The position numbers and the translations under genes are program-made. Of a stretch of DNA of 46,825 nt, positions 1 to 46,825 are shown piece by piece. Positions within the stretch are counted from its first letter, which is position 1, and each line of letters begins with the position of its first letter. The notes under the pieces were generated by a model. It saw nothing but the letters and a program-made list of their open reading frames with translations, was not told the DNA's origin and did no database searches. Source of the stretch: Acidimicrobiaceae bacterium (lineage in GTDB: Bacteria > Actinomycetota > Acidimicrobiia > Acidimicrobiales > Ilumatobacteraceae); NCBI GenBank assembly GCA_002698945.1, contig NZZV01000196.1, positions 1-46,825 on the forward strand. Direction: 5' to 3'.

Positions 1-414
1 CTCGTCCACCACGACGACGGCTCGTGCCATGACGCCGGCCAGCGGCCCCTCGGTCAGCCGCACGCCGTACTGCTCGGCGAAATCGCTGCGGAAGCCCGAA
101 CCGGTCTTCACGTTCTCGATGCCCTCGGCGCCGCAGAAACGGCCGGCGGCGAAGGGGAGGTCCTCCGAGACGCACAGCACGACCGTGTCCTCGAGACCGG
201 CCGCCTTCTCGTTGAACTGGCGGACGCTCTGGGCGCACGTCGGGGTGTCGATGCTCGGGAAGATGTTGAGGACGACCTTCTTGCCGGCCAGGTCGCTGCT
301 CGAGATCTCACTCAGGTCGCTGCCGACCAGGCTGAACGACGGGGCGGACGAGCCGACGGCCGGCAGGTCGCCATTGGTGTTGAAGGGGTTCCCACGAAGG
401 GTCACTTGTGCCAT
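1..414 (-). CDS. tpx: Thiol peroxidase Tpx (3' end outside window)
   Basis: Atypical 2-Cys peroxiredoxin that reduces hydrogen and alkyl peroxides in the cytoplasm using thioredoxin-type donors. The visible 138 residues carry the family signature SIDTPTC with the peroxidatic Cys60 and the RFCGAEG segment with the resolving Cys94, spaced as in E. coli Tpx (61/95). The N-terminus ([18 protein letters not shown]) is complete; the C-terminal ~30 residues run off the left edge. The ATG at 414 follows a CACAAT box (421-426) by 6 nt, so the mRNA may be leaderless. Both catalytic cysteines are ordinary Cys codons. Family assignment is secure. Confidence 0.95.
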
Positions 415-459
415 CTCGGCATTGTGGCACGCACGGCCGAGTGACGACCATCCGTCGGG

Positions 460-1116
460 TCAGAGTTCGAAGCGACGACCGCGCCACAGGTTGACGGCGA
501 CGGCGGCGGCGGTGATCACGATGCCGGCGATCAACGCCGGTCGCTGATAGCGGTTGAGCCAGTCGAGCACCTCGTCGATCTCGTCGTCGGCGACCTGGGC
601 CACCCCCCACCACAGGATCAGGCGCAGGATCAGTCCGATCGTCACGAGCGCGACCAGACGTGGGATCTTCGTGCGGACCATGCCGGTGATCACCGCCACG
701 AGGTTGGAGCCCGTGAAGAACGGCACCACGACCCACTCCGCCTGGTGGAACATTCGGATCATGTGGTTCATCTGTTCGCGGGAGACACCGAGGAAGCGCC
801 CCATCCAGACGAGCACCTTCGTGCCGTAGGCGCGGCCGATCAGATGGCACACGACGTAGGCGAGGGCCAGGCGGACGAACGCGATGCTCGCGTATGCCCA
901 GAACGAGATGTCGCTGCCGAGTGCGATGAGCAGGTGTCGCACCCGGCTGTGCAGCATCAGGAGCACGGCGGGATGGTCGTCGCCCCACCCGAACGCGACG
1001 GCGGTGCCGATGTAGCCGAGGACGACGAGGACGACCCATGCAGCGATGGCGACCGGTCCCCACCAGGGGACGGGTGCGTCGGGCGCCTCCAGTGGGGAGG
1101 TCTCGGCCTCGGTCAT
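460..1116 (-). CDS. DedA/VTT-like integral membrane protein
   Basis: A 218-residue protein with about five hydrophobic segments (residues ~20-45, 65-95, 120-145, 155-180, 190-212). The block FFTGSNLVAVITGMVR followed by a long hydrophobic helix resembles the re-entrant Arg/Gly region of DedA/SNARE-associated (VTT) proteins, which are linked to lipid scrambling and envelope homeostasis; the match is by eye and the usual glutamate motif is not obvious. I start it at the ATG at 1116 because a TAGCGT box (1124-1129) lies 7 nt upstream; the much longer open frame upstream is antisense to the acyl-CoA synthetase. It is divergent from that gene and not in an obvious operon. Confidence 0.72.
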   Translation of the reverse strand: MTEAETSPLEAPDAPVPWWGPVAIAAWVVLVVLGYIGTAVAFGWGDDHPAVLLMLHSRVRHLLIALGSDISFWAYASIAFVRLALAYVVCHLIGRAYGTKVLVWMGRFLGVSREQMNHMIRMFHQAEWVVVPFFTGSNLVAVITGMVRTKIPRLVALVTIGLILRLILWWGVAQVADDEIDEVLDWLNRYQRPALIAGIVITAAAVAVNLWRGRRFEL

Positions 1117-1123
1117 CGCTCCG

Positions 1124-1129
1124 ACGCTA
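1124..1129 (-). promoter_or_regulatory. -10 box TAGCGT, leaderless-type promoter
   Basis: TAGCGT on the minus strand ends 7 nt before the ATG at 1116. It is half of a divergent pair with TACCGT at 1164-1169. No convincing -35 is seen. Confidence 0.5.
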
Positions 1130-1163
1130 TCGCTCGGCTCGCGGCGCTCGGCGCCGCGTGGAT

Positions 1164-1169
1164 TACCGT
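1164..1169 (+). promoter_or_regulatory. -10 box TACCGT, leaderless-type promoter
   Basis: TACCGT ends 7 nt before the ATG at 1177. The same hexamer at similar distance precedes the starts at 13479, 19033 and 31880. Confidence 0.55.
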
Positions 1170-1176
1170 TCCGGAC

Positions 1177-2805
1177 ATGCAGGGGTTGATGCAAGACGTT
1201 CCGATGACGATCACGCACTTGTTCGATCGTGCCGAGCAGTACCACCGCCACAAGGAGATCGTGACCGCCACCGGGTCGGGGCGCGAGCGGATCACTTACG
1301 GCGACTGGGCCGAGCGCACCCGCCGGCTGGGCGGCGTGCTCGACGACCTCGGCATCACCGACGACGGGCGGGTCGCGACCTTCGCGTGGAACACCGCGCG
1401 CCACCTCGAGCTCTACTTCGCGGCGCCGTGCACCGGCCGGGTGCTGCACACCCTGAACATCCGGCTGTTCCCCGAGCAACTCACCTACATCGTCAACCAC
1501 GCCGACGACGAGGTCATCTTCGTCGACCGCTCGTTGCTCGCCCTCCTGGCCCCGCTCCTGCCGACCTTCGAGCGGCTGAAGCACCTCGTGTTGATGGACG
1601 ACGGTGTCGGTGACATCCCCGACGATCTCAACGGACACGAGCTGCTCGACTACGAGCAACTGCTGTCGGCGGCGTCGCCGGTCGAGTTCACCGTCGACGA
1701 CGAGCACCGGGCGGCGAGCATGTGCTACACGAGCGGCACGACCGGCAATCCGAAAGGCGTGCTCTACAGCCATCGCAGCACGTTCCTGCACACGATGGGG
1801 GCGATGACCGCCGACTCGCTCGGCGCTCGCGAGTCCGACGTGATCCTGCCCGTCGTCCCGATGTTCCACGCCAACGCCTGGGGCCTCGCCCACGCCGGCG
1901 TCGCGGCCGGCTCGTCGCTCGTGATGCCCGGCCCCGACCTGTCCGGCCCGGCGATCGCCGACCTGATCGTCGACGAGCACGTCACCGTCGCTGCAGGTGT
2001 GCCGACGATCTGGATGCAGGTCCTCCCCGAGCTGAAGGGCCGCGACACGTCGTCGTTGCGGGCGATCCCCTGCGGCGGATCGGCGGTCCCCAAGGCGCTG
2101 TCGGAGGCATATCGCGAACAGCTCGGCCTGCCGATCCTCCAGGCGTGGGGGATGACCGAGACGAGCCCGATCGCCGCCGTGTGTCAGCTCGACGCCGACG
2201 AACACTCACTGCCGGTGGAGGAGCAGGCCGACCTGCGCACGATGGTCGGTCGCATCAACTTCGGTGTCGAGATGCGCGTGGTCGACCCCGACACGCAGGA
2301 GCCGGTGCCGTGGGATGGCGAGAGTTCCGGTGAGCTCCAGTGTCGCGGCAACTGGATCGCCGCCACGTACTACAACGACGAGCGGGTGGGGGAGAGCTTC
2401 ACCGCCGACGGCTGGTTGCGCACGGGCGACGTCGCTGCCGTCGACGCTCGGGGACGTATCCGCCTCGTCGACCGCACCAAGGACCTCATCAAGTCGGGCG
2501 GCGAGTGGATCTCGTCGGTGGAGCTCGAGAACGAGCTGATGGCGCACCCGAAGATCGCCGAGGCAGCGGTCATCGGGGTGCCCCACGCTCGCTGGTCCGA
2601 GCGTCCGCTTGCGTGCGTCGTGGTGGCTCCCGGTGAGGAGATCACCAAGGACGAGGTGCTCGAGTACCTCGCCGGCAAGGTCGCGAAATGGCAGTTGCCC
2701 GACGACGTCGTGTTCATCGACGAGGTGCCCAAGACGAGCGTCGGGAAGTTCTCGAAGAAGACCCTGCGCGACGAATTCGGGGCTTACGTGCTGCCCGGTC
2801 AGTGA
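1177..2805 (+). CDS. Fatty-acyl-CoA synthetase (AMP-binding, ANL superfamily)
   Basis: Activates a fatty or related carboxylic acid to its CoA thioester through an acyl-adenylate. The 542 residues show the whole ANL set: P-loop TSGTTGNPKG (185-194), WGMTETSP (324-331), GWLRTGD (412-418) and the C-terminal catalytic Lys524 in the GKFSKK context. The start MQGLMQDVPMTI matches the usual N-terminus of medium/long-chain ligases and lies 7 nt behind a TACCGT box, so I reject the 144-codon upstream extension of the frame. Substrate chain length cannot be read from sequence. A hairpin at 2821-2849 probably ends the transcript. Confidence 0.93.
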   Translation: MQGLMQDVPMTITHLFDRAEQYHRHKEIVTATGSGRERITYGDWAERTRRLGGVLDDLGITDDGRVATFAWNTARHLELYFAAPCTGRVLHTLNIRLFPEQLTYIVNHADDEVIFVDRSLLALLAPLLPTFERLKHLVLMDDGVGDIPDDLNGHELLDYEQLLSAASPVEFTVDDEHRAASMCYTSGTTGNPKGVLYSHRSTFLHTMGAMTADSLGARESDVILPVVPMFHANAWGLAHAGVAAGSSLVMPGPDLSGPAIADLIVDEHVTVAAGVPTIWMQVLPELKGRDTSSLRAIPCGGSAVPKALSEAYREQLGLPILQAWGMTETSPIAAVCQLDADEHSLPVEEQADLRTMVGRINFGVEMRVVDPDTQEPVPWDGESSGELQCRGNWIAATYYNDERVGESFTADGWLRTGDVAAVDARGRIRLVDRTKDLIKSGGEWISSVELENELMAHPKIAEAAVIGVPHARWSERPLACVVVAPGEEITKDEVLEYLAGKVAKWQLPDDVVFIDEVPKTSVGKFSKKTLRDEFGAYVLPGQ

Positions 2806-2820
2806 CGTCGTTCCGGAAAT

Positions 2821-2849
2821 AACGCGCGTGTACGTGCAACACGCGCGTT
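2821..2849 (+). terminator. Hairpin terminator after the acyl-CoA synthetase
   Basis: Perfect 11-bp stem (2821-2831 with 2839-2849, AACGCGCGTGT/ACACGCGCGTT) around a 7-nt loop, 15 nt after the stop codon. No strong U tract follows, as is common in high-GC actinobacteria. Confidence 0.6.
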
Positions 2850-2871
2850 CTGTCGTCCATCATGTGCCCTC

Positions 2872-3477
2872 GTGAGAACGTTGTTTTTCAGGAAGACACC
2901 GACGGGGACGACCTTGACGAAGACGACGGCGCTCGTGAGGAAGGGCCTCATCGTGGCCGTCGTGACGCCGCTCGTGCTGGCCGCCTGCGGCGACGATGCC
3001 AACGATGCCGGCGTCGCCACCCGACAGCTCGAGTCCCGCCTCGCCGCCGCACAGGCCCGGACCGACGACGAACCGGCGAGCACCGAGACGACGTCCGACG
3101 TCACGACCGTCGACGGAGCCGAGGCGACCTCTGCACCGGGCACCACGGGCACCGCGGCCACCCCGGTGACGACCGCGCCCACCGTCGAGCCGACCGGCGT
3201 CCTCGTGCCGGTCATCGGACTCGACAACTCGTTCCGACCCCAGGTCGTCGAGGTGAACGTCGGTGACGAGGTCGTCTGGGAGAACCGCGGGATCAACGAA
3301 CACGACGTCCTGATGGTGCAGGACAGCGCATCCCCGTTCGGGGTCGAGGTCGCGGACTTCCAACCCGGCGACGTCTACTCCCATGTCTTCACCGAGCCCG
3401 GTGAGTTCAATTACTACTGTTCGATCCACGGCAACGAGACCGTGGGCATGGTCGGCACCGTCATCGTGACGGGCTGA
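2872..3477 (+). CDS. Cupredoxin-domain lipoprotein (plastocyanin/azurin type)
   Basis: Probable type-1 copper electron-transfer or copper-binding lipoprotein on the outside of the cytoplasmic membrane. Residues 24-39 form a signal peptide ending in the lipobox LAAC (lipidated Cys39); residues ~65-108 are a Thr/Ala/Pro-rich linker; residues ~110-201 are one cupredoxin domain with the four expected ligands His144 (NEHD), Cys183, His186 and Met193 (CSIH then VGM). The GTG start lies 8 nt after CATCAT (2858-2863). It leads a row of three secreted proteins (3506, 5016), with only 28 nt to the next gene. The redox partner is unknown; no oxidase or nitrite-reductase gene is nearby. Confidence 0.88.
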   Translation: MRTLFFRKTPTGTTLTKTTALVRKGLIVAVVTPLVLAACGDDANDAGVATRQLESRLAAAQARTDDEPASTETTSDVTTVDGAEATSAPGTTGTAATPVTTAPTVEPTGVLVPVIGLDNSFRPQVVEVNVGDEVVWENRGINEHDVLMVQDSASPFGVEVADFQPGDVYSHVFTEPGEFNYYCSIHGNETVGMVGTVIVTG

Positions 3478-3505
3478 ACACGATCCATCCACCCGAGGAG
3501 GACCC

Positions 3506-5050
3506 TTGAAGAAACTCGCGACACTTGCTGTGTGTGGGGGCTTGCTGATGGCGAGTTGTGGCAGCGACGGGGAGTCGACCGAGTCGGCGACCACCGACGC
3601 CGACACGACCGAGGCGACGGCGGACACGACCGACGCCCCCGCAACGACGCTCGCCGAGACGACGGCGCCCACCACCGAGGGCACGACGGAGACGACGACG
3701 CCAACGACCGACACCACGACCGACCCCCCGACCGACACCACGGTCGAGACGCCGGAGACGACCGTTGCCGAGGGCGACGACGACGGTGTGTATTGGGTGC
3801 CGGCCGAGTACGACACCATCCAGGCCGCGGTCGACGCCGCCCAGCCGGGTGAACTCGTCATGATCGAACCCGGCACGTACGTCGAAGCGGTCGACGTCGA
3901 GACCGACGAACTGACCATCCGCGGGACCGACCGCGACGGCGTCGTGCTCGACGGGCAGCTCGAACTCGACAACGGCATCCGCGTGCTCGGCGCAAATGGC
4001 GTCGCCGTCGAGAACCTGACGACGATCAACTACACCAACAACGGCTTGTTCTGGGTGTCGTCGGAGGGATATCGGGCGTCGTACATCACCACGTACCGCA
4101 CCGGTGATTACGGCATCTACGCGTTCGATTCGGTGAAGGGACAGATCGAGCACTCGCACACGATCGGCAGCCGCGACGCCGGTGTCTACATCGGTCAGTG
4201 CTATCCCTGCGACGCCGTCATCACTGACGTCATCTCGTCGCACAACGGGCTCGGCTACTCGGGTACGAACTCGGGTGGCAACCTGCTGATCGTCAACTCG
4301 ACGTGGCACAACAACCGGGCCGGCATCGTCCCGAACTCCGGCAGCTACGAGCTCTGCTACCCCGAGCGTGAGACGACGATCGTCGGCAACGTGCTCTACG
4401 ACAACAACCAGCCCGACACCGCGGCGATCGACGTCGCACTGTTGGCGCAGGGCAACGGCATCCTGGTCGCCGGTGGCATCGGCAACGTGATCGAGCGCAA
4501 CCGCGTCGACGACCACTTCCGCACCGGCATCGGCCTCGTGCCGTACCTCGAAGAGACGCCGAACGACGATCTGCCGACCGAGGACGAATGGGACCTCCCG
4601 TGCGACGAGCAGAAGAACCTGGAGATCAACATCCCCGACGGCCCGATCCTGTGGGACTCGTTCGACAACATCGTGCGCGACAACGTCGTGACGGGAAGTG
4701 GGGAGGCCGACCTCGCCGTTGCCTCGGCCGACGGCGACATCTCGACGTTCCGCAACTGCTGGGCCGGCAACGAGTTCACGACGAGCGCGCCGCTCGAACT
4801 CGAGTCCCTGGCGCCGTGCGACGGCGAGGGGCGCGGAGACTGGACCGCCGGCGACCTCAACGTGATCCGTTGGCTCGCCGAACAGGCCGACCTGCCGGGC
4901 GAGGTGCCGTGGCAGGAAGCCCCGCTCCCCGAGCTGGGTGAGCACGAGAACATGCCCGACGCCGAGACGGCGCCGCCGAGCCCGGCGACCGACGTCCCCT
5001 TCTCGGTCGACCTCGATGCGATCACCGTTCCGGAACTCCCGAACGGCTGA
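3506..5050 (+). CDS. NosD-like right-handed parallel beta-helix lipoprotein
   Basis: A 514-residue secreted protein. The signal peptide ends in the lipobox LMASC (Cys18). Residues ~22-92 are a Thr/Glu/Asp-rich low-complexity linker of TT and ETT repeats. From ~95 on there is a pectin-lyase-like beta-helix: the family entry YDTIQAAVDAAQPGELVMIEPG and repeated N/G-containing turns (NNGLFW, RDAGVYIGQ, RAGIVPN, GIGNVIERN). Such folds act as polysaccharide lyases, adhesins or copper-site maturation factors (NosD); no catalytic residues are evident, so function is open. TTG start with a strong GAGGAGG (3495-3501) 4 nt upstream. The preceding cupredoxin gene makes a metal-related role possible but unproven. 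Confidence 0.85.
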   Translation: MKKLATLAVCGGLLMASCGSDGESTESATTDADTTEATADTTDAPATTLAETTAPTTEGTTETTTPTTDTTTDPPTDTTVETPETTVAEGDDDGVYWVPAEYDTIQAAVDAAQPGELVMIEPGTYVEAVDVETDELTIRGTDRDGVVLDGQLELDNGIRVLGANGVAVENLTTINYTNNGLFWVSSEGYRASYITTYRTGDYGIYAFDSVKGQIEHSHTIGSRDAGVYIGQCYPCDAVITDVISSHNGLGYSGTNSGGNLLIVNSTWHNNRAGIVPNSGSYELCYPERETTIVGNVLYDNNQPDTAAIDVALLAQGNGILVAGGIGNVIERNRVDDHFRTGIGLVPYLEETPNDDLPTEDEWDLPCDEQKNLEINIPDGPILWDSFDNIVRDNVVTGSGEADLAVASADGDISTFRNCWAGNEFTTSAPLELESLAPCDGEGRGDWTAGDLNVIRWLAEQADLPGEVPWQEAPLPELGEHENMPDAETAPPSPATDVPFSVDLDAITVPELPNG

Positions 5051-5972
5051 CCGCGGCCCATCCACCGTCGCCACCGTCGTCGCGTCCGTGGCGACGGTGG
5101 CGACAGTGATGGCCGGCTGTGGTTCGTCCGCCCCCGAACTGGCGGGGTCGGACGAACCGGCCGTCGAGTCGGAAGTTGCCGTCGACGCGCCCGACCGCGT
5201 GCTCACCGGTCCACAGGGCACGCGTGGACAGTTCGTCGTCGAGTGCGGCTTCGATCGCTTCCGTGCGGACGATCCGATCGTCCATCCCGGGCAGGCGGGC
5301 GCCAGTCACCTGCACCAGTTCTTCGGCGCGGTCGACGTGTCCGTCGAGTCGACCTACGACGGCATGCTCGCGGGCGATACGACCTGCGATCAGCTGGCCG
5401 ATACGGCGTCGTACTGGACGCCGACCCTGCTCGACGCGAACGGTGCCCCCGTCGAGCCGCTCCGAGCGGTCGCCTACTACCGCGCCGGACCCGACATCGA
5501 ACCGACGTCGGTCGTCCCGTATCCGCCGGACTTGATGATGGTGGCGGGAGATCACACGGCGATCGAACCGCAGCCGCTGTCGATCGTCGCGTGGTCGTGC
5601 GAGTCGGGTGGCCGGCGCGAGGCTCGCCCGTTCGACTGCACCGGCGCGCCGAGCCTGCGGATGTGGATCACGTTCCAGGACTGCTGGAACGGCGTGGACG
5701 AGCGCAGCCCGATCGTGCCGCAGCCGTCGATGCACGTCGCCTACTCGACGGCGGGGGAGTGTCCCGAGTCGCACCCGGTGCCGATCCCGCAGCTCCAGTT
5801 GGCGATCGACTTTCCCGTGCCACCCGCCGATCAGCTCGACGATCTCGCATTGTCGTCGGGCAACATCCTCTCCGGCCACGCCGACTTCTGGAACGCGTGG
5901 CACCAGGACAAGCTTCGCAACGAGGTCGTCAACTGCATCCACCGCGACCTCCCCTGCGGCATCAGCGGCTGA
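5016..5972 (+). CDS. DUF1996-type secreted lipoprotein
   Basis: A 318-residue lipoprotein with a DUF1996-like core: DDPIVHPGQAGASHLHQFFG near residues 88-107, a His-containing block typical of this family, then several Trp/Cys-rich segments. Function of the family is unknown; members are secreted in fungi and actinobacteria. I start it at the ATG at 5016, overlapping the beta-helix gene by 35 nt, because this gives a proper signal peptide (basic MRSPFRNSRTADR, a Val/Ala/Thr hydrophobic core, lipobox VMAGC with Cys35). The hydrophobic core is encoded by a perfect DNA palindrome (5062-5100). It closes the three-lipoprotein row and is probably co-transcribed with it. Confidence 0.75.
   Translation: MRSPFRNSRTADRGPSTVATVVASVATVATVMAGCGSSAPELAGSDEPAVESEVAVDAPDRVLTGPQGTRGQFVVECGFDRFRADDPIVHPGQAGASHLHQFFGAVDVSVESTYDGMLAGDTTCDQLADTASYWTPTLLDANGAPVEPLRAVAYYRAGPDIEPTSVVPYPPDLMMVAGDHTAIEPQPLSIVAWSCESGGRREARPFDCTGAPSLRMWITFQDCWNGVDERSPIVPQPSMHVAYSTAGECPESHPVPIPQLQLAIDFPVPPADQLDDLALSSGNILSGHADFWNAWHQDKLRNEVVNCIHRDLPCGISG
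5062..5100 (+). repeat. Perfect 13-bp inverted repeat inside a signal-peptide coding region
   Basis: Arms 5062-5074 and 5088-5100 (core CACCGTCGCCAC/GTGGCGACGGTG) around 13 nt. It begins 11 nt after the stop codon of the beta-helix gene and encodes the hydrophobic core of the next protein's signal peptide. It may act as an attenuator between the two genes. Confidence 0.6.
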
Positions 5973-5987
5973 TCAGAACCCGGCCCC

Positions 5988-6017
5988 TTGACGATGAGAC
6001 ACAAACTGTCTTAGTGT
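5988..6017 (+). promoter_or_regulatory. Promoter of the TetR-diiron operon
   Basis: -35 TTGACG (5988-5993), 18-bp spacer, -10 TAGTGT (6012-6017), then 8 nt to the ATG at 6026. One of the best-formed promoters in the window; overlapped by the palindrome at 5995-6021. Confidence 0.75.
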
Positions 6018-6021
6018 CTCA
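5995..6021. promoter_or_regulatory. Palindromic TetR operator
   Basis: Outer half sites TGAGACAC (5995-6002) and GTGTCTCA (6014-6021) are perfect inverted repeats 11 nt apart; an inner pair AGACA/TGTCT (5997-6001, 6007-6011) lies between. The site covers the spacer and -10, so bound repressor would exclude RNA polymerase. Autoregulation by the adjacent TetR is inferred. Confidence 0.75.
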
Positions 6022-6025
6022 CACC

Positions 6026-6613
6026 ATGGGGGCGACCGACCTGGAGACACGTGTACTCGACGCCACCAAGTCGTGCTGCGAGCGATTCGGCATGGGCAAG
6101 GTCACGATCGACGACATCTGCGATGCGTGCGGCGTGTCCCGGGCGACGATCTACCGGCTCTTCCCGGGTGGCCGTGACGTCCTGTTCGAGGCGTTGCGGG
6201 TTCGTGAGCTGACCGAGTTCTTCGACGTTCTGACCGCCGGCGCCGACGGCGTCGACGACATCGAGGATCTCGTCGTGACGCTCGTCGTGGTCGCCACCCG
6301 CGAGCTGCGCGCCGACGAGCACCTTGCGCTCATGTTGGCGTCGGAACCCGGAGACGTCCTGTCCCAGCTCACGGTCGACGGCTTCCCCCGCATCATCCGG
6401 GTCGCAACCGACTACCTGATGCCGCTCCTCGCCCCGTACCTCGATCCCCGATTCGCCGAGCAACTGATCGAGCTGCTCGTCCGCACCGTCATCTCGTACT
6501 TCCTTGCACCGAGCGAGCACGTCGACCTCGGTGACCCCGATTCCGCCCGGGCGTTCCTGCGCCCGGGACTCGCACTGCTCCCACCCCGACCCTCCGAGAG
6601 GACATTCACATGA
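6026..6613 (+). CDS. TetR/AcrR-family transcriptional regulator
   Basis: A 195-residue ligand-responsive repressor. The N-terminal helix-turn-helix is clear (VTIDDICDACGVSRATIYRLF, residues ~30-50); the C-terminal all-helical region is the ligand/dimer domain. The ATG at 6026 lies directly behind a promoter overlapped by a palindrome, which argues for autoregulation. Its stop codon overlaps the next start as ATGA (6610-6613), so the ferritin-like diiron protein is translationally coupled and is the likely regulated target. The inducer is unknown; a fatty or hydrophobic substrate of the diiron enzyme would be a reasonable guess. Confidence 0.9.
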   Translation: MGATDLETRVLDATKSCCERFGMGKVTIDDICDACGVSRATIYRLFPGGRDVLFEALRVRELTEFFDVLTAGADGVDDIEDLVVTLVVVATRELRADEHLALMLASEPGDVLSQLTVDGFPRIIRVATDYLMPLLAPYLDPRFAEQLIELLVRTVISYFLAPSEHVDLGDPDSARAFLRPGLALLPPRPSERTFT

Positions 6614-7755
6614 CCGACACCTTCTCCACCAACGAAGAGATCATCGGCCGCGCCGACATCAACGACATCGAGGCGATTCTGTCGATCTCGAACAGCGACG
6701 TCGACGAGGTCGAGCACATCGTCAAGGACAACGCCGACGCGATCTTCACGTGGGACTACTCGCTCGCACGGCCCCAGCTGCGCAAGCTGTACGAGAAGGC
6801 CAAGACCGGGCAGTGGAACGGCTCGACCGACCTCGACTGGGACGCCGACATCGACATCGAGAAGGTCGTCAGCGCCGACCAGGCTGCGTCGTCGGCCGGT
6901 TTCACCGCCGACCACTACGAGGGCACGGTCGTCGAGAAGTGGGGCGACAAGGAGTGGCTCGCGTTCGGCATCGACCAGCGTCGCTGGACGCTGTCGCAGT
7001 TCCTCCACGGCGAGCAGGGCGCGCTGCTCTGCACCGCCAAGATCGTGGAGACCGTGCCGTGGTACGACGCCAAGCTGTACGCGGCGACCCAGACCATGGA
7101 CGAGGCCCGCCACGTCGAGGTGTTCCACCGGTACCTCGACGAGAAGATGGGCGGCGAGTTCCAGGTCAACGCCCACCTACGCATGTTGCTCGACGACATC
7201 ATCGAGGACAGCCGATGGGACATGACCTACCTCGGCATGCAGGTCATGGTCGAGGGCCTGGCGCTCGCGGCGTTCGGGTTCATGCACCAGATGACGGAGG
7301 AGCCGCTGCTCAAGAAGCTGCTCCGGTATGTCATGAGTGACGAGGCCCGCCACGTCGCGTTCGGCGTGCTCTCGCTCAAGGAGGTGTACGACGGCATGTC
7401 GGACGCCGAGATGAAGGAACGTCAGGAGTTCGCGTTCGAGGCGGCGATCCGCATGCGCGACCGCTTCCTCTCCCAGGAGGTCTGGGAGAAGCACGGGGTG
7501 AACCCGAAAGACGTCGTGCCGCTCGTCCTCAAAGACCCGACCCGCGACCTGTTCCAGCAGATGCTGTTCAGCAAGATCGTGCCGAACTGCAAGAAGCTCG
7601 GCCTGCTCGACCGCAACGACCAGTGGTTGCGCCGCCGGTTCGAGGAGATGAACGTCATCCAGTTCGAGGACTGGGAGGACACGGGCTCGGAATACATCAA
7701 GTTCGAACTCGAAGGCGAAGGACAGCAAGGCGAGCAGCTCCAGCCCGTGACGTGA
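6610..7755 (+). CDS. Ferritin-like (R2-like) diiron carboxylate protein
   Basis: A 381-residue soluble protein of the ferritin-like superfamily with a complete diiron ligand set: Glu135 (HGEQ), Glu165 and His168 (DEARH), Glu215 (VEGLA), Glu245 and His248 (second DEARH). The duplicated E..ExxH arrangement is that of ribonucleotide-reductase R2, R2-like ligand-binding oxidases and AurF/acyl-ACP-desaturase-like oxygenases. It lacks the obvious C-terminal features of NrdB, and no nrdA is present, so an oxygenase or oxidase is more likely than an RNR subunit. Coupled by ATGA overlap to the TetR gene. Substrate unknown. Confidence 0.85.
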   Translation: MTDTFSTNEEIIGRADINDIEAILSISNSDVDEVEHIVKDNADAIFTWDYSLARPQLRKLYEKAKTGQWNGSTDLDWDADIDIEKVVSADQAASSAGFTADHYEGTVVEKWGDKEWLAFGIDQRRWTLSQFLHGEQGALLCTAKIVETVPWYDAKLYAATQTMDEARHVEVFHRYLDEKMGGEFQVNAHLRMLLDDIIEDSRWDMTYLGMQVMVEGLALAAFGFMHQMTEEPLLKKLLRYVMSDEARHVAFGVLSLKEVYDGMSDAEMKERQEFAFEAAIRMRDRFLSQEVWEKHGVNPKDVVPLVLKDPTRDLFQQMLFSKIVPNCKKLGLLDRNDQWLRRRFEEMNVIQFEDWEDTGSEYIKFELEGEGQQGEQLQPVT

Positions 7756-7798
7756 TGTCGAGGTGAGCTCGAAGCTTCGCCTCGCTCAGAGCGGATCT

Positions 7799-7835
7799 GC
7801 GGAACGGGTTGGGACCCAGCCCAGCCCGGTTCCGC
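7799..7835 (+). terminator. Hairpin after the diiron gene
   Basis: GCGGAACGGG (7799-7808) pairs with CCCGGTTCCGC (7825-7835) with one bulged G, around a loop that itself contains GGGA/CCC pairings. It lies 43 nt after the stop and likely ends the operon. The rest of the 162-nt gap holds only the downstream promoter. Confidence 0.5.
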
Positions 7836-7881
7836 TCACGGCCCACGTCCTGCAGCGACTCGGGCTCTGGCCCGATTCCAC

Positions 7882-7910
7882 TTGACAGTCCCCGTTCAGA
7901 CGGGTTCTGT
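7882..7910 (+). promoter_or_regulatory. Promoter of the methyltransferase gene
   Basis: -35 TTGACA (7882-7887, perfect consensus), 17-bp spacer, -10 TTCTGT (7905-7910), then 7 nt to a GTG at 7918. The TTG that could open the longer reading frame is the first half of this -35 box. Confidence 0.7.
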
Positions 7911-7917
7911 GCAGGGT

Positions 7918-8700
7918 GTGGCGGATTGGGAACCCGACCGATACGAGCGGTTCAAGACCCAGCGAGCCGAACCCTTCTGGGATCTGCTCGAACTGGTGCA
8001 TCGCGGCGGCATCGAACGCGCCGTCGATCTGGGCTGCGGCACCGGTGAGTTGACCGTCGCCGCCGCCGACCAGCTCGGTGTGCGACACATGACCGGCGTC
8101 GACAGTTCACCGGCCATGCTCGAGCGCGCCGCCCGGCACGGTCGGGTCGCGGTCGACTTCGTCGACGGCGACATCGCCCGCTGGACCTCCCACGCCGATC
8201 ACGACCTGGTCCTCGCCAACGCGGCGCTGCAGTGGGTGCCCGATCACCGCGGCGTGCTCGAACGATGGGTCGCAGCGCTCGCGCCGCAAGGACAGCTCGC
8301 GGTGCAGGTGCCGGCGAATCACGACCACGCCTCGCACCTGGCGAGCGTCGACGTCGCCCTCCGTGAACCGTTCGCGTCGATGTTCGGCGGCGACCCGCCC
8401 GCCGATCCGGTGGCGACCAACGTGCTCACGCCGGAGAACTACGCGACGACGTTGTACGAACTCGGGTTGGTCGAGCCTCACGTCCGGCTGCAGGTGTACG
8501 GGCACGTCTTCGAGTCGCCGGCCGATGTCGTGGAGTGGACGCGCGGCACCTCGCTCACCCGCTTCTTCAAGCGACTGCCGCCCGACATGCACGAACACTT
8601 CGTCGACGCCTACCGCGACGAACTCCTCGGCCGGATCGGTACCGAGGGCCCGTACTTCTACGCCTTCAAGCGCATCCTGATGTGGGGTCGCAAGGCCTGA
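7918..8700 (+). CDS. Class I SAM methyltransferase, trans-aconitate methyltransferase-like
   Basis: A 260-residue protein resembling Tam (trans-aconitate 2-methyltransferase), which methylates trans-aconitate and relieves aconitase inhibition. The SAM-binding motif I is VDLGCGTGELT (~residues 31-41), the acidic loop is GVDSSPAM, and ANAALQWVPDH and VQVPANHDHASH match conserved Tam blocks. I choose GTG 7918 (VADWEPDRYERF, the usual family start) over the TTG at 7882 because the latter overlaps a consensus -35. Probably leaderless. Monocistronic, convergent with the next gene (22 nt apart). Alternative: another small-acid O-methyltransferase. Confidence 0.82.
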   Translation: MADWEPDRYERFKTQRAEPFWDLLELVHRGGIERAVDLGCGTGELTVAAADQLGVRHMTGVDSSPAMLERAARHGRVAVDFVDGDIARWTSHADHDLVLANAALQWVPDHRGVLERWVAALAPQGQLAVQVPANHDHASHLASVDVALREPFASMFGGDPPADPVATNVLTPENYATTLYELGLVEPHVRLQVYGHVFESPADVVEWTRGTSLTRFFKRLPPDMHEHFVDAYRDELLGRIGTEGPYFYAFKRILMWGRKA

Positions 8701-8722
8701 GCCCGGCGATCGGCGCCGGCCG

Positions 8723-10057
8723 TCAGATGCGTTCGAAGTAGCGGCGTCGTTCCCAGTCGCTGACCGCGGCGTGGTGCGCCTCGACCTCGCTGCGGTGGAA
8801 GTGGGCGTAGTGGTCGACGACGTCGTCGCCGAACGCGGCGCGTGCGACCGTGCTGGCGTCGAAGAGGTCGGTGGCGTGCTCGAGTGTCCGCGGGACTCGC
8901 GGCAGGTCGGCGGCCGCGTAGACGTCACCGCGGAACTCGGGTGGGAGCGGCAGCTGCGCCTCGATGCCGGCGAGACCGGCGGCGATCGCGCCGGCGTACG
9001 CGAGATACGGGTTGCAGTCGGCCCCGGGGATCCGGCATTCGACGCGTCGCGACTGGCCGTGGCCGACGACGCGAAAGCTGGCCGTGCGGTTGTCGGACGA
9101 CCAGGCGACGCGGGTCGGCGCCCAGGAGCCGTCGACGTATCGCTTGTACGAGTTGACCGTCGGTGCGTAGCAGACCATCAGGTCGTCCACGTACGCCATC
9201 CAACCGGCGAGGAAGTGGTCGAACGTCGTGGAGCGCTCGTCGCCGACCCCGCACAGGTTCGTGTCGCCGGCCCACAGCGACAGGTGGAGGTGGCTGCTGC
9301 TGCCGGTGTCGGTCGTCGTCGGCTTGGCCATGAACGACACGCTGATGCCCATCGCGTCGGCGAGTTCTTTCATGCCGTGTTTCATGACCGTGTGGCGGTC
9401 GGCCATCGTGAGCGCGTCGGCGAATCGGATGTTCAGTTCGTGCTGCCCGCGCCCGCACTCACCCTTCGAGTTCTCGACCGGGATGTTCGACGCCGTGAGC
9501 GCCCGTCGGGCCGCGCCGACGTACGGCTCGATCCGGCTCGCCTGCAGCAGGTGGTAGTCGTCCACGTACCAGCCCGCAGGCCGCAGATCGGTGTAGCCCC
9601 GGTCGTGGGCCTCCCGGTACGTGTCGTCGTACACGTAGAACTCCAGCTCGCTGGCCGCTTGGGCGACGATGCCGTGCTCGGCCAGACGTTCGACCTGCCG
9701 CCGAAGGATGGTGCGCGGCGCGATCGGGACGAGTCCGTGGGTGTCTCGGCCGACCACGTCGCACAGCACGAGCGCGACGTCGTCGGTCCAGCCGGCGCGG
9801 CGGATCGTCGTCAGGTCGGGAACCAGATGGACGTCGCCGTAGCCCTCGTCCCAGCTGGCGAACTCGAAGCCGGGAATCGGCTCCATCTCCATGTCGACGG
9901 TGAGCAGGTAGTCGCAGGCGTGGGTGCCCTCGCGGACCGTCTCGGCGAAGAACCCGGCGTCGAAGCGCTTCCCGAGCAAGCGGCCGTAGTGGTCGGTGAA
10001 CGCCACCACGACGGTGTCGATCGCCGCATTCGCCGCCAACTCCTCGATCGTCACCAC
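8723..10057 (-). CDS. Glutamine synthetase-family ligase (GlnA3/GlnA4 or gamma-glutamylpolyamine type)
   Basis: A 444-residue ATP-dependent glutamate-amine ligase of the GS fold. Conserved GS blocks: SELEFYVYD (metal Glu), ENSKGECGRGQHELN (metal Glu and His), GSSSHLHLSL and the Arg-rich C-terminal block ASFRVVGHGQSRRVECRIPGAD. The N-terminus (VVAFTDHYGRLLGKRF) and the lack of a typical adenylylation loop point to the paralogues that glutamylate polyamines, ethanolamine or other amines, not the housekeeping GlnA. The GTG start follows TAGGGT (10065-10070) by 7 nt, so the longer upstream frame through palindrome R4 is rejected. The exact amine is not predictable. Confidence 0.85.
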   Translation of the reverse strand: MVTIEELAANAAIDTVVVAFTDHYGRLLGKRFDAGFFAETVREGTHACDYLLTVDMEMEPIPGFEFASWDEGYGDVHLVPDLTTIRRAGWTDDVALVLCDVVGRDTHGLVPIAPRTILRRQVERLAEHGIVAQAASELEFYVYDDTYREAHDRGYTDLRPAGWYVDDYHLLQASRIEPYVGAARRALTASNIPVENSKGECGRGQHELNIRFADALTMADRHTVMKHGMKELADAMGISVSFMAKPTTTDTGSSSHLHLSLWAGDTNLCGVGDERSTTFDHFLAGWMAYVDDLMVCYAPTVNSYKRYVDGSWAPTRVAWSSDNRTASFRVVGHGQSRRVECRIPGADCNPYLAYAGAIAAGLAGIEAQLPLPPEFRGDVYAAADLPRVPRTLEHATDLFDASTVARAAFGDDVVDHYAHFHRSEVEAHHAAVSDWERRRYFERI

Positions 10058-10064
10058 CCGGCCA

Positions 10065-10070
10065 ACCCTA
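10065..10070 (-). promoter_or_regulatory. -10 box TAGGGT of the GS-like gene
   Basis: TAGGGT on the minus strand, 7 nt before the GTG at 10057. The region where a -35 would fall is inside palindrome R4. Confidence 0.5.
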
Positions 10071-10074
10071 CAGA

Positions 10075-10146
10075 AGGGGTCAGGCACCTTCTGGCCAGAC
10101 CAACCGAGGTGACCAGACCTGCACTGCCAGAAGGTGCCTGACCCCT
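10075..10146. repeat. Palindromic element R4
   Basis: Perfect 21-bp arms (10075-10095, 10126-10146; core GGGGTCAGGCACCTTCTGGC) around a 30-nt loop. The loop ends with GACCTGCA (10116-10123) just before the right arm, exactly as in R2. It lies 17 nt upstream of the GS-like start and 113 nt upstream of dapA, between divergent genes. Same family as R1, R2 and R3. Confidence 0.8.
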
Positions 10147-10259
10147 CCTGTTCCAGAAGTGGGGTTCGCTGGAACAACTTCATCGTTGTGAGATGCTGCG
10201 GGCAGCGGGCAAGCTGTGGCGCGACGCTTGTCAGCAGCAACTGCGATGGAGAACTTCTG

Positions 10260-11150
10260 ATGCCACGATTCGGCCGGATCCTTTCGGCGATCATCACCCC
10301 GTTCGACGCGGCCGGGGCCGTCGACTACGACGTCGCGCAGCAGCTCGCTCGGCACCTGGTCGCCGAGGGCCATGAAGGTCTCGTCGTCTGCGGTACCACC
10401 GGCGAGTCGCCGACCCTGTCGGACGACGAGAAGCTCGGGATGTTCGCGGCGATCGTCGAAGCGGTCGACGTGCCCGTCATCGCCGGCACGGTCGGCTACA
10501 ACACGGCCCATTCGGTCGAGCTGAGCAGGCAGGCTGCCAAGATCGGAGTGCACGGCATCCTCACCCTGTGCCCGTTCTACAGTCGCCCCTCCCAGGCCGG
10601 CATCGAGGCGCACTTCCGTGCGATCGCCGAAGCCTGTGATCTGCCCCAGATCATCTACGACATCCCGGTCCGTACCGGCCGCAAGGTGTCGAGCGACGTG
10701 TTGATCCGCCTGGCGCACGAGGTGCCCAACATCGTCGGGGTCAAGGACGCCGCTGCCGATCCGGGCGAGTCGGCCCGCGTGATCGCCGCGACGCCCGACG
10801 ACTTCGAGTACTACTCGGGCGACGACAAGCTGACGTTGCCGCTGTTGTCGGTGGGCGCCGTCGGCACGATCGGTGTCGCCACCCACTGGACCGGATCCGA
10901 CCACGTCGCGATGTTCGACGCGTGGGAGCGGGGCGACGTCACCGCCGCCCGGGCCGCCAACGCCCGCATGCTGGAGAGCTTCGCGTTCGAAACGGGCGAC
11001 GAAGCACCGAATCCCATCCCGACCAAGGCGATGCTGCGTACGCTGGGCTGGCAGGTCGGTCAGTGCCGACTCCCGGTCGGCGACGCGCCCGACTGGGTCG
11101 AACCGCGAGCCCGCGAGGTGTGGGCCAACTTGGAGGCAGCCCGTGGCTGA
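10260..11150 (+). CDS. dapA: 4-hydroxy-tetrahydrodipicolinate synthase
   Basis: Condenses pyruvate with aspartate semialdehyde, the first committed step to diaminopimelate and lysine. The 296 residues keep the whole catalytic set: GTTGE (45-49), Tyr107 in FYSRPSQ, Tyr133, Arg138 and the Schiff-base Lys162 (VGVKDAA). The ATG at 10260 has GGAGAA (10248-10253) 6 nt upstream; the frame opened further upstream runs through palindrome R4 and is not coding. Its end overlaps the RNase J start by 8 nt; the dapA-rnj order is common in actinobacteria. Confidence 0.97.
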   Translation: MPRFGRILSAIITPFDAAGAVDYDVAQQLARHLVAEGHEGLVVCGTTGESPTLSDDEKLGMFAAIVEAVDVPVIAGTVGYNTAHSVELSRQAAKIGVHGILTLCPFYSRPSQAGIEAHFRAIAEACDLPQIIYDIPVRTGRKVSSDVLIRLAHEVPNIVGVKDAAADPGESARVIAATPDDFEYYSGDDKLTLPLLSVGAVGTIGVATHWTGSDHVAMFDAWERGDVTAARAANARMLESFAFETGDEAPNPIPTKAMLRTLGWQVGQCRLPVGDAPDWVEPRAREVWANLEAARG

Positions 11151-12843
11151 ATCAGTACGCATCGTTTTTCTCGGCGGTCTCGGCGAGATCGGCCGGAACT
11201 GCATGGCGATCGAGCAGGGCAGCGGTGGCGACCGCTCGATCATGCTCATCGACTGCGGCCTGATGTTCCCAGACGCCGACATGCACGGGATCGACCTCGT
11301 GCTCCCCGACTTCACCTACTTGCGCGAGAACGCCAACTCGATCGTCGGGCTCGTCGCCACCCACGGCCACGAGGACCACGTCGGTGGTATCCAGTTCCTC
11401 CTGCGCGACGACGCCGGCATCGGCGGGCTGCGGGACGATCCGCTGCCGATCTACGGGGCTCGTCTCACCTTGGGCCTGGCCCGCAACCGGATCGAGGAAG
11501 CCGGTCTGCTGGGTCGATGCGACATGCGACCCGTCACCGACAACGAGCGGATCCACGTCGGACCGTTCGAGGTCGAGTTCATCCCGGTGACCCACTCGGT
11601 GCCGCACGCGCACGCCATCGCCGTCCACACCGCCCAGGGCCTCGTGCTGCACACCGGTGACTGGAAGCTCGACCTCATGCCGGTTGACCGTCGCCGCACC
11701 GACCTGGCGCGGATCGGCCAGCTCACCGCCGGTCGCGGCATCCGGCTGTTGATGGGTGACTCGACCAACGCCGAGGAGCCGGGGCACGCCCCGAGTGAGA
11801 CGACGGTCGGCGGCGTCCTGGTCGGTCTGTTCGCCGAGCACCGTGATCGGCGCATCATCACGGCCAGTTTCGCGAGTCACCTGCACCGGATCCAGCAGAT
11901 CGCCGACGCCGCGATCGGCGCCGGCCGGAAGGTCGCGACGCTCGGCCTCTCGATGAAGAAGAACGTGCGGCTCGGTCTCGATCTCGGTGTGCTGAAGATC
12001 CCCGACTCGGCGCTCGTCGACATCGGGGACATCGACCGGTACGAGCCGGGTGAGATCTGTGTGATCTCGACGGGCTCGCAGGGCGAACCGATGTCGGCCC
12101 TCGCGCTCTTGGCGCGTGGCGAGAACAAGTTCGTCAAGCTCGGCGAACACGACACGGTCATCTTGTCGAGCCACGCGATCCCGGGCAACGAGAGCAATGT
12201 CAACCGCGTGATCGACGGGCTGCTCAAGCGCGGCGCCGAGGTGATCCACTCGGGTGTCAGCGACGTGCACGCCACCGGTCACGCTCAGGCCGAGGAGATC
12301 AAGACGTACCTGTCGCTCGCCAAGCCCGAGTGGTACGTGCCGATCCACGGCGAGTACCGCCACATGATGGCCAACGCACGACTCGGCGAGCTGATGGGCA
12401 TCCCCCGCACGAACGTCGTCACGTGCGACGACGGTGACGTCATCGAGCTCTCCGACGACGGTCTCGTCCACGTCGGCCGAGTGCCCGCGGGATACGTGTA
12501 CGTCGACGGCATCATCGGCGACGTCGGCCGCGGCGTGATCCGCGATCGACGTGTGCTCGGGGAAGAAGGAGTCGTCGTCGTCGTGGTCACCGTCGACATC
12601 CAGACCGGCAAGGTCATCACCGGTCCCGACATCATCACCCGCGGTTGGGTGTACGCGCCGGAGGCCGAAGACCTGCTCGACGAGGCGTGCGATCGTGTCG
12701 CCGAAGTCGTCGAGGCGTCCCTCGCCAACGGCGTTCGAGACGTCGAGGCGCTCGAACGTGACGTGCGGCGTGCGGCCGGCAAGTTCGTCAGCGACCGGAC
12801 CAAGCGACGGCCGATGATCGTGCCCGTCGTCATGGAGACGTGA
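11143..12843 (+). CDS. rnj: Ribonuclease J
   Basis: Endo/5'-3' exoribonuclease of the metallo-beta-lactamase/beta-CASP family, central to mRNA decay and rRNA maturation. The 566 residues show the N-terminal FLGGLGEIGRN signature, the zinc motif HGHEDH (74-79), HTGDWK, the beta-CASP block and the HxxGHA/PIHGEYRH region, with a C-terminal domain ending in KRRPMIVPVV. The GTG at 11143 overlaps dapA by 8 nt; the stop overlaps the next start as GTGA, so the three genes are translationally coupled. Length is normal for RnJ. Confidence 0.97.
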   Translation: MAESVRIVFLGGLGEIGRNCMAIEQGSGGDRSIMLIDCGLMFPDADMHGIDLVLPDFTYLRENANSIVGLVATHGHEDHVGGIQFLLRDDAGIGGLRDDPLPIYGARLTLGLARNRIEEAGLLGRCDMRPVTDNERIHVGPFEVEFIPVTHSVPHAHAIAVHTAQGLVLHTGDWKLDLMPVDRRRTDLARIGQLTAGRGIRLLMGDSTNAEEPGHAPSETTVGGVLVGLFAEHRDRRIITASFASHLHRIQQIADAAIGAGRKVATLGLSMKKNVRLGLDLGVLKIPDSALVDIGDIDRYEPGEICVISTGSQGEPMSALALLARGENKFVKLGEHDTVILSSHAIPGNESNVNRVIDGLLKRGAEVIHSGVSDVHATGHAQAEEIKTYLSLAKPEWYVPIHGEYRHMMANARLGELMGIPRTNVVTCDDGDVIELSDDGLVHVGRVPAGYVYVDGIIGDVGRGVIRDRRVLGEEGVVVVVVTVDIQTGKVITGPDIITRGWVYAPEAEDLLDEACDRVAEVVEASLANGVRDVEALERDVRRAAGKFVSDRTKRRPMIVPVVMET

Positions 12844-13409
12844 GACCGCGACCGCTGGTCGTCGTCACCGCTGCAATCGTCGCCGTCTCGCTCGTCGTCG
12901 CCGGTTGCTCCGGCGACGACGAGGCGGGTGCCGATGTCCCTGGCGCCGACGCCCTCGCCGAGAACGACGCACTCTGTCTCGACGGCGATCGTGCGGACGA
13001 CCCGGTCATCGGATGGGTCGAGCCGGCGATCGAGCTGGCCGTCGATCGGTACGGCGATCCGACGTTCTTCGAGATCAGCGCCGACCGCCAGCGCGTCTCG
13101 GTGATCGTCGCCGTCGACGGCACCGCCGAGCAGCTGTTCTACTGCGGCGCGGCCGGCTACGTGCCACCGAGCTCGCTCGGGGAGGCCGACGGTGCGACCT
13201 TCGGCCCCACCGCCGTCGACTTCGACCCGGACCGGATTTTCGACCAACTGGACGAGGAGCTGGATGAACCCGACATCGGCGACTTCGCCATCGTCGGCGA
13301 CGGTGCCGGGGGCGTCGCATACGACGCCACCGTGCAGTCCGACGCCGGTGGCGTGTTGTTGGTGCGGCTCGACGCCGATGGATCGGTCCTCGGGGTCCAG
13401 GCGCAGTAG
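12840..13409 (+). CDS. Small secreted lipoprotein of unknown function
   Basis: A 189-residue protein with a signal peptide (basic MRPRP, hydrophobic 6-21) and lipobox VVAGC (Cys23), followed by an acidic mature part with no motif I recognise. It starts with GTGA over the rnj stop and so is the third member of the dapA-rnj operon, which is its only functional clue. The acidic spacer after Cys23 suggests an exposed, soluble C-terminal domain. No homologue named. Confidence 0.75.
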   Translation: MRPRPLVVVTAAIVAVSLVVAGCSGDDEAGADVPGADALAENDALCLDGDRADDPVIGWVEPAIELAVDRYGDPTFFEISADRQRVSVIVAVDGTAEQLFYCGAAGYVPPSSLGEADGATFGPTAVDFDPDRIFDQLDEELDEPDIGDFAIVGDGAGGVAYDATVQSDAGGVLLVRLDADGSVLGVQAQ

Positions 13410-13462
13410 ACGAGCGAGCAACCCGCGACGCGGATTGGCCCCGTCGGGACCGCTCGGGTTGG

Positions 13463-13468
13463 TACCGT
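13463..13468 (+). promoter_or_regulatory. -10 box TACCGT of ftsK
   Basis: TACCGT 10 nt before the ATG at 13479. It overlaps the alternative GTG at 13467, which is why the later start is preferred. Confidence 0.45.
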
Positions 13469-13478
13469 GAACCGAGCC

Positions 13479-16016
13479 ATGGCCAGTTCTTCGCGTTCTT
13501 CAGGCGGTGCTTCCAAGGGAGGCCGCAGCAAGGCGGCGACCCCGCCGCGTGGTTCTTCGCGCGCCCGGAGTGGTAGCGGCGGCGCGAGCAGTCGTTCGAC
13601 GAACGCCAAACCGACCGCCAAGAGCCAGTCCGAGGTGCGCCAGGCCGTGTCCGGCCGGGAACACGAGTTCCTCGGGCTGGTCCTGATCGGAGCCGGCGTC
13701 GTGCTCGGCCTGGCGATGTACCTCGACCTGGCCGGGCCGCTCGGCTCCGGGATCGAGACGTCGATCGGCTGGTTCCTCGGCATCGGGCGCTACTTGCTGC
13801 CGATCGTGTTGCTCGTGTCCGGCGGCGCCCTCGTCCGCAAACACGTGTCGTCGAGTCCGGTCACGATCGCGCTCGGGTGGGGCCTGATCCTGCTCGCTGC
13901 CCTCGGCATCATCCACATCGTCCGCACACCCGACTCGCTGACGAGCTTCCAGGACGGTGACGACGTCACCACCCTCGGCGAAGGCGCCGGGTGGATCGGC
14001 GCGCTCGTCGGTGCCCCACTCGAGGCGCTCCTCGCGCCGGTCGGCGGCATCGTCGTCCTCGTCGCGGTGCTCATCGGTGCCGCCCTGCTCATCACTCAGA
14101 CATCGCTGCGCACGATGGCCGAGCAGGCCAGCCGGGGCGCCGCCGCCGTCGCCCGGCCGGTCGGGCGGGCGACGAGGAAGGCGCTCTCCGACCTGTCGAC
14201 GCTCAGTAGCGAGCGTGAGGGTGGCGATGCCGGAAGCCGACGACGCGACCGGCCGGCCGGGGACGGTTCGGCAGGTTCCGGCGTGCACGGCGAGCCGCTC
14301 TCGCCCTCGCTCTACGACGGCGCCGAGGACGACGCCGACATCTTCGCCGCTCCCAAGACCGCATCGAAGAAACGTCGGCGGAAGAACGCCGACACCTCGA
14401 GTCAGGCATCGCTCCCGATCGACGGTGAGACCGTCGGCGAGTGGGTGTTGCCACCGCTCGGCCACCTCAAGCAGGCCGGCCAGCAGGCCGTGAACATGGC
14501 AGAGATCGAACGCCGCGGCCAGACGCTGCAGGAGTCGCTGGCCCAGCACAACGTCGAGACCGAGCTGATCGGCATGACCGTCGGCCCGACGGTGACCCGC
14601 TACGAACTCGAACTCGGCCCGGGCGTCAAGGTCGCCCGCATCACGAGTCTCCAGAAAGACATCGCGTACGCGATGGCCGCCACCGACGTGCGCATCTTGG
14701 CCCCGATTCCCGGGCGGTCGGCGATCGGCGTCGAGGTGCCGAACCATCAGCGGCAACTCGTCGCCCTCGGCGACCTGCTCGTGTCGCCCGAGGCCGGCGA
14801 GGCGAGCCACCCGCTCGAGGTCGCCGTCGGCAAGGACATCGCCGGCAAGGCGGTGTTCCTCGACATCTCCACGACGCCGCACCTCCTCATCGCCGGTGCC
14901 ACCGGCGCCGGCAAGTCGAGCGGCATCAACTGCATCATCACGTCGCTCCTGATGCGCACCACCCCCGACCAGGTGCGCCTGATCCTGATCGACCCCAAAC
15001 AGGTCGAGATGGGCCAGTACCAGCGGCTGCCGCACCTGCTGACCGAGCCGGTCACCAACCCGAAGAAGGCCGCCAACGCCCTGGGGTGGGCCGTCAAGGA
15101 GATGGAGCAGCGGTACGACCTGCTCTCGGCCGTCGGCTACCGCGACATCACCGGCTACAACGAAGCCGTCGTCAAGGGCGAGATCGATCCGCCGCCGGGT
15201 GTCGACCCGGACGACACCCCGTACGAGCACATGCCGTACATCGTGGTGGTCGTCGACGAGCTCAACGACCTGATGATGGTCGCCGCCCGCGACGTCGAGG
15301 AGTCGATCACCCGGATCGCCCAGAAGGCGCGTGCGGTCGGCATCCACCTGATCATCGCCACGCAGCGCCCGTCCGTGAACGTCATCACCGGCGTCATCAA
15401 GGCCAACGTGCCGGCCCGCATGGCGTTCGCCGTGTCGTCGCTCACCGACTCACGCGTGATCCTCGATCAGCCCGGTGCCGAGAAGCTGGTCGGCAAGGGC
15501 GACATGCTGCTGCTGCCCGGCAACTCGTCGGTGCCGAACCGTATCCAGGGGTCGTTCGTCGGTGAGGACGAGGTCCGCAAGGTCGTCAAGCATTGGCGGT
15601 CACAGGCGCCCGAGCCGGTGTACACCCAGAACGTCGAGGGCGACGTGGACGGCGCATCGGGTGCCGACGGCGGTTCATCGGTCGGTGCCGGCGCGCAGCG
15701 GATGGCGTTCGACGGCGGTGGGAGTGGTAGCGGCGGTGGTCTCGACGTCACCTCCGACGCCAACGCATTCTCGGCCGGCGAGGAAGACGAAGACGCCGTG
15801 ATGATGCGCCAGGCGATGGAGCTGGTCGTGCGGAGTCAGCTCGGCTCGACGTCCATGCTCCAGCGCAAGCTCAAGGTCGGCTTCGCCCGCGCCGGCCGCA
15901 TCATGGACCTGCTCGAACAGCGCGGCGTCGTCGGCCCGTCCGAGGGTTCCAAGGCTCGCGAGGTCCTCATGACCGTCGAAGAGTTCGAGCTCCTCCAGAA
16001 CAACGGCTCCCTCTAG
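13479..16016 (+). CDS. ftsK: DNA translocase FtsK/SpoIIIE
   Basis: Septum-anchored DNA pump that clears and resolves chromosomes during division. The 845 residues have a basic Ser/Gly-rich N-terminus, about four membrane helices (~55-200), a short linker (compared with E. coli FtsK), the motor with Walker A GATGAGKS (473-480), Walker B IVVVVDELNDLMM and the RPSVNVITG block, and a C-terminal winged-helix gamma domain (from ~MMRQAMELVVRSQLGSTSMLQRKLKVGFARAGR) that reads KOPS sites. ATG 13479 is chosen over GTG 13467. The stop lies 2 nt before palindrome R1. Confidence 0.97.
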   Translation: MASSSRSSGGASKGGRSKAATPPRGSSRARSGSGGASSRSTNAKPTAKSQSEVRQAVSGREHEFLGLVLIGAGVVLGLAMYLDLAGPLGSGIETSIGWFLGIGRYLLPIVLLVSGGALVRKHVSSSPVTIALGWGLILLAALGIIHIVRTPDSLTSFQDGDDVTTLGEGAGWIGALVGAPLEALLAPVGGIVVLVAVLIGAALLITQTSLRTMAEQASRGAAAVARPVGRATRKALSDLSTLSSEREGGDAGSRRRDRPAGDGSAGSGVHGEPLSPSLYDGAEDDADIFAAPKTASKKRRRKNADTSSQASLPIDGETVGEWVLPPLGHLKQAGQQAVNMAEIERRGQTLQESLAQHNVETELIGMTVGPTVTRYELELGPGVKVARITSLQKDIAYAMAATDVRILAPIPGRSAIGVEVPNHQRQLVALGDLLVSPEAGEASHPLEVAVGKDIAGKAVFLDISTTPHLLIAGATGAGKSSGINCIITSLLMRTTPDQVRLILIDPKQVEMGQYQRLPHLLTEPVTNPKKAANALGWAVKEMEQRYDLLSAVGYRDITGYNEAVVKGEIDPPPGVDPDDTPYEHMPYIVVVVDELNDLMMVAARDVEESITRIAQKARAVGIHLIIATQRPSVNVITGVIKANVPARMAFAVSSLTDSRVILDQPGAEKLVGKGDMLLLPGNSSVPNRIQGSFVGEDEVRKVVKHWRSQAPEPVYTQNVEGDVDGASGADGGSSVGAGAQRMAFDGGGSGSGGGLDVTSDANAFSAGEEDEDAVMMRQAMELVVRSQLGSTSMLQRKLKVGFARAGRIMDLLEQRGVVGPSEGSKAREVLMTVEEFELLQNNGSL

Positions 16017-16018
16017 CT

Positions 16019-16103
16019 GCACGGATGGTGTCGGATCCCTTCCGTGCCGCAACGCTTGCTCCGACCGCATCGGCGCACGGAAGGGATCCGACACCATCCG
16101 TGC
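16019..16103. repeat. Palindromic element R1
   Basis: Perfect 29-bp arms (16019-16047, 16075-16103; core GGTGTCGGATCCCTTCCGTGC) around 27 nt. It fills the 89-nt gap between the convergent ftsK and amidohydrolase genes almost exactly, starting 2 nt after one stop and ending 2 nt before the other. The arms differ from R2 at only a few positions. It could serve as a two-way terminator. Confidence 0.85.
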
Positions 16104-16105
16104 GG

Positions 16106-17713
16106 TCAGCGCTCGAAGACGGGGGTGCCGGCGAGCCAGGTCTGGTCGACTCGGGCGTCGGGGACCTCGTTGCCGGCGATGCTCGTGATGTCGCGGTCGA
16201 GCACCACGACGTCGGCGATCTGGCCGACGGCGAGTCGGCCGGCATTGTCGTCGAAGGCCTGGTAGGCGCTGCCCTCGGTGTAGGCCTGCACCGCCTGCAG
16301 GATCGGCAGTCGCTCCTCCGGGAGCCAGCCGCCCACCGGTTCGCCCGCTGCGTTCTGGCGGGTCACCGCCACCGCCAACCCGTCGAGCGGGCGGTGCGAC
16401 GAGACCGGCCAGTCGGATCCGAAGCTGATCCGACCGCCGCCGGACGCGAGCGACGCAATCGGGTACTGGAGCGCCGACCGTTGCGGTCCGAGCCGCGGGA
16501 ACGTCAGGTCGAGCATGGCGTCGTCCCAACACGCCCACAGCGGCTCGAAGTTGGCGATCACACCGAGCGCCGCGAAGCGGGGCCGGTCGTCGGGGTGCAC
16601 CAGCTGGGTGTGGGCGATCACCGGGCGTCGGTCTCGTGCCCCGTTCTCGCGCTGTGCGTGCTCGATCGCGTCGAGCGACATGCGCACGCCGGCGTCGCCG
16701 ATCGCGTGGATGTGGATCTGGAAGCCGTCGGCGTCGAACGCCCGCACCGCCTCGGCCAGCCCGTCGGCGGACCAGTTCGGGAGGCCGCACGAGTGGGGTG
16801 CGTCCTCGTACGGCTCGAGGAGGAACCCGGTGCCGGCCTCGATCACCCCGTCGGCGAAGAACTTGATCGTGTTCGCCGTGACCAGTCCGGCGGTGTCGGG
16901 TGCGGCGGCCCGTCGTCGGCCGTCGATGAAGCCGTCGCGCTGGCGGCGCCAGCGCTCGGGGTCGGCGCGGAACGCGGCGTTGATCCGGCAGGACGCCACA
17001 CCGCTGCGTGCCCCGTCGAGGTACACGTCGAGTTCGTCGAGTCGCACCGAGGCATCCTGCGCCCACACGATGCCTTCGGCGCTGAGCGCGCGCATCGCCT
17101 CGACGAGCCCGCGGTCCTGCATCGGCCGGTCGATCGTCGGCATCACACCGTCGAACAGCCCGATCCCACCGAACTCGAGGAACATGCCGATCGGCTCGCC
17201 GTCGGCATCGCGGACGATCTCGCCGAGCGGCGGCTCGGCAGTGTCGCGGTCGATGCCGGCGGAGCGCATCGCGGCCGTGTTCGTCCAGACGGCGTGGTTG
17301 TCGGTGGGGAAGAGCGTCACGGGACGGTCGGGGCAGACGGCGTCGATCCACTCGGCCCGCCCGAACGCGTTCGGCAGGATCGACGGGTCGTAGCAGCGCC
17401 CGACGATCCAGCCCTCGTCCGCGTGGTCGTGGCGCCACGTGCGCAGCGCGTCGAGGGTGCCGTCGAGGGTGTGGATGCCGGTGAAGTCGAGTTCGAGTCG
17501 GTTGGTGCCGGCATGGAGCGGATGGGCGTGCCCGTCGCGGAACGCGGGGAGGAGCGGTCGACCTTCCAACTCGACGACCCGGTCGAAGGTGGAGGCCCAG
17601 GTGAGCGCATCGTCGCCGATCGCGACGATGCGACCGTCGGCGACGGCGAGGGAGCCGGTCGGAGCGCCGCCGAAGGTGATGATCGGTCCGCCCCGGAACA
17701 ACGTCGTGGTCAT
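16106..17713 (-). CDS. YtcJ-like metal-dependent amidohydrolase
   Basis: A 535-residue member of the amidohydrolase_3 group; these hydrolyse amide or formamide-like bonds of varied substrates. Metal-site motifs are intact: DGHAHPL (His62, His64), IKFFADGVIEAG with the probable metal-bridging Lys, HIHAIGD, HTQLVHPDD and GSDWPV (catalytic Asp). A C-terminal block (GRLAVGQIADVVVLDRDI) completes the composite beta-domain. It follows the DUF445 gene by 9 nt on the same strand, so the two are probably one operon. Exact substrate unknown. Confidence 0.88.
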   Translation of the reverse strand: MTTTLFRGGPIITFGGAPTGSLAVADGRIVAIGDDALTWASTFDRVVELEGRPLLPAFRDGHAHPLHAGTNRLELDFTGIHTLDGTLDALRTWRHDHADEGWIVGRCYDPSILPNAFGRAEWIDAVCPDRPVTLFPTDNHAVWTNTAAMRSAGIDRDTAEPPLGEIVRDADGEPIGMFLEFGGIGLFDGVMPTIDRPMQDRGLVEAMRALSAEGIVWAQDASVRLDELDVYLDGARSGVASCRINAAFRADPERWRRQRDGFIDGRRRAAAPDTAGLVTANTIKFFADGVIEAGTGFLLEPYEDAPHSCGLPNWSADGLAEAVRAFDADGFQIHIHAIGDAGVRMSLDAIEHAQRENGARDRRPVIAHTQLVHPDDRPRFAALGVIANFEPLWACWDDAMLDLTFPRLGPQRSALQYPIASLASGGGRISFGSDWPVSSHRPLDGLAVAVTRQNAAGEPVGGWLPEERLPILQAVQAYTEGSAYQAFDDNAGRLAVGQIADVVVLDRDITSIAGNEVPDARVDQTWLAGTPVFER

Positions 17714-17722
17714 GGCGATGTT

Positions 17723-18988
17723 CTACAGCAGTTCGGCGGCGGCGTGGATGACGACGCCGGCCAGTCCACCCACGAGGGTGCCGTTGATCCGGATGAACTG
17801 GAGATCACGGCCGACCTGCAGTTCCATGCGCCGGGCGGTCGACTCGCCGTCCCACCGTTCGACCGTCGATGCGATCAGGTCGCTGACCTCGCTCCGGTAG
17901 TGCTCGACCAGGTAGCCGAGTGCACGCTGGACCCAGTCGTCGACCTTGTGCTGCAGCTCCGGATCGGTCGACAGACGCTGACCGAGCTGCTGCAGGCTCG
18001 CCGTGGCTCGGATGCGGAGCTCGCTCGCCGGATCGTTGGCGGCGTCGATCAGGCTCTGCTTGGCGCCGAGCCACAGCGACTCGATCCAGGCCCGGAACTC
18101 AGGATGGTCGAGCAGCTCGGCCTTCAACTCCTCGCCCTTCGCCAGGAGCTCGGGATCGCGCTTCAGACGTTCGGCGAAGGCGACGACCCGCTCCTCGATC
18201 GAATGGCGCACCTCGTGATCGGCGTCGGCGCCGACGTCACCGATGAACGAACCGACGGCGGTGTAGATCTTGTCGAAGATGCGATCGTCGATCGGTTCGG
18301 GCACCCACCAGGGTGACTCCTGGTCGAGCCGATCGCGGAACGTCGCTCGGTTGTCGTCGAGGAAGCCGCCGAGCCCGACGAGCACTGCGTCGAGGAGACG
18401 CTGGTGGTGGCCGCCCTCGACGGTCAGGTCGATCGCCTTGCCGACGACCGGCGACACCGGCGTGTCGGCGATCCGCCGCCGGACGACGCCCTCGAGACCG
18501 TGTTGGACCTCGCGATCGTCGAGTACCTCGAGCGTGCCCTTCAGGGCGTCGCCCAACGCTTCGGATGCTTTGGCGGCGTTCTCGGGGCGGGCGAGCCACT
18601 CGCCGGTGCGTCGGCCGATCCCGGCCTGCTCGAGGCGCTCACCGAGCACTTCGGCGGTGAGGAAGTTCTCTTCGACGAAGGTGCCGAGGCTGCGTCCGAT
18701 CTGGTCCTTGCGTCGCGGGATGATCGCGGTGTGGGGGATCGGGAGGCGCAACGGGTGCCGGAACAGTGCCGTGACGGCGAACCAGTCGGCGAGGGCACCG
18801 ACCATGGCCGCTTCGGCGAAGGCCTTGACGTAGCCGACCCATCCCTCGCGGCCGTCGAGCGACGCCCAGACGAACACGATCGCCGCTGCGACGAGCAGCG
18901 ACAGTGCCACCAACTTCATGCGGCGGAGGTCGCGCGCCCGTGCGGCGTCGGCGAACGTCTCGCCGGTCGGGATCATCGTGGTCGACAT
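17723..18988 (-). CDS. DUF445 (YheB-like) membrane-anchored protein
   Basis: A 421-residue DUF445 protein: one or two N-terminal membrane helices (~25-45), then the family block AFAEAAMVGALADWFAVTALFRHPLRLPIPHTAIIPRRKDQIGR (split here at FR) and a long helical region, ending with a hydrophobic helix (NGTLVGGLAGVVIHAAAE). Family members are inner-membrane proteins of unknown function. The ATG at 18988 is 6 nt behind TATGGT (18995-19000); the 17-codon upstream extension would run through that box. Head of a two-gene unit with the amidohydrolase; divergent from the gene at 19033. Confidence 0.85.
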   Translation of the reverse strand: MSTTMIPTGETFADAARARDLRRMKLVALSLLVAAAIVFVWASLDGREGWVGYVKAFAEAAMVGALADWFAVTALFRHPLRLPIPHTAIIPRRKDQIGRSLGTFVEENFLTAEVLGERLEQAGIGRRTGEWLARPENAAKASEALGDALKGTLEVLDDREVQHGLEGVVRRRIADTPVSPVVGKAIDLTVEGGHHQRLLDAVLVGLGGFLDDNRATFRDRLDQESPWWVPEPIDDRIFDKIYTAVGSFIGDVGADADHEVRHSIEERVVAFAERLKRDPELLAKGEELKAELLDHPEFRAWIESLWLGAKQSLIDAANDPASELRIRATASLQQLGQRLSTDPELQHKVDDWVQRALGYLVEHYRSEVSDLIASTVERWDGESTARRMELQVGRDLQFIRINGTLVGGLAGVVIHAAAELL

Positions 18989-18994
18989 GCCCGG

Positions 18995-19000
18995 ACCATA
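18995..19000 (-). promoter_or_regulatory. -10 box TATGGT of the DUF445 gene
   Basis: TATGGT, 6 nt before ATG 18988. Together with TACCGT (19021-19026) it makes a compact divergent leaderless promoter pair in a 44-nt gap. Confidence 0.55.
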
Positions 19001-19020
19001 CCCAGGTGGTGGGGCCGGTC

Positions 19021-19026
19021 TACCGT
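19021..19026 (+). promoter_or_regulatory. -10 box TACCGT of the gene at 19033
   Basis: TACCGT, 6 nt before ATG 19033, facing TATGGT on the other strand. Confidence 0.55.
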
Positions 19027-19032
19027 GCACCC

Positions 19033-19617
19033 ATGACACGTCTCACCCCGCTCACCCGTGACCAGCTCGACGAGACCGGCGCCGCGATCTGGGACGGCCT
19101 CGTCGAGAGCCGCGGCGGCGCGTTCGGCCTGACCGGACCCGACGGTGCGCTGGTCGGCCCGTTCAACGCATTCGTGCACGCGCCCGACCTCGGCCGGAGG
19201 CTCTCGTCGCTCGGTGCACACCTCCGGTTCGGGACCTCGATCGATCGACGTCTGACCGAGGTCGCGATCTGTACGGTCGGCGCCCATTGGCACGCCGAGT
19301 TCGAGTTCTGGGCCCACGCGCCGATGGCGACGGAGCACGGTGTCGCCGAGCATGTGATCGACGCGCTGCGCGCCGGCACACGACCCGACTTCGAACGCGA
19401 CGACGAACGCATCGTGTACGACATCGTGAGCCAGTCGCTCACGAACCATCGCGTCGACGAGGCGACCTACGTCGAGGGTCGTGAACTGCTCGGCGAACAG
19501 GGGCTCGTCGAGCTGGTGTCGATCTCCGGCTACTACTGCCTGATCTCGCTGCTGCTCAACCTGTTCGACGTCGCCCTGCCCGACGATGCCGAACGAGCGT
19601 GGCCCGACCTGGCGTGA
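19033..19617 (+). CDS. Carboxymuconolactone decarboxylase-fold (AhpD-like) protein
   Basis: A 194-residue all-helical protein of the CMD/AhpD superfamily. The block LTEVAICTVGAHWHAEFEFWAHAPMATEHG (split here after HWHAEFEF) corresponds to the E-x-C-x-H active-site region, but the redox CxxC of AhpD is not there: only one Cys is in place, as in many 4-carboxymuconolactone decarboxylase-like proteins. A peroxidase role is therefore unlikely; decarboxylase or other proton-transfer chemistry fits better. Monocistronic with a leaderless promoter. It ends 15 nt before the convergent DsbA-family gene. Confidence 0.82.
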   Translation: MTRLTPLTRDQLDETGAAIWDGLVESRGGAFGLTGPDGALVGPFNAFVHAPDLGRRLSSLGAHLRFGTSIDRRLTEVAICTVGAHWHAEFEFWAHAPMATEHGVAEHVIDALRAGTRPDFERDDERIVYDIVSQSLTNHRVDEATYVEGRELLGEQGLVELVSISGYYCLISLLLNLFDVALPDDAERAWPDLA

Positions 19618-19632
19618 GCCTCGCAGAGTGGC

Positions 19633-20262
19633 TCAGACGTCGGGTCGGTCGCCCAACTCGGGTGACTCGGTGCGGGTGCGCTTGAGCTCCCAGAAGCCGG
19701 GCACGTCCATCATCGCGGTGAGGGCGTCCCAGAGCTTGAGGGAGAGGTCGCCGGGCGGCACCCGGGTGATGACCGGCCCGAAGTAGGCCTGTCGCTCGCC
19801 GTCGGCGTTGTCGAACGCGATGATCGGCGTACCGATGTCGTCGCCGGCGAGCTCGAGGCCGACGTCCATCCGACGACGGATCTCGTCATCCCAGCTGTCG
19901 TCGTCGGCAGCCTCGGCGAGCTTCGGGTCGAAGTCGAGGCGTTCGAGCATGGCGCCCAGGTCGGCAGTGTCGCGATCGCCGTCGTGATGCACCACGGTGC
20001 CGGCGAGGAGATACCAGCGCTGCACTGCAGCGTCGCCGTACTCGGAGCGAACGGCCTCCATGACGCGGAGCATCCGGTGCGTCGCGAAGACGGCCGCATA
20101 GTTCTCGGCGTCGGGCTCGATGTCGTTCTTGAACATCAGGCTGATCGGTTGCCAGACGACGTTCAGATCACGGTGCGGTGCAACTTCGTCGACGACCCAA
20201 CGGGCCGTCACCCAACACCATGGTCAAATCGGGTCGACCCAGAACTCAACATCGAGCGGCAT
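19633..20262 (-). CDS. DsbA-family oxidoreductase with in-frame TGA at the catalytic Cys: probable selenoprotein
   Basis: A 209-residue thioredoxin-fold protein resembling the mycothiol-dependent nitroreductase Rv2466c family. Read from ATG 20262 the N-terminus is MPLDVEFWVDPI-(TGA)-PWCWVTARW: family members have CPWC here, so TGA (20224-20226) replaces the first, nucleophilic Cys (residue 13) and Cys16 is kept. The frame is open for 196 codons after it. A SECIS-like hairpin follows at the right distance (20190-20210), and CAGACT (20270-20275) lies 7 nt before ATG 20262, supporting that start. Starting at GTG 20211 instead would delete the first strand and active site. Reading TGA as selenocysteine (UPWC) is inference. 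SelA/B/C/D are not in this window. Confidence 0.85.
20190..20210 (-). promoter_or_regulatory. Bacterial SECIS-like hairpin
   Basis: On the mRNA, 9 pairs (20210-20202 with 20198-20190, two of them G-U) close a 3-nt apical loop GUU (20201-20199). The loop starts 23 nt after the UGA and its first base is G, within the published criteria for bacterial SECIS elements (short apical loop, G in the first two positions, 16-37 nt from UGA). Confidence 0.7.
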
Positions 20263-20269
20263 GCATCCG

Positions 20270-20275
20270 AGTCTG
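20270..20275 (-). promoter_or_regulatory. -10-like box CAGACT of the TGA-containing gene
   Basis: CAGACT, 7 nt before ATG 20262. The distance is the same as for many other starts in the window and places the TGA inside the transcribed gene. Confidence 0.45.
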
Positions 20276-20337
20276 CCCCGGTCGGGCGCTCGTCACACCT
20301 CCGTCGGCTGGAAAGACGCCACGAAACACGACACGGA

Positions 20338-20343
20338 TAGCCT
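20338..20343 (+). promoter_or_regulatory. -10 box TAGCCT of rimO
   Basis: TAGCCT, 9 nt before ATG 20353. The same hexamer precedes the tRNA (23772) and carD (23861). Confidence 0.5.
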
Positions 20344-20352
20344 GGGGCCCTC

Positions 20353-21690
20353 ATGTCGCAGCGCTTCTACGTCGAGACGCTCGGCTGTCCCAAGAACCAG
20401 GTCGACTCCGACAAGCTCATCGGCACACTGCTCGCCGACGGGATGGAGGCGACCGACGACGCGGGACAGGCCGACCTGGTGGTGGTCAACACCTGCGCGT
20501 TCATCGACGACGCCCGTCGCGAGTCGATCGACACGATCCTCGCCCTGGAGGAGCGACGCCGTGACGGGGCACGTCTGGTCGTCACCGGCTGCATGGCCGA
20601 GCGGTACGGCGACGAGCTCGCGGCCGAGCTGCCGGAGATCGATCAGGTCGCCGGATTCGGTGTGCCGGTGCACACGCGATCACCTGCTGCTGGGGCGTCG
20701 GGCAAGAAGCTGATCCCGGTCTCCTCGGCCCCGCTGCCCGAACTCGATCTGCTCAACCTGCCACGGCCCACCTCGGTGTCGCCGTGGGCCTACGTGAAGA
20801 TCGCCGAAGGATGCGATCGATCGTGCGGGTTCTGTGCGATCCCGTCGTTCCGCGGGCCACAGCGCAGCCGCGACATCGACGCGATCCTGCGCGAGGTCGA
20901 CGAGTTGGGCGCCCGCGAGATCGTGCTCGTGGCGCAAGACCTCGCCGCCTACGGTCGCGACCGGCCCGACGAACTCGGCAACGGTTCGATCGTGCCACTG
21001 GTGAACGCCGTCGCGGAGCAGGCCGACTGGGTGCGGCTGCTCTACCTCTACCCGAGCGACCTCAACGACGGCCTGATCGACGCGATCTGCGCGACCGGTG
21101 TGCCGTACTTCGACCTGTCGCTGCAGCACGTCAGCAAGCCGCTCCTGCGTCGCATGCGTCGATGGGGCGACGGGCAGCGCTTCCTCGACAGCATCGCGAC
21201 CATCCGCGACCGGGAGCCCGACGCAGCGTTCCGGTCGAACTTCATCGTCGGCTACCCGGGCGAGACCGAGCGCGATCACGATCAGCTGCTCCGGTTCGTC
21301 GAGGAGGCGCAGCTCGACTGGTGCGGTTTCTTCGCCTACTCGCGCGAGGACGGCACGTACGCCGCCGACCTGGACGGTGCCGTCGACCCGGGGCTGATGC
21401 ACGAACGGCTGGCCGAGTTGCGTGAGTTGCAGGACGACATCACCGGCAGTCGGCGCGACGAGATGATCGGACGCACGGTCCGGGTCCTCGTCGACGAGGC
21501 GGGCGTGGCGAGGTCGGTCCGCGAGGCGCCCGAGATCGACGGCGTCGTGCATGTCGGGCATGATCTGACCGTGCGAGAATTCCACGACGTGGAGATCGTC
21601 GACGCACTCGGCCCCGACCTGGTGGCCGCCGGCGCGTCGGTCGACGAGGCGGATGGTGACGCCGCGCAGGATGCGGAGGTGGACGGCTGA
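20353..21690 (+). CDS. rimO: Ribosomal protein uS12 methylthiotransferase RimO
   Basis: Radical-SAM enzyme that adds a methylthio group to the beta-carbon of a conserved Asp of ribosomal protein S12. The 445 residues contain the UPF0004 domain with its three cluster cysteines (Cys12, Cys48, Cys80), the radical-SAM CxxxCxxC (Cys154, Cys158, Cys161) within the RimO-specific AEGCDRSCGFCAIPSFRG (split here at FC), the SREDGT motif, and a C-terminal TRAM domain. These features separate it from MiaB. The stop overlaps the pgsA start by 1 nt; the rimO-pgsA-cinA order is typical of actinobacteria. Confidence 0.96.
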   Translation: MSQRFYVETLGCPKNQVDSDKLIGTLLADGMEATDDAGQADLVVVNTCAFIDDARRESIDTILALEERRRDGARLVVTGCMAERYGDELAAELPEIDQVAGFGVPVHTRSPAAGASGKKLIPVSSAPLPELDLLNLPRPTSVSPWAYVKIAEGCDRSCGFCAIPSFRGPQRSRDIDAILREVDELGAREIVLVAQDLAAYGRDRPDELGNGSIVPLVNAVAEQADWVRLLYLYPSDLNDGLIDAICATGVPYFDLSLQHVSKPLLRRMRRWGDGQRFLDSIATIRDREPDAAFRSNFIVGYPGETERDHDQLLRFVEEAQLDWCGFFAYSREDGTYAADLDGAVDPGLMHERLAELRELQDDITGSRRDEMIGRTVRVLVDEAGVARSVREAPEIDGVVHVGHDLTVREFHDVEIVDALGPDLVAAGASVDEADGDAAQDAEVDG

Positions 21691-22256
21691 TGCCGGTCGC
21701 ACCCGACAAGCTCGCCACGTGGGCCAATTTGATCACGGTCGGCCGGATCGTCCTGTCGCCGGTCATGTTCCTCGTGATTCCCGATCACAACGAGGGGTCG
21801 TGGGTCGCGTTCCTGCTGTGGTTCGTGCTCTGCTCGAGCGACGGCATCGACGGGTACCTGGCCCGCCGCCACGGCACGACGACCTCGGGAGCGTTCCTCG
21901 ACCCACTCGCCGACAAGGTGCTGGTGCTCGGCGCGATGTTCACCCTGGTCACGACCGACATGTTCTGGATCGTGCCGGTCGCCATCATCGCCGCCCGCGA
22001 GTTCGTCATCAGCATCTACCGCACCTTCGTCGCCTCGAAGGGGATCTCGGTGCCGGCGAGCAAGCTCGCCAAGTACAAGACGCTGTTCCAGCAGTTGGCA
22101 GTCGGGTTCGCGCTGTGGCCGTGGTTCGCCGTCGACTACAAGTGGGTGTGGGTGTCGCTGCTCTGGATCGCCGTCGTCCTCTCGGTCGTCTCCGCCATCC
22201 AGTACTTCTGGTACTCCCGGGTCACCGAGAAGGCCCTCGCCGAATCCACCGCCTGA
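21690..22256 (+). CDS. pgsA: CDP-diacylglycerol-glycerol-3-phosphate 3-phosphatidyltransferase
   Basis: Membrane enzyme for phosphatidylglycerophosphate, the committed step to phosphatidylglycerol and cardiolipin. The 188 residues carry the full CDP-alcohol phosphotransferase motif DGxxDGxxARx(7)GxxxDxxxD (Asp51, Asp54, Gly55, Ala58, Arg59, Gly67, Asp71, Asp75) and about five membrane helices. Paralogues of the same fold make phosphatidylinositol phosphate or cardiolipin; the rimO-pgsA-cinA neighbourhood favours PgsA. Translationally coupled to rimO (TGATG). Palindrome R3 begins 13 nt after the stop. Confidence 0.93.
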   Translation: MPVAPDKLATWANLITVGRIVLSPVMFLVIPDHNEGSWVAFLLWFVLCSSDGIDGYLARRHGTTTSGAFLDPLADKVLVLGAMFTLVTTDMFWIVPVAIIAAREFVISIYRTFVASKGISVPASKLAKYKTLFQQLAVGFALWPWFAVDYKWVWVSLLWIAVVLSVVSAIQYFWYSRVTEKALAESTA

Positions 22257-22269
22257 CCTGTCTGTCGAT

Positions 22270-22353
22270 GTCGGATGGGGTCAGACCTCAACCGACCATC
22301 CGCGATCCTGTACCTCCGCCGAAGCGGTCGGTTGAGGTCTGACCCCATCCGAC
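22270..22353. repeat. Palindromic element R3
   Basis: Perfect 28-bp arms (22270-22297, 22326-22353; core GGGGTCAGACCTCAACCGACC) around 28 nt. The loop contains TCCTG (22306-22310) and CTCCGCCGA (22314-22322), both present in reverse orientation in R2. It follows pgsA by 13 nt. Confidence 0.85.
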
Positions 22354-22420
22354 CGTCATGCGATAGTGTACCTCCGCCGAAGCGGTCGGTTGAGGTCTGA
22401 CCCCATCCGACCGTCATGCG
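22310..22420 (+). repeat. Direct duplication of half of R3
   Basis: A 53-nt unit occurs twice, identical, at 22310-22362 and 22368-22420 (period 58): loop end, right arm and the flank GTCATGCG. The element therefore has one left arm and two right arms (second copy of the arm 22384-22411), so the left arm could pair with either. The second copy abuts the -10-like TAGACA of cinA (22422-22427). Confidence 0.85.
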
Positions 22421-22421
22421 G

Positions 22422-22427
22422 TAGACA
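22422..22427 (+). promoter_or_regulatory. Putative -10 box TAGACA of cinA
   Basis: TAGACA, 7 nt before ATG 22435, immediately behind the second R3 half-repeat. Any -35 would fall inside the repeat. Confidence 0.35.
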
Positions 22428-22434
22428 ATGCGGC

Positions 22435-23676
22435 ATGCGTTGTGATGTGGTGGCCGTGGGGACCGAGCTGCTGCTCGGGCAGATCATCGACTCGAACTCG
22501 GCGTGGATGGGCGGCGAGCTCGCCGCCCACGGATTCGATTCGCTGGTGCAGGTCAAGGTCGGCGACAACATCGACCGGATCGTGCTCCAGCTCGAACGGC
22601 GCCTGGCCGAGGCCGACGCCGTCATCATGTGCGGCGGGCTCGGACCCACCCACGACGACCTGACCCGCGAGGCGATCGCCCGCGTGATGGGGGTCGAGCT
22701 CGTGCTCGACGAGGCGCTCGGCGACGTCATCCGTGACATGTTCGCCAGCCGCGGTCGCCGCATGCCCGAGAACAACCTGCGCCAGGCGATGGTGCCGGCC
22801 GGCGCGACGATCATCCCGCAGACGCGAGGCACGGCGCCCGGGCTGATCTGTCCGGTGACGGTCGACGGTGTCGACAAGGTCGTCTTCGCCGTCCCGGGTG
22901 TGCCGCACGAGATGCACGACATGTTCCATCGCGGCATCATCCCCGAACTGCAGCGCCGGGCCGGGGAGCAGTTCGTGATCGCCAGCCGGGTGCTGCTCAC
23001 CTGGGGCGAGAGCGAGAGCGGCCTCAACGAGCGGCTGGACGACGTCATCGCCGAACTCGACGACGTCGGCAACCCGACGCTCGCATTCCTGGCGAGCGGC
23101 TGGAACGGCTTGAAGGTCCGCCTCACCGCCAAGGGAGCGGACGCGGTGGAGGCGGCGCGCCTCCTCGACCCGTGGGAGGAGCGGCTCCGGGGCGAACTCG
23201 GCGACCTCGTCTTCGGCACGGGTGACGAGACGATCGAGTCGGTCGTGCTCGATCTCATGCGTGAGCGCGGCTGGACCATCGGTTGCGCCGAGTCGGTCAC
23301 CGGCGGTCTGGTCGGGGGACGTATCACCGCGGTGTCCGGTTGCAGCGATGTGTTCCGCGGGTCGATCGTGTCGTACGCGAGCGAGGTCAAGTTCGACCTG
23401 CTCGGCGTCCCGGAGGGCCCGGTCGTGACGGAGGAGGCGGCGCTCGCCATGGCGCACGGTGCCCGCCGTGTGCTCGGCTGCGACGTCGCCCTCTCGCTCA
23501 CTGGAGTCGCCGGCCCTGGCACCCAGGACGGCCAACCGGCCGGCACCCTGTTCTGCGGCCTCGTCTGGCCGGACGGCGAAGCCACCGAGTACTTCCGCCT
23601 CCCCGGCCTCCGCGAACAGATGCGCCAGTTCAGCGTCATCAACTCCCTCAACTGGCTCCGCCGCACCCTGACGTGA
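22435..23676 (+). CDS. cinA: CinA family: NMN amidohydrolase / ADP-ribose pyrophosphatase-like
   Basis: Two-domain protein of 413 residues. The N-terminal COG1058/MoCF-like domain (1-170) has VGTELLLGQIIDSN and GGLGPTHDD; the C-terminal domain (~260-413) has CAESVTGGLVGGRITAVSG (NMN deamidase region) and VAGPGTQDGQPAGT. CinA proteins recycle pyridine nucleotides and are historically tied to competence. In many actinobacteria recA and recX follow; here palindrome R2, a tRNA and carD follow instead. The longer frame starting at 22366 lies in repeat DNA and is rejected. Confidence 0.95.
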   Translation: MRCDVVAVGTELLLGQIIDSNSAWMGGELAAHGFDSLVQVKVGDNIDRIVLQLERRLAEADAVIMCGGLGPTHDDLTREAIARVMGVELVLDEALGDVIRDMFASRGRRMPENNLRQAMVPAGATIIPQTRGTAPGLICPVTVDGVDKVVFAVPGVPHEMHDMFHRGIIPELQRRAGEQFVIASRVLLTWGESESGLNERLDDVIAELDDVGNPTLAFLASGWNGLKVRLTAKGADAVEAARLLDPWEERLRGELGDLVFGTGDETIESVVLDLMRERGWTIGCAESVTGGLVGGRITAVSGCSDVFRGSIVSYASEVKFDLLGVPEGPVVTEEAALAMAHGARRVLGCDVALSLTGVAGPGTQDGQPAGTLFCGLVWPDGEATEYFRLPGLREQMRQFSVINSLNWLRRTLT

Positions 23677-23680
23677 CCGG

Positions 23681-23763
23681 ACAGATGGTGTCGGATACCT
23701 CCCGTGCTGCGGCTCGGCGGAGGGCAGGACCTGCATGCACGGGAGGTATCCGACACCATCTGT
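23681..23763. repeat. Palindromic element R2
   Basis: Perfect 27-bp arms (23681-23707, 23737-23763; core GGTGTCGGATACCTCCCGTGC) around 29 nt. The arms are near-identical to R1; the loop carries TCGGCGGAG (23714-23722) and GACCTGCA (23728-23735). It starts 4 nt after the cinA stop and ends 8 nt before the tRNA -10 box, so it may both terminate cinA and form the upstream edge of the tRNA promoter. Confidence 0.85.
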
Positions 23764-23771
23764 GCTCGCAG

Positions 23772-23777
23772 TAGCCT
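23772..23777 (+). promoter_or_regulatory. -10 box TAGCCT of the tRNA gene
   Basis: TAGCCT ends 6 nt before the first base of the tRNA. A -35-like CCGACA (23750-23755, 16-bp spacing) lies inside the right arm of R2. Confidence 0.5.
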
Positions 23778-23783
23778 GGCGGC

Positions 23784-23857
23784 GCCCCCGTAGCTCAGTT
23801 GGATAGAGCATCGGCCTTCTAATCCGAAGTGCGCAGGTTCGAATCCTGTCGGGGGCG
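23784..23857 (+). tRNA. tRNA-Arg (anticodon UCU)
   Basis: Complete 74-nt cloverleaf: acceptor GCCCCCG/CGGGGGC, D arm GCTC/GAGC, anticodon loop CTTCTAA with TCT at 23818-23820, T arm GCAGG/CCTGT with TTCGAAT, discriminator G. CCA is not encoded. One C-U mismatch at the top of the anticodon stem. It reads AGA/AGG codons, rare in this G+C-rich DNA. Confidence 0.97.
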
Positions 23858-23860
23858 CTG

Positions 23861-23866
23861 TAGCCT
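23861..23866 (+). promoter_or_regulatory. -10 box TAGCCT of carD
   Basis: TAGCCT 3 nt after the tRNA end, predicting a ~60-nt 5' leader before the carD start at 23932. Read-through from the tRNA is an alternative. Confidence 0.4.
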
Positions 23867-23931
23867 GAGTAGGCCGTTCGCCAGGTTTTCCGGGGCGAAC
23901 GCACGGCAGCCACCCAGCAAAAGGGGATTGA

Positions 23932-24462
23932 GTGAACTTCAAGAAGGGCGAGACCGTCATCTACCCGCAGCACGGCGCATGCGTCGTCAAGGGGACGAAG
24001 AAGATGGAGTTCGACGGTGAGAAGCAGGAGTACCTGATCCTCGAAACCGTCATCAACGAGATGGTCCTCAAGGTGCCGGTCGACAAGGCCGAACTGGTCG
24101 GCGTTCGCCCGCCCGTCTCCGCCGACGAGCTCGAAGACCTCGTGGCCGTGCTCGCCAAGCCCGACCCGCGCGTGCCGTCGAACTGGAGCCGCCGGTTCAA
24201 GAACCACCAGGAGAAGCTCAAGAGCGGCGACGTGTACCAGGTCGCCGAAGTGGTCCGGAACCTGGCGGCTCGCAACCGCGACGCCAGCCTGTCGGCCGCC
24301 GAACGCACCATGTACGAGCGTGCCCGCGTCAACCTGATCTCCGAGATCAGCCCGGCGCTCAAGGTCAGCTCCGAAGACGCCGAGGCGTACCTCGACGACG
24401 CCCTCGCCAAGGGCGTCCTCAAGCCGGAGAAGGCAGACAAGGCCGAGAAGGCCAAGAAGTAA
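23932..24462 (+). CDS. carD: CarD-family RNA polymerase-binding regulator
   Basis: Essential actinobacterial factor that binds the RNAP beta subunit and stabilises the open complex at housekeeping and rRNA promoters. The 176 residues show the N-terminal Tudor-like RNAP-interaction domain (FKKGETVIYPQHGACVV, LILETVINEMVLKVPVDKA split at VI) and the helical DNA-binding domain with the conserved Trp in VPSNWSRRFKNHQEKL, plus a Lys-rich tail. GTG start with AAGGGG (23921-23926) 5 nt upstream. Its partner promoters in this window are the TANNNT type. A hairpin terminator follows at 24468. Confidence 0.96.
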   Translation: MNFKKGETVIYPQHGACVVKGTKKMEFDGEKQEYLILETVINEMVLKVPVDKAELVGVRPPVSADELEDLVAVLAKPDPRVPSNWSRRFKNHQEKLKSGDVYQVAEVVRNLAARNRDASLSAAERTMYERARVNLISEISPALKVSSEDAEAYLDDALAKGVLKPEKADKAEKAKK

Positions 24463-24467
24463 GTCGA

Positions 24468-24489
24468 TGCCCCGTCCGCTGACGGGGCA
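24468..24489 (+). terminator. carD terminator hairpin
   Basis: Perfect 9-bp stem TGCCCCGTC/GACGGGGCA (24468-24476, 24481-24489) with loop CGCT, 5 nt after the stop codon. No U tract. Confidence 0.75.
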
Positions 24490-24559
24490 GTCAACGCATC
24501 GCCCGGCCGTTTGTGCAGGCAGTTCGGACGGCAACGACCGACCTGCGAGACTCAGGCCC

Positions 24560-25519
24560 ATGGCACAAGTCGCGTTCCTCGGTCTCGGTGTGATGGGGTA
24601 CCCCATGGCGGGGCATCTCGCCGCCGGCGGACACCAGGTCACCGTCTACAACCGCACGCCCACCAAGGCGCTCGCCTGGGTCGCTCAGCACGGCCATCAG
24701 GCAGCGCCGACTCCGGCCGAGGCAGCCGACGGCGTCGACTTCGTCATGATGTGCGTCGGCAACGACGACGATGTGCGCGAGGTCGCGCTCGGCGATCACG
24801 GCGCGTTGGCGCACATGGAAGCCGGATCGACCCTTGTCGACCACACGACCGCGTCGGCCGACGTCGCGCGCGAGCTGGCGATGGCGTGCGACGAGCGCGG
24901 CGTCGGGTTCGTCGACGCTCCGGTGTCGGGCGGCCAGGCGGGCGCGGAGAACGGACAGCTCACCGTGATGTGCGGATCGGAGGACGAGGGCGTCTTCGAG
25001 GCGGCTCGCGCCGTGATCGACACCTACGCCAAGGAGTGCCGCCTGCTCGGGGGAGCGGGCGCCGGCCAGACGACGAAGATGGTCAACCAGATCTGCATCG
25101 CCGGACTCATCCAGGGCCTCGCCGAAGGCGTCGCCTTCGCGCAGCGGGCCGGGCTCGACATCGACCAGGTCGTCGACACGATTTCGAAGGGTGCCGCCGG
25201 CAGCTGGCAGATGGAGAACCGTGCCCGCACGATGGCGGCGGGCGAGTTCGACTTCGGGTTTGCCGTCGAGTGGATGCGCAAGGATCTCGCGATCGTGCTC
25301 GCCGAGGGTGATCGCCTGGGGGCGCAGCTGCCGGTGACGGCGCTGGTCGACCAGTTCTACCGACGCGTCATCGAGCGCGGCGGCTCGCGCTGGGACACCA
25401 GCTCGCTGGTGCAGGTGCTGCAACAGCCGTATTCGCAGGTTGCGTCCGGGTCGGGTGATCTCCGGAAACGTCGACTCCGTCGCCGTTCCCTGCGACACCC
25501 GACCCGCGGCGCTACCTGA
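24560..25519 (+). CDS. NAD(P)-dependent beta-hydroxyacid dehydrogenase (HIBADH/GHBDH family)
   Basis: A 319-residue 3-hydroxyisobutyrate dehydrogenase-like enzyme that oxidises a beta-hydroxyacid or reduces a semialdehyde. Rossmann motif FLGLGVMGYPMA (6-17), substrate block DAPVSGGQAGAENG (119-132) and catalytic Lys173 in GAGQTTKMVNQ are intact. Start ATG 24560 has GAGACT 7 nt upstream. Relatives end near residue 295; here the frame runs on for ~24 residues of Arg-rich sequence coded by a hairpin (25447-25506) and overlaps the P450 stop by 8 nt. The substrate cannot be named. Confidence 0.88.
   Translation: MAQVAFLGLGVMGYPMAGHLAAGGHQVTVYNRTPTKALAWVAQHGHQAAPTPAEAADGVDFVMMCVGNDDDVREVALGDHGALAHMEAGSTLVDHTTASADVARELAMACDERGVGFVDAPVSGGQAGAENGQLTVMCGSEDEGVFEAARAVIDTYAKECRLLGGAGAGQTTKMVNQICIAGLIQGLAEGVAFAQRAGLDIDQVVDTISKGAAGSWQMENRARTMAAGEFDFGFAVEWMRKDLAIVLAEGDRLGAQLPVTALVDQFYRRVIERGGSRWDTSSLVQVLQQPYSQVASGSGDLRKRRLRRRSLRHPTRGAT
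25447..25506. terminator. Hairpin between convergent genes
   Basis: 11-bp perfect arms CGGGTCGGGTG/CACCCGACCCG (25447-25457, 25496-25506) around 38 nt. It sits in the odd C-terminal extension of the dehydrogenase, 5 nt before the P450 stop on the other strand; probably a two-way terminator or a degraded palindromic element. Confidence 0.45.
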
Positions 25520-26744
25520 CCGTCAGGGGGAGGTGGTCGACGCCGCGGATGGTGATGCGGTCGCGGAAGTGGGGGTCGCCGGCCAGCTCGATCGTGTCGA
25601 AGCGGCGGATGAAGCGGGTGATCGCCACCGACGCCTCCAGCTTCGCGAGCGAGGCGCCGAGGCAGTAGTGGATGCCGGCCGAGAAGGCGGTGTGCTTGCC
25701 CGCGTTCGGGCGCTGCAGCCACAGCCGGTGCGGGTCGTCGAACATCGCCGGATCGTGGTTGGCGGCGCCGAGCACGGTGAGGATCGTGTGATGCGGTTCG
25801 ACGACGACGTCCTCGCCGTCGGCGCCGTCGAACACCACCGGTTCCATCGCCACCCGCACCGTGTGCTGCACTGGACCGTCGAACCGCAACAGCTCGTCGA
25901 CGGCCGCCCCGTCGAGTGACGGGTCGTGCCGCCACAGCTCGAGCTGGTCGGGATGGCGCAGCAGTGCCAGCATCCCGTTGCCGATCAGGTTCACGGTCGT
26001 CTCGTGGCCGGCCACGTAGAGCAGGATGACGAACGAGATCAGCTCCTCCGGGCTGAGCGTGTCGCCGTCGTCCTCCACGGCCAGCAGACCCGACAGCAGG
26101 TCGTCGCCCGGTGAGCGGCGCCGCTGCTCGATCACCTCGATCAGGTACGGAACGAACTGCATGATCACCTGCTCGCTGGCGTCCATGTCGGTGATCGTGG
26201 CCGTCGGTTCGAGACCCTGCGTGAGCACCTGGCTCCAATCGCGCAACTCATCGGCACGGTCGGTCGGCATGTCGAGCAGTTCGGAGATCACCTGGAACGG
26301 CACGGGGAAGGCGAGATCGTCGATCAGCTCGATCGAACCTCGTTCCGCTGCCACGTCGAGGCGGGCGTCGACCATCGCCGCGATGTTCGGTCGGAGCTGC
26401 TCGATCGCCCGCGGTGTGAACGCCTTCGAGACGAGCCGCCGGAGGCGGGTGTGGTCGGGCGGGTCGAGGTTGAGGATCGTCTTGGCTCCGCTGCCACGTC
26501 GCTCCCGACGGCGGACCGCGATCGGATTCGACTCGTCGAGGACTGCATTCTTCTCGACGTCGCGACTCACCTGGTTGCTGCGCAACGTCGTGAACACGTC
26601 GCGGTAGCGGGTGACGACGACCGAGCCGCCCGGGTCGCGGTACGCCGGCGCCTCCGTGCGGAGACGGTCGTAGAACGGGTAGGGGTCGGCCCGGAACGCC
26701 GGGTCGAACGGGTCCCAGAGGCGTTCGGAGGTCGTGGAGCTCAT
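25512..26744 (-). CDS. Cytochrome P450
   Basis: A 410-residue soluble bacterial P450. Oxygen-binding I-helix AGHETT (245-250), K-helix ExxR (Glu284-Arg287) and the haem loop FSAGIHYCLG with the thiolate Cys361 are all present, so the enzyme should be active. Its start overlaps the SDR stop as ATGA, making an SDR-P450 operon divergent from a TetR gene. A ferredoxin or reductase partner is not in the window. The pairing with a dehydrogenase suggests hydroxylation followed by alcohol oxidation of one substrate (inference), perhaps a lipid, terpenoid or steroid. Confidence 0.95.
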   Translation of the reverse strand: MSSTTSERLWDPFDPAFRADPYPFYDRLRTEAPAYRDPGGSVVVTRYRDVFTTLRSNQVSRDVEKNAVLDESNPIAVRRRERRGSGAKTILNLDPPDHTRLRRLVSKAFTPRAIEQLRPNIAAMVDARLDVAAERGSIELIDDLAFPVPFQVISELLDMPTDRADELRDWSQVLTQGLEPTATITDMDASEQVIMQFVPYLIEVIEQRRRSPGDDLLSGLLAVEDDGDTLSPEELISFVILLYVAGHETTVNLIGNGMLALLRHPDQLELWRHDPSLDGAAVDELLRFDGPVQHTVRVAMEPVVFDGADGEDVVVEPHHTILTVLGAANHDPAMFDDPHRLWLQRPNAGKHTAFSAGIHYCLGASLAKLEASVAITRFIRRFDTIELAGDPHFRDRITIRGVDHLPLTVR

Positions 26745-27535
26745 TCCTGGTCCTGTCCCAAGGTCTTCGTGGCGGGCCACTCGAACACGTACGGCTCGTG
26801 CCCTGGTTCGACCGCCCACTGGCTGCCCGGCTTGCGCTCGGCGAGCATGCGCATCACCACGCCGGCGACGTGGTCGACCGGCATGATCTCGACCTCGAAC
26901 GTGTCGAGTACCGCACGCAGCTCCTCGCCGATGATGTTGGTGTCGGTGAATGCCGGGCACAACGCGCTCACACAAATGTCGGGCGCTCCATCCGTCGACT
27001 CGAAGTAGTTGCCGAGGGAGCGGACGAAACCGACGACGCCGTGCTTGGTGAGCCCGTAGACGGGGTCGAGCGAGATCGGGAACAGTCCGGCCATCGAGGC
27101 CGTCGCGATGATGTCGCCGCTGCCGCGCTCTGTCATGCCGGGCAGCACCGCCCGTGCGCCGTAGACCACGCCGTCGAGGTTGATCGACATGATGCGGCGA
27201 TACGCGTCGTCGGTCAGGGCGCTGATCGGGTCGCCCTCCGTTCGGGGCAGACCCTGGTTCGTCGAGATGCCCGCGTTGAGGAAGGCGATGTCGAACGGTC
27301 CGGCGGTGCTGACCACCCGGTCCCACGCGGACGGGTCGCTGACGTCGAGCATGGCGAACGAGCCGCCGATGTCGGCCGCCACCTGTGCTCCGCCGTCCTC
27401 GTCGATGTCGGTCACGACGACGTCCGCGCCGGCGCCGGCCATGGCGATCGCCGTCGCCTTGCCGATGCCGCTCGCGCCCCCGGTGACGATCGCCTTTCGT
27501 TCCGCCAGTTCGACGGTGCTGAATCCGTTGCTCAT
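26741..27535 (-). CDS. Short-chain dehydrogenase/reductase
   Basis: A 264-residue classical SDR. Cofactor motif TGGASGIGKA (~18-27), acidic Asp after beta-2 (VVVTDIDED, indicating NAD preference), NAG in FLNAGIS, and the catalytic Ser and YxxxK in SMAGLFPISLDPVYGLTKHG. The ATG at 27535 borders the palindromic operator region; the longer frame would run antisense through the TetR gene. First gene of the SDR-P450 pair, likely controlled by the adjacent TetR. Confidence 0.9.
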   Translation of the reverse strand: MSNGFSTVELAERKAIVTGGASGIGKATAIAMAGAGADVVVTDIDEDGGAQVAADIGGSFAMLDVSDPSAWDRVVSTAGPFDIAFLNAGISTNQGLPRTEGDPISALTDDAYRRIMSINLDGVVYGARAVLPGMTERGSGDIIATASMAGLFPISLDPVYGLTKHGVVGFVRSLGNYFESTDGAPDICVSALCPAFTDTNIIGEELRAVLDTFEVEIMPVDHVAGVVMRMLAERKPGSQWAVEPGHEPYVFEWPATKTLGQDQE

Positions 27536-27536
27536 C

Positions 27537-27571
27537 GACAACAAGTAAACACTGGTGTATACATAGTTGTC
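27537..27571. promoter_or_regulatory. TetR operator and divergent promoters
   Basis: The 37-nt gap between divergent starts holds two near-concentric palindromes: GACAAC (27537-27542)/GTTGTC (27566-27571) and GTAAACAC (27545-27552)/GTGTATAC (27555-27562, one mismatch). TATACAT (27558-27564) lies 8 nt before the TetR ATG and can act as its -10. The A+T-rich gap contrasts with its surroundings. Confidence 0.7.
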
Positions 27572-27572
27572 A

Positions 27573-28157
27573 ATGGCAGCCGAGACCGCACGCCGCATGC
27601 CGTGGGCCGATCGACACGACCAACTGCTCCGCGCCGCGGCGTCCGCCTTCCGCGAGGGTGGGTTCGCCGGCACGTCGATGGAAGCGGTCGCCGACCGGGC
27701 CGGGGTGACCCGGTTGATCGTGTACCGCCACTTCGAGAGCAAGGAGTCGCTGTACCGGGAGGTGCTCCAGTCGGTGACGAGTGAACTGCGCGAGCGGATC
27801 GAGCCCGACCAGCCGGCCGAGGTGATCCCGGTGCTCGTCGACATCGCTCGCGAGCAGCCCGACGCGTTCCGGCTGCTGTGGCGGCACGCCCGCCACGAAC
27901 CCGAGTTCGCCGCCGACGCCGAGCTGTTCCGGCTGGTCGCGGCCGAGTTCGCCCAGTCGATCATCGAGCGCTACATCGTCGACCCGTCCACCCTGCGGTG
28001 GGGATCGGCGACGCTCGTGGCGTACCTCCACGACGGCATCTGCAACTGGCTCGACCTGGAGGAACACCACGACGACGCCCACCGGCACGAGGCGTTCGTC
28101 GAACGGCTCCGAGCCGGAGCCCGCGCCCTCGTCGTCGCCTGGGCTCCCGCGACCTAG
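27573..28157 (+). CDS. TetR/AcrR-family transcriptional regulator
   Basis: A 194-residue repressor with the HTH FAGTSMEAVADRAGVTRLIVYRHF near residues 31-54 (quoted here beyond the core AVADRAGVTRLIVYRHF) and a helical ligand domain. ATG 27573 is preferred to the TTG at 27567, which lies in the operator. Divergent from SDR-P450 over a 37-nt gap with two palindromes, so it very probably represses both itself and that pair. The next gene begins 10 nt downstream but has its own TAGATT box. Confidence 0.9.
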   Translation: MAAETARRMPWADRHDQLLRAAASAFREGGFAGTSMEAVADRAGVTRLIVYRHFESKESLYREVLQSVTSELRERIEPDQPAEVIPVLVDIAREQPDAFRLLWRHARHEPEFAADAELFRLVAAEFAQSIIERYIVDPSTLRWGSATLVAYLHDGICNWLDLEEHHDDAHRHEAFVERLRAGARALVVAWAPAT

Positions 28158-28160
28158 ATT
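28155..28160 (+). promoter_or_regulatory. -10 box TAGATT of the GNAT gene
   Basis: TAGATT, 7 nt before GTG 28168. It overlaps the TetR stop codon. Confidence 0.5.
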
Positions 28161-28167
28161 CGGCGGG

Positions 28168-28647
28168 GTGAGGGCAGGAGCGACGCTTCGGGAGGCAACC
28201 GCCGGCGACCAGGCGTTCGTCACGACGATGCTGTACGAGGCGTTGTTCGTGCCACCGGGCGCGGCACCGTTCCCGGCCGACATCGTCGACGCGCCGGGCA
28301 TCGTGGACTACCACGCCGACTTCGGTACCCGGTCAGGCGACGTCGGGGTCGTTGCCACGATCGACGACGCGCCGGTCGGGGCGGCGTGGGTCCGTCGGCT
28401 CCACGGCTACGGCTTCGTCGACGACACGACGCCCGAGCTGACCGTCGCCGTGGTGGCTGCGCATCGCGGGCGAGGGATCGGCGATGCGTTGCTGGCATCC
28501 CTGTGGAGCCGTGTCGAGCGGTGCAGTTTGAGCTGCGACCGGCGCAACCCGGCGATACGACTGTACGAGCGCCACGGATTCGCGATCGTCGACACCGACG
28601 GGGAACACTCGGTGACGATGTTGCGAGATGACGCGAGCACGTCGTGA
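28168..28647 (+). CDS. GNAT-family N-acetyltransferase
   Basis: A 159-residue acetyl-CoA-dependent acyltransferase with one GNAT domain. The P-loop motif is AAHRGRGIGDALL (~residues 91-103), followed by the NPAIRLYERHGF block typical of motif B. Substrate not identifiable. The GTG start has a TAGATT box 7 nt upstream, and its stop overlaps the thioesterase start as GTGA, so the two are coupled. Confidence 0.88.
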   Translation: MRAGATLREATAGDQAFVTTMLYEALFVPPGAAPFPADIVDAPGIVDYHADFGTRSGDVGVVATIDDAPVGAAWVRRLHGYGFVDDTTPELTVAVVAAHRGRGIGDALLASLWSRVERCSLSCDRRNPAIRLYERHGFAIVDTDGEHSVTMLRDDASTS

Positions 28648-29411
28648 GTGAACTACCGGCCACCGAACTGCTGCCGCCACCGGCGTCCGGTCGGACCTAC
28701 GCGGCCGACCGGACGGTCCGGCTCGGTGACGTCGACCGCGACGGCGATGCGCGCCTCGACGCGATCGCGCGCTACCTGCAAGACGTCGCCACCGACGACG
28801 CGATCGACGCCGGACTCACCACGGCGATGGGGTGGGTCGTCCGCCGTTCGCTGATCCGGGTGACGCAGCCCGCCGTGCTGAACGAGCGGGTCGAGCTCAC
28901 CACCTATTGCACCGGGAGCGGTCCGAGTTGGGCCGAACGCCGCACGGTGATCCGCGGTGAGGATGGTGCCGAGATCGACGGCGTCAGCCTGTGGGTCCAG
29001 ATCGACGTCGAGACCGGTCGACCCACCCGCCTCGGTGACGAGTTCGTCGCCGCCTACGGCGAGGCGGCGGCGGGACGCAAGGTGTCGGCCAAGTTCCAGC
29101 TCGACCAGCTGCCGACCGACGGTGCGGTCGAGGTGCCGTTCTCGTTCCGTGTCACCGACGTCGACGTGTTCGGTCACCTCAACAACGCTGCCCAGTGGGC
29201 GCTCGCCGACGAGCTGCTCCAGTCGAACGGCTTCGGCCGCGTCGGCGTCGGCGAGGTCGAGTTCGTGACGGCGTCACAGGTCGAGGGCACCGCCACGGCG
29301 CGGGTGGACGACGAGGGTTTCGACGCATGGTACGGGGCCGACGGCACGTCGAGCACCGTCCTGCGCTGGCGTCAGATGAAGCTGTCGTCGTCGGGGATCG
29401 GCTTCTCGTAG
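28644..29411 (+). CDS. Acyl-ACP thioesterase-family protein
   Basis: A 255-residue double-hotdog protein of the FatA/FatB-like acyl-ACP thioesterase family, releasing fatty acids from carrier protein or CoA. Hotdog 1 (residues ~18-140) contains the YLQDVATDDA helix; hotdog 2 (~163-255) has the catalytic-type motif DVDVFGHLNNAAQW (Asp174, His178, Asn180, Asn181). It is coupled to the GNAT gene. The last 40 nt overlap the convergent ppk2 gene, which is unusual; both reading frames look genuine there because each ends a well-conserved protein. Confidence 0.85.
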   Translation: MSELPATELLPPPASGRTYAADRTVRLGDVDRDGDARLDAIARYLQDVATDDAIDAGLTTAMGWVVRRSLIRVTQPAVLNERVELTTYCTGSGPSWAERRTVIRGEDGAEIDGVSLWVQIDVETGRPTRLGDEFVAAYGEAAAGRKVSAKFQLDQLPTDGAVEVPFSFRVTDVDVFGHLNNAAQWALADELLQSNGFGRVGVGEVEFVTASQVEGTATARVDDEGFDAWYGADGTSSTVLRWRQMKLSSSGIGFS

Positions 29412-30142
29412 CCCGCCATACCCTGCTCGATGCGCTGGATCAGCGTCTCGAGCACCTGCACACGCGCCCAGCGCTTCTGTTCGCCCGACACGATGTGCCA
29501 GGGCGCGAGATCGTGGTCGGTGCGGTCGAACATGTCCTCGACCGCCTCGGTGTACTGGCCGATCTTGTCGCGGTTCCGCCAGTCCTCGTCGGTGAGCTTC
29601 CACTGCCGGAGCGGGTCGCCCTGACGCTTCTCGAACCGCTTGAGCTGCTCGTCGGGGCTGACCTGGAGCCAGAACTTCACGATCAGCACGCCCTCGAGCA
29701 CGAGGTTGCGTTCGAACTGGACGATCTCGTCGTAGGCGCGGGTCCACTGCTCCTTCGTCGCGTAGTCCTCGACCCGCTCGACGAGTACTCGGCCGTACCA
29801 GCTGCGATCGAACAGCGCGAACCCACCCAGCCCCGGCACCTCTTTCCAGAAGCGCCAGAGGAAGTGCTTGCGCTTCTCATCGAACGTCGGCTTGGCGAAC
29901 GCCGACACGCGGTAGTGGCGCGGATCGAGCGGCTCGACGATGCGCTTGATCGCGCCGCCCTTGCCGCCGGCGTCGGAGCCTTCCATCACCACGAGGACGC
30001 CGGGTCCGAGTTCCGGGTCGCCGAGCAGCCCGGCGAGTTCGAGACGAAGCTCGAGCAGGCGGCGCTGGGCGGTGTACAGGCGGTCGTCGTACTCCTGACG
30101 ACTCAGTCGCGATGAGAGGTCGAGCTCGTCGAGCCGTCCCAT
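29372..30142 (-). CDS. ppk2: Polyphosphate kinase 2 family protein
   Basis: Transfers phosphate between polyphosphate and nucleoside (di)phosphates, usually making NTP/NDP from polyP. The 256 residues carry Walker A GSDAGGKGG (55-63), the family block FAKPTFDEKRKHFLWRFW (82-99), Walker B/catalytic FDRSWYGRVLVERVE (111-125) and the lid-region KFWLQVSPDEQLKRF. Single-domain length fits class I or III; the subclass cannot be fixed by eye. Strong AGGAGG (30148-30153) 5 nt before the ATG. A TACGGT further upstream may be its promoter. Confidence 0.94.
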   Translation of the reverse strand: MGRLDELDLSSRLSRQEYDDRLYTAQRRLLELRLELAGLLGDPELGPGVLVVMEGSDAGGKGGAIKRIVEPLDPRHYRVSAFAKPTFDEKRKHFLWRFWKEVPGLGGFALFDRSWYGRVLVERVEDYATKEQWTRAYDEIVQFERNLVLEGVLIVKFWLQVSPDEQLKRFEKRQGDPLRQWKLTDEDWRNRDKIGQYTEAVEDMFDRTDHDLAPWHIVSGEQKRWARVQVLETLIQRIEQGMAGYEKPIPDDDSFI

Positions 30143-30295
30143 GTGGTCCTCCTGGGTTCGGTGGCCGTGGACACCGCGGATGCCGTCACGTGCGTGACCG
30201 TAGTGCGGTCGGCGGCCCCGACCGAAACGTTTGCGTGAGCTGCCTGCACGGCCTTCGACGTCGCAGTCCGGCGGAATCGGTGGCAGGCTGGAGCC

Positions 30296-31303
30296 GTGAG
30301 GGCTCCGATTGCCGTGTTCAGCGACCCGGATCAGGACGGACACGACACGCCTGCGTGGCATCCGGAGAACAAGTCCCGCCTCGACGCGTCGCTCGCAGGG
30401 ATCCACGAAGCCGAACTCGACGACGCCGTCGAGTGGCGGATTCCCGATCTCGCTGCCGTCGACGACCTCGCCCGCGTGCACGCCCGCACCTACATCGACG
30501 CGATCGAAGCGTTCTGCGCGAACGGTGGCGGCAACCTCGATGCCGACACGACGGCGACGCCCGGATCGTGGCTCACCGCCCGCCGCAGCGCCGGTGCCGT
30601 ACTCGGCGCGATCGACGCGTTGCAGCGCGACGAGTGCGACGTCGCCTTCGCTGCCGGCCGTCCGCCCGGCCACCACGCGGTCCCCGACCGGGCGATGGGG
30701 TTCTGCCTGTTCAACAACGCCGCCGTCGGCGCCGCCAAGCTGATCGCCCAGGGGGAGCGGGTCGCGATCGTCGACTGGGACGTCCATCACGGCAACGGCA
30801 CCCAGGACATCTTCTACGACGACCCGAACGTGCTCTACGTCTCGACGCACGAGTCGCCGCTCTATCCCGGCACCGGCCATCTGCGGGAGACCGGCAAGGA
30901 CGCCGGCGTCGGCACGAACGTCAACCTGCCGTTCCCCGCCGGTACCGCCGGCGACACCTTCCGGGCGGCGTTCGACGACGTCGTGATCCCGCTCGTGGAG
31001 CGGTTCGCCCCGACCTGGCTCATCATCTCGGCCGGGTTCGACGCCCACCGGGACGATCCGCTCGCCGGGTTGTCGCTGACCTCGGCCGACTACGCCGACC
31101 TGGCGCTTCGCCTGCAGTCGCTCGTGCCGGCCCGCCGACTGCTCGTCGTCCTCGAGGGCGGGTACAGCCTCGAAGCCCTGACGTACAGCACCGGCGCCAC
31201 CCTGAGCGCCCTCGCCGGTCAGACCTACCGGCCCGAACCGGTCACCAACGGTGAGATCGGCCGCCGCACCGTCGACGCCGCTCGCCAACTCTGGGAGATC
31301 TGA
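30296..31303 (+). CDS. Histone deacetylase-superfamily (acetylpolyamine amidohydrolase/AcuC-like) enzyme
   Basis: Zinc deacetylase of 335 residues; bacterial members deacetylate acetylpolyamines, acetyl-CoA synthetase (AcuC) or other acetyl amides. Catalytic His126-His127 (RPPGHHA), zinc ligands Asp162 and His164 (DWDVHHGNGTQDIF) and Asp249 (SAGFDAH), and the transition-state Tyr in LEGGYS are all present. GTG start with CAGGCT (30284-30289) 6 nt upstream. The 153-nt gap from ppk2 contains only the two divergent start regions. Confidence 0.92.
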   Translation: MRAPIAVFSDPDQDGHDTPAWHPENKSRLDASLAGIHEAELDDAVEWRIPDLAAVDDLARVHARTYIDAIEAFCANGGGNLDADTTATPGSWLTARRSAGAVLGAIDALQRDECDVAFAAGRPPGHHAVPDRAMGFCLFNNAAVGAAKLIAQGERVAIVDWDVHHGNGTQDIFYDDPNVLYVSTHESPLYPGTGHLRETGKDAGVGTNVNLPFPAGTAGDTFRAAFDDVVIPLVERFAPTWLIISAGFDAHRDDPLAGLSLTSADYADLALRLQSLVPARRLLVVLEGGYSLEALTYSTGATLSALAGQTYRPEPVTNGEIGRRTVDAARQLWEI

Positions 31304-31330
31304 GCCCCGGGCAGCCCCGGCGCGGCCACC

Positions 31331-31336
31331 TAGGCT
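31331..31336 (+). promoter_or_regulatory. -10 box TAGGCT of the Nudix gene
   Basis: TAGGCT, 6 nt before GTG 31343. Confidence 0.5.
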
Positions 31337-31342
31337 GGCCGG

Positions 31343-31816
31343 GTGCGACGAACGGGTGACGGTTTCCTCATGTGCTCCGACGGTCACGTCCGCTGGGGCG
31401 TGTACGGGGCAGCCGGCGTCGTGTTCGTCGTCCGCTTCCCCGACGGTCCGCGGGTGATGCTGCAGAAGCGGTCGCAGTTCGCGCACGAGGGGGGTACGTG
31501 GTCGTGTGCCGGCGGTGCGCTCGACCAGGGGGAGACCCCGCTCGACGGCGCGTTGCGCGAGGCCTCGGAAGAGGTCGGGGCGATCCCCGGCGGGCACCGT
31601 GTGCTCGGCCAGACCGTGTTCGCACCGGCCGTCGACTGGGCGTACACGACGTTCGTCGTCGAGGTGCCCGGTGAGTTCGGCGCGTCGATCAACTTCGAGA
31701 CCGACGCCGTCGCATGGGACACGCCCGACGAGGTCGAACAGCGGCCGCTCCACGCCGGCTTCGCCGCCGCCTGGCCGGAGCTGCGGCGCATCATCGAAGC
31801 CACGATCGACGACTGA
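31343..31816 (+). CDS. Nudix hydrolase
   Basis: A 157-residue Nudix hydrolase that cleaves a nucleoside diphosphate linked to another moiety. The Nudix box is complete: GGALDQGETPLDGALREASEEVG in the pattern Gx5Ex7REUxEExGU (box from Gly70 region). The N-terminus has a Cys-containing MCSDGHVRWG segment seen in NUDIX proteins near GTG starts of actinobacteria. Substrate not predictable. GTG start with TAGGCT 6 nt upstream (leaderless type). Confidence 0.9.
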   Translation: MRRTGDGFLMCSDGHVRWGVYGAAGVVFVVRFPDGPRVMLQKRSQFAHEGGTWSCAGGALDQGETPLDGALREASEEVGAIPGGHRVLGQTVFAPAVDWAYTTFVVEVPGEFGASINFETDAVAWDTPDEVEQRPLHAGFAAAWPELRRIIEATIDD

Positions 31817-31866
31817 CCGCAGACGACTGGCCGCGGACGCCTGACGGGGCCGGCGCGCCGAGCCGG

Positions 31867-31872
31867 TACCGT
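31867..31872 (+). promoter_or_regulatory. -10 box TACCGT of the FKBP gene
   Basis: TACCGT, 7 nt before ATG 31880. It overlaps the alternative GTG at 31871. Confidence 0.55.
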
Positions 31873-31879
31873 GGCCGTC

Positions 31880-32248
31880 ATGCGCAAGCCCGACGTGACC
31901 GTGCCCGACACCGCCCCGCCGTCCGACCTCGTCATCAGCGACGACGTCGAGGGCTCCGGCGACGAAGCCGCCGCCGGGCAGCAGGTCACCGTGCACTACG
32001 TCGGCGTGTCATGGTCGACCGGCGAGGAGTTCGACGCCTCGTGGAATCGGATGGAACCGTTCCGCTTCCCGCTCGGTCAGGGCTACGTCATCCAGGGTTG
32101 GGACCAGGGCGTCCAGGGCATGAAGGTCGGCGGCCGCCGCACCCTGCACATCCCACCCGACCTCGGCTACGGCCCGCAGGGTGCCGGCGGCGTGATCGCC
32201 CCCAACGAAACCCTGATCTTCGTCGTCGACCTGCTCGAGGTCGGCTGA
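31880..32248 (+). CDS. FKBP-type peptidyl-prolyl cis-trans isomerase
   Basis: A 122-residue single-domain FKBP foldase in the cytoplasm (no signal peptide). Family core VTVHYVG, EFDASW, FPLGQGYVIQGWDQGVQGMKVGGRR (split here at GYVI), LHIPPDLGYG and LIFVVDLLEV is intact, including the aromatic pocket residues Tyr, Phe and Trp. ATG 31880 is chosen over GTG 31871 because the latter overlaps the -10. Convergent with the GH1 gene; their stop codons lie in the two arms of one hairpin. Confidence 0.93.
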   Translation: MRKPDVTVPDTAPPSDLVISDDVEGSGDEAAAGQQVTVHYVGVSWSTGEEFDASWNRMEPFRFPLGQGYVIQGWDQGVQGMKVGGRRTLHIPPDLGYGPQGAGGVIAPNETLIFVVDLLEVG

Positions 32249-32271
32249 CCCCTTCTGGTGACGTCTTCTGG

Positions 32272-32280
<9 letters not shown>
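32240..32280. terminator. Two-way terminator hairpin between FKBP and GH1 genes
   Basis: Perfect 11-bp arms GTCGGCTGACC/GGTCAGCCGAC (32240-32250, 32270-32280) around 19 nt. The left arm contains the FKBP stop codon and the right arm the GH1 stop codon. Confidence 0.65.
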
Positions 32281-33660
<1,380 letters not shown>

Positions 33661-33668
33661 GGCGGTCG

Positions 33669-33674
33669 AATCTA
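33669..33674 (-). promoter_or_regulatory. -10 box TAGATT of the GH1 gene
   Basis: TAGATT on the minus strand, 8 nt before GTG 33660. Faces TACGTT (33691-33696) on the plus strand. Confidence 0.5.
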
Positions 33675-33690
33675 CTCGCTGCCGGTTGGG

Positions 33691-33696
33691 TACGTT
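33691..33696 (+). promoter_or_regulatory. -10 box TACGTT of the PfkB kinase gene
   Basis: TACGTT, 7 nt before GTG 33704; second half of the divergent pair. Confidence 0.5.
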
Positions 33697-33703
33697 GGCG
33701 GGG

Positions 33704-34642
33704 GTGACGGCCGAGCTGTGTGTGTTGGGCGACTTCGCGTGGGATGTGCTGATCCGCACGAACACCGAGTTGATGCGGGGCGGCGACACCTTCGGCGAGG
33801 TGGCACTGCTCCCCGGCGGGAGCGGAGCGAACGTGGCGGTGTGGGCGGCGCGCTGTGGTCGACCCACCCACTTCGTCGGCAAGATCGGTCGTGACCGGAT
33901 GGGGCAACTCGCCGTCGAGGATCTCGAACAGGAGGGCGTCTCCCACGACCTCGTCGAGTCCGACGCCAACCTGACCGGCTCGGTCGCCGTGTTCGTCGAC
34001 CACACCGGCGAGCGGTCGATGGTGTCGGGCCACGGGGCCGACTTCTTCCTCCTGCCGAGCGAGCTCCCGCGTGCCACGATCGCGTCGGCCCGGCACCTGC
34101 ACCTGACGGCCTGGTCGTTCTTCACCGATCCGCCCCGGACGGCGGCCAGGGCGGCGGCGACGATCGCACGCGACCACGGTGCCACCGTCTCGCTCGACCC
34201 GGGATCGTTCCAGATGATCGGGGAGATGGGCGTCGACCACTTCCTCTCGGTCACCACCGACCTCGGCGTCGACGTGTTCCTCCCCAACAAGGAGGAGGGC
34301 CACGCGCTCACCGGCGAGACCGAACCCGAGGCGATCGCGATGGCGCTGTCCGACCGCTATCGCGGCGCAATGGTCGTGCTGAAGCTCGACGCCGACGGCG
34401 CACTCGTGCACCGCGACGGCGGGTCCGTCCACGTCCCACCCGCCACCGCGCCGAGTGTCGTCGACGCCACCGGCGCCGGCGACTCGTTCGCCGGGGCGTT
34501 CCTCGCCCGGATGATCGGCGGCGACGACCCGATCGACGCGGCGCGCTTCGCGAACCGGGTGTCGGCCTGGGTCATCCAGCACACCGGCGCGCGGCCGGCG
34601 CCGGGTCGGCGCCTCCAGACATTGCTCGACGCCGCCGGCTGA
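33704..34642 (+). CDS. PfkB-family carbohydrate kinase
   Basis: A 312-residue ribokinase-like sugar or nucleoside kinase. N-terminal GGSGANVAVWAARCG (PfkB signature 1), and C-terminal VVDATGAGDSFAGAFLA with the anion hole and catalytic Asp. The intervening lid block (TGSVAVFVDHTGERSM) is typical. Substrate could be ribose, adenosine, fructose or 2-keto-3-deoxygluconate; sequence alone does not decide. GTG 33704 is chosen because a TACGTT box is 7 nt upstream; the longer frame runs antisense into the GH1 gene. Confidence 0.9.
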   Translation: MTAELCVLGDFAWDVLIRTNTELMRGGDTFGEVALLPGGSGANVAVWAARCGRPTHFVGKIGRDRMGQLAVEDLEQEGVSHDLVESDANLTGSVAVFVDHTGERSMVSGHGADFFLLPSELPRATIASARHLHLTAWSFFTDPPRTAARAAATIARDHGATVSLDPGSFQMIGEMGVDHFLSVTTDLGVDVFLPNKEEGHALTGETEPEAIAMALSDRYRGAMVVLKLDADGALVHRDGGSVHVPPATAPSVVDATGAGDSFAGAFLARMIGGDDPIDAARFANRVSAWVIQHTGARPAPGRRLQTLLDAAG

Positions 34643-34664
34643 GCGGTCGCGACTCGGCGCCGCC

Positions 34665-34670
34665 TACGAT
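34665..34670 (+). promoter_or_regulatory. -10 box TACGAT of the PhyH gene
   Basis: TACGAT 35 nt before ATG 34706, which has its own GGGGGA Shine-Dalgarno (34695-34700). This is one of the few transcripts here with a real leader. Confidence 0.45.
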
Positions 34671-34705
34671 CGGCAGGAACGAGTGGGACGTTCGGGGGGA
34701 CGGAC

Positions 34706-35587
34706 ATGGACGAGTTGTTGACGACCGACGAGATGGCGACGTTCGTCGCGCGTGGCTTCCTCGAGTTCCCCGGGGTCATCCCCGACGAACTCAACGCCGC
34801 TGCGACCGACGAGCTGCACTCGATCATGGCGACGTGGGGCAGCCCTGCCCGGCCGTTCGCCCCGGCTTCGGGCGACCCGTGGTCGGACATCTACCCGGAC
34901 CCGTCGGCCGTCGGCGCCGTGTTGCGCCACCCGTCGGTCAGGCGGATCGTCGACAGCCTGGTCGGGCCCGAGGCGGTGTTCGACCACGACTTCGTCCATT
35001 TCAAGCCGGCCGGCGATCCGGGGTTCCAGCCCCTCCACGCCGACGCCGTGATCGATCCGAACACGGCGTTCGACATCCAGATCTTCTACTTCCCGCACGC
35101 GGTGTCGCCCGACGGCGGGGGTACCGGCTTCGTGCCCGGCACCCATCTGCGACGCGTGCACGAGACCCAGGTCGGCCGCTACCGGCACCTGCGGGGCGAA
35201 CGGCGCTGGAGCGGACCTGCCGGCTCGATCCTGGTCTTCCACCACGGTCTCTGGCACCGCGGCATGGAGAACCCGGGTTCGGCCGACCGGTTGATGTACA
35301 AGATCCGCCTGAACCCGACGCGACCGCAGGTGCGTCGCTGGGCCGCGGACGACCTGCCCGACCGCACGAGCGCCGCCAACGACCACATCTTCGCCACGTT
35401 CGACCCGACCCGGATCGGGATGACGTTGCGGCACCGCGAGGATTGGATGGGCGAACAGGACCACCGACTCGAGCTGATCGCCCGAGCCGAGCTCTGGCGC
35501 TACCTGACCGGCGACGCGCACTTCGACCTCGACTGGTACCACTCGCGGCTGGAACGGCGTGCCGGGCTGGGCGCGGTGGTGTCGTGA
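34706..35587 (+). CDS. Phytanoyl-CoA dioxygenase (PhyH)-family protein
   Basis: Probable Fe(II)/2-oxoglutarate hydroxylase of 293 residues. Iron facial triad: His111 and Asp113 (LHAD) and a distal His, most likely His184 in HHGLWHRGMEN, followed by an Arg that would bind 2-oxoglutarate (SADRLMYKIR). The jelly-roll block GGGTGFVPGTHLRR (137-150) is typical. Substrates of the family range from phytanoyl-CoA to ectoine and natural products; none can be assigned here. GGGGGA Shine-Dalgarno 5 nt before ATG. Confidence 0.87.
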   Translation: MDELLTTDEMATFVARGFLEFPGVIPDELNAAATDELHSIMATWGSPARPFAPASGDPWSDIYPDPSAVGAVLRHPSVRRIVDSLVGPEAVFDHDFVHFKPAGDPGFQPLHADAVIDPNTAFDIQIFYFPHAVSPDGGGTGFVPGTHLRRVHETQVGRYRHLRGERRWSGPAGSILVFHHGLWHRGMENPGSADRLMYKIRLNPTRPQVRRWAADDLPDRTSAANDHIFATFDPTRIGMTLRHREDWMGEQDHRLELIARAELWRYLTGDAHFDLDWYHSRLERRAGLGAVVS

Positions 35588-35612
35588 TGGGTGGTCTCGT
35601 GATGGTGGCGTC

Positions 35613-35930
35613 GTGAATCCCGAGACCGAGCGTCAGCAGCTGCTGTTCGTGTGGACCGACGAGTCGAGCCTGCACGGCCGGATCGTCGGCTGGAGCTTCT
35701 TCGACGGCAACGATCCGCTCGCCGACCTCACGGAACTCGAGTACCGGCGCGGCGTCGACGTGTTGGCCGCCGGCTGGCGTCTGATCCAGGGGTCGCAGCT
35801 CGTCAACCGGCCGGCCGGCGACGAACACCAGCACGGTGTGCTCGAGTTCGAGTGGATCTTCGAACGCATCGTGGCGCTCCGCCCTCACCCACACGGCGAT
35901 CACCCACAGGGAGTTCACCCGCACGAGTGA
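35613..35930 (+). CDS. Small protein of unknown function
   Basis: A 105-residue acidic protein starting MNPETERQQLLFVWTDESS; I recognise no family. The pattern of hydrophobic and charged residues suggests a small alpha/beta fold (GRIVGWSFFDGNDPLADLTE, LAAGWRLIQGSQLV, LEFEWIFERIV); the C-terminus is His/Pro-rich (HPHGDHPQGVHPHE). GTG start 25 nt after the PhyH stop, same strand, so probably co-transcribed. High third-position G+C supports coding. Confidence 0.6.
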   Translation: MNPETERQQLLFVWTDESSLHGRIVGWSFFDGNDPLADLTELEYRRGVDVLAAGWRLIQGSQLVNRPAGDEHQHGVLEFEWIFERIVALRPHPHGDHPQGVHPHE

Positions 35931-35942
35931 CGGGCCCGACGG

Positions 35943-35969
35943 TTGACGCCCGGGTTGCCGTGGTATCAC
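35943..35969 (+). promoter_or_regulatory. Putative promoter of the egt operon
   Basis: TTGACG (35943-35948), 15-bp spacer, TATCAC (35964-35969). The spacing is short. An ATG at 35976 opens a 23-codon reading frame (to 36047) that overlaps the egtB start in another frame and could be a leader peptide. Confidence 0.4.
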
Positions 35970-36040
35970 CATGAGATGAACTCTCGCCACGAGGAAGCCG
36001 TCGAGGGAACAGCCCGAACTCCGAGGGGGTTGGCACCGTC

Positions 36041-37330
36041 ATGCTGACAGTCGAGGCAGCACGCGACCGGTTCGCGGCGACGCGGGGGCTCACCGAGCAG
36101 CTCGCCGCCCCGCTCTCGCCCGAGGACCAGACGATCCAGTAGATGCCGGATGTCAGTCCGACCAAATGGCATCGCGCCCACGTCACCTGGTTCTTCGAGA
36201 CGTTCGTTCTCGATCGTTTCGCCGACGGCTACACCGCGTACGACGACGCCTATCGGATGCTGTTCAACAGCTACTACGACGGCGTCGGCCCCAAGTTCAG
36301 CCGCGCCCGGCGTGGGCTGCTCGGCCGGCCGGGTGCCAACGAGGTCGGCAAGTACCGGGCGTCCGTCGACGCGGCGATGGAGGGGTTGCTCGACGATCTG
36401 GTCGACGGCCGCAGCGTCGACCCCGAACTGTTGGCACTCGTCGAGCTCGGCCTCCACCACGAGCAGCAGCACCAAGAGCTGCTGCTCATGGACATCAAAC
36501 ACGTGTTGTCGATCGATCCGCAGGGGGCGGTGTACCGATCCGACGTCGTCGAGCCGGGCGAGCCGACACCGATCACGAGCCCGATGACGTGGACCGTCTG
36601 CGACCCGGGCGGGCCGGTCGAGGTCGGCCACCCGGGCGACTCGTTCCACTTCGACAACGAGGGGCCACGGCACACGACGTATCTCGAACCGTTCCGATTC
36701 GCCGATCGGCTCGTCACCGCCGGCGAGTGGGCGGCGTTCATCGACGACGGCGGGTACGAGCGTCACGAGCTGTGGCTCTCCGACGGCTGGCACATCGTGG
36801 GCGACCAGGGATGGAGGGCTCCGCTGTACTGGGAGGCCGAGGGCGACACCTGGATCGTCCACACGCTGGGCGGGCCGCGCGAGATCATCGACGGCGAGCC
36901 GGTGTGTCACGTCAGCCACTACGAGGCGGATGCCTACGCCCGATGGGCCGGTGCACGTCTGCCCACCGAGTTCGAGTGGGAGTACGCCGCCACCCGTCAC
37001 GGCACGCCGCCGGAGGGCTGCCGGTCGTTCGACATCGAGCGACTCCAGCCCCGTCCTGCGACCGCCGCGGACGGCACCGTCGCCCAGCTGTTCGGCGAGT
37101 GCTGGCAGTGGACGTCGTCGGCCTATCTGCCGTACCCGCGCTTCCGGCCGGCGCCCGGCGCCGTCGGCGAGTACAACGGCAAGTTCATGTCGGGCCAGAT
37201 GGTGTTGCGTGGCAGCTGTTCGTACACGCCACCCGGACACGCCCGGACGACGTACCGCAACTTCTTCCCGGCCCGCAATCGCTGGATGGTGTCGGGCGTC
37301 CGCCTCGCCGCCGACGAGAGCCACGACTGA
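36041..37330 (+). CDS. egtB: EgtB, ergothioneine synthase (hercynine sulfoxide synthase), interrupted by in-frame TAG
   Basis: Non-haem iron enzyme that joins hercynine and a thiol (gamma-Glu-Cys or Cys) through a C-S bond in ergothioneine synthesis. From ATG 36041 the first 33 residues (MLTVEAARDRF to EDQTIQ) match the usual EgtB start, then TAG (36140-36142) stands where relatives have Ser in QSMPDVSPTKWH. An ATG follows the TAG directly (36143) and the frame is then open for 395 residues. Iron ligands are intact: His44 in KWH and His140/His144 in HHEQQH; so is the C-terminal FGE-type domain (GARLPTEFEWEYAA, GECWQWTSSAY). Reinitiation at 36143, recent nonsense mutation or sequence error are all possible. 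Confidence 0.85.
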
Positions 37331-37359
37331 ACGACGAACCCGACATCACGGAGTCACTG

Positions 37360-38355
37360 ATGAATCCACCCACCGGCCACGCCGTCCCGCCCACCTTCGA
37401 CGTCCACCTGCACGACGACTGGCGCATGCGCGCCCTCGTCGACGAGGTCCGATCCGGACTCACCTCGGCCCCCAAACAGCTCACCCCGCGATGGCTCTAC
37501 GACGACCGCGGCAGCGAGCTGTTCGACCAGATCACCCGCCTCCCGGAGTACTACCCGACCGAAGCGGAACGAGAGATCCTGCTCGCCCGGGCCGGTGAGA
37601 TCGCACGACGCACGGGCGCCGACACGCTGGTCGAACTCGGCTCGGGCACCTCCGACAAGACCCGAGCGCTCCTCGACGCGTTCGAAGCGACCGGCCGACT
37701 CCGGCGCTTCGTGCCGTTCGACGTCAGCGAGCAGACCCTGCGGTACGCAGCGTCGGTCCTGGCCGACCGCCACCCCGGTCTGCACGTGCACGGCGTGGTG
37801 GGCGACTTCCACGAGCACTTGGGCGACGTCCCGAACGACGGCGTGCCGGTGCTCGCGTTCCTCGGCTCCACGATCGGGAACTTCTACCCGAGCGAACGGG
37901 CGCGGTTCTTCGACGAGGTCGCCGACTGGATGACCGACGAGGCCTGGTTCCTGCTCGGCGTCGATCTGGTGAAACCGGTCGATCGGCTGATGGCCGCCTA
38001 CAACGACGCCGCCGGCATCACCGCCCGGTTCACGATCAACCTGCTCGACGTGCTCAACGGTGAGCTGGCCGCCGACTTCGACCCGAGTGGGTTCGAGCAC
38101 GTCGGGTTGTGGGACCCGATCCACACTCGTGTCGATCTCCGACTGCGGTCGCTGCGCGACCAGCACGTGTCGATCATCGGCGCCGATCTCGAGGTCGAGT
38201 TCGGTGACGGGGAGGAACTCAAGGTCGAGATCTCGACCAAGTTCACCCGCGAACAGATCGCCGGTGAGCTCGACGATGCGGGCATCGCCGTCGAGCAGTT
38301 CTGGACCGACTCGGGCGGCGACGTTGCCGTCCTCCTCGCACGCCGGGCGGGATAG
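37360..38355 (+). CDS. egtD: EgtD, L-histidine N-alpha-trimethyltransferase
   Basis: SAM-dependent enzyme that trimethylates histidine to hercynine, the substrate of EgtB. The 331 residues show the EgtD-specific LTPRWLYDDRGSELFDQIT and LPEYYPTEAE blocks (residues ~41-70), SAM motif VELGSGTSDKT (91-101), and GSTIGNFYP (169-177). GGAG (37350-37353) 6 nt before ATG 37360. It follows egtB by 29 nt; EgtA, EgtC and EgtE are not in the window, so a short two-gene operon (as in the cysteine-using pathway) is likely. The intact egtD argues that the pathway is still in use. Confidence 0.96.
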   Translation: MNPPTGHAVPPTFDVHLHDDWRMRALVDEVRSGLTSAPKQLTPRWLYDDRGSELFDQITRLPEYYPTEAEREILLARAGEIARRTGADTLVELGSGTSDKTRALLDAFEATGRLRRFVPFDVSEQTLRYAASVLADRHPGLHVHGVVGDFHEHLGDVPNDGVPVLAFLGSTIGNFYPSERARFFDEVADWMTDEAWFLLGVDLVKPVDRLMAAYNDAAGITARFTINLLDVLNGELAADFDPSGFEHVGLWDPIHTRVDLRLRSLRDQHVSIIGADLEVEFGDGEELKVEISTKFTREQIAGELDDAGIAVEQFWTDSGGDVAVLLARRAG

Positions 38356-38368
38356 CGCCGGACGTCGT

Positions 38369-39910
38369 TCACGACCCCTGCGTGCCCGCACGACCTTCGG
38401 GTTCGTCCGGTTCGCCCGGTTCGACGGTTTCGACGACGTCGTGGACTTCGAGGTCGACCAGCGGGGCGTCGAACAGCTCGGCGAGCCGTCGACGGTGTTC
38501 CTCCTCCGCGACGATCAGCACGTCGTCGTCCACCTCGAGGACCGTGCCTCCCTGCGGCATGAACGAGCGGTCGTCGCGACGCACCAGGACGACCAACACA
38601 CCTGCCGGGAGGCCGAGTTCGAGCAGCGCTCGTCCGGCGGCGGGCGACGCCGGAGGCACCGTCACCTCGTGCAGCTGGGGCCCGTCGTCGCCGGTGATGA
38701 CCGAGTCGAAGCTGATCTCGCGAGGTGGTGGCGGATCGCCACCCAGCTTCAGCCACTTGGCGGTGGTCGAGATGGTCGTGCCCTGGATCAGCACCGAGGT
38801 CAGCACGACGAAGAACACGACGTTGAACAACACCGACGAGTTCTCGAGACCGGCAGCGACCGGGAACGTCGCCAAGATGATCGGTGTCGCGCCGCGCAGC
38901 CCGACCCATGACACGAACGCGATCTGGCGCGCCGGCAGCCGGTAGGGGAGGAGGGTGGCGAACGCGGCCAGTGGTCTGGCGACGAACATCAGCAGTGCCG
39001 TGACGGCCAGCGCCGGCCAGACGACATCGGGGAAGTCGCTGGGGAACACCAGCAGGCCGAGCATGACGAACATGCCGATCTGCATCAGCCAGGCGACCGC
39101 GTCGTGGAAGCGGGTCAGGCTCCGCTTGTGCACGAAGCTGCGGTTGCCGAGCGTGACGCCGGCGACGTAGAGCGCCAAGAACCCGCTCCCGCCGAGTTGC
39201 GTGACGCCCTCGAGCACGATCAACACGAACGCGAACGTGAGGACCGGGTAGAGGCCGTCGAAGTCGAGCGCGACGCGGTTGATCGTCCAGCTCGCGATCC
39301 GAGCCAGCACGTAGCCGGCGACCAGGCCGATCGACATCTGGAGGAAGAACGATGCCACGATGCCCCCGGCACCGGCGTCGCCCTCGATCACGTCGATCAT
39401 CGCGAGGGTGAGGAACACGGCGGCCGGGTCGTTGCTGCCGGACTCCAGCTCGAGCATCGAACCCAACCGTTGTTCCATCGCGATGCCCCGCGAGCGGAGG
39501 ATCGCGAACACCGCCGCAGCGTCGGTCGAGGCGACGACCGCACCCAACAGAAACCCCTCCTGCAGGCTGATGTCGAGGAGCCAGGACGACAGCCCACCGA
39601 GTGCGAGTGCGGTCACGGCCACTCCGACGGTGGCGAGCGTCAGGCCGGGCGCGAGGACGCGCCGGATGTCGACGTACTTCGTGCTCAGCCCGCCACTGAA
39701 GAGGATGAAGGCGAGGGCCACGATGCCGAACGACCTCGCCAGCTCGACGTCGTCGAACTCGATGCCGCCGATGCCGTCCGACCCCGCGAGCATGCCCAGC
39801 CCGAGGAACAGCAGGAGCCCGGGCACGCCGTAGCGCGACGACGGCTTGCTGGCGAGCACGCCGACGAGCAGGAGCACGCCCGCCACCAGCACCCACGGTT
39901 GCGGATCCAT
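38369..39910 (-). CDS. Cation/proton antiporter, CPA family with TrkA-C (NhaP2/CvrA-like)
   Basis: A 513-residue membrane protein: about 12-13 transmembrane helices (residues 1-~385) of the monovalent cation:proton antiporter fold, with the ion-site region ASTDAAAVFAILRSRG and SGSNDPAAVF (Asp pair) and WVGLRGATPIILA. It ends in a cytoplasmic regulatory part (~400-500) with TrkA-C-like features (GRALLELGLPAGVLVVLVRR) and an acidic tail. K+/H+ exchange is most likely (NhaP2/CvrA type), Na+/H+ possible. ATG 39910 is preferred since a promoter lies at 39940-39967, overlapping the alternative TTG. Confidence 0.92.
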   Translation of the reverse strand: MDPQPWVLVAGVLLLVGVLASKPSSRYGVPGLLLFLGLGMLAGSDGIGGIEFDDVELARSFGIVALAFILFSGGLSTKYVDIRRVLAPGLTLATVGVAVTALALGGLSSWLLDISLQEGFLLGAVVASTDAAAVFAILRSRGIAMEQRLGSMLELESGSNDPAAVFLTLAMIDVIEGDAGAGGIVASFFLQMSIGLVAGYVLARIASWTINRVALDFDGLYPVLTFAFVLIVLEGVTQLGGSGFLALYVAGVTLGNRSFVHKRSLTRFHDAVAWLMQIGMFVMLGLLVFPSDFPDVVWPALAVTALLMFVARPLAAFATLLPYRLPARQIAFVSWVGLRGATPIILATFPVAAGLENSSVLFNVVFFVVLTSVLIQGTTISTTAKWLKLGGDPPPPREISFDSVITGDDGPQLHEVTVPPASPAAGRALLELGLPAGVLVVLVRRDDRSFMPQGGTVLEVDDDVLIVAEEEHRRRLAELFDAPLVDLEVHDVVETVEPGEPDEPEGRAGTQGS

Positions 39911-39939
39911 CAGCGTCGTCCCGGGGCCGGCATCGACAC

Positions 39940-39967
39940 ATTGTGGATCACCGGAGTCGAGAATCAA
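39940..39967 (-). promoter_or_regulatory. Promoter of the antiporter gene
   Basis: -35 TTGATT (39962-39967), 16-bp spacer, -10 CACAAT (39940-39945), predicting a ~23-nt leader before ATG 39910. The -35 overlaps the TTG that would open a longer frame. Confidence 0.5.
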
Positions 39968-39973
39968 CCTCGC

Positions 39974-40018
39974 TGGTCAGGGGTGTGGGTGGTCAGGGTG
40001 TGGGTGGTCAGGGTTGTG
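39974..40018 (+). repeat. Short tandem repeat between antiporter and GH8 gene
   Basis: About 2.9 copies of TGGTCAGGGTGTGGG (39974-39989 with one extra G, 39990-40004, 40005-40018). The last copy includes the stop codon of the GH8 gene on the minus strand. Confidence 0.75.
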
Positions 40019-41132
40019 CGCAACCGCCCAGCAGCGGGGTGGTGAGCCACAGGCGTCCGAGTGCGATCCAGGCGGAGCCGTAGTAGCTGGGCTGCTCGGC
40101 GTCCTGTGCGGCCGCTCGGTCGAGCAGGACGCGAGCCGACGCCTCGGATCCCGCAGCCGACGCTGCGGCGGCCGCTGCGACGGTGGCGATCGGGTGCGAG
40201 GCCGCGTCGACGACGGTGCCGTCGAGGCCGACGACCGCCGCCGCCCGGATGTCTCGTGACAGATGGAACGGCCACAGGCGAGCGGCGATCCGTTTGCCGT
40301 CCGCAGCGCAGTCGACGGCCGCCTGGATCGGAACCCGCACCGCTTCCCAACCGTGGACCGGTGGCAGTCCGATGGCGTCGACGGTCAGCTCCCCATCGGC
40401 GGACTCGTCGGCGACCGCCCAGTCCGGCGGGAGATGGGGTGCCTGGGAGGTCAGTTGCTCGAGGGATTCGCGTGCGTTTGCCGCCACCGAGGCCCACCCC
40501 CAGGCACCGTCCCACCACAGTCGCGACATCAGCGGCACCGCCCAGTAGCTCGGATTCACGACCCCGTCGTCGACCGCCCACGGGCCGGCGGTGAGCACGC
40601 GCCGTCCCCCGATCTCCGCCGTGGCGAGTTCGAGGAGCGCATCGCTGGTACGCAGCGCGGCATCCGTGTAGCGGGGCTCGGCGAACTTCCGGCCGGCGAG
40701 CGACAGCGCCGCGGCGATGAACAGGTCGGCATCGGAGGCGGACTGTTCATCGACCACGGCGCCGTCGTTCCAGTGCCAGGCGAACAGACCGTCGTCGCGG
40801 AGCAGTTCTCGCTCGGTCCAGCGCCACACCCGGTCGAAGGTGACCTCGTCGCCGATCGCGGCGGCGATCAACATCGCGTAGCCCTGGCCTTCGCTCACGG
40901 TGTCGCCGCCCTGATCCCACCGGACGACCCGTCCGTCGTCGAGGACGTACGACGTCAGGAAGTCTCGGCTCGCGTCGATCGCCGCAGCGGCGTCCGACGG
41001 GGTCGACGGGATCGACGGGGCCGCGACGGCGGTTCGGCCGGCGGCGGAGTGTCGCTCCCCGCCCGACTCGGTTGCCGGCGCGATCGTGAACGCGAGGGTG
41101 AGGGCGAGGAGCGCGCTGACGAGGGGGCGCAT
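40008..41132 (-). CDS. GH8-family glycanase (secreted, BcsZ-like)
   Basis: A 374-residue exported protein with a signal peptide (1-22) and an (alpha/alpha)-barrel like GH8 endoglucanases. The catalytic acid is Glu81 in SEGQGYAML, the family signature; Asp134 and Asp136 in SASDADLFIAAAL are the expected subsite/base residues. GH8 enzymes such as BcsZ edit the polymer made by a neighbouring cellulose-type synthase. It follows the GT2 gene by 4 nt, so it is the last gene of the polysaccharide operon. Substrate: cellulose or another beta-1,4 glycan. Confidence 0.85.
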   Translation of the reverse strand: MRPLVSALLALTLAFTIAPATESGGERHSAAGRTAVAAPSIPSTPSDAAAAIDASRDFLTSYVLDDGRVVRWDQGGDTVSEGQGYAMLIAAAIGDEVTFDRVWRWTERELLRDDGLFAWHWNDGAVVDEQSASDADLFIAAALSLAGRKFAEPRYTDAALRTSDALLELATAEIGGRRVLTAGPWAVDDGVVNPSYWAVPLMSRLWWDGAWGWASVAANARESLEQLTSQAPHLPPDWAVADESADGELTVDAIGLPPVHGWEAVRVPIQAAVDCAADGKRIAARLWPFHLSRDIRAAAVVGLDGTVVDAASHPIATVAAAAAASAAGSEASARVLLDRAAAQDAEQPSYYGSAWIALGRLWLTTPLLGGCAQP

Positions 41133-41136
41133 CGGG

Positions 41137-42831
41137 TCAACCGCCGCAGGACTCGCGGGACTGGAGCGCAGGTTCGGCGGGGTCCTCGACGTGCGGCGGC
41201 GTGATCGCCGCCGTTCCGGGCACGAGCGCAGCGGCCATGCCATGGCACAGGACGACGACGTGCAGCATCGCGAACGCCACGTTGTTCAGCGTCGCCGCGT
41301 CGCGATCGCGCAGGAGGCCGACGAGGATCGCCAGGGTCAGGATGCCGATGGCGACGAGCGGAGGTCCCACCGCTCGCCACTGCCGATCCGACGAGGCGGT
41401 CTTCGGGGTGACGACGAAGCGGCTCGGTCGACGGAACAGTGCCTTGGTGCTGGCGTGGATGTGGACCCAGAACGATGTCGTCGCCAGGGCGTAGGCCGAG
41501 TAGGTGTAGGCGCCACCACCGATCGTCGCCACGGCGAGGACGGCCAACCCGAAGTACGGAGCGAACGCGACGAGGAAGTCGTCGGCGCCCGATCCGGCGA
41601 TCGGCTGGGCACCGGTCAGGATCCGGAACACCGGCATCGACAGGTAGACGAGCACCGTCCAGCCGGTCAGGAAGTACGACGCCGACAGCAAGTACTGCAA
41701 CTTGATGCGGGCCGGGAGCGCGGCTCGGGCGATCCTCGGCAGCGCACCCACGCACCCGCGTGCCCAGCGGTGCTGCTGGCCGACGTAGGAGGCGACGTCC
41801 TCGGGACCGAGCCCGCTCGCGAGAACCTCGGGCGCGTACGCCGAGGTCCAGCCGCGTTCGTGGAGTGCGATCGACAGTTCGAAGTCCTCGGTGACGGAGC
41901 CTTCGGGGAAGCCTCCGATGTCGTCGAGAGCTGTGCGACGGAACACGACGTTGGTCCCACAACAGAACATCGCGCCGCGTGCGTCCTTCCCGCGGGCGAT
42001 CGCGCCGAAGAAGAGTGACTGCTGGCTCCACGAGGCCTCGGCGACGCGGTTGCTCTCCGCATTCGCGTAGTACTGCGGTGTCTGGACGTAGGCGACACCA
42101 TGGCGAGCCCGACCGGTGTGGAGATCGTAGGTGTCCGACGCGTCGCCGAACAGCGGCAGCGTCCGGACGAGGAAGTCGGGCAGGGGCACGTGGTCGCAGT
42201 CGAGCACCAGCACATACGGAGCCGACGTCGCTCCGAGGGCGTGGTTGATGTTGCCGGCCTTGGCGCCGGTGTGCTCGTCGCGTCGGATGTATCGGGCCCC
42301 GTACCGCTCGGCCAGCGCTCGCATCTCGCTCCGGTCGCCGTCGTCGAGGAGCGCGACGCGAACGTCGGCCCCTCGGAGGGCCACCGCGGCAGCGACGGTG
42401 GGCGCGACGACATCGACCGGCTCGTCGTAGGTCGGGATGAACACGTCGACCGCGACGTCGGCCAGGTCTGCGACGTCGGGAGCGGGGTCGCGGTGCGGAT
42501 CGGCCGCGCCTCGGTCGGGCGCGAAGGCGCACGTCCACCAGAACCCGAGCGCCTGGGCGACGTTGAACAGCTCGGCGGTCACGAGCACCCCGAAGAGCCA
42601 CGGGTTGCCCACTCGTGACGGACGGAGCAGCCAGATCAGATACGCCGTGACGGTGATCAGACCGACCAATGCGATCAGCCTGGCACGGTGACGCGACCGC
42701 CGGGCCGGTGGTGCCGGATCCCAGCGGGGGGTGGCGAGCCGAGCGTCGTCGGCCAGCGTGTCGTCGGGCGTCACGAACGATCGTGTCTCGACTCGCTCGC
42801 CGGCGGCAGGGTGTCGTTCGGTCAGTGTCAT
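41137..42831 (-). CDS. Cellulose synthase-like GT2 glycosyltransferase
   Basis: Processive membrane glycosyltransferase of 564 residues. Two N-terminal helices (~51-95), a GT-A domain with the signature D,D,D,QxxRW: Asp163-Asp164 (LLDDGDR), DCD (211-213), TED (314-316), QQHRW (352-356), and the TPQ acceptor motif (251-253); then about four C-terminal helices. No PilZ domain is seen, so direct c-di-GMP control is not expected. The ATG overlaps the upstream stop as ATGA. With the adjacent GH8 enzyme, a cellulose-like beta-glucan product is likely but unproven. Confidence 0.92.
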   Translation of the reverse strand: MTLTERHPAAGERVETRSFVTPDDTLADDARLATPRWDPAPPARRSRHRARLIALVGLITVTAYLIWLLRPSRVGNPWLFGVLVTAELFNVAQALGFWWTCAFAPDRGAADPHRDPAPDVADLADVAVDVFIPTYDEPVDVVAPTVAAAVALRGADVRVALLDDGDRSEMRALAERYGARYIRRDEHTGAKAGNINHALGATSAPYVLVLDCDHVPLPDFLVRTLPLFGDASDTYDLHTGRARHGVAYVQTPQYYANAESNRVAEASWSQQSLFFGAIARGKDARGAMFCCGTNVVFRRTALDDIGGFPEGSVTEDFELSIALHERGWTSAYAPEVLASGLGPEDVASYVGQQHRWARGCVGALPRIARAALPARIKLQYLLSASYFLTGWTVLVYLSMPVFRILTGAQPIAGSGADDFLVAFAPYFGLAVLAVATIGGGAYTYSAYALATTSFWVHIHASTKALFRRPSRFVVTPKTASSDRQWRAVGPPLVAIGILTLAILVGLLRDRDAATLNNVAFAMLHVVVLCHGMAAALVPGTAAITPPHVEDPAEPALQSRESCGG

Positions 42832-45584
42832 GGCAGCTCCCAGAATCGGACGTTCGGCCGGCGCCGGACCGTGGCGTCGCCGCGCTCGCGTTCCAGCTCG
42901 GCGAGCACGGCACCGACGCGGCCGGAGGCCACCTCCTCGTCGAGGACGTTCTCCGCAGCCAGGACCCAGACCGTCGACGCGTCGGCCGGCACCGGCGCCC
43001 CGAGCGGACGGGTGTCGAGATCGGGCGCGTAGTAGTCGATCACGTCGCCGAGGTAAGTGGGCTCGTAGAGCAGCACGGCGTCGTCGGTGCCGTCGATCCG
43101 GTCGACCTCGGCCAAGGCTCCCTCGAAGTCGTACAGGCGAGGGTTGGCACCGTTGAGCTGCTGGTCGACCAGCCCCACCGCCAACGTCGACGCCAGGAGC
43201 ATCGAGCCGGCGATCAACGTCCGGCGCGCGCGGGCGATCACCGTGGCGAATCGGGCGAGGAGGAGGACGGCGATCGGGACGGCGCCGGAGAAGTAGCGGA
43301 GCTCGAACAGATCGCGCTTCTGCGCGCCCACGACGAAGAGCGCGGCCAGCGGCACGACGACGAGTGCCGAGAGGAGCATGGTGGGTCGTGAGCGGCCGCG
43401 ACCGAGAAGCGCGAGCGCTGCGAGCATCAGCAGGGGCCAGAACGCCGTCAGTTGCACCATGGTCCCATCGGCGTGATAGCCCCACACACCCCAGATGAGA
43501 TTGGCACCGACGGCGTAGATCGAGATCGCGCCACCGATCGCCGAGGTGGCCGCTCCGGCCTGACCGGGTACCAGGCCCGAACTCCGACCGGTGTATGCGA
43601 CGAACTCGTCGTGCAGGATCGGCAGGACCGGGAGCGCCAACGCCACGACGATCCCGGCAGATGCGATCCAGTCGACGGTGAACCGTCGACCGTGACCCCG
43701 CCGACCTCGCTGTACGGCGACGATCGCGAAGGCGACCTGTTGCACCAGGATCGGGAGGAGTGCGAAGTACTGCGTCCAGAGCAGGGCGGCCGAGCTCGCG
43801 GCGTACAGCAACCAGTCGGCTCGGTGGCCGCGACGGATCGCCCGGACCTGGGCGCCGACCGCCACCGTCGCGAACAGCATGAACATCGTGTACATCCGCG
43901 CTTCCTGCGAGTACCACACGAGGAATGGTGCGATGGTCGCCAGCCCGGCGGCCAGCCAACCGGTGCGTCGGTCGTAGATGATGCGTCCGGTCCACAGCAA
44001 CACGGGCACGAGTGCGACGCCGGCGAGCAGCGAGGGCAGCCGGACGGCGAACTCGCTCGTTCCGAACATCCGCACCGTGACCCACAACGCCGCGTGGTGG
44101 AGGGGCGGATGCACGTCGGTCAGGCGGAGGTCGGCGAGCATGGCACCGAACGGCATCTGCGCCTGTCGGACGCTGATCGCCTCGTCCACCCAGAGTCCGC
44201 GAGTGGTCAGCAGCCGGAGGGCGGCGGCGACCGTGCAGAGACCGACGAGGGCGAGCGTCTCGGTGCGGACGCCGAACGTCCGGTGCCCGGCGTGGCGTTC
44301 GGTGCCGAGGAGGCGGCCCGTGAGGCTGGTCGGCGACGCGGCTGTTGCGGTGCCGTCGAGAGGGGGCGGTGGGGCGAACGTGAGCACGAGGCTGAGCGCC
44401 AGTGCCACGGCGATCGTGACGATGACGACGTCGGCGACCGAGTCACCGAGCAGGATCTGCAACACCGGCAGTGCGACCACTGCGGTGCCGAGCGCGAAGC
44501 CGGCGAAACGTCCGTCGCCGGCGGTCCACTTGGTCGCGACCTGGACACGCGCCACACCGATGGCCGCCATGGCGAGGAGGTACACCCCGAGCCAGCGTGA
44601 TGCGTCCGCGAGGTCGTCGCCGGCTGCGATCGACAGGATCGGGCGGGCGAACACGGCTCCTGTCACGGCGATGCACAGTCCGATGCCGAGCGCGATGGAC
44701 GTGGCCAGTCGACGGGCGGGTTCGTTGCCGCGAGCGGACTCCGGGAGGAGGACGAGCGGGACCGTCGCGGTGGCGAACACGGCCGCACCGCCGATCGTCG
44801 AGAGTGCGCCGAACCGAGCGGCATCGAGGTCGGTGAGCCGGGCGTTGGCGATCACGAGGTCGGTGATCTGGAGCACGGCGAGCCCGACGAAGGACGCTGC
44901 GACGCCGCGTGCGACGCGACGTCGCGTCGGGTCGGTGACGGCGACGGGCCTCGTGCTCGGCCCGGCGTCGGACGCGAGACCGGACGCGAGACCGTACGAG
45001 CTGCAGATGAACCAGGCGACGTAGCCACCGAGCACGGCGGCGAGCGCTGCACCGGTGGCGCCGAAACGGAGCATCAGCACGACGCCGACACCGGCTCGGG
45101 CCACCGGTTCGGCCACGAGGCTCGCCGCGATCGTGCGGACGTCGTGGTGGGCATAGGCACGCCCCCGGGCCGCTCCGAGGCCGGCTGCACCGGGGAGCGC
45201 GGCTGCCAGGATCACGACGAGCCCGACCGGCAGTCCGACCATCGTCGACACGAAGGGGCTGAGGAGCGCCAGCACGACTGCGGCCGCGGCGCCGATCGGC
45301 ACCGCCGTACGCCGGAGCCGATCGGCCTGCCCGGCGTCGACGGCGCCCGAGGCGGTGAGCGCGGCCGCCGGCACGTGCACGGCGAGGTAGAGCGCGAGGA
45401 ATGTGACGACGTCGGCGTAGGCGCCGGGGGCGAGGAGCCGGGCGGCGATCAACGAGACGAGCAGGTTGCCGACCCCGGCGAGGAACTGGGCGCCGACGGT
45501 CGCGATCTGCGCCTGACCGCCGCCCGCCCGAACCCGGGAACGGAGACGATGCGTGGTTTCCGAGAGGGTCGCGGTCGCGCTCAC
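42828..45584 (-). CDS. Fusion of a Wzx-like flippase and a GT-C (PMT/ArnT-like) glycosyltransferase
   Basis: One 918-residue membrane protein that joins two normally separate functions. Residues ~25-403 look like a MOP/Wzx polysaccharide flippase (about 12 helices, GNLLVSLIAARLLAPGAYAD start). Residues ~404-440 are a polar Pro/Ala/Thr linker. Residues ~441-918 look like a GT-C enzyme using a lipid-linked sugar: catalytic-type WVDEAIS (Asp467-Glu468), then HPPLHH, WYSQEARMY (a PMT_2-like region) and a soluble C-terminal domain. The frame is open with no stop or internal overlap. GTGA with the upstream gene and ATGA with the GT2 gene, so the operon is coupled. Confidence 0.85.
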   Translation of the reverse strand: MSATATLSETTHRLRSRVRAGGGQAQIATVGAQFLAGVGNLLVSLIAARLLAPGAYADVVTFLALYLAVHVPAAALTASGAVDAGQADRLRRTAVPIGAAAAVVLALLSPFVSTMVGLPVGLVVILAAALPGAAGLGAARGRAYAHHDVRTIAASLVAEPVARAGVGVVLMLRFGATGAALAAVLGGYVAWFICSSYGLASGLASDAGPSTRPVAVTDPTRRRVARGVAASFVGLAVLQITDLVIANARLTDLDAARFGALSTIGGAAVFATATVPLVLLPESARGNEPARRLATSIALGIGLCIAVTGAVFARPILSIAAGDDLADASRWLGVYLLAMAAIGVARVQVATKWTAGDGRFAGFALGTAVVALPVLQILLGDSVADVVIVTIAVALALSLVLTFAPPPPLDGTATAASPTSLTGRLLGTERHAGHRTFGVRTETLALVGLCTVAAALRLLTTRGLWVDEAISVRQAQMPFGAMLADLRLTDVHPPLHHAALWVTVRMFGTSEFAVRLPSLLAGVALVPVLLWTGRIIYDRRTGWLAAGLATIAPFLVWYSQEARMYTMFMLFATVAVGAQVRAIRRGHRADWLLYAASSAALLWTQYFALLPILVQQVAFAIVAVQRGRRGHGRRFTVDWIASAGIVVALALPVLPILHDEFVAYTGRSSGLVPGQAGAATSAIGGAISIYAVGANLIWGVWGYHADGTMVQLTAFWPLLMLAALALLGRGRSRPTMLLSALVVVPLAALFVVGAQKRDLFELRYFSGAVPIAVLLLARFATVIARARRTLIAGSMLLASTLAVGLVDQQLNGANPRLYDFEGALAEVDRIDGTDDAVLLYEPTYLGDVIDYYAPDLDTRPLGAPVPADASTVWVLAAENVLDEEVASGRVGAVLAELERERGDATVRRRPNVRFWELP

Positions 45585-46720
45585 CAGGTGCCACCCCCGT
45601 CCGACAGTGCGAGGGCAGGCAACCGATCGGGATGATCGAGGCGACCCGATTCGGCCAGCAACAACATCAGCCGGATGGTGTGGGCGGCGCGGTCGATCTC
45701 GCTCGTGACTGCTCGGTCGGCGGGCGCTGGATGATCGCACGCCCAGTCGAGCGCCGCGCGGAGGACGGCGTCCGACGCGTGAGGGGGCACGGCGATCTGG
45801 TCGAGTCGACGCGCAAGGCCCGCGAGTTTCGGTTCGTGGGCCACCGCGACGGTTCGGGTGCCGGCCGCCCCGGCGGCGACGACGGCGTGGAACCGCATCG
45901 CGATGACGAGGTCGTCCTCCGTGAAACGCCGGGCCGCCGACTCCAGGTCGGTGGGCGCCGCGTCGACCGTCGCCGACGGGACGAACCGACGAAGCCGTTC
46001 GGCGAGATCGAGGTCGCCGGGACCGTCCTGCCAGGGCTGGAGCGCGATTCGCCACCCGTCGTCGGCGAGTCCGGCGAGCGCCCGTCCGAGTCGAGCGGGA
46101 TCGGCGTCGAAGCCGGCGAGGTGGCTGAGCGCGACGGTCGCCGATGGTCGGGTCGACCGGTCGAGGCGATCGGGACGCGGCCCCCGGGAGCGTCGGGGTC
46201 GTCGACCGTCTCGGAACAGGTGCCACGCCGGATCGGCACCGATCCAGAACGGCGGGGTGACGCCGGCCGACGACAGCACGGCCGCGGACTCCTCGTCGCG
46301 GAGCACGAGGAGCGACGCGTCGGGAACGATCGATCGGGCGAGTCGACGAGATGCGACTCCCCGGAGTTCGTCGGCGCCGACGCCGACGAACGCGACCGGG
46401 GTGTTGCGATGTCGCGCCCACCGAACGAGACCGAACGTGTTGGCCAGGAGCGCCAGCGGGTGGCGTCCGCTGGTGGGGTGCAGCGACTTGAAGACGGTGC
46501 CTCCACCGACGACGACGAGGTCGGCGGCTTCGATCTCCCGGGCGACGCGTCGAGGTGTCGACGCGATCGCCGCTCGTCCGTGGGCGCGGGCGATGGCGGA
46601 CGGATCGGACCCGGCGATCACCACCTGGTGATCGCCGAGTGCAGCGCACAGTGCGCTACAGAGCGCCTCGTCGCCGACGTTACGCTGCCCGAACGCGCCG
46701 AGCATCAGCACTCGTGCCAT
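45581..46720 (-). CDS. Polysaccharide pyruvyl transferase (CsaB/WcaK-like)
   Basis: A 379-residue member of the polysaccharide pyruvyl transferase family, which puts ketal pyruvate on exopolysaccharide or wall polymer sugars. N-terminal GAFGQRNVGDEALCSAL (~8-24) and central VVVGGGTVFKSLHP, plus the C-terminal IAMRFHAVVAAGAAG, match family blocks. ATG 46720 has GAGGAGG 6 nt upstream and overlaps the upstream glycosyltransferase by 41 nt. Overlaps the flippase fusion as GTGA. It suggests the product is pyruvylated. Confidence 0.9.
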   Translation of the reverse strand: MARVLMLGAFGQRNVGDEALCSALCAALGDHQVVIAGSDPSAIARAHGRAAIASTPRRVAREIEAADLVVVGGGTVFKSLHPTSGRHPLALLANTFGLVRWARHRNTPVAFVGVGADELRGVASRRLARSIVPDASLLVLRDEESAAVLSSAGVTPPFWIGADPAWHLFRDGRRPRRSRGPRPDRLDRSTRPSATVALSHLAGFDADPARLGRALAGLADDGWRIALQPWQDGPGDLDLAERLRRFVPSATVDAAPTDLESAARRFTEDDLVIAMRFHAVVAAGAAGTRTVAVAHEPKLAGLARRLDQIAVPPHASDAVLRAALDWACDHPAPADRAVTSEIDRAAHTIRLMLLLAESGRLDHPDRLPALALSDGGGTW

Positions 46721-46825
46721 GTCGAACCTCCTCGTAGACCTCGAGATGTCGTCGTGCCACCGTCGGCCATTCGCGTTCGGACCGCAGTGCCGCCGTCCAG
46801 GCGGCGTGGACGTCGAGCGCGCCAC
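46680..46825 (-). CDS. Glycosyltransferase C-terminus (5' end outside window)
   Basis: The last 47 codons of a protein ending WTAALRSEREWPTVARRH and LEVYEEV, the helical tail common in GT4 glycosyltransferases, then TAA at 46680-46682. Of the three frames this one has the best G/C third-position bias. It overlaps the pyruvyl transferase by 41 nt. Too short to assign further. Confidence 0.55.
   Translation of the reverse strand, partial: GALDVHAAWTAALRSEREWPTVARRHLEVYEEVRHGTSADARRVRAA

Follow-up and report, generated by a model that had tools for sequence, protein, structure and literature searches.

A reading frame on the minus strand of a 46,825-nucleotide stretch of DNA from an Acidimicrobiaceae bacterium (the window) begins at ATG 20262-20260, meets a single internal stop at codon 13 (TGA 20226-20224) and then stays open to a TGA at 19635-19633. 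The residues around the internal stop read DPI-UGA-PWCW. Is this a broken gene or a late start, or is the UGA translated and, if so, as which amino acid? The first-pass annotation had described a lone TGA at the nucleophilic Cys of a CPWC motif in a frame otherwise intact, and reading of the frame confirms this description. We consider it very probable that the gene encodes a selenocysteine (Sec)-containing Rv2466c-like reductase (Mrx2, DsbA-Mrx1 cluster) with a UPWC site, the UGA being read as Sec and the enzyme probably being re-reduced by mycothiol. The features concerned are as follows.

19633-20262, minus strand: coding sequence for a 209-residue Rv2466c-like protein, predicted Sec at residue 13 (terminal TGA 19633-19635; PF22234 match; dN/dS)
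20224-20226, minus strand: predicted Sec codon, an in-frame UGA at the position of the nucleophilic Cys of CPWC (TGA, TGC or TGT in 137 orthologue loci)
20191-20209, minus strand: predicted bacterial SECIS hairpin, eight pairs with a GUU loop (synonymous entropy; covariation at pair 4)
20215-20217, minus strand: conserved second Cys codon (Cys16), predicted resolving residue (invariant in the alignment; role from Cys22 of Rv2466c)
20270-20275, minus strand: CAGACT hexamer 7 nt before the ATG, possible -10 element of a leaderless transcript (sequence, from which its function is predicted)

The hexamer, which had also been pointed out in the first pass, lies at 20275-20270, and hexamers identical or similar to it precede the start in several members of the genus. 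In three loci of this genus (L023, L024 and L026) a perfect palindrome, TTGCGCGCGCAA, stands shortly before a TCAGACT or TCATACT hexamer that adjoins the start codon; the gene in the window keeps CAGACT and has no TTGCGCGCGCAA palindrome. The palindrome and hexamer are perhaps the operator and the -10 element of a leaderless transcript. Downstream of the gene, a convergent ORF on the plus strand (window 18904-19617) resembles, by eye, a relative of the carboxymuconolactone-decarboxylase/AhpD proteins; a Pfam search with this ORF gave no match at 1e-5.

The protein matches Pfam family PF22234 ('Mycothiol-dependent nitroreductase Rv2466c') with 135.1 bits (gathering score 27), and the same family matches all 18 Sec members. 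The more general PF01323 (DSBA) is barely over its threshold for our protein (26.2 versus 25.6 bits) and matches every one of the 18 members at E 0.001, the level at which NCBIfam gave no match for our protein. Four distinct solved relatives were found by sequence (PDB codes 4zil, 4nxi, 5xur and 4wkw), and in the two alignments inspected the first Cys of CPWC stands opposite residue 13. A structure model built from the 18 Sec orthologues, with Cys written for Sec, has a pLDDT of 92.8; the best ten PDB matches in a Foldseek search with it are Rv2466c and its Mycobacterium leprae relative (TM 0.76-0.83). The available parts of two reports assign nucleophilic attack to Cys19 of Rv2466c, with Cys22 as its disulfide partner (PMC11841060), and nucleophilic and resolving roles to Cys21 and Cys24 of Corynebacterium glutamicum NCgl2478 (PMC8280269). 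Our motif keeps P-W-C behind a predicted Sec, one TGA member (L036) reads UPFC and the Cys orthologues have CPWC or CPFC; C16 is invariant among the 18 aligned Sec orthologues.

Alignment of homologues had been proposed as a check on the Sec reading. In 137 orthologue loci (33 from the family, 27 class-wide and 80 from named genomes, minus the gene's own paralogues) codon 13 is TGA in 115, TGC in 17 and TGT in five, so that the column holds TGA or Cys codons only. An in-frame UGA aligned with the Cys of homologues is the pattern by which a selenoprotein is recognized. The 115 TGA loci include repeat genomes, and 52 remain below 90% identity. Codons were read individually because the search query (P0001) had an extra C at position 210 replacing the terminal stop, which turned natural stops into apparent 'stops inside'. 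The same-family search (221 genomes) provided 33 loci, own paralogues included, nine with TGA (eight from the gene's own genus and one from another) and 24 with TGC or TGT, and the class-wide search of 395 genomes provided 27. From the named genomes the best 80 of 150 matches entered the count; TGA is present in 79 of these best 80, despite one of the two search patterns having required the Cys of CPWC, a bias against TGA. The same 80 of 150 carry Acidimicrobiia-type labels (Acidimicrobiia, Acidimicrobiales, Acidimicrobiaceae) or unspecified ones (Actinomycetota, Actinomycetes, bacterium); Ilumatobacter, Microthrixaceae and Ferrithrix, which are also among the names, we take to be members of Acidimicrobiia. 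A phylum-wide search of 396 genomes, together with one own paralogue, yielded 30 loci from its stronger matches: 27 have Cys and three have TGA, all three from genomes already known. Outside the class, all 22 loci read have Cys at codon 13. Several Cys relatives from outside the class (L206, L208, L210-L213, L216, L217 and others) have CPWAW or CPFAW, the resolving Cys being missing. To judge from these sequences, the UGA codon and the predicted hairpin that follows it are shared by many related actinobacteria from the environment.

The consensus for bacterial SECIS elements is a short apical loop with an early G, 16-37 nt after the UGA. A 9 bp hairpin with a GUU loop, starting at +14 and with its loop at +23, had been noted in the first pass and was found again: GACGGCCC-GUU-GGGUCGUC (20209-20191) begins 14 nt past the UGA, places the loop G at +23 and has eight pairs, one of them G-U, or nine counting an outer U-G pair. 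The loop, synonymous constraint and one covarying pair all agree with a SECIS element. Among 52 TGA genes with less than 90% mutual identity, mean relative synonymous entropy is 0.21 over the six codons of the hairpin that allow a synonymous choice versus 0.91 over 83 other codons, and none of 100,000 permutations gave a value as low. The Cys genes provide a control (0.87 at the hairpin versus 0.83 for 65 other codons), which is thin because one hairpin codon alone is comparable.

Across 46 non-identical sequences, 97.6% of the cells in the hairpin are paired, and pair 4 shows compensatory changes (GC 42, AU 1, CG 1, UG 1, unpaired 1). Changes on both sides occur in three cells, a count reached in none of 500 shuffles; 56 of the 500 also had one pair with a double change, and the covariation rests on one pair. 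The covariation score is 0.047, which no shuffle reached, and the best slid version, with the 3' side moved by +3, scores 0.039. The loop-adjacent pair fails in eight of the 46 sequences, where AGG replaces CGT (eight of the 52 genes); in this variant the loop grows to five bases with G second. Folding of the RNA, another of the proposed checks, gave energies slightly better than those of shuffled sequence, which by themselves would not have revealed the hairpin: the 50 nt from the UGA give a z-score of -1.21, with 20 of 200 shuffles equally good, seven 45-nt sequences range from -0.45 to -2.48, and the best fold of one locus (L165) is without the hairpin. The case for the hairpin is based on synonymous constraint and covariation, folding energy not being relied on because the z-scores are weak.

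The genome contains the machinery that Sec insertion requires, and the search for selA, selB, selC (tRNA-Sec) and selD suggested in the first pass found each of them above its cut-off. The tRNA-Sec scores 66.6 bits with RF01852 (cut-off 47) and is called by ARAGORN as tRNA-SeC with anticodon tca (UCA); selA (413 bits, cut-off 268) is followed by an adjacent selB (265 bits, cut-off 242), whose match spans only positions 2-344 of 581, and selD scores 324 bits (cut-off 125). The genome has another apparent selenoprotein gene, for a formate dehydrogenase alpha subunit; it matches with 644.5 bits, under the curated cut-off of 666.25, and has one internal TGA in SCNRT-U-HAPSVVG, a UHxP motif of the kind listed for formate dehydrogenase selenoproteins in the part of a 2026 review available to us (PMC13188914).

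A tRNA-Sec is present in all nine TGA genomes of the same family and in 24 of 28 TGA genomes elsewhere in the class; two of the four without a match are at least 90% complete. Among genomes in which the gene is free of internal stops it is present in seven of 12, and the discrimination between the two groups is suggestive only. The family as a whole has a tRNA-Sec in 147 of 221 genomes, including Cys-form genomes such as G110. In one family (f50), the gene and tRNA-Sec share a contig, at a distance of about 7-12 kb, in nine of 11 TGA genomes examined; functional clustering was considered for this arrangement and rejected, and we read it as synteny of one family. A scan of 20 neighbouring proteins around L233 (10 of its 15 ORFs) and L235 (10 of 14) identified hflX, aminopeptidase N, an LLM F420 oxidoreductase and a thiolase, left some proteins unassigned and found no sel gene among these 20.

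Could the internal stop nevertheless be a sequencing error, a recent nonsense mutation or the mark of a pseudogene, or could translation start after it, at GTG 20211? The source is a draft assembly of 226 contigs that is 82% complete, and an ORF does begin at that GTG. The same TGA, however, is seen in 115 of 137 loci, including two from genomes assembled as a single contig (G102 and G108), and wherever the codon is not TGA it is Cys, a pattern that argues against error. The first-pass annotation had considered random nonsense unlikely to strike just this codon. The frame 3' of the UGA is under selection, with dN/dS of 0.03-0.20 in six pairs picked by the analyst (the 10-12 codons on the 5' side being too few for a ratio), and recurrence and dN/dS together rule out error and pseudogene in practice. 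Against a late start, F7, W8, D10 and P11 do not vary among the 18 Sec orthologues in the alignment, as expected from the earlier remark that the codons before the UGA fit the N-terminus of the family. We regard this whole group of explanations as extremely improbable.

Only marginally less remote is the reading of UGA as some other amino acid, through reassignment across the genome or through a suppressor tRNA that inserts Cys or Trp. Such a reading would suit the Cys column of relatives without TGA, and Cys insertion at UGA is possible under low selenium. UGA cannot be generally reassigned because the gene itself and many of its orthologues end in TGA, which rules out the genome-wide version; tRNA-Sec, selA, selB and selD in the genome and the constraint on the downstream hairpin count against the remainder. 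Most probably, then, to go by the sequence evidence, the internal stop specifies Sec as an active-site residue of a redox enzyme. The UGA read as Sec and the UPWC redox site of the first-pass annotation are supported by the machinery, the recurrence of TGA and the TGC and TGT alternatives, and we infer Sec insertion and the catalytic cycle from these. None of the outcomes named in the first pass as refuting the Sec reading was observed. SelB with Sec-tRNA(UCA) would bind the hairpin just past the UGA, and Sec would be inserted there instead of termination. The selenolate would then act as the nucleophile that attacks disulfides, or mixed disulfides in which a small thiol takes part. Cys16 would resolve the intermediate as a selenenylsulfide and the enzyme would be re-reduced by a thiol, probably mycothiol.

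The description of the protein as a mycothiol-linked enzyme held as far as membership of the Rv2466c-like family is concerned (135 bits versus 27), mycothiol dependence itself being a prediction. A Sec enzyme of this family might instead receive electrons from thioredoxin or another thiol, which we consider possible but less likely than not. Identity to the solved Rv2466c structures is just 32-35%, and in a search of 10 genomes for MshC no match reaches the curated cut-off of 485.1 bits, the draft genome studied here giving a single match of 289 bits. However, PF22234 membership counts against another donor, and in nine of the 10 genomes the better of two MshC matches scores 319-425 bits and the other 269-292 bits. 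The three better matches that were scanned just reach the CysS cut-off of 340 bits (340-344), which favours another donor, but score higher as MshC (418-423), which does not. One mshC-like match (G102:C1:2006015-2007121) has one TGA inside, probably a natural stop. Mycothiol as the electron donor of the Sec enzyme is on this evidence plausible, not established.

In a tree of 98 rows (residue 13 masked, midpoint root, quick search), at least five switches between Sec and Cys are needed, and branches with strong support force two of these; support for several of the inner branches is weak. The Sec rows are the 52 representatives, and L181, L196 and L197, apparent repeats of included genes, were omitted. 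We read the midpoint-rooted tree as suggesting one gain of Sec and about four losses to Cys. The Cys gene L033, from a single-contig genome (G110), retains the hairpin letters exactly and is sister, with support 99 and 80% identity, to the Sec gene L036 (G118), and on both grounds a recent change from Sec to Cys is probable here. Its hairpin is likely to be a fossil SECIS left by the loss of Sec. These two genomes offer a natural sister pair for direct measurement of what selenium contributes.

DsbA-like UxxC selenoproteins have been known since the Sargasso Sea study (nine sequences, COG2761; PMC1088965). Lists from 2006-2007 contain DsbA-like genes with a TGA from Desulfovibrio desulfuricans and others (PMC1794560, PMC1914089), a 2016 count arrived at 45 DsbA-like selenoproteins from 41 organisms (PMC5029168) and the 2026 review places DsbA-like forms 1 and 2 under PF01323, all as given in the portions of these sources available to us; as available, its table of 119 families has nothing under Rv2466c, PF22234 or mycothiol (PMC13188914). 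Our literature search found neither a link between Rv2466c and selenoproteins or selenocysteine nor a report joining Sec chemistry to the mycothiol system. There is a fair chance that, beside the known DsbA-like forms, the Rv2466c-like Sec form is an undescribed subfamily. For the fuller proposal we lean, by a small degree, towards acceptance: an undescribed Rv2466c/Mrx2-type subfamily with a Sec nucleophile across class Acidimicrobiia, with roughly one gain, several reversions to Cys and a fossil SECIS in at least one Cys descendant (L033). The Sec reading would give the Rv2466c/Mrx2 branch of thiol redox biology in actinobacteria a link with selenium and, if mycothiol is used, would connect Sec chemistry with the mycothiol system. 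Annotation that takes the UGA as a stop would be expected to lose or truncate the enzyme throughout the clade.

Among known systems, DsbA-like selenoprotein form 1 (PF01323, Sargasso Sea 2005, COG2761) shares with our protein an in-frame UGA and a UxxC motif in a DsbA-like domain, and our protein falls, barely, within the definition of UxxC in a PF01323 domain (26.2 versus 25.6 bits); the form 1 entries, as they appear in the available parts of the sources, are not named Rv2466c-like, and the separation from them drawn here is a provisional one by description. Enzymes of the DsbA-Mrx1 cluster, such as C. glutamicum NCgl2478 and NCgl2339, have a motif of the C-P-W/F-C type and a DsbA-like sequence, as here, according to the part of the report available (PMC8280269); they are Cys enzymes with measured activity, whereas the Sec form is known here from genes. 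M. tuberculosis Rv2466c (Mrx2), a mycothiol-dependent reductase (PDB codes 4nxi, 4zil and 5xur; 32-35% identity in structural alignments), resembles our protein in family model, fold and position of the active-site pair, but has Cys as the first residue of the motif where our gene has UGA, the predicted Sec.
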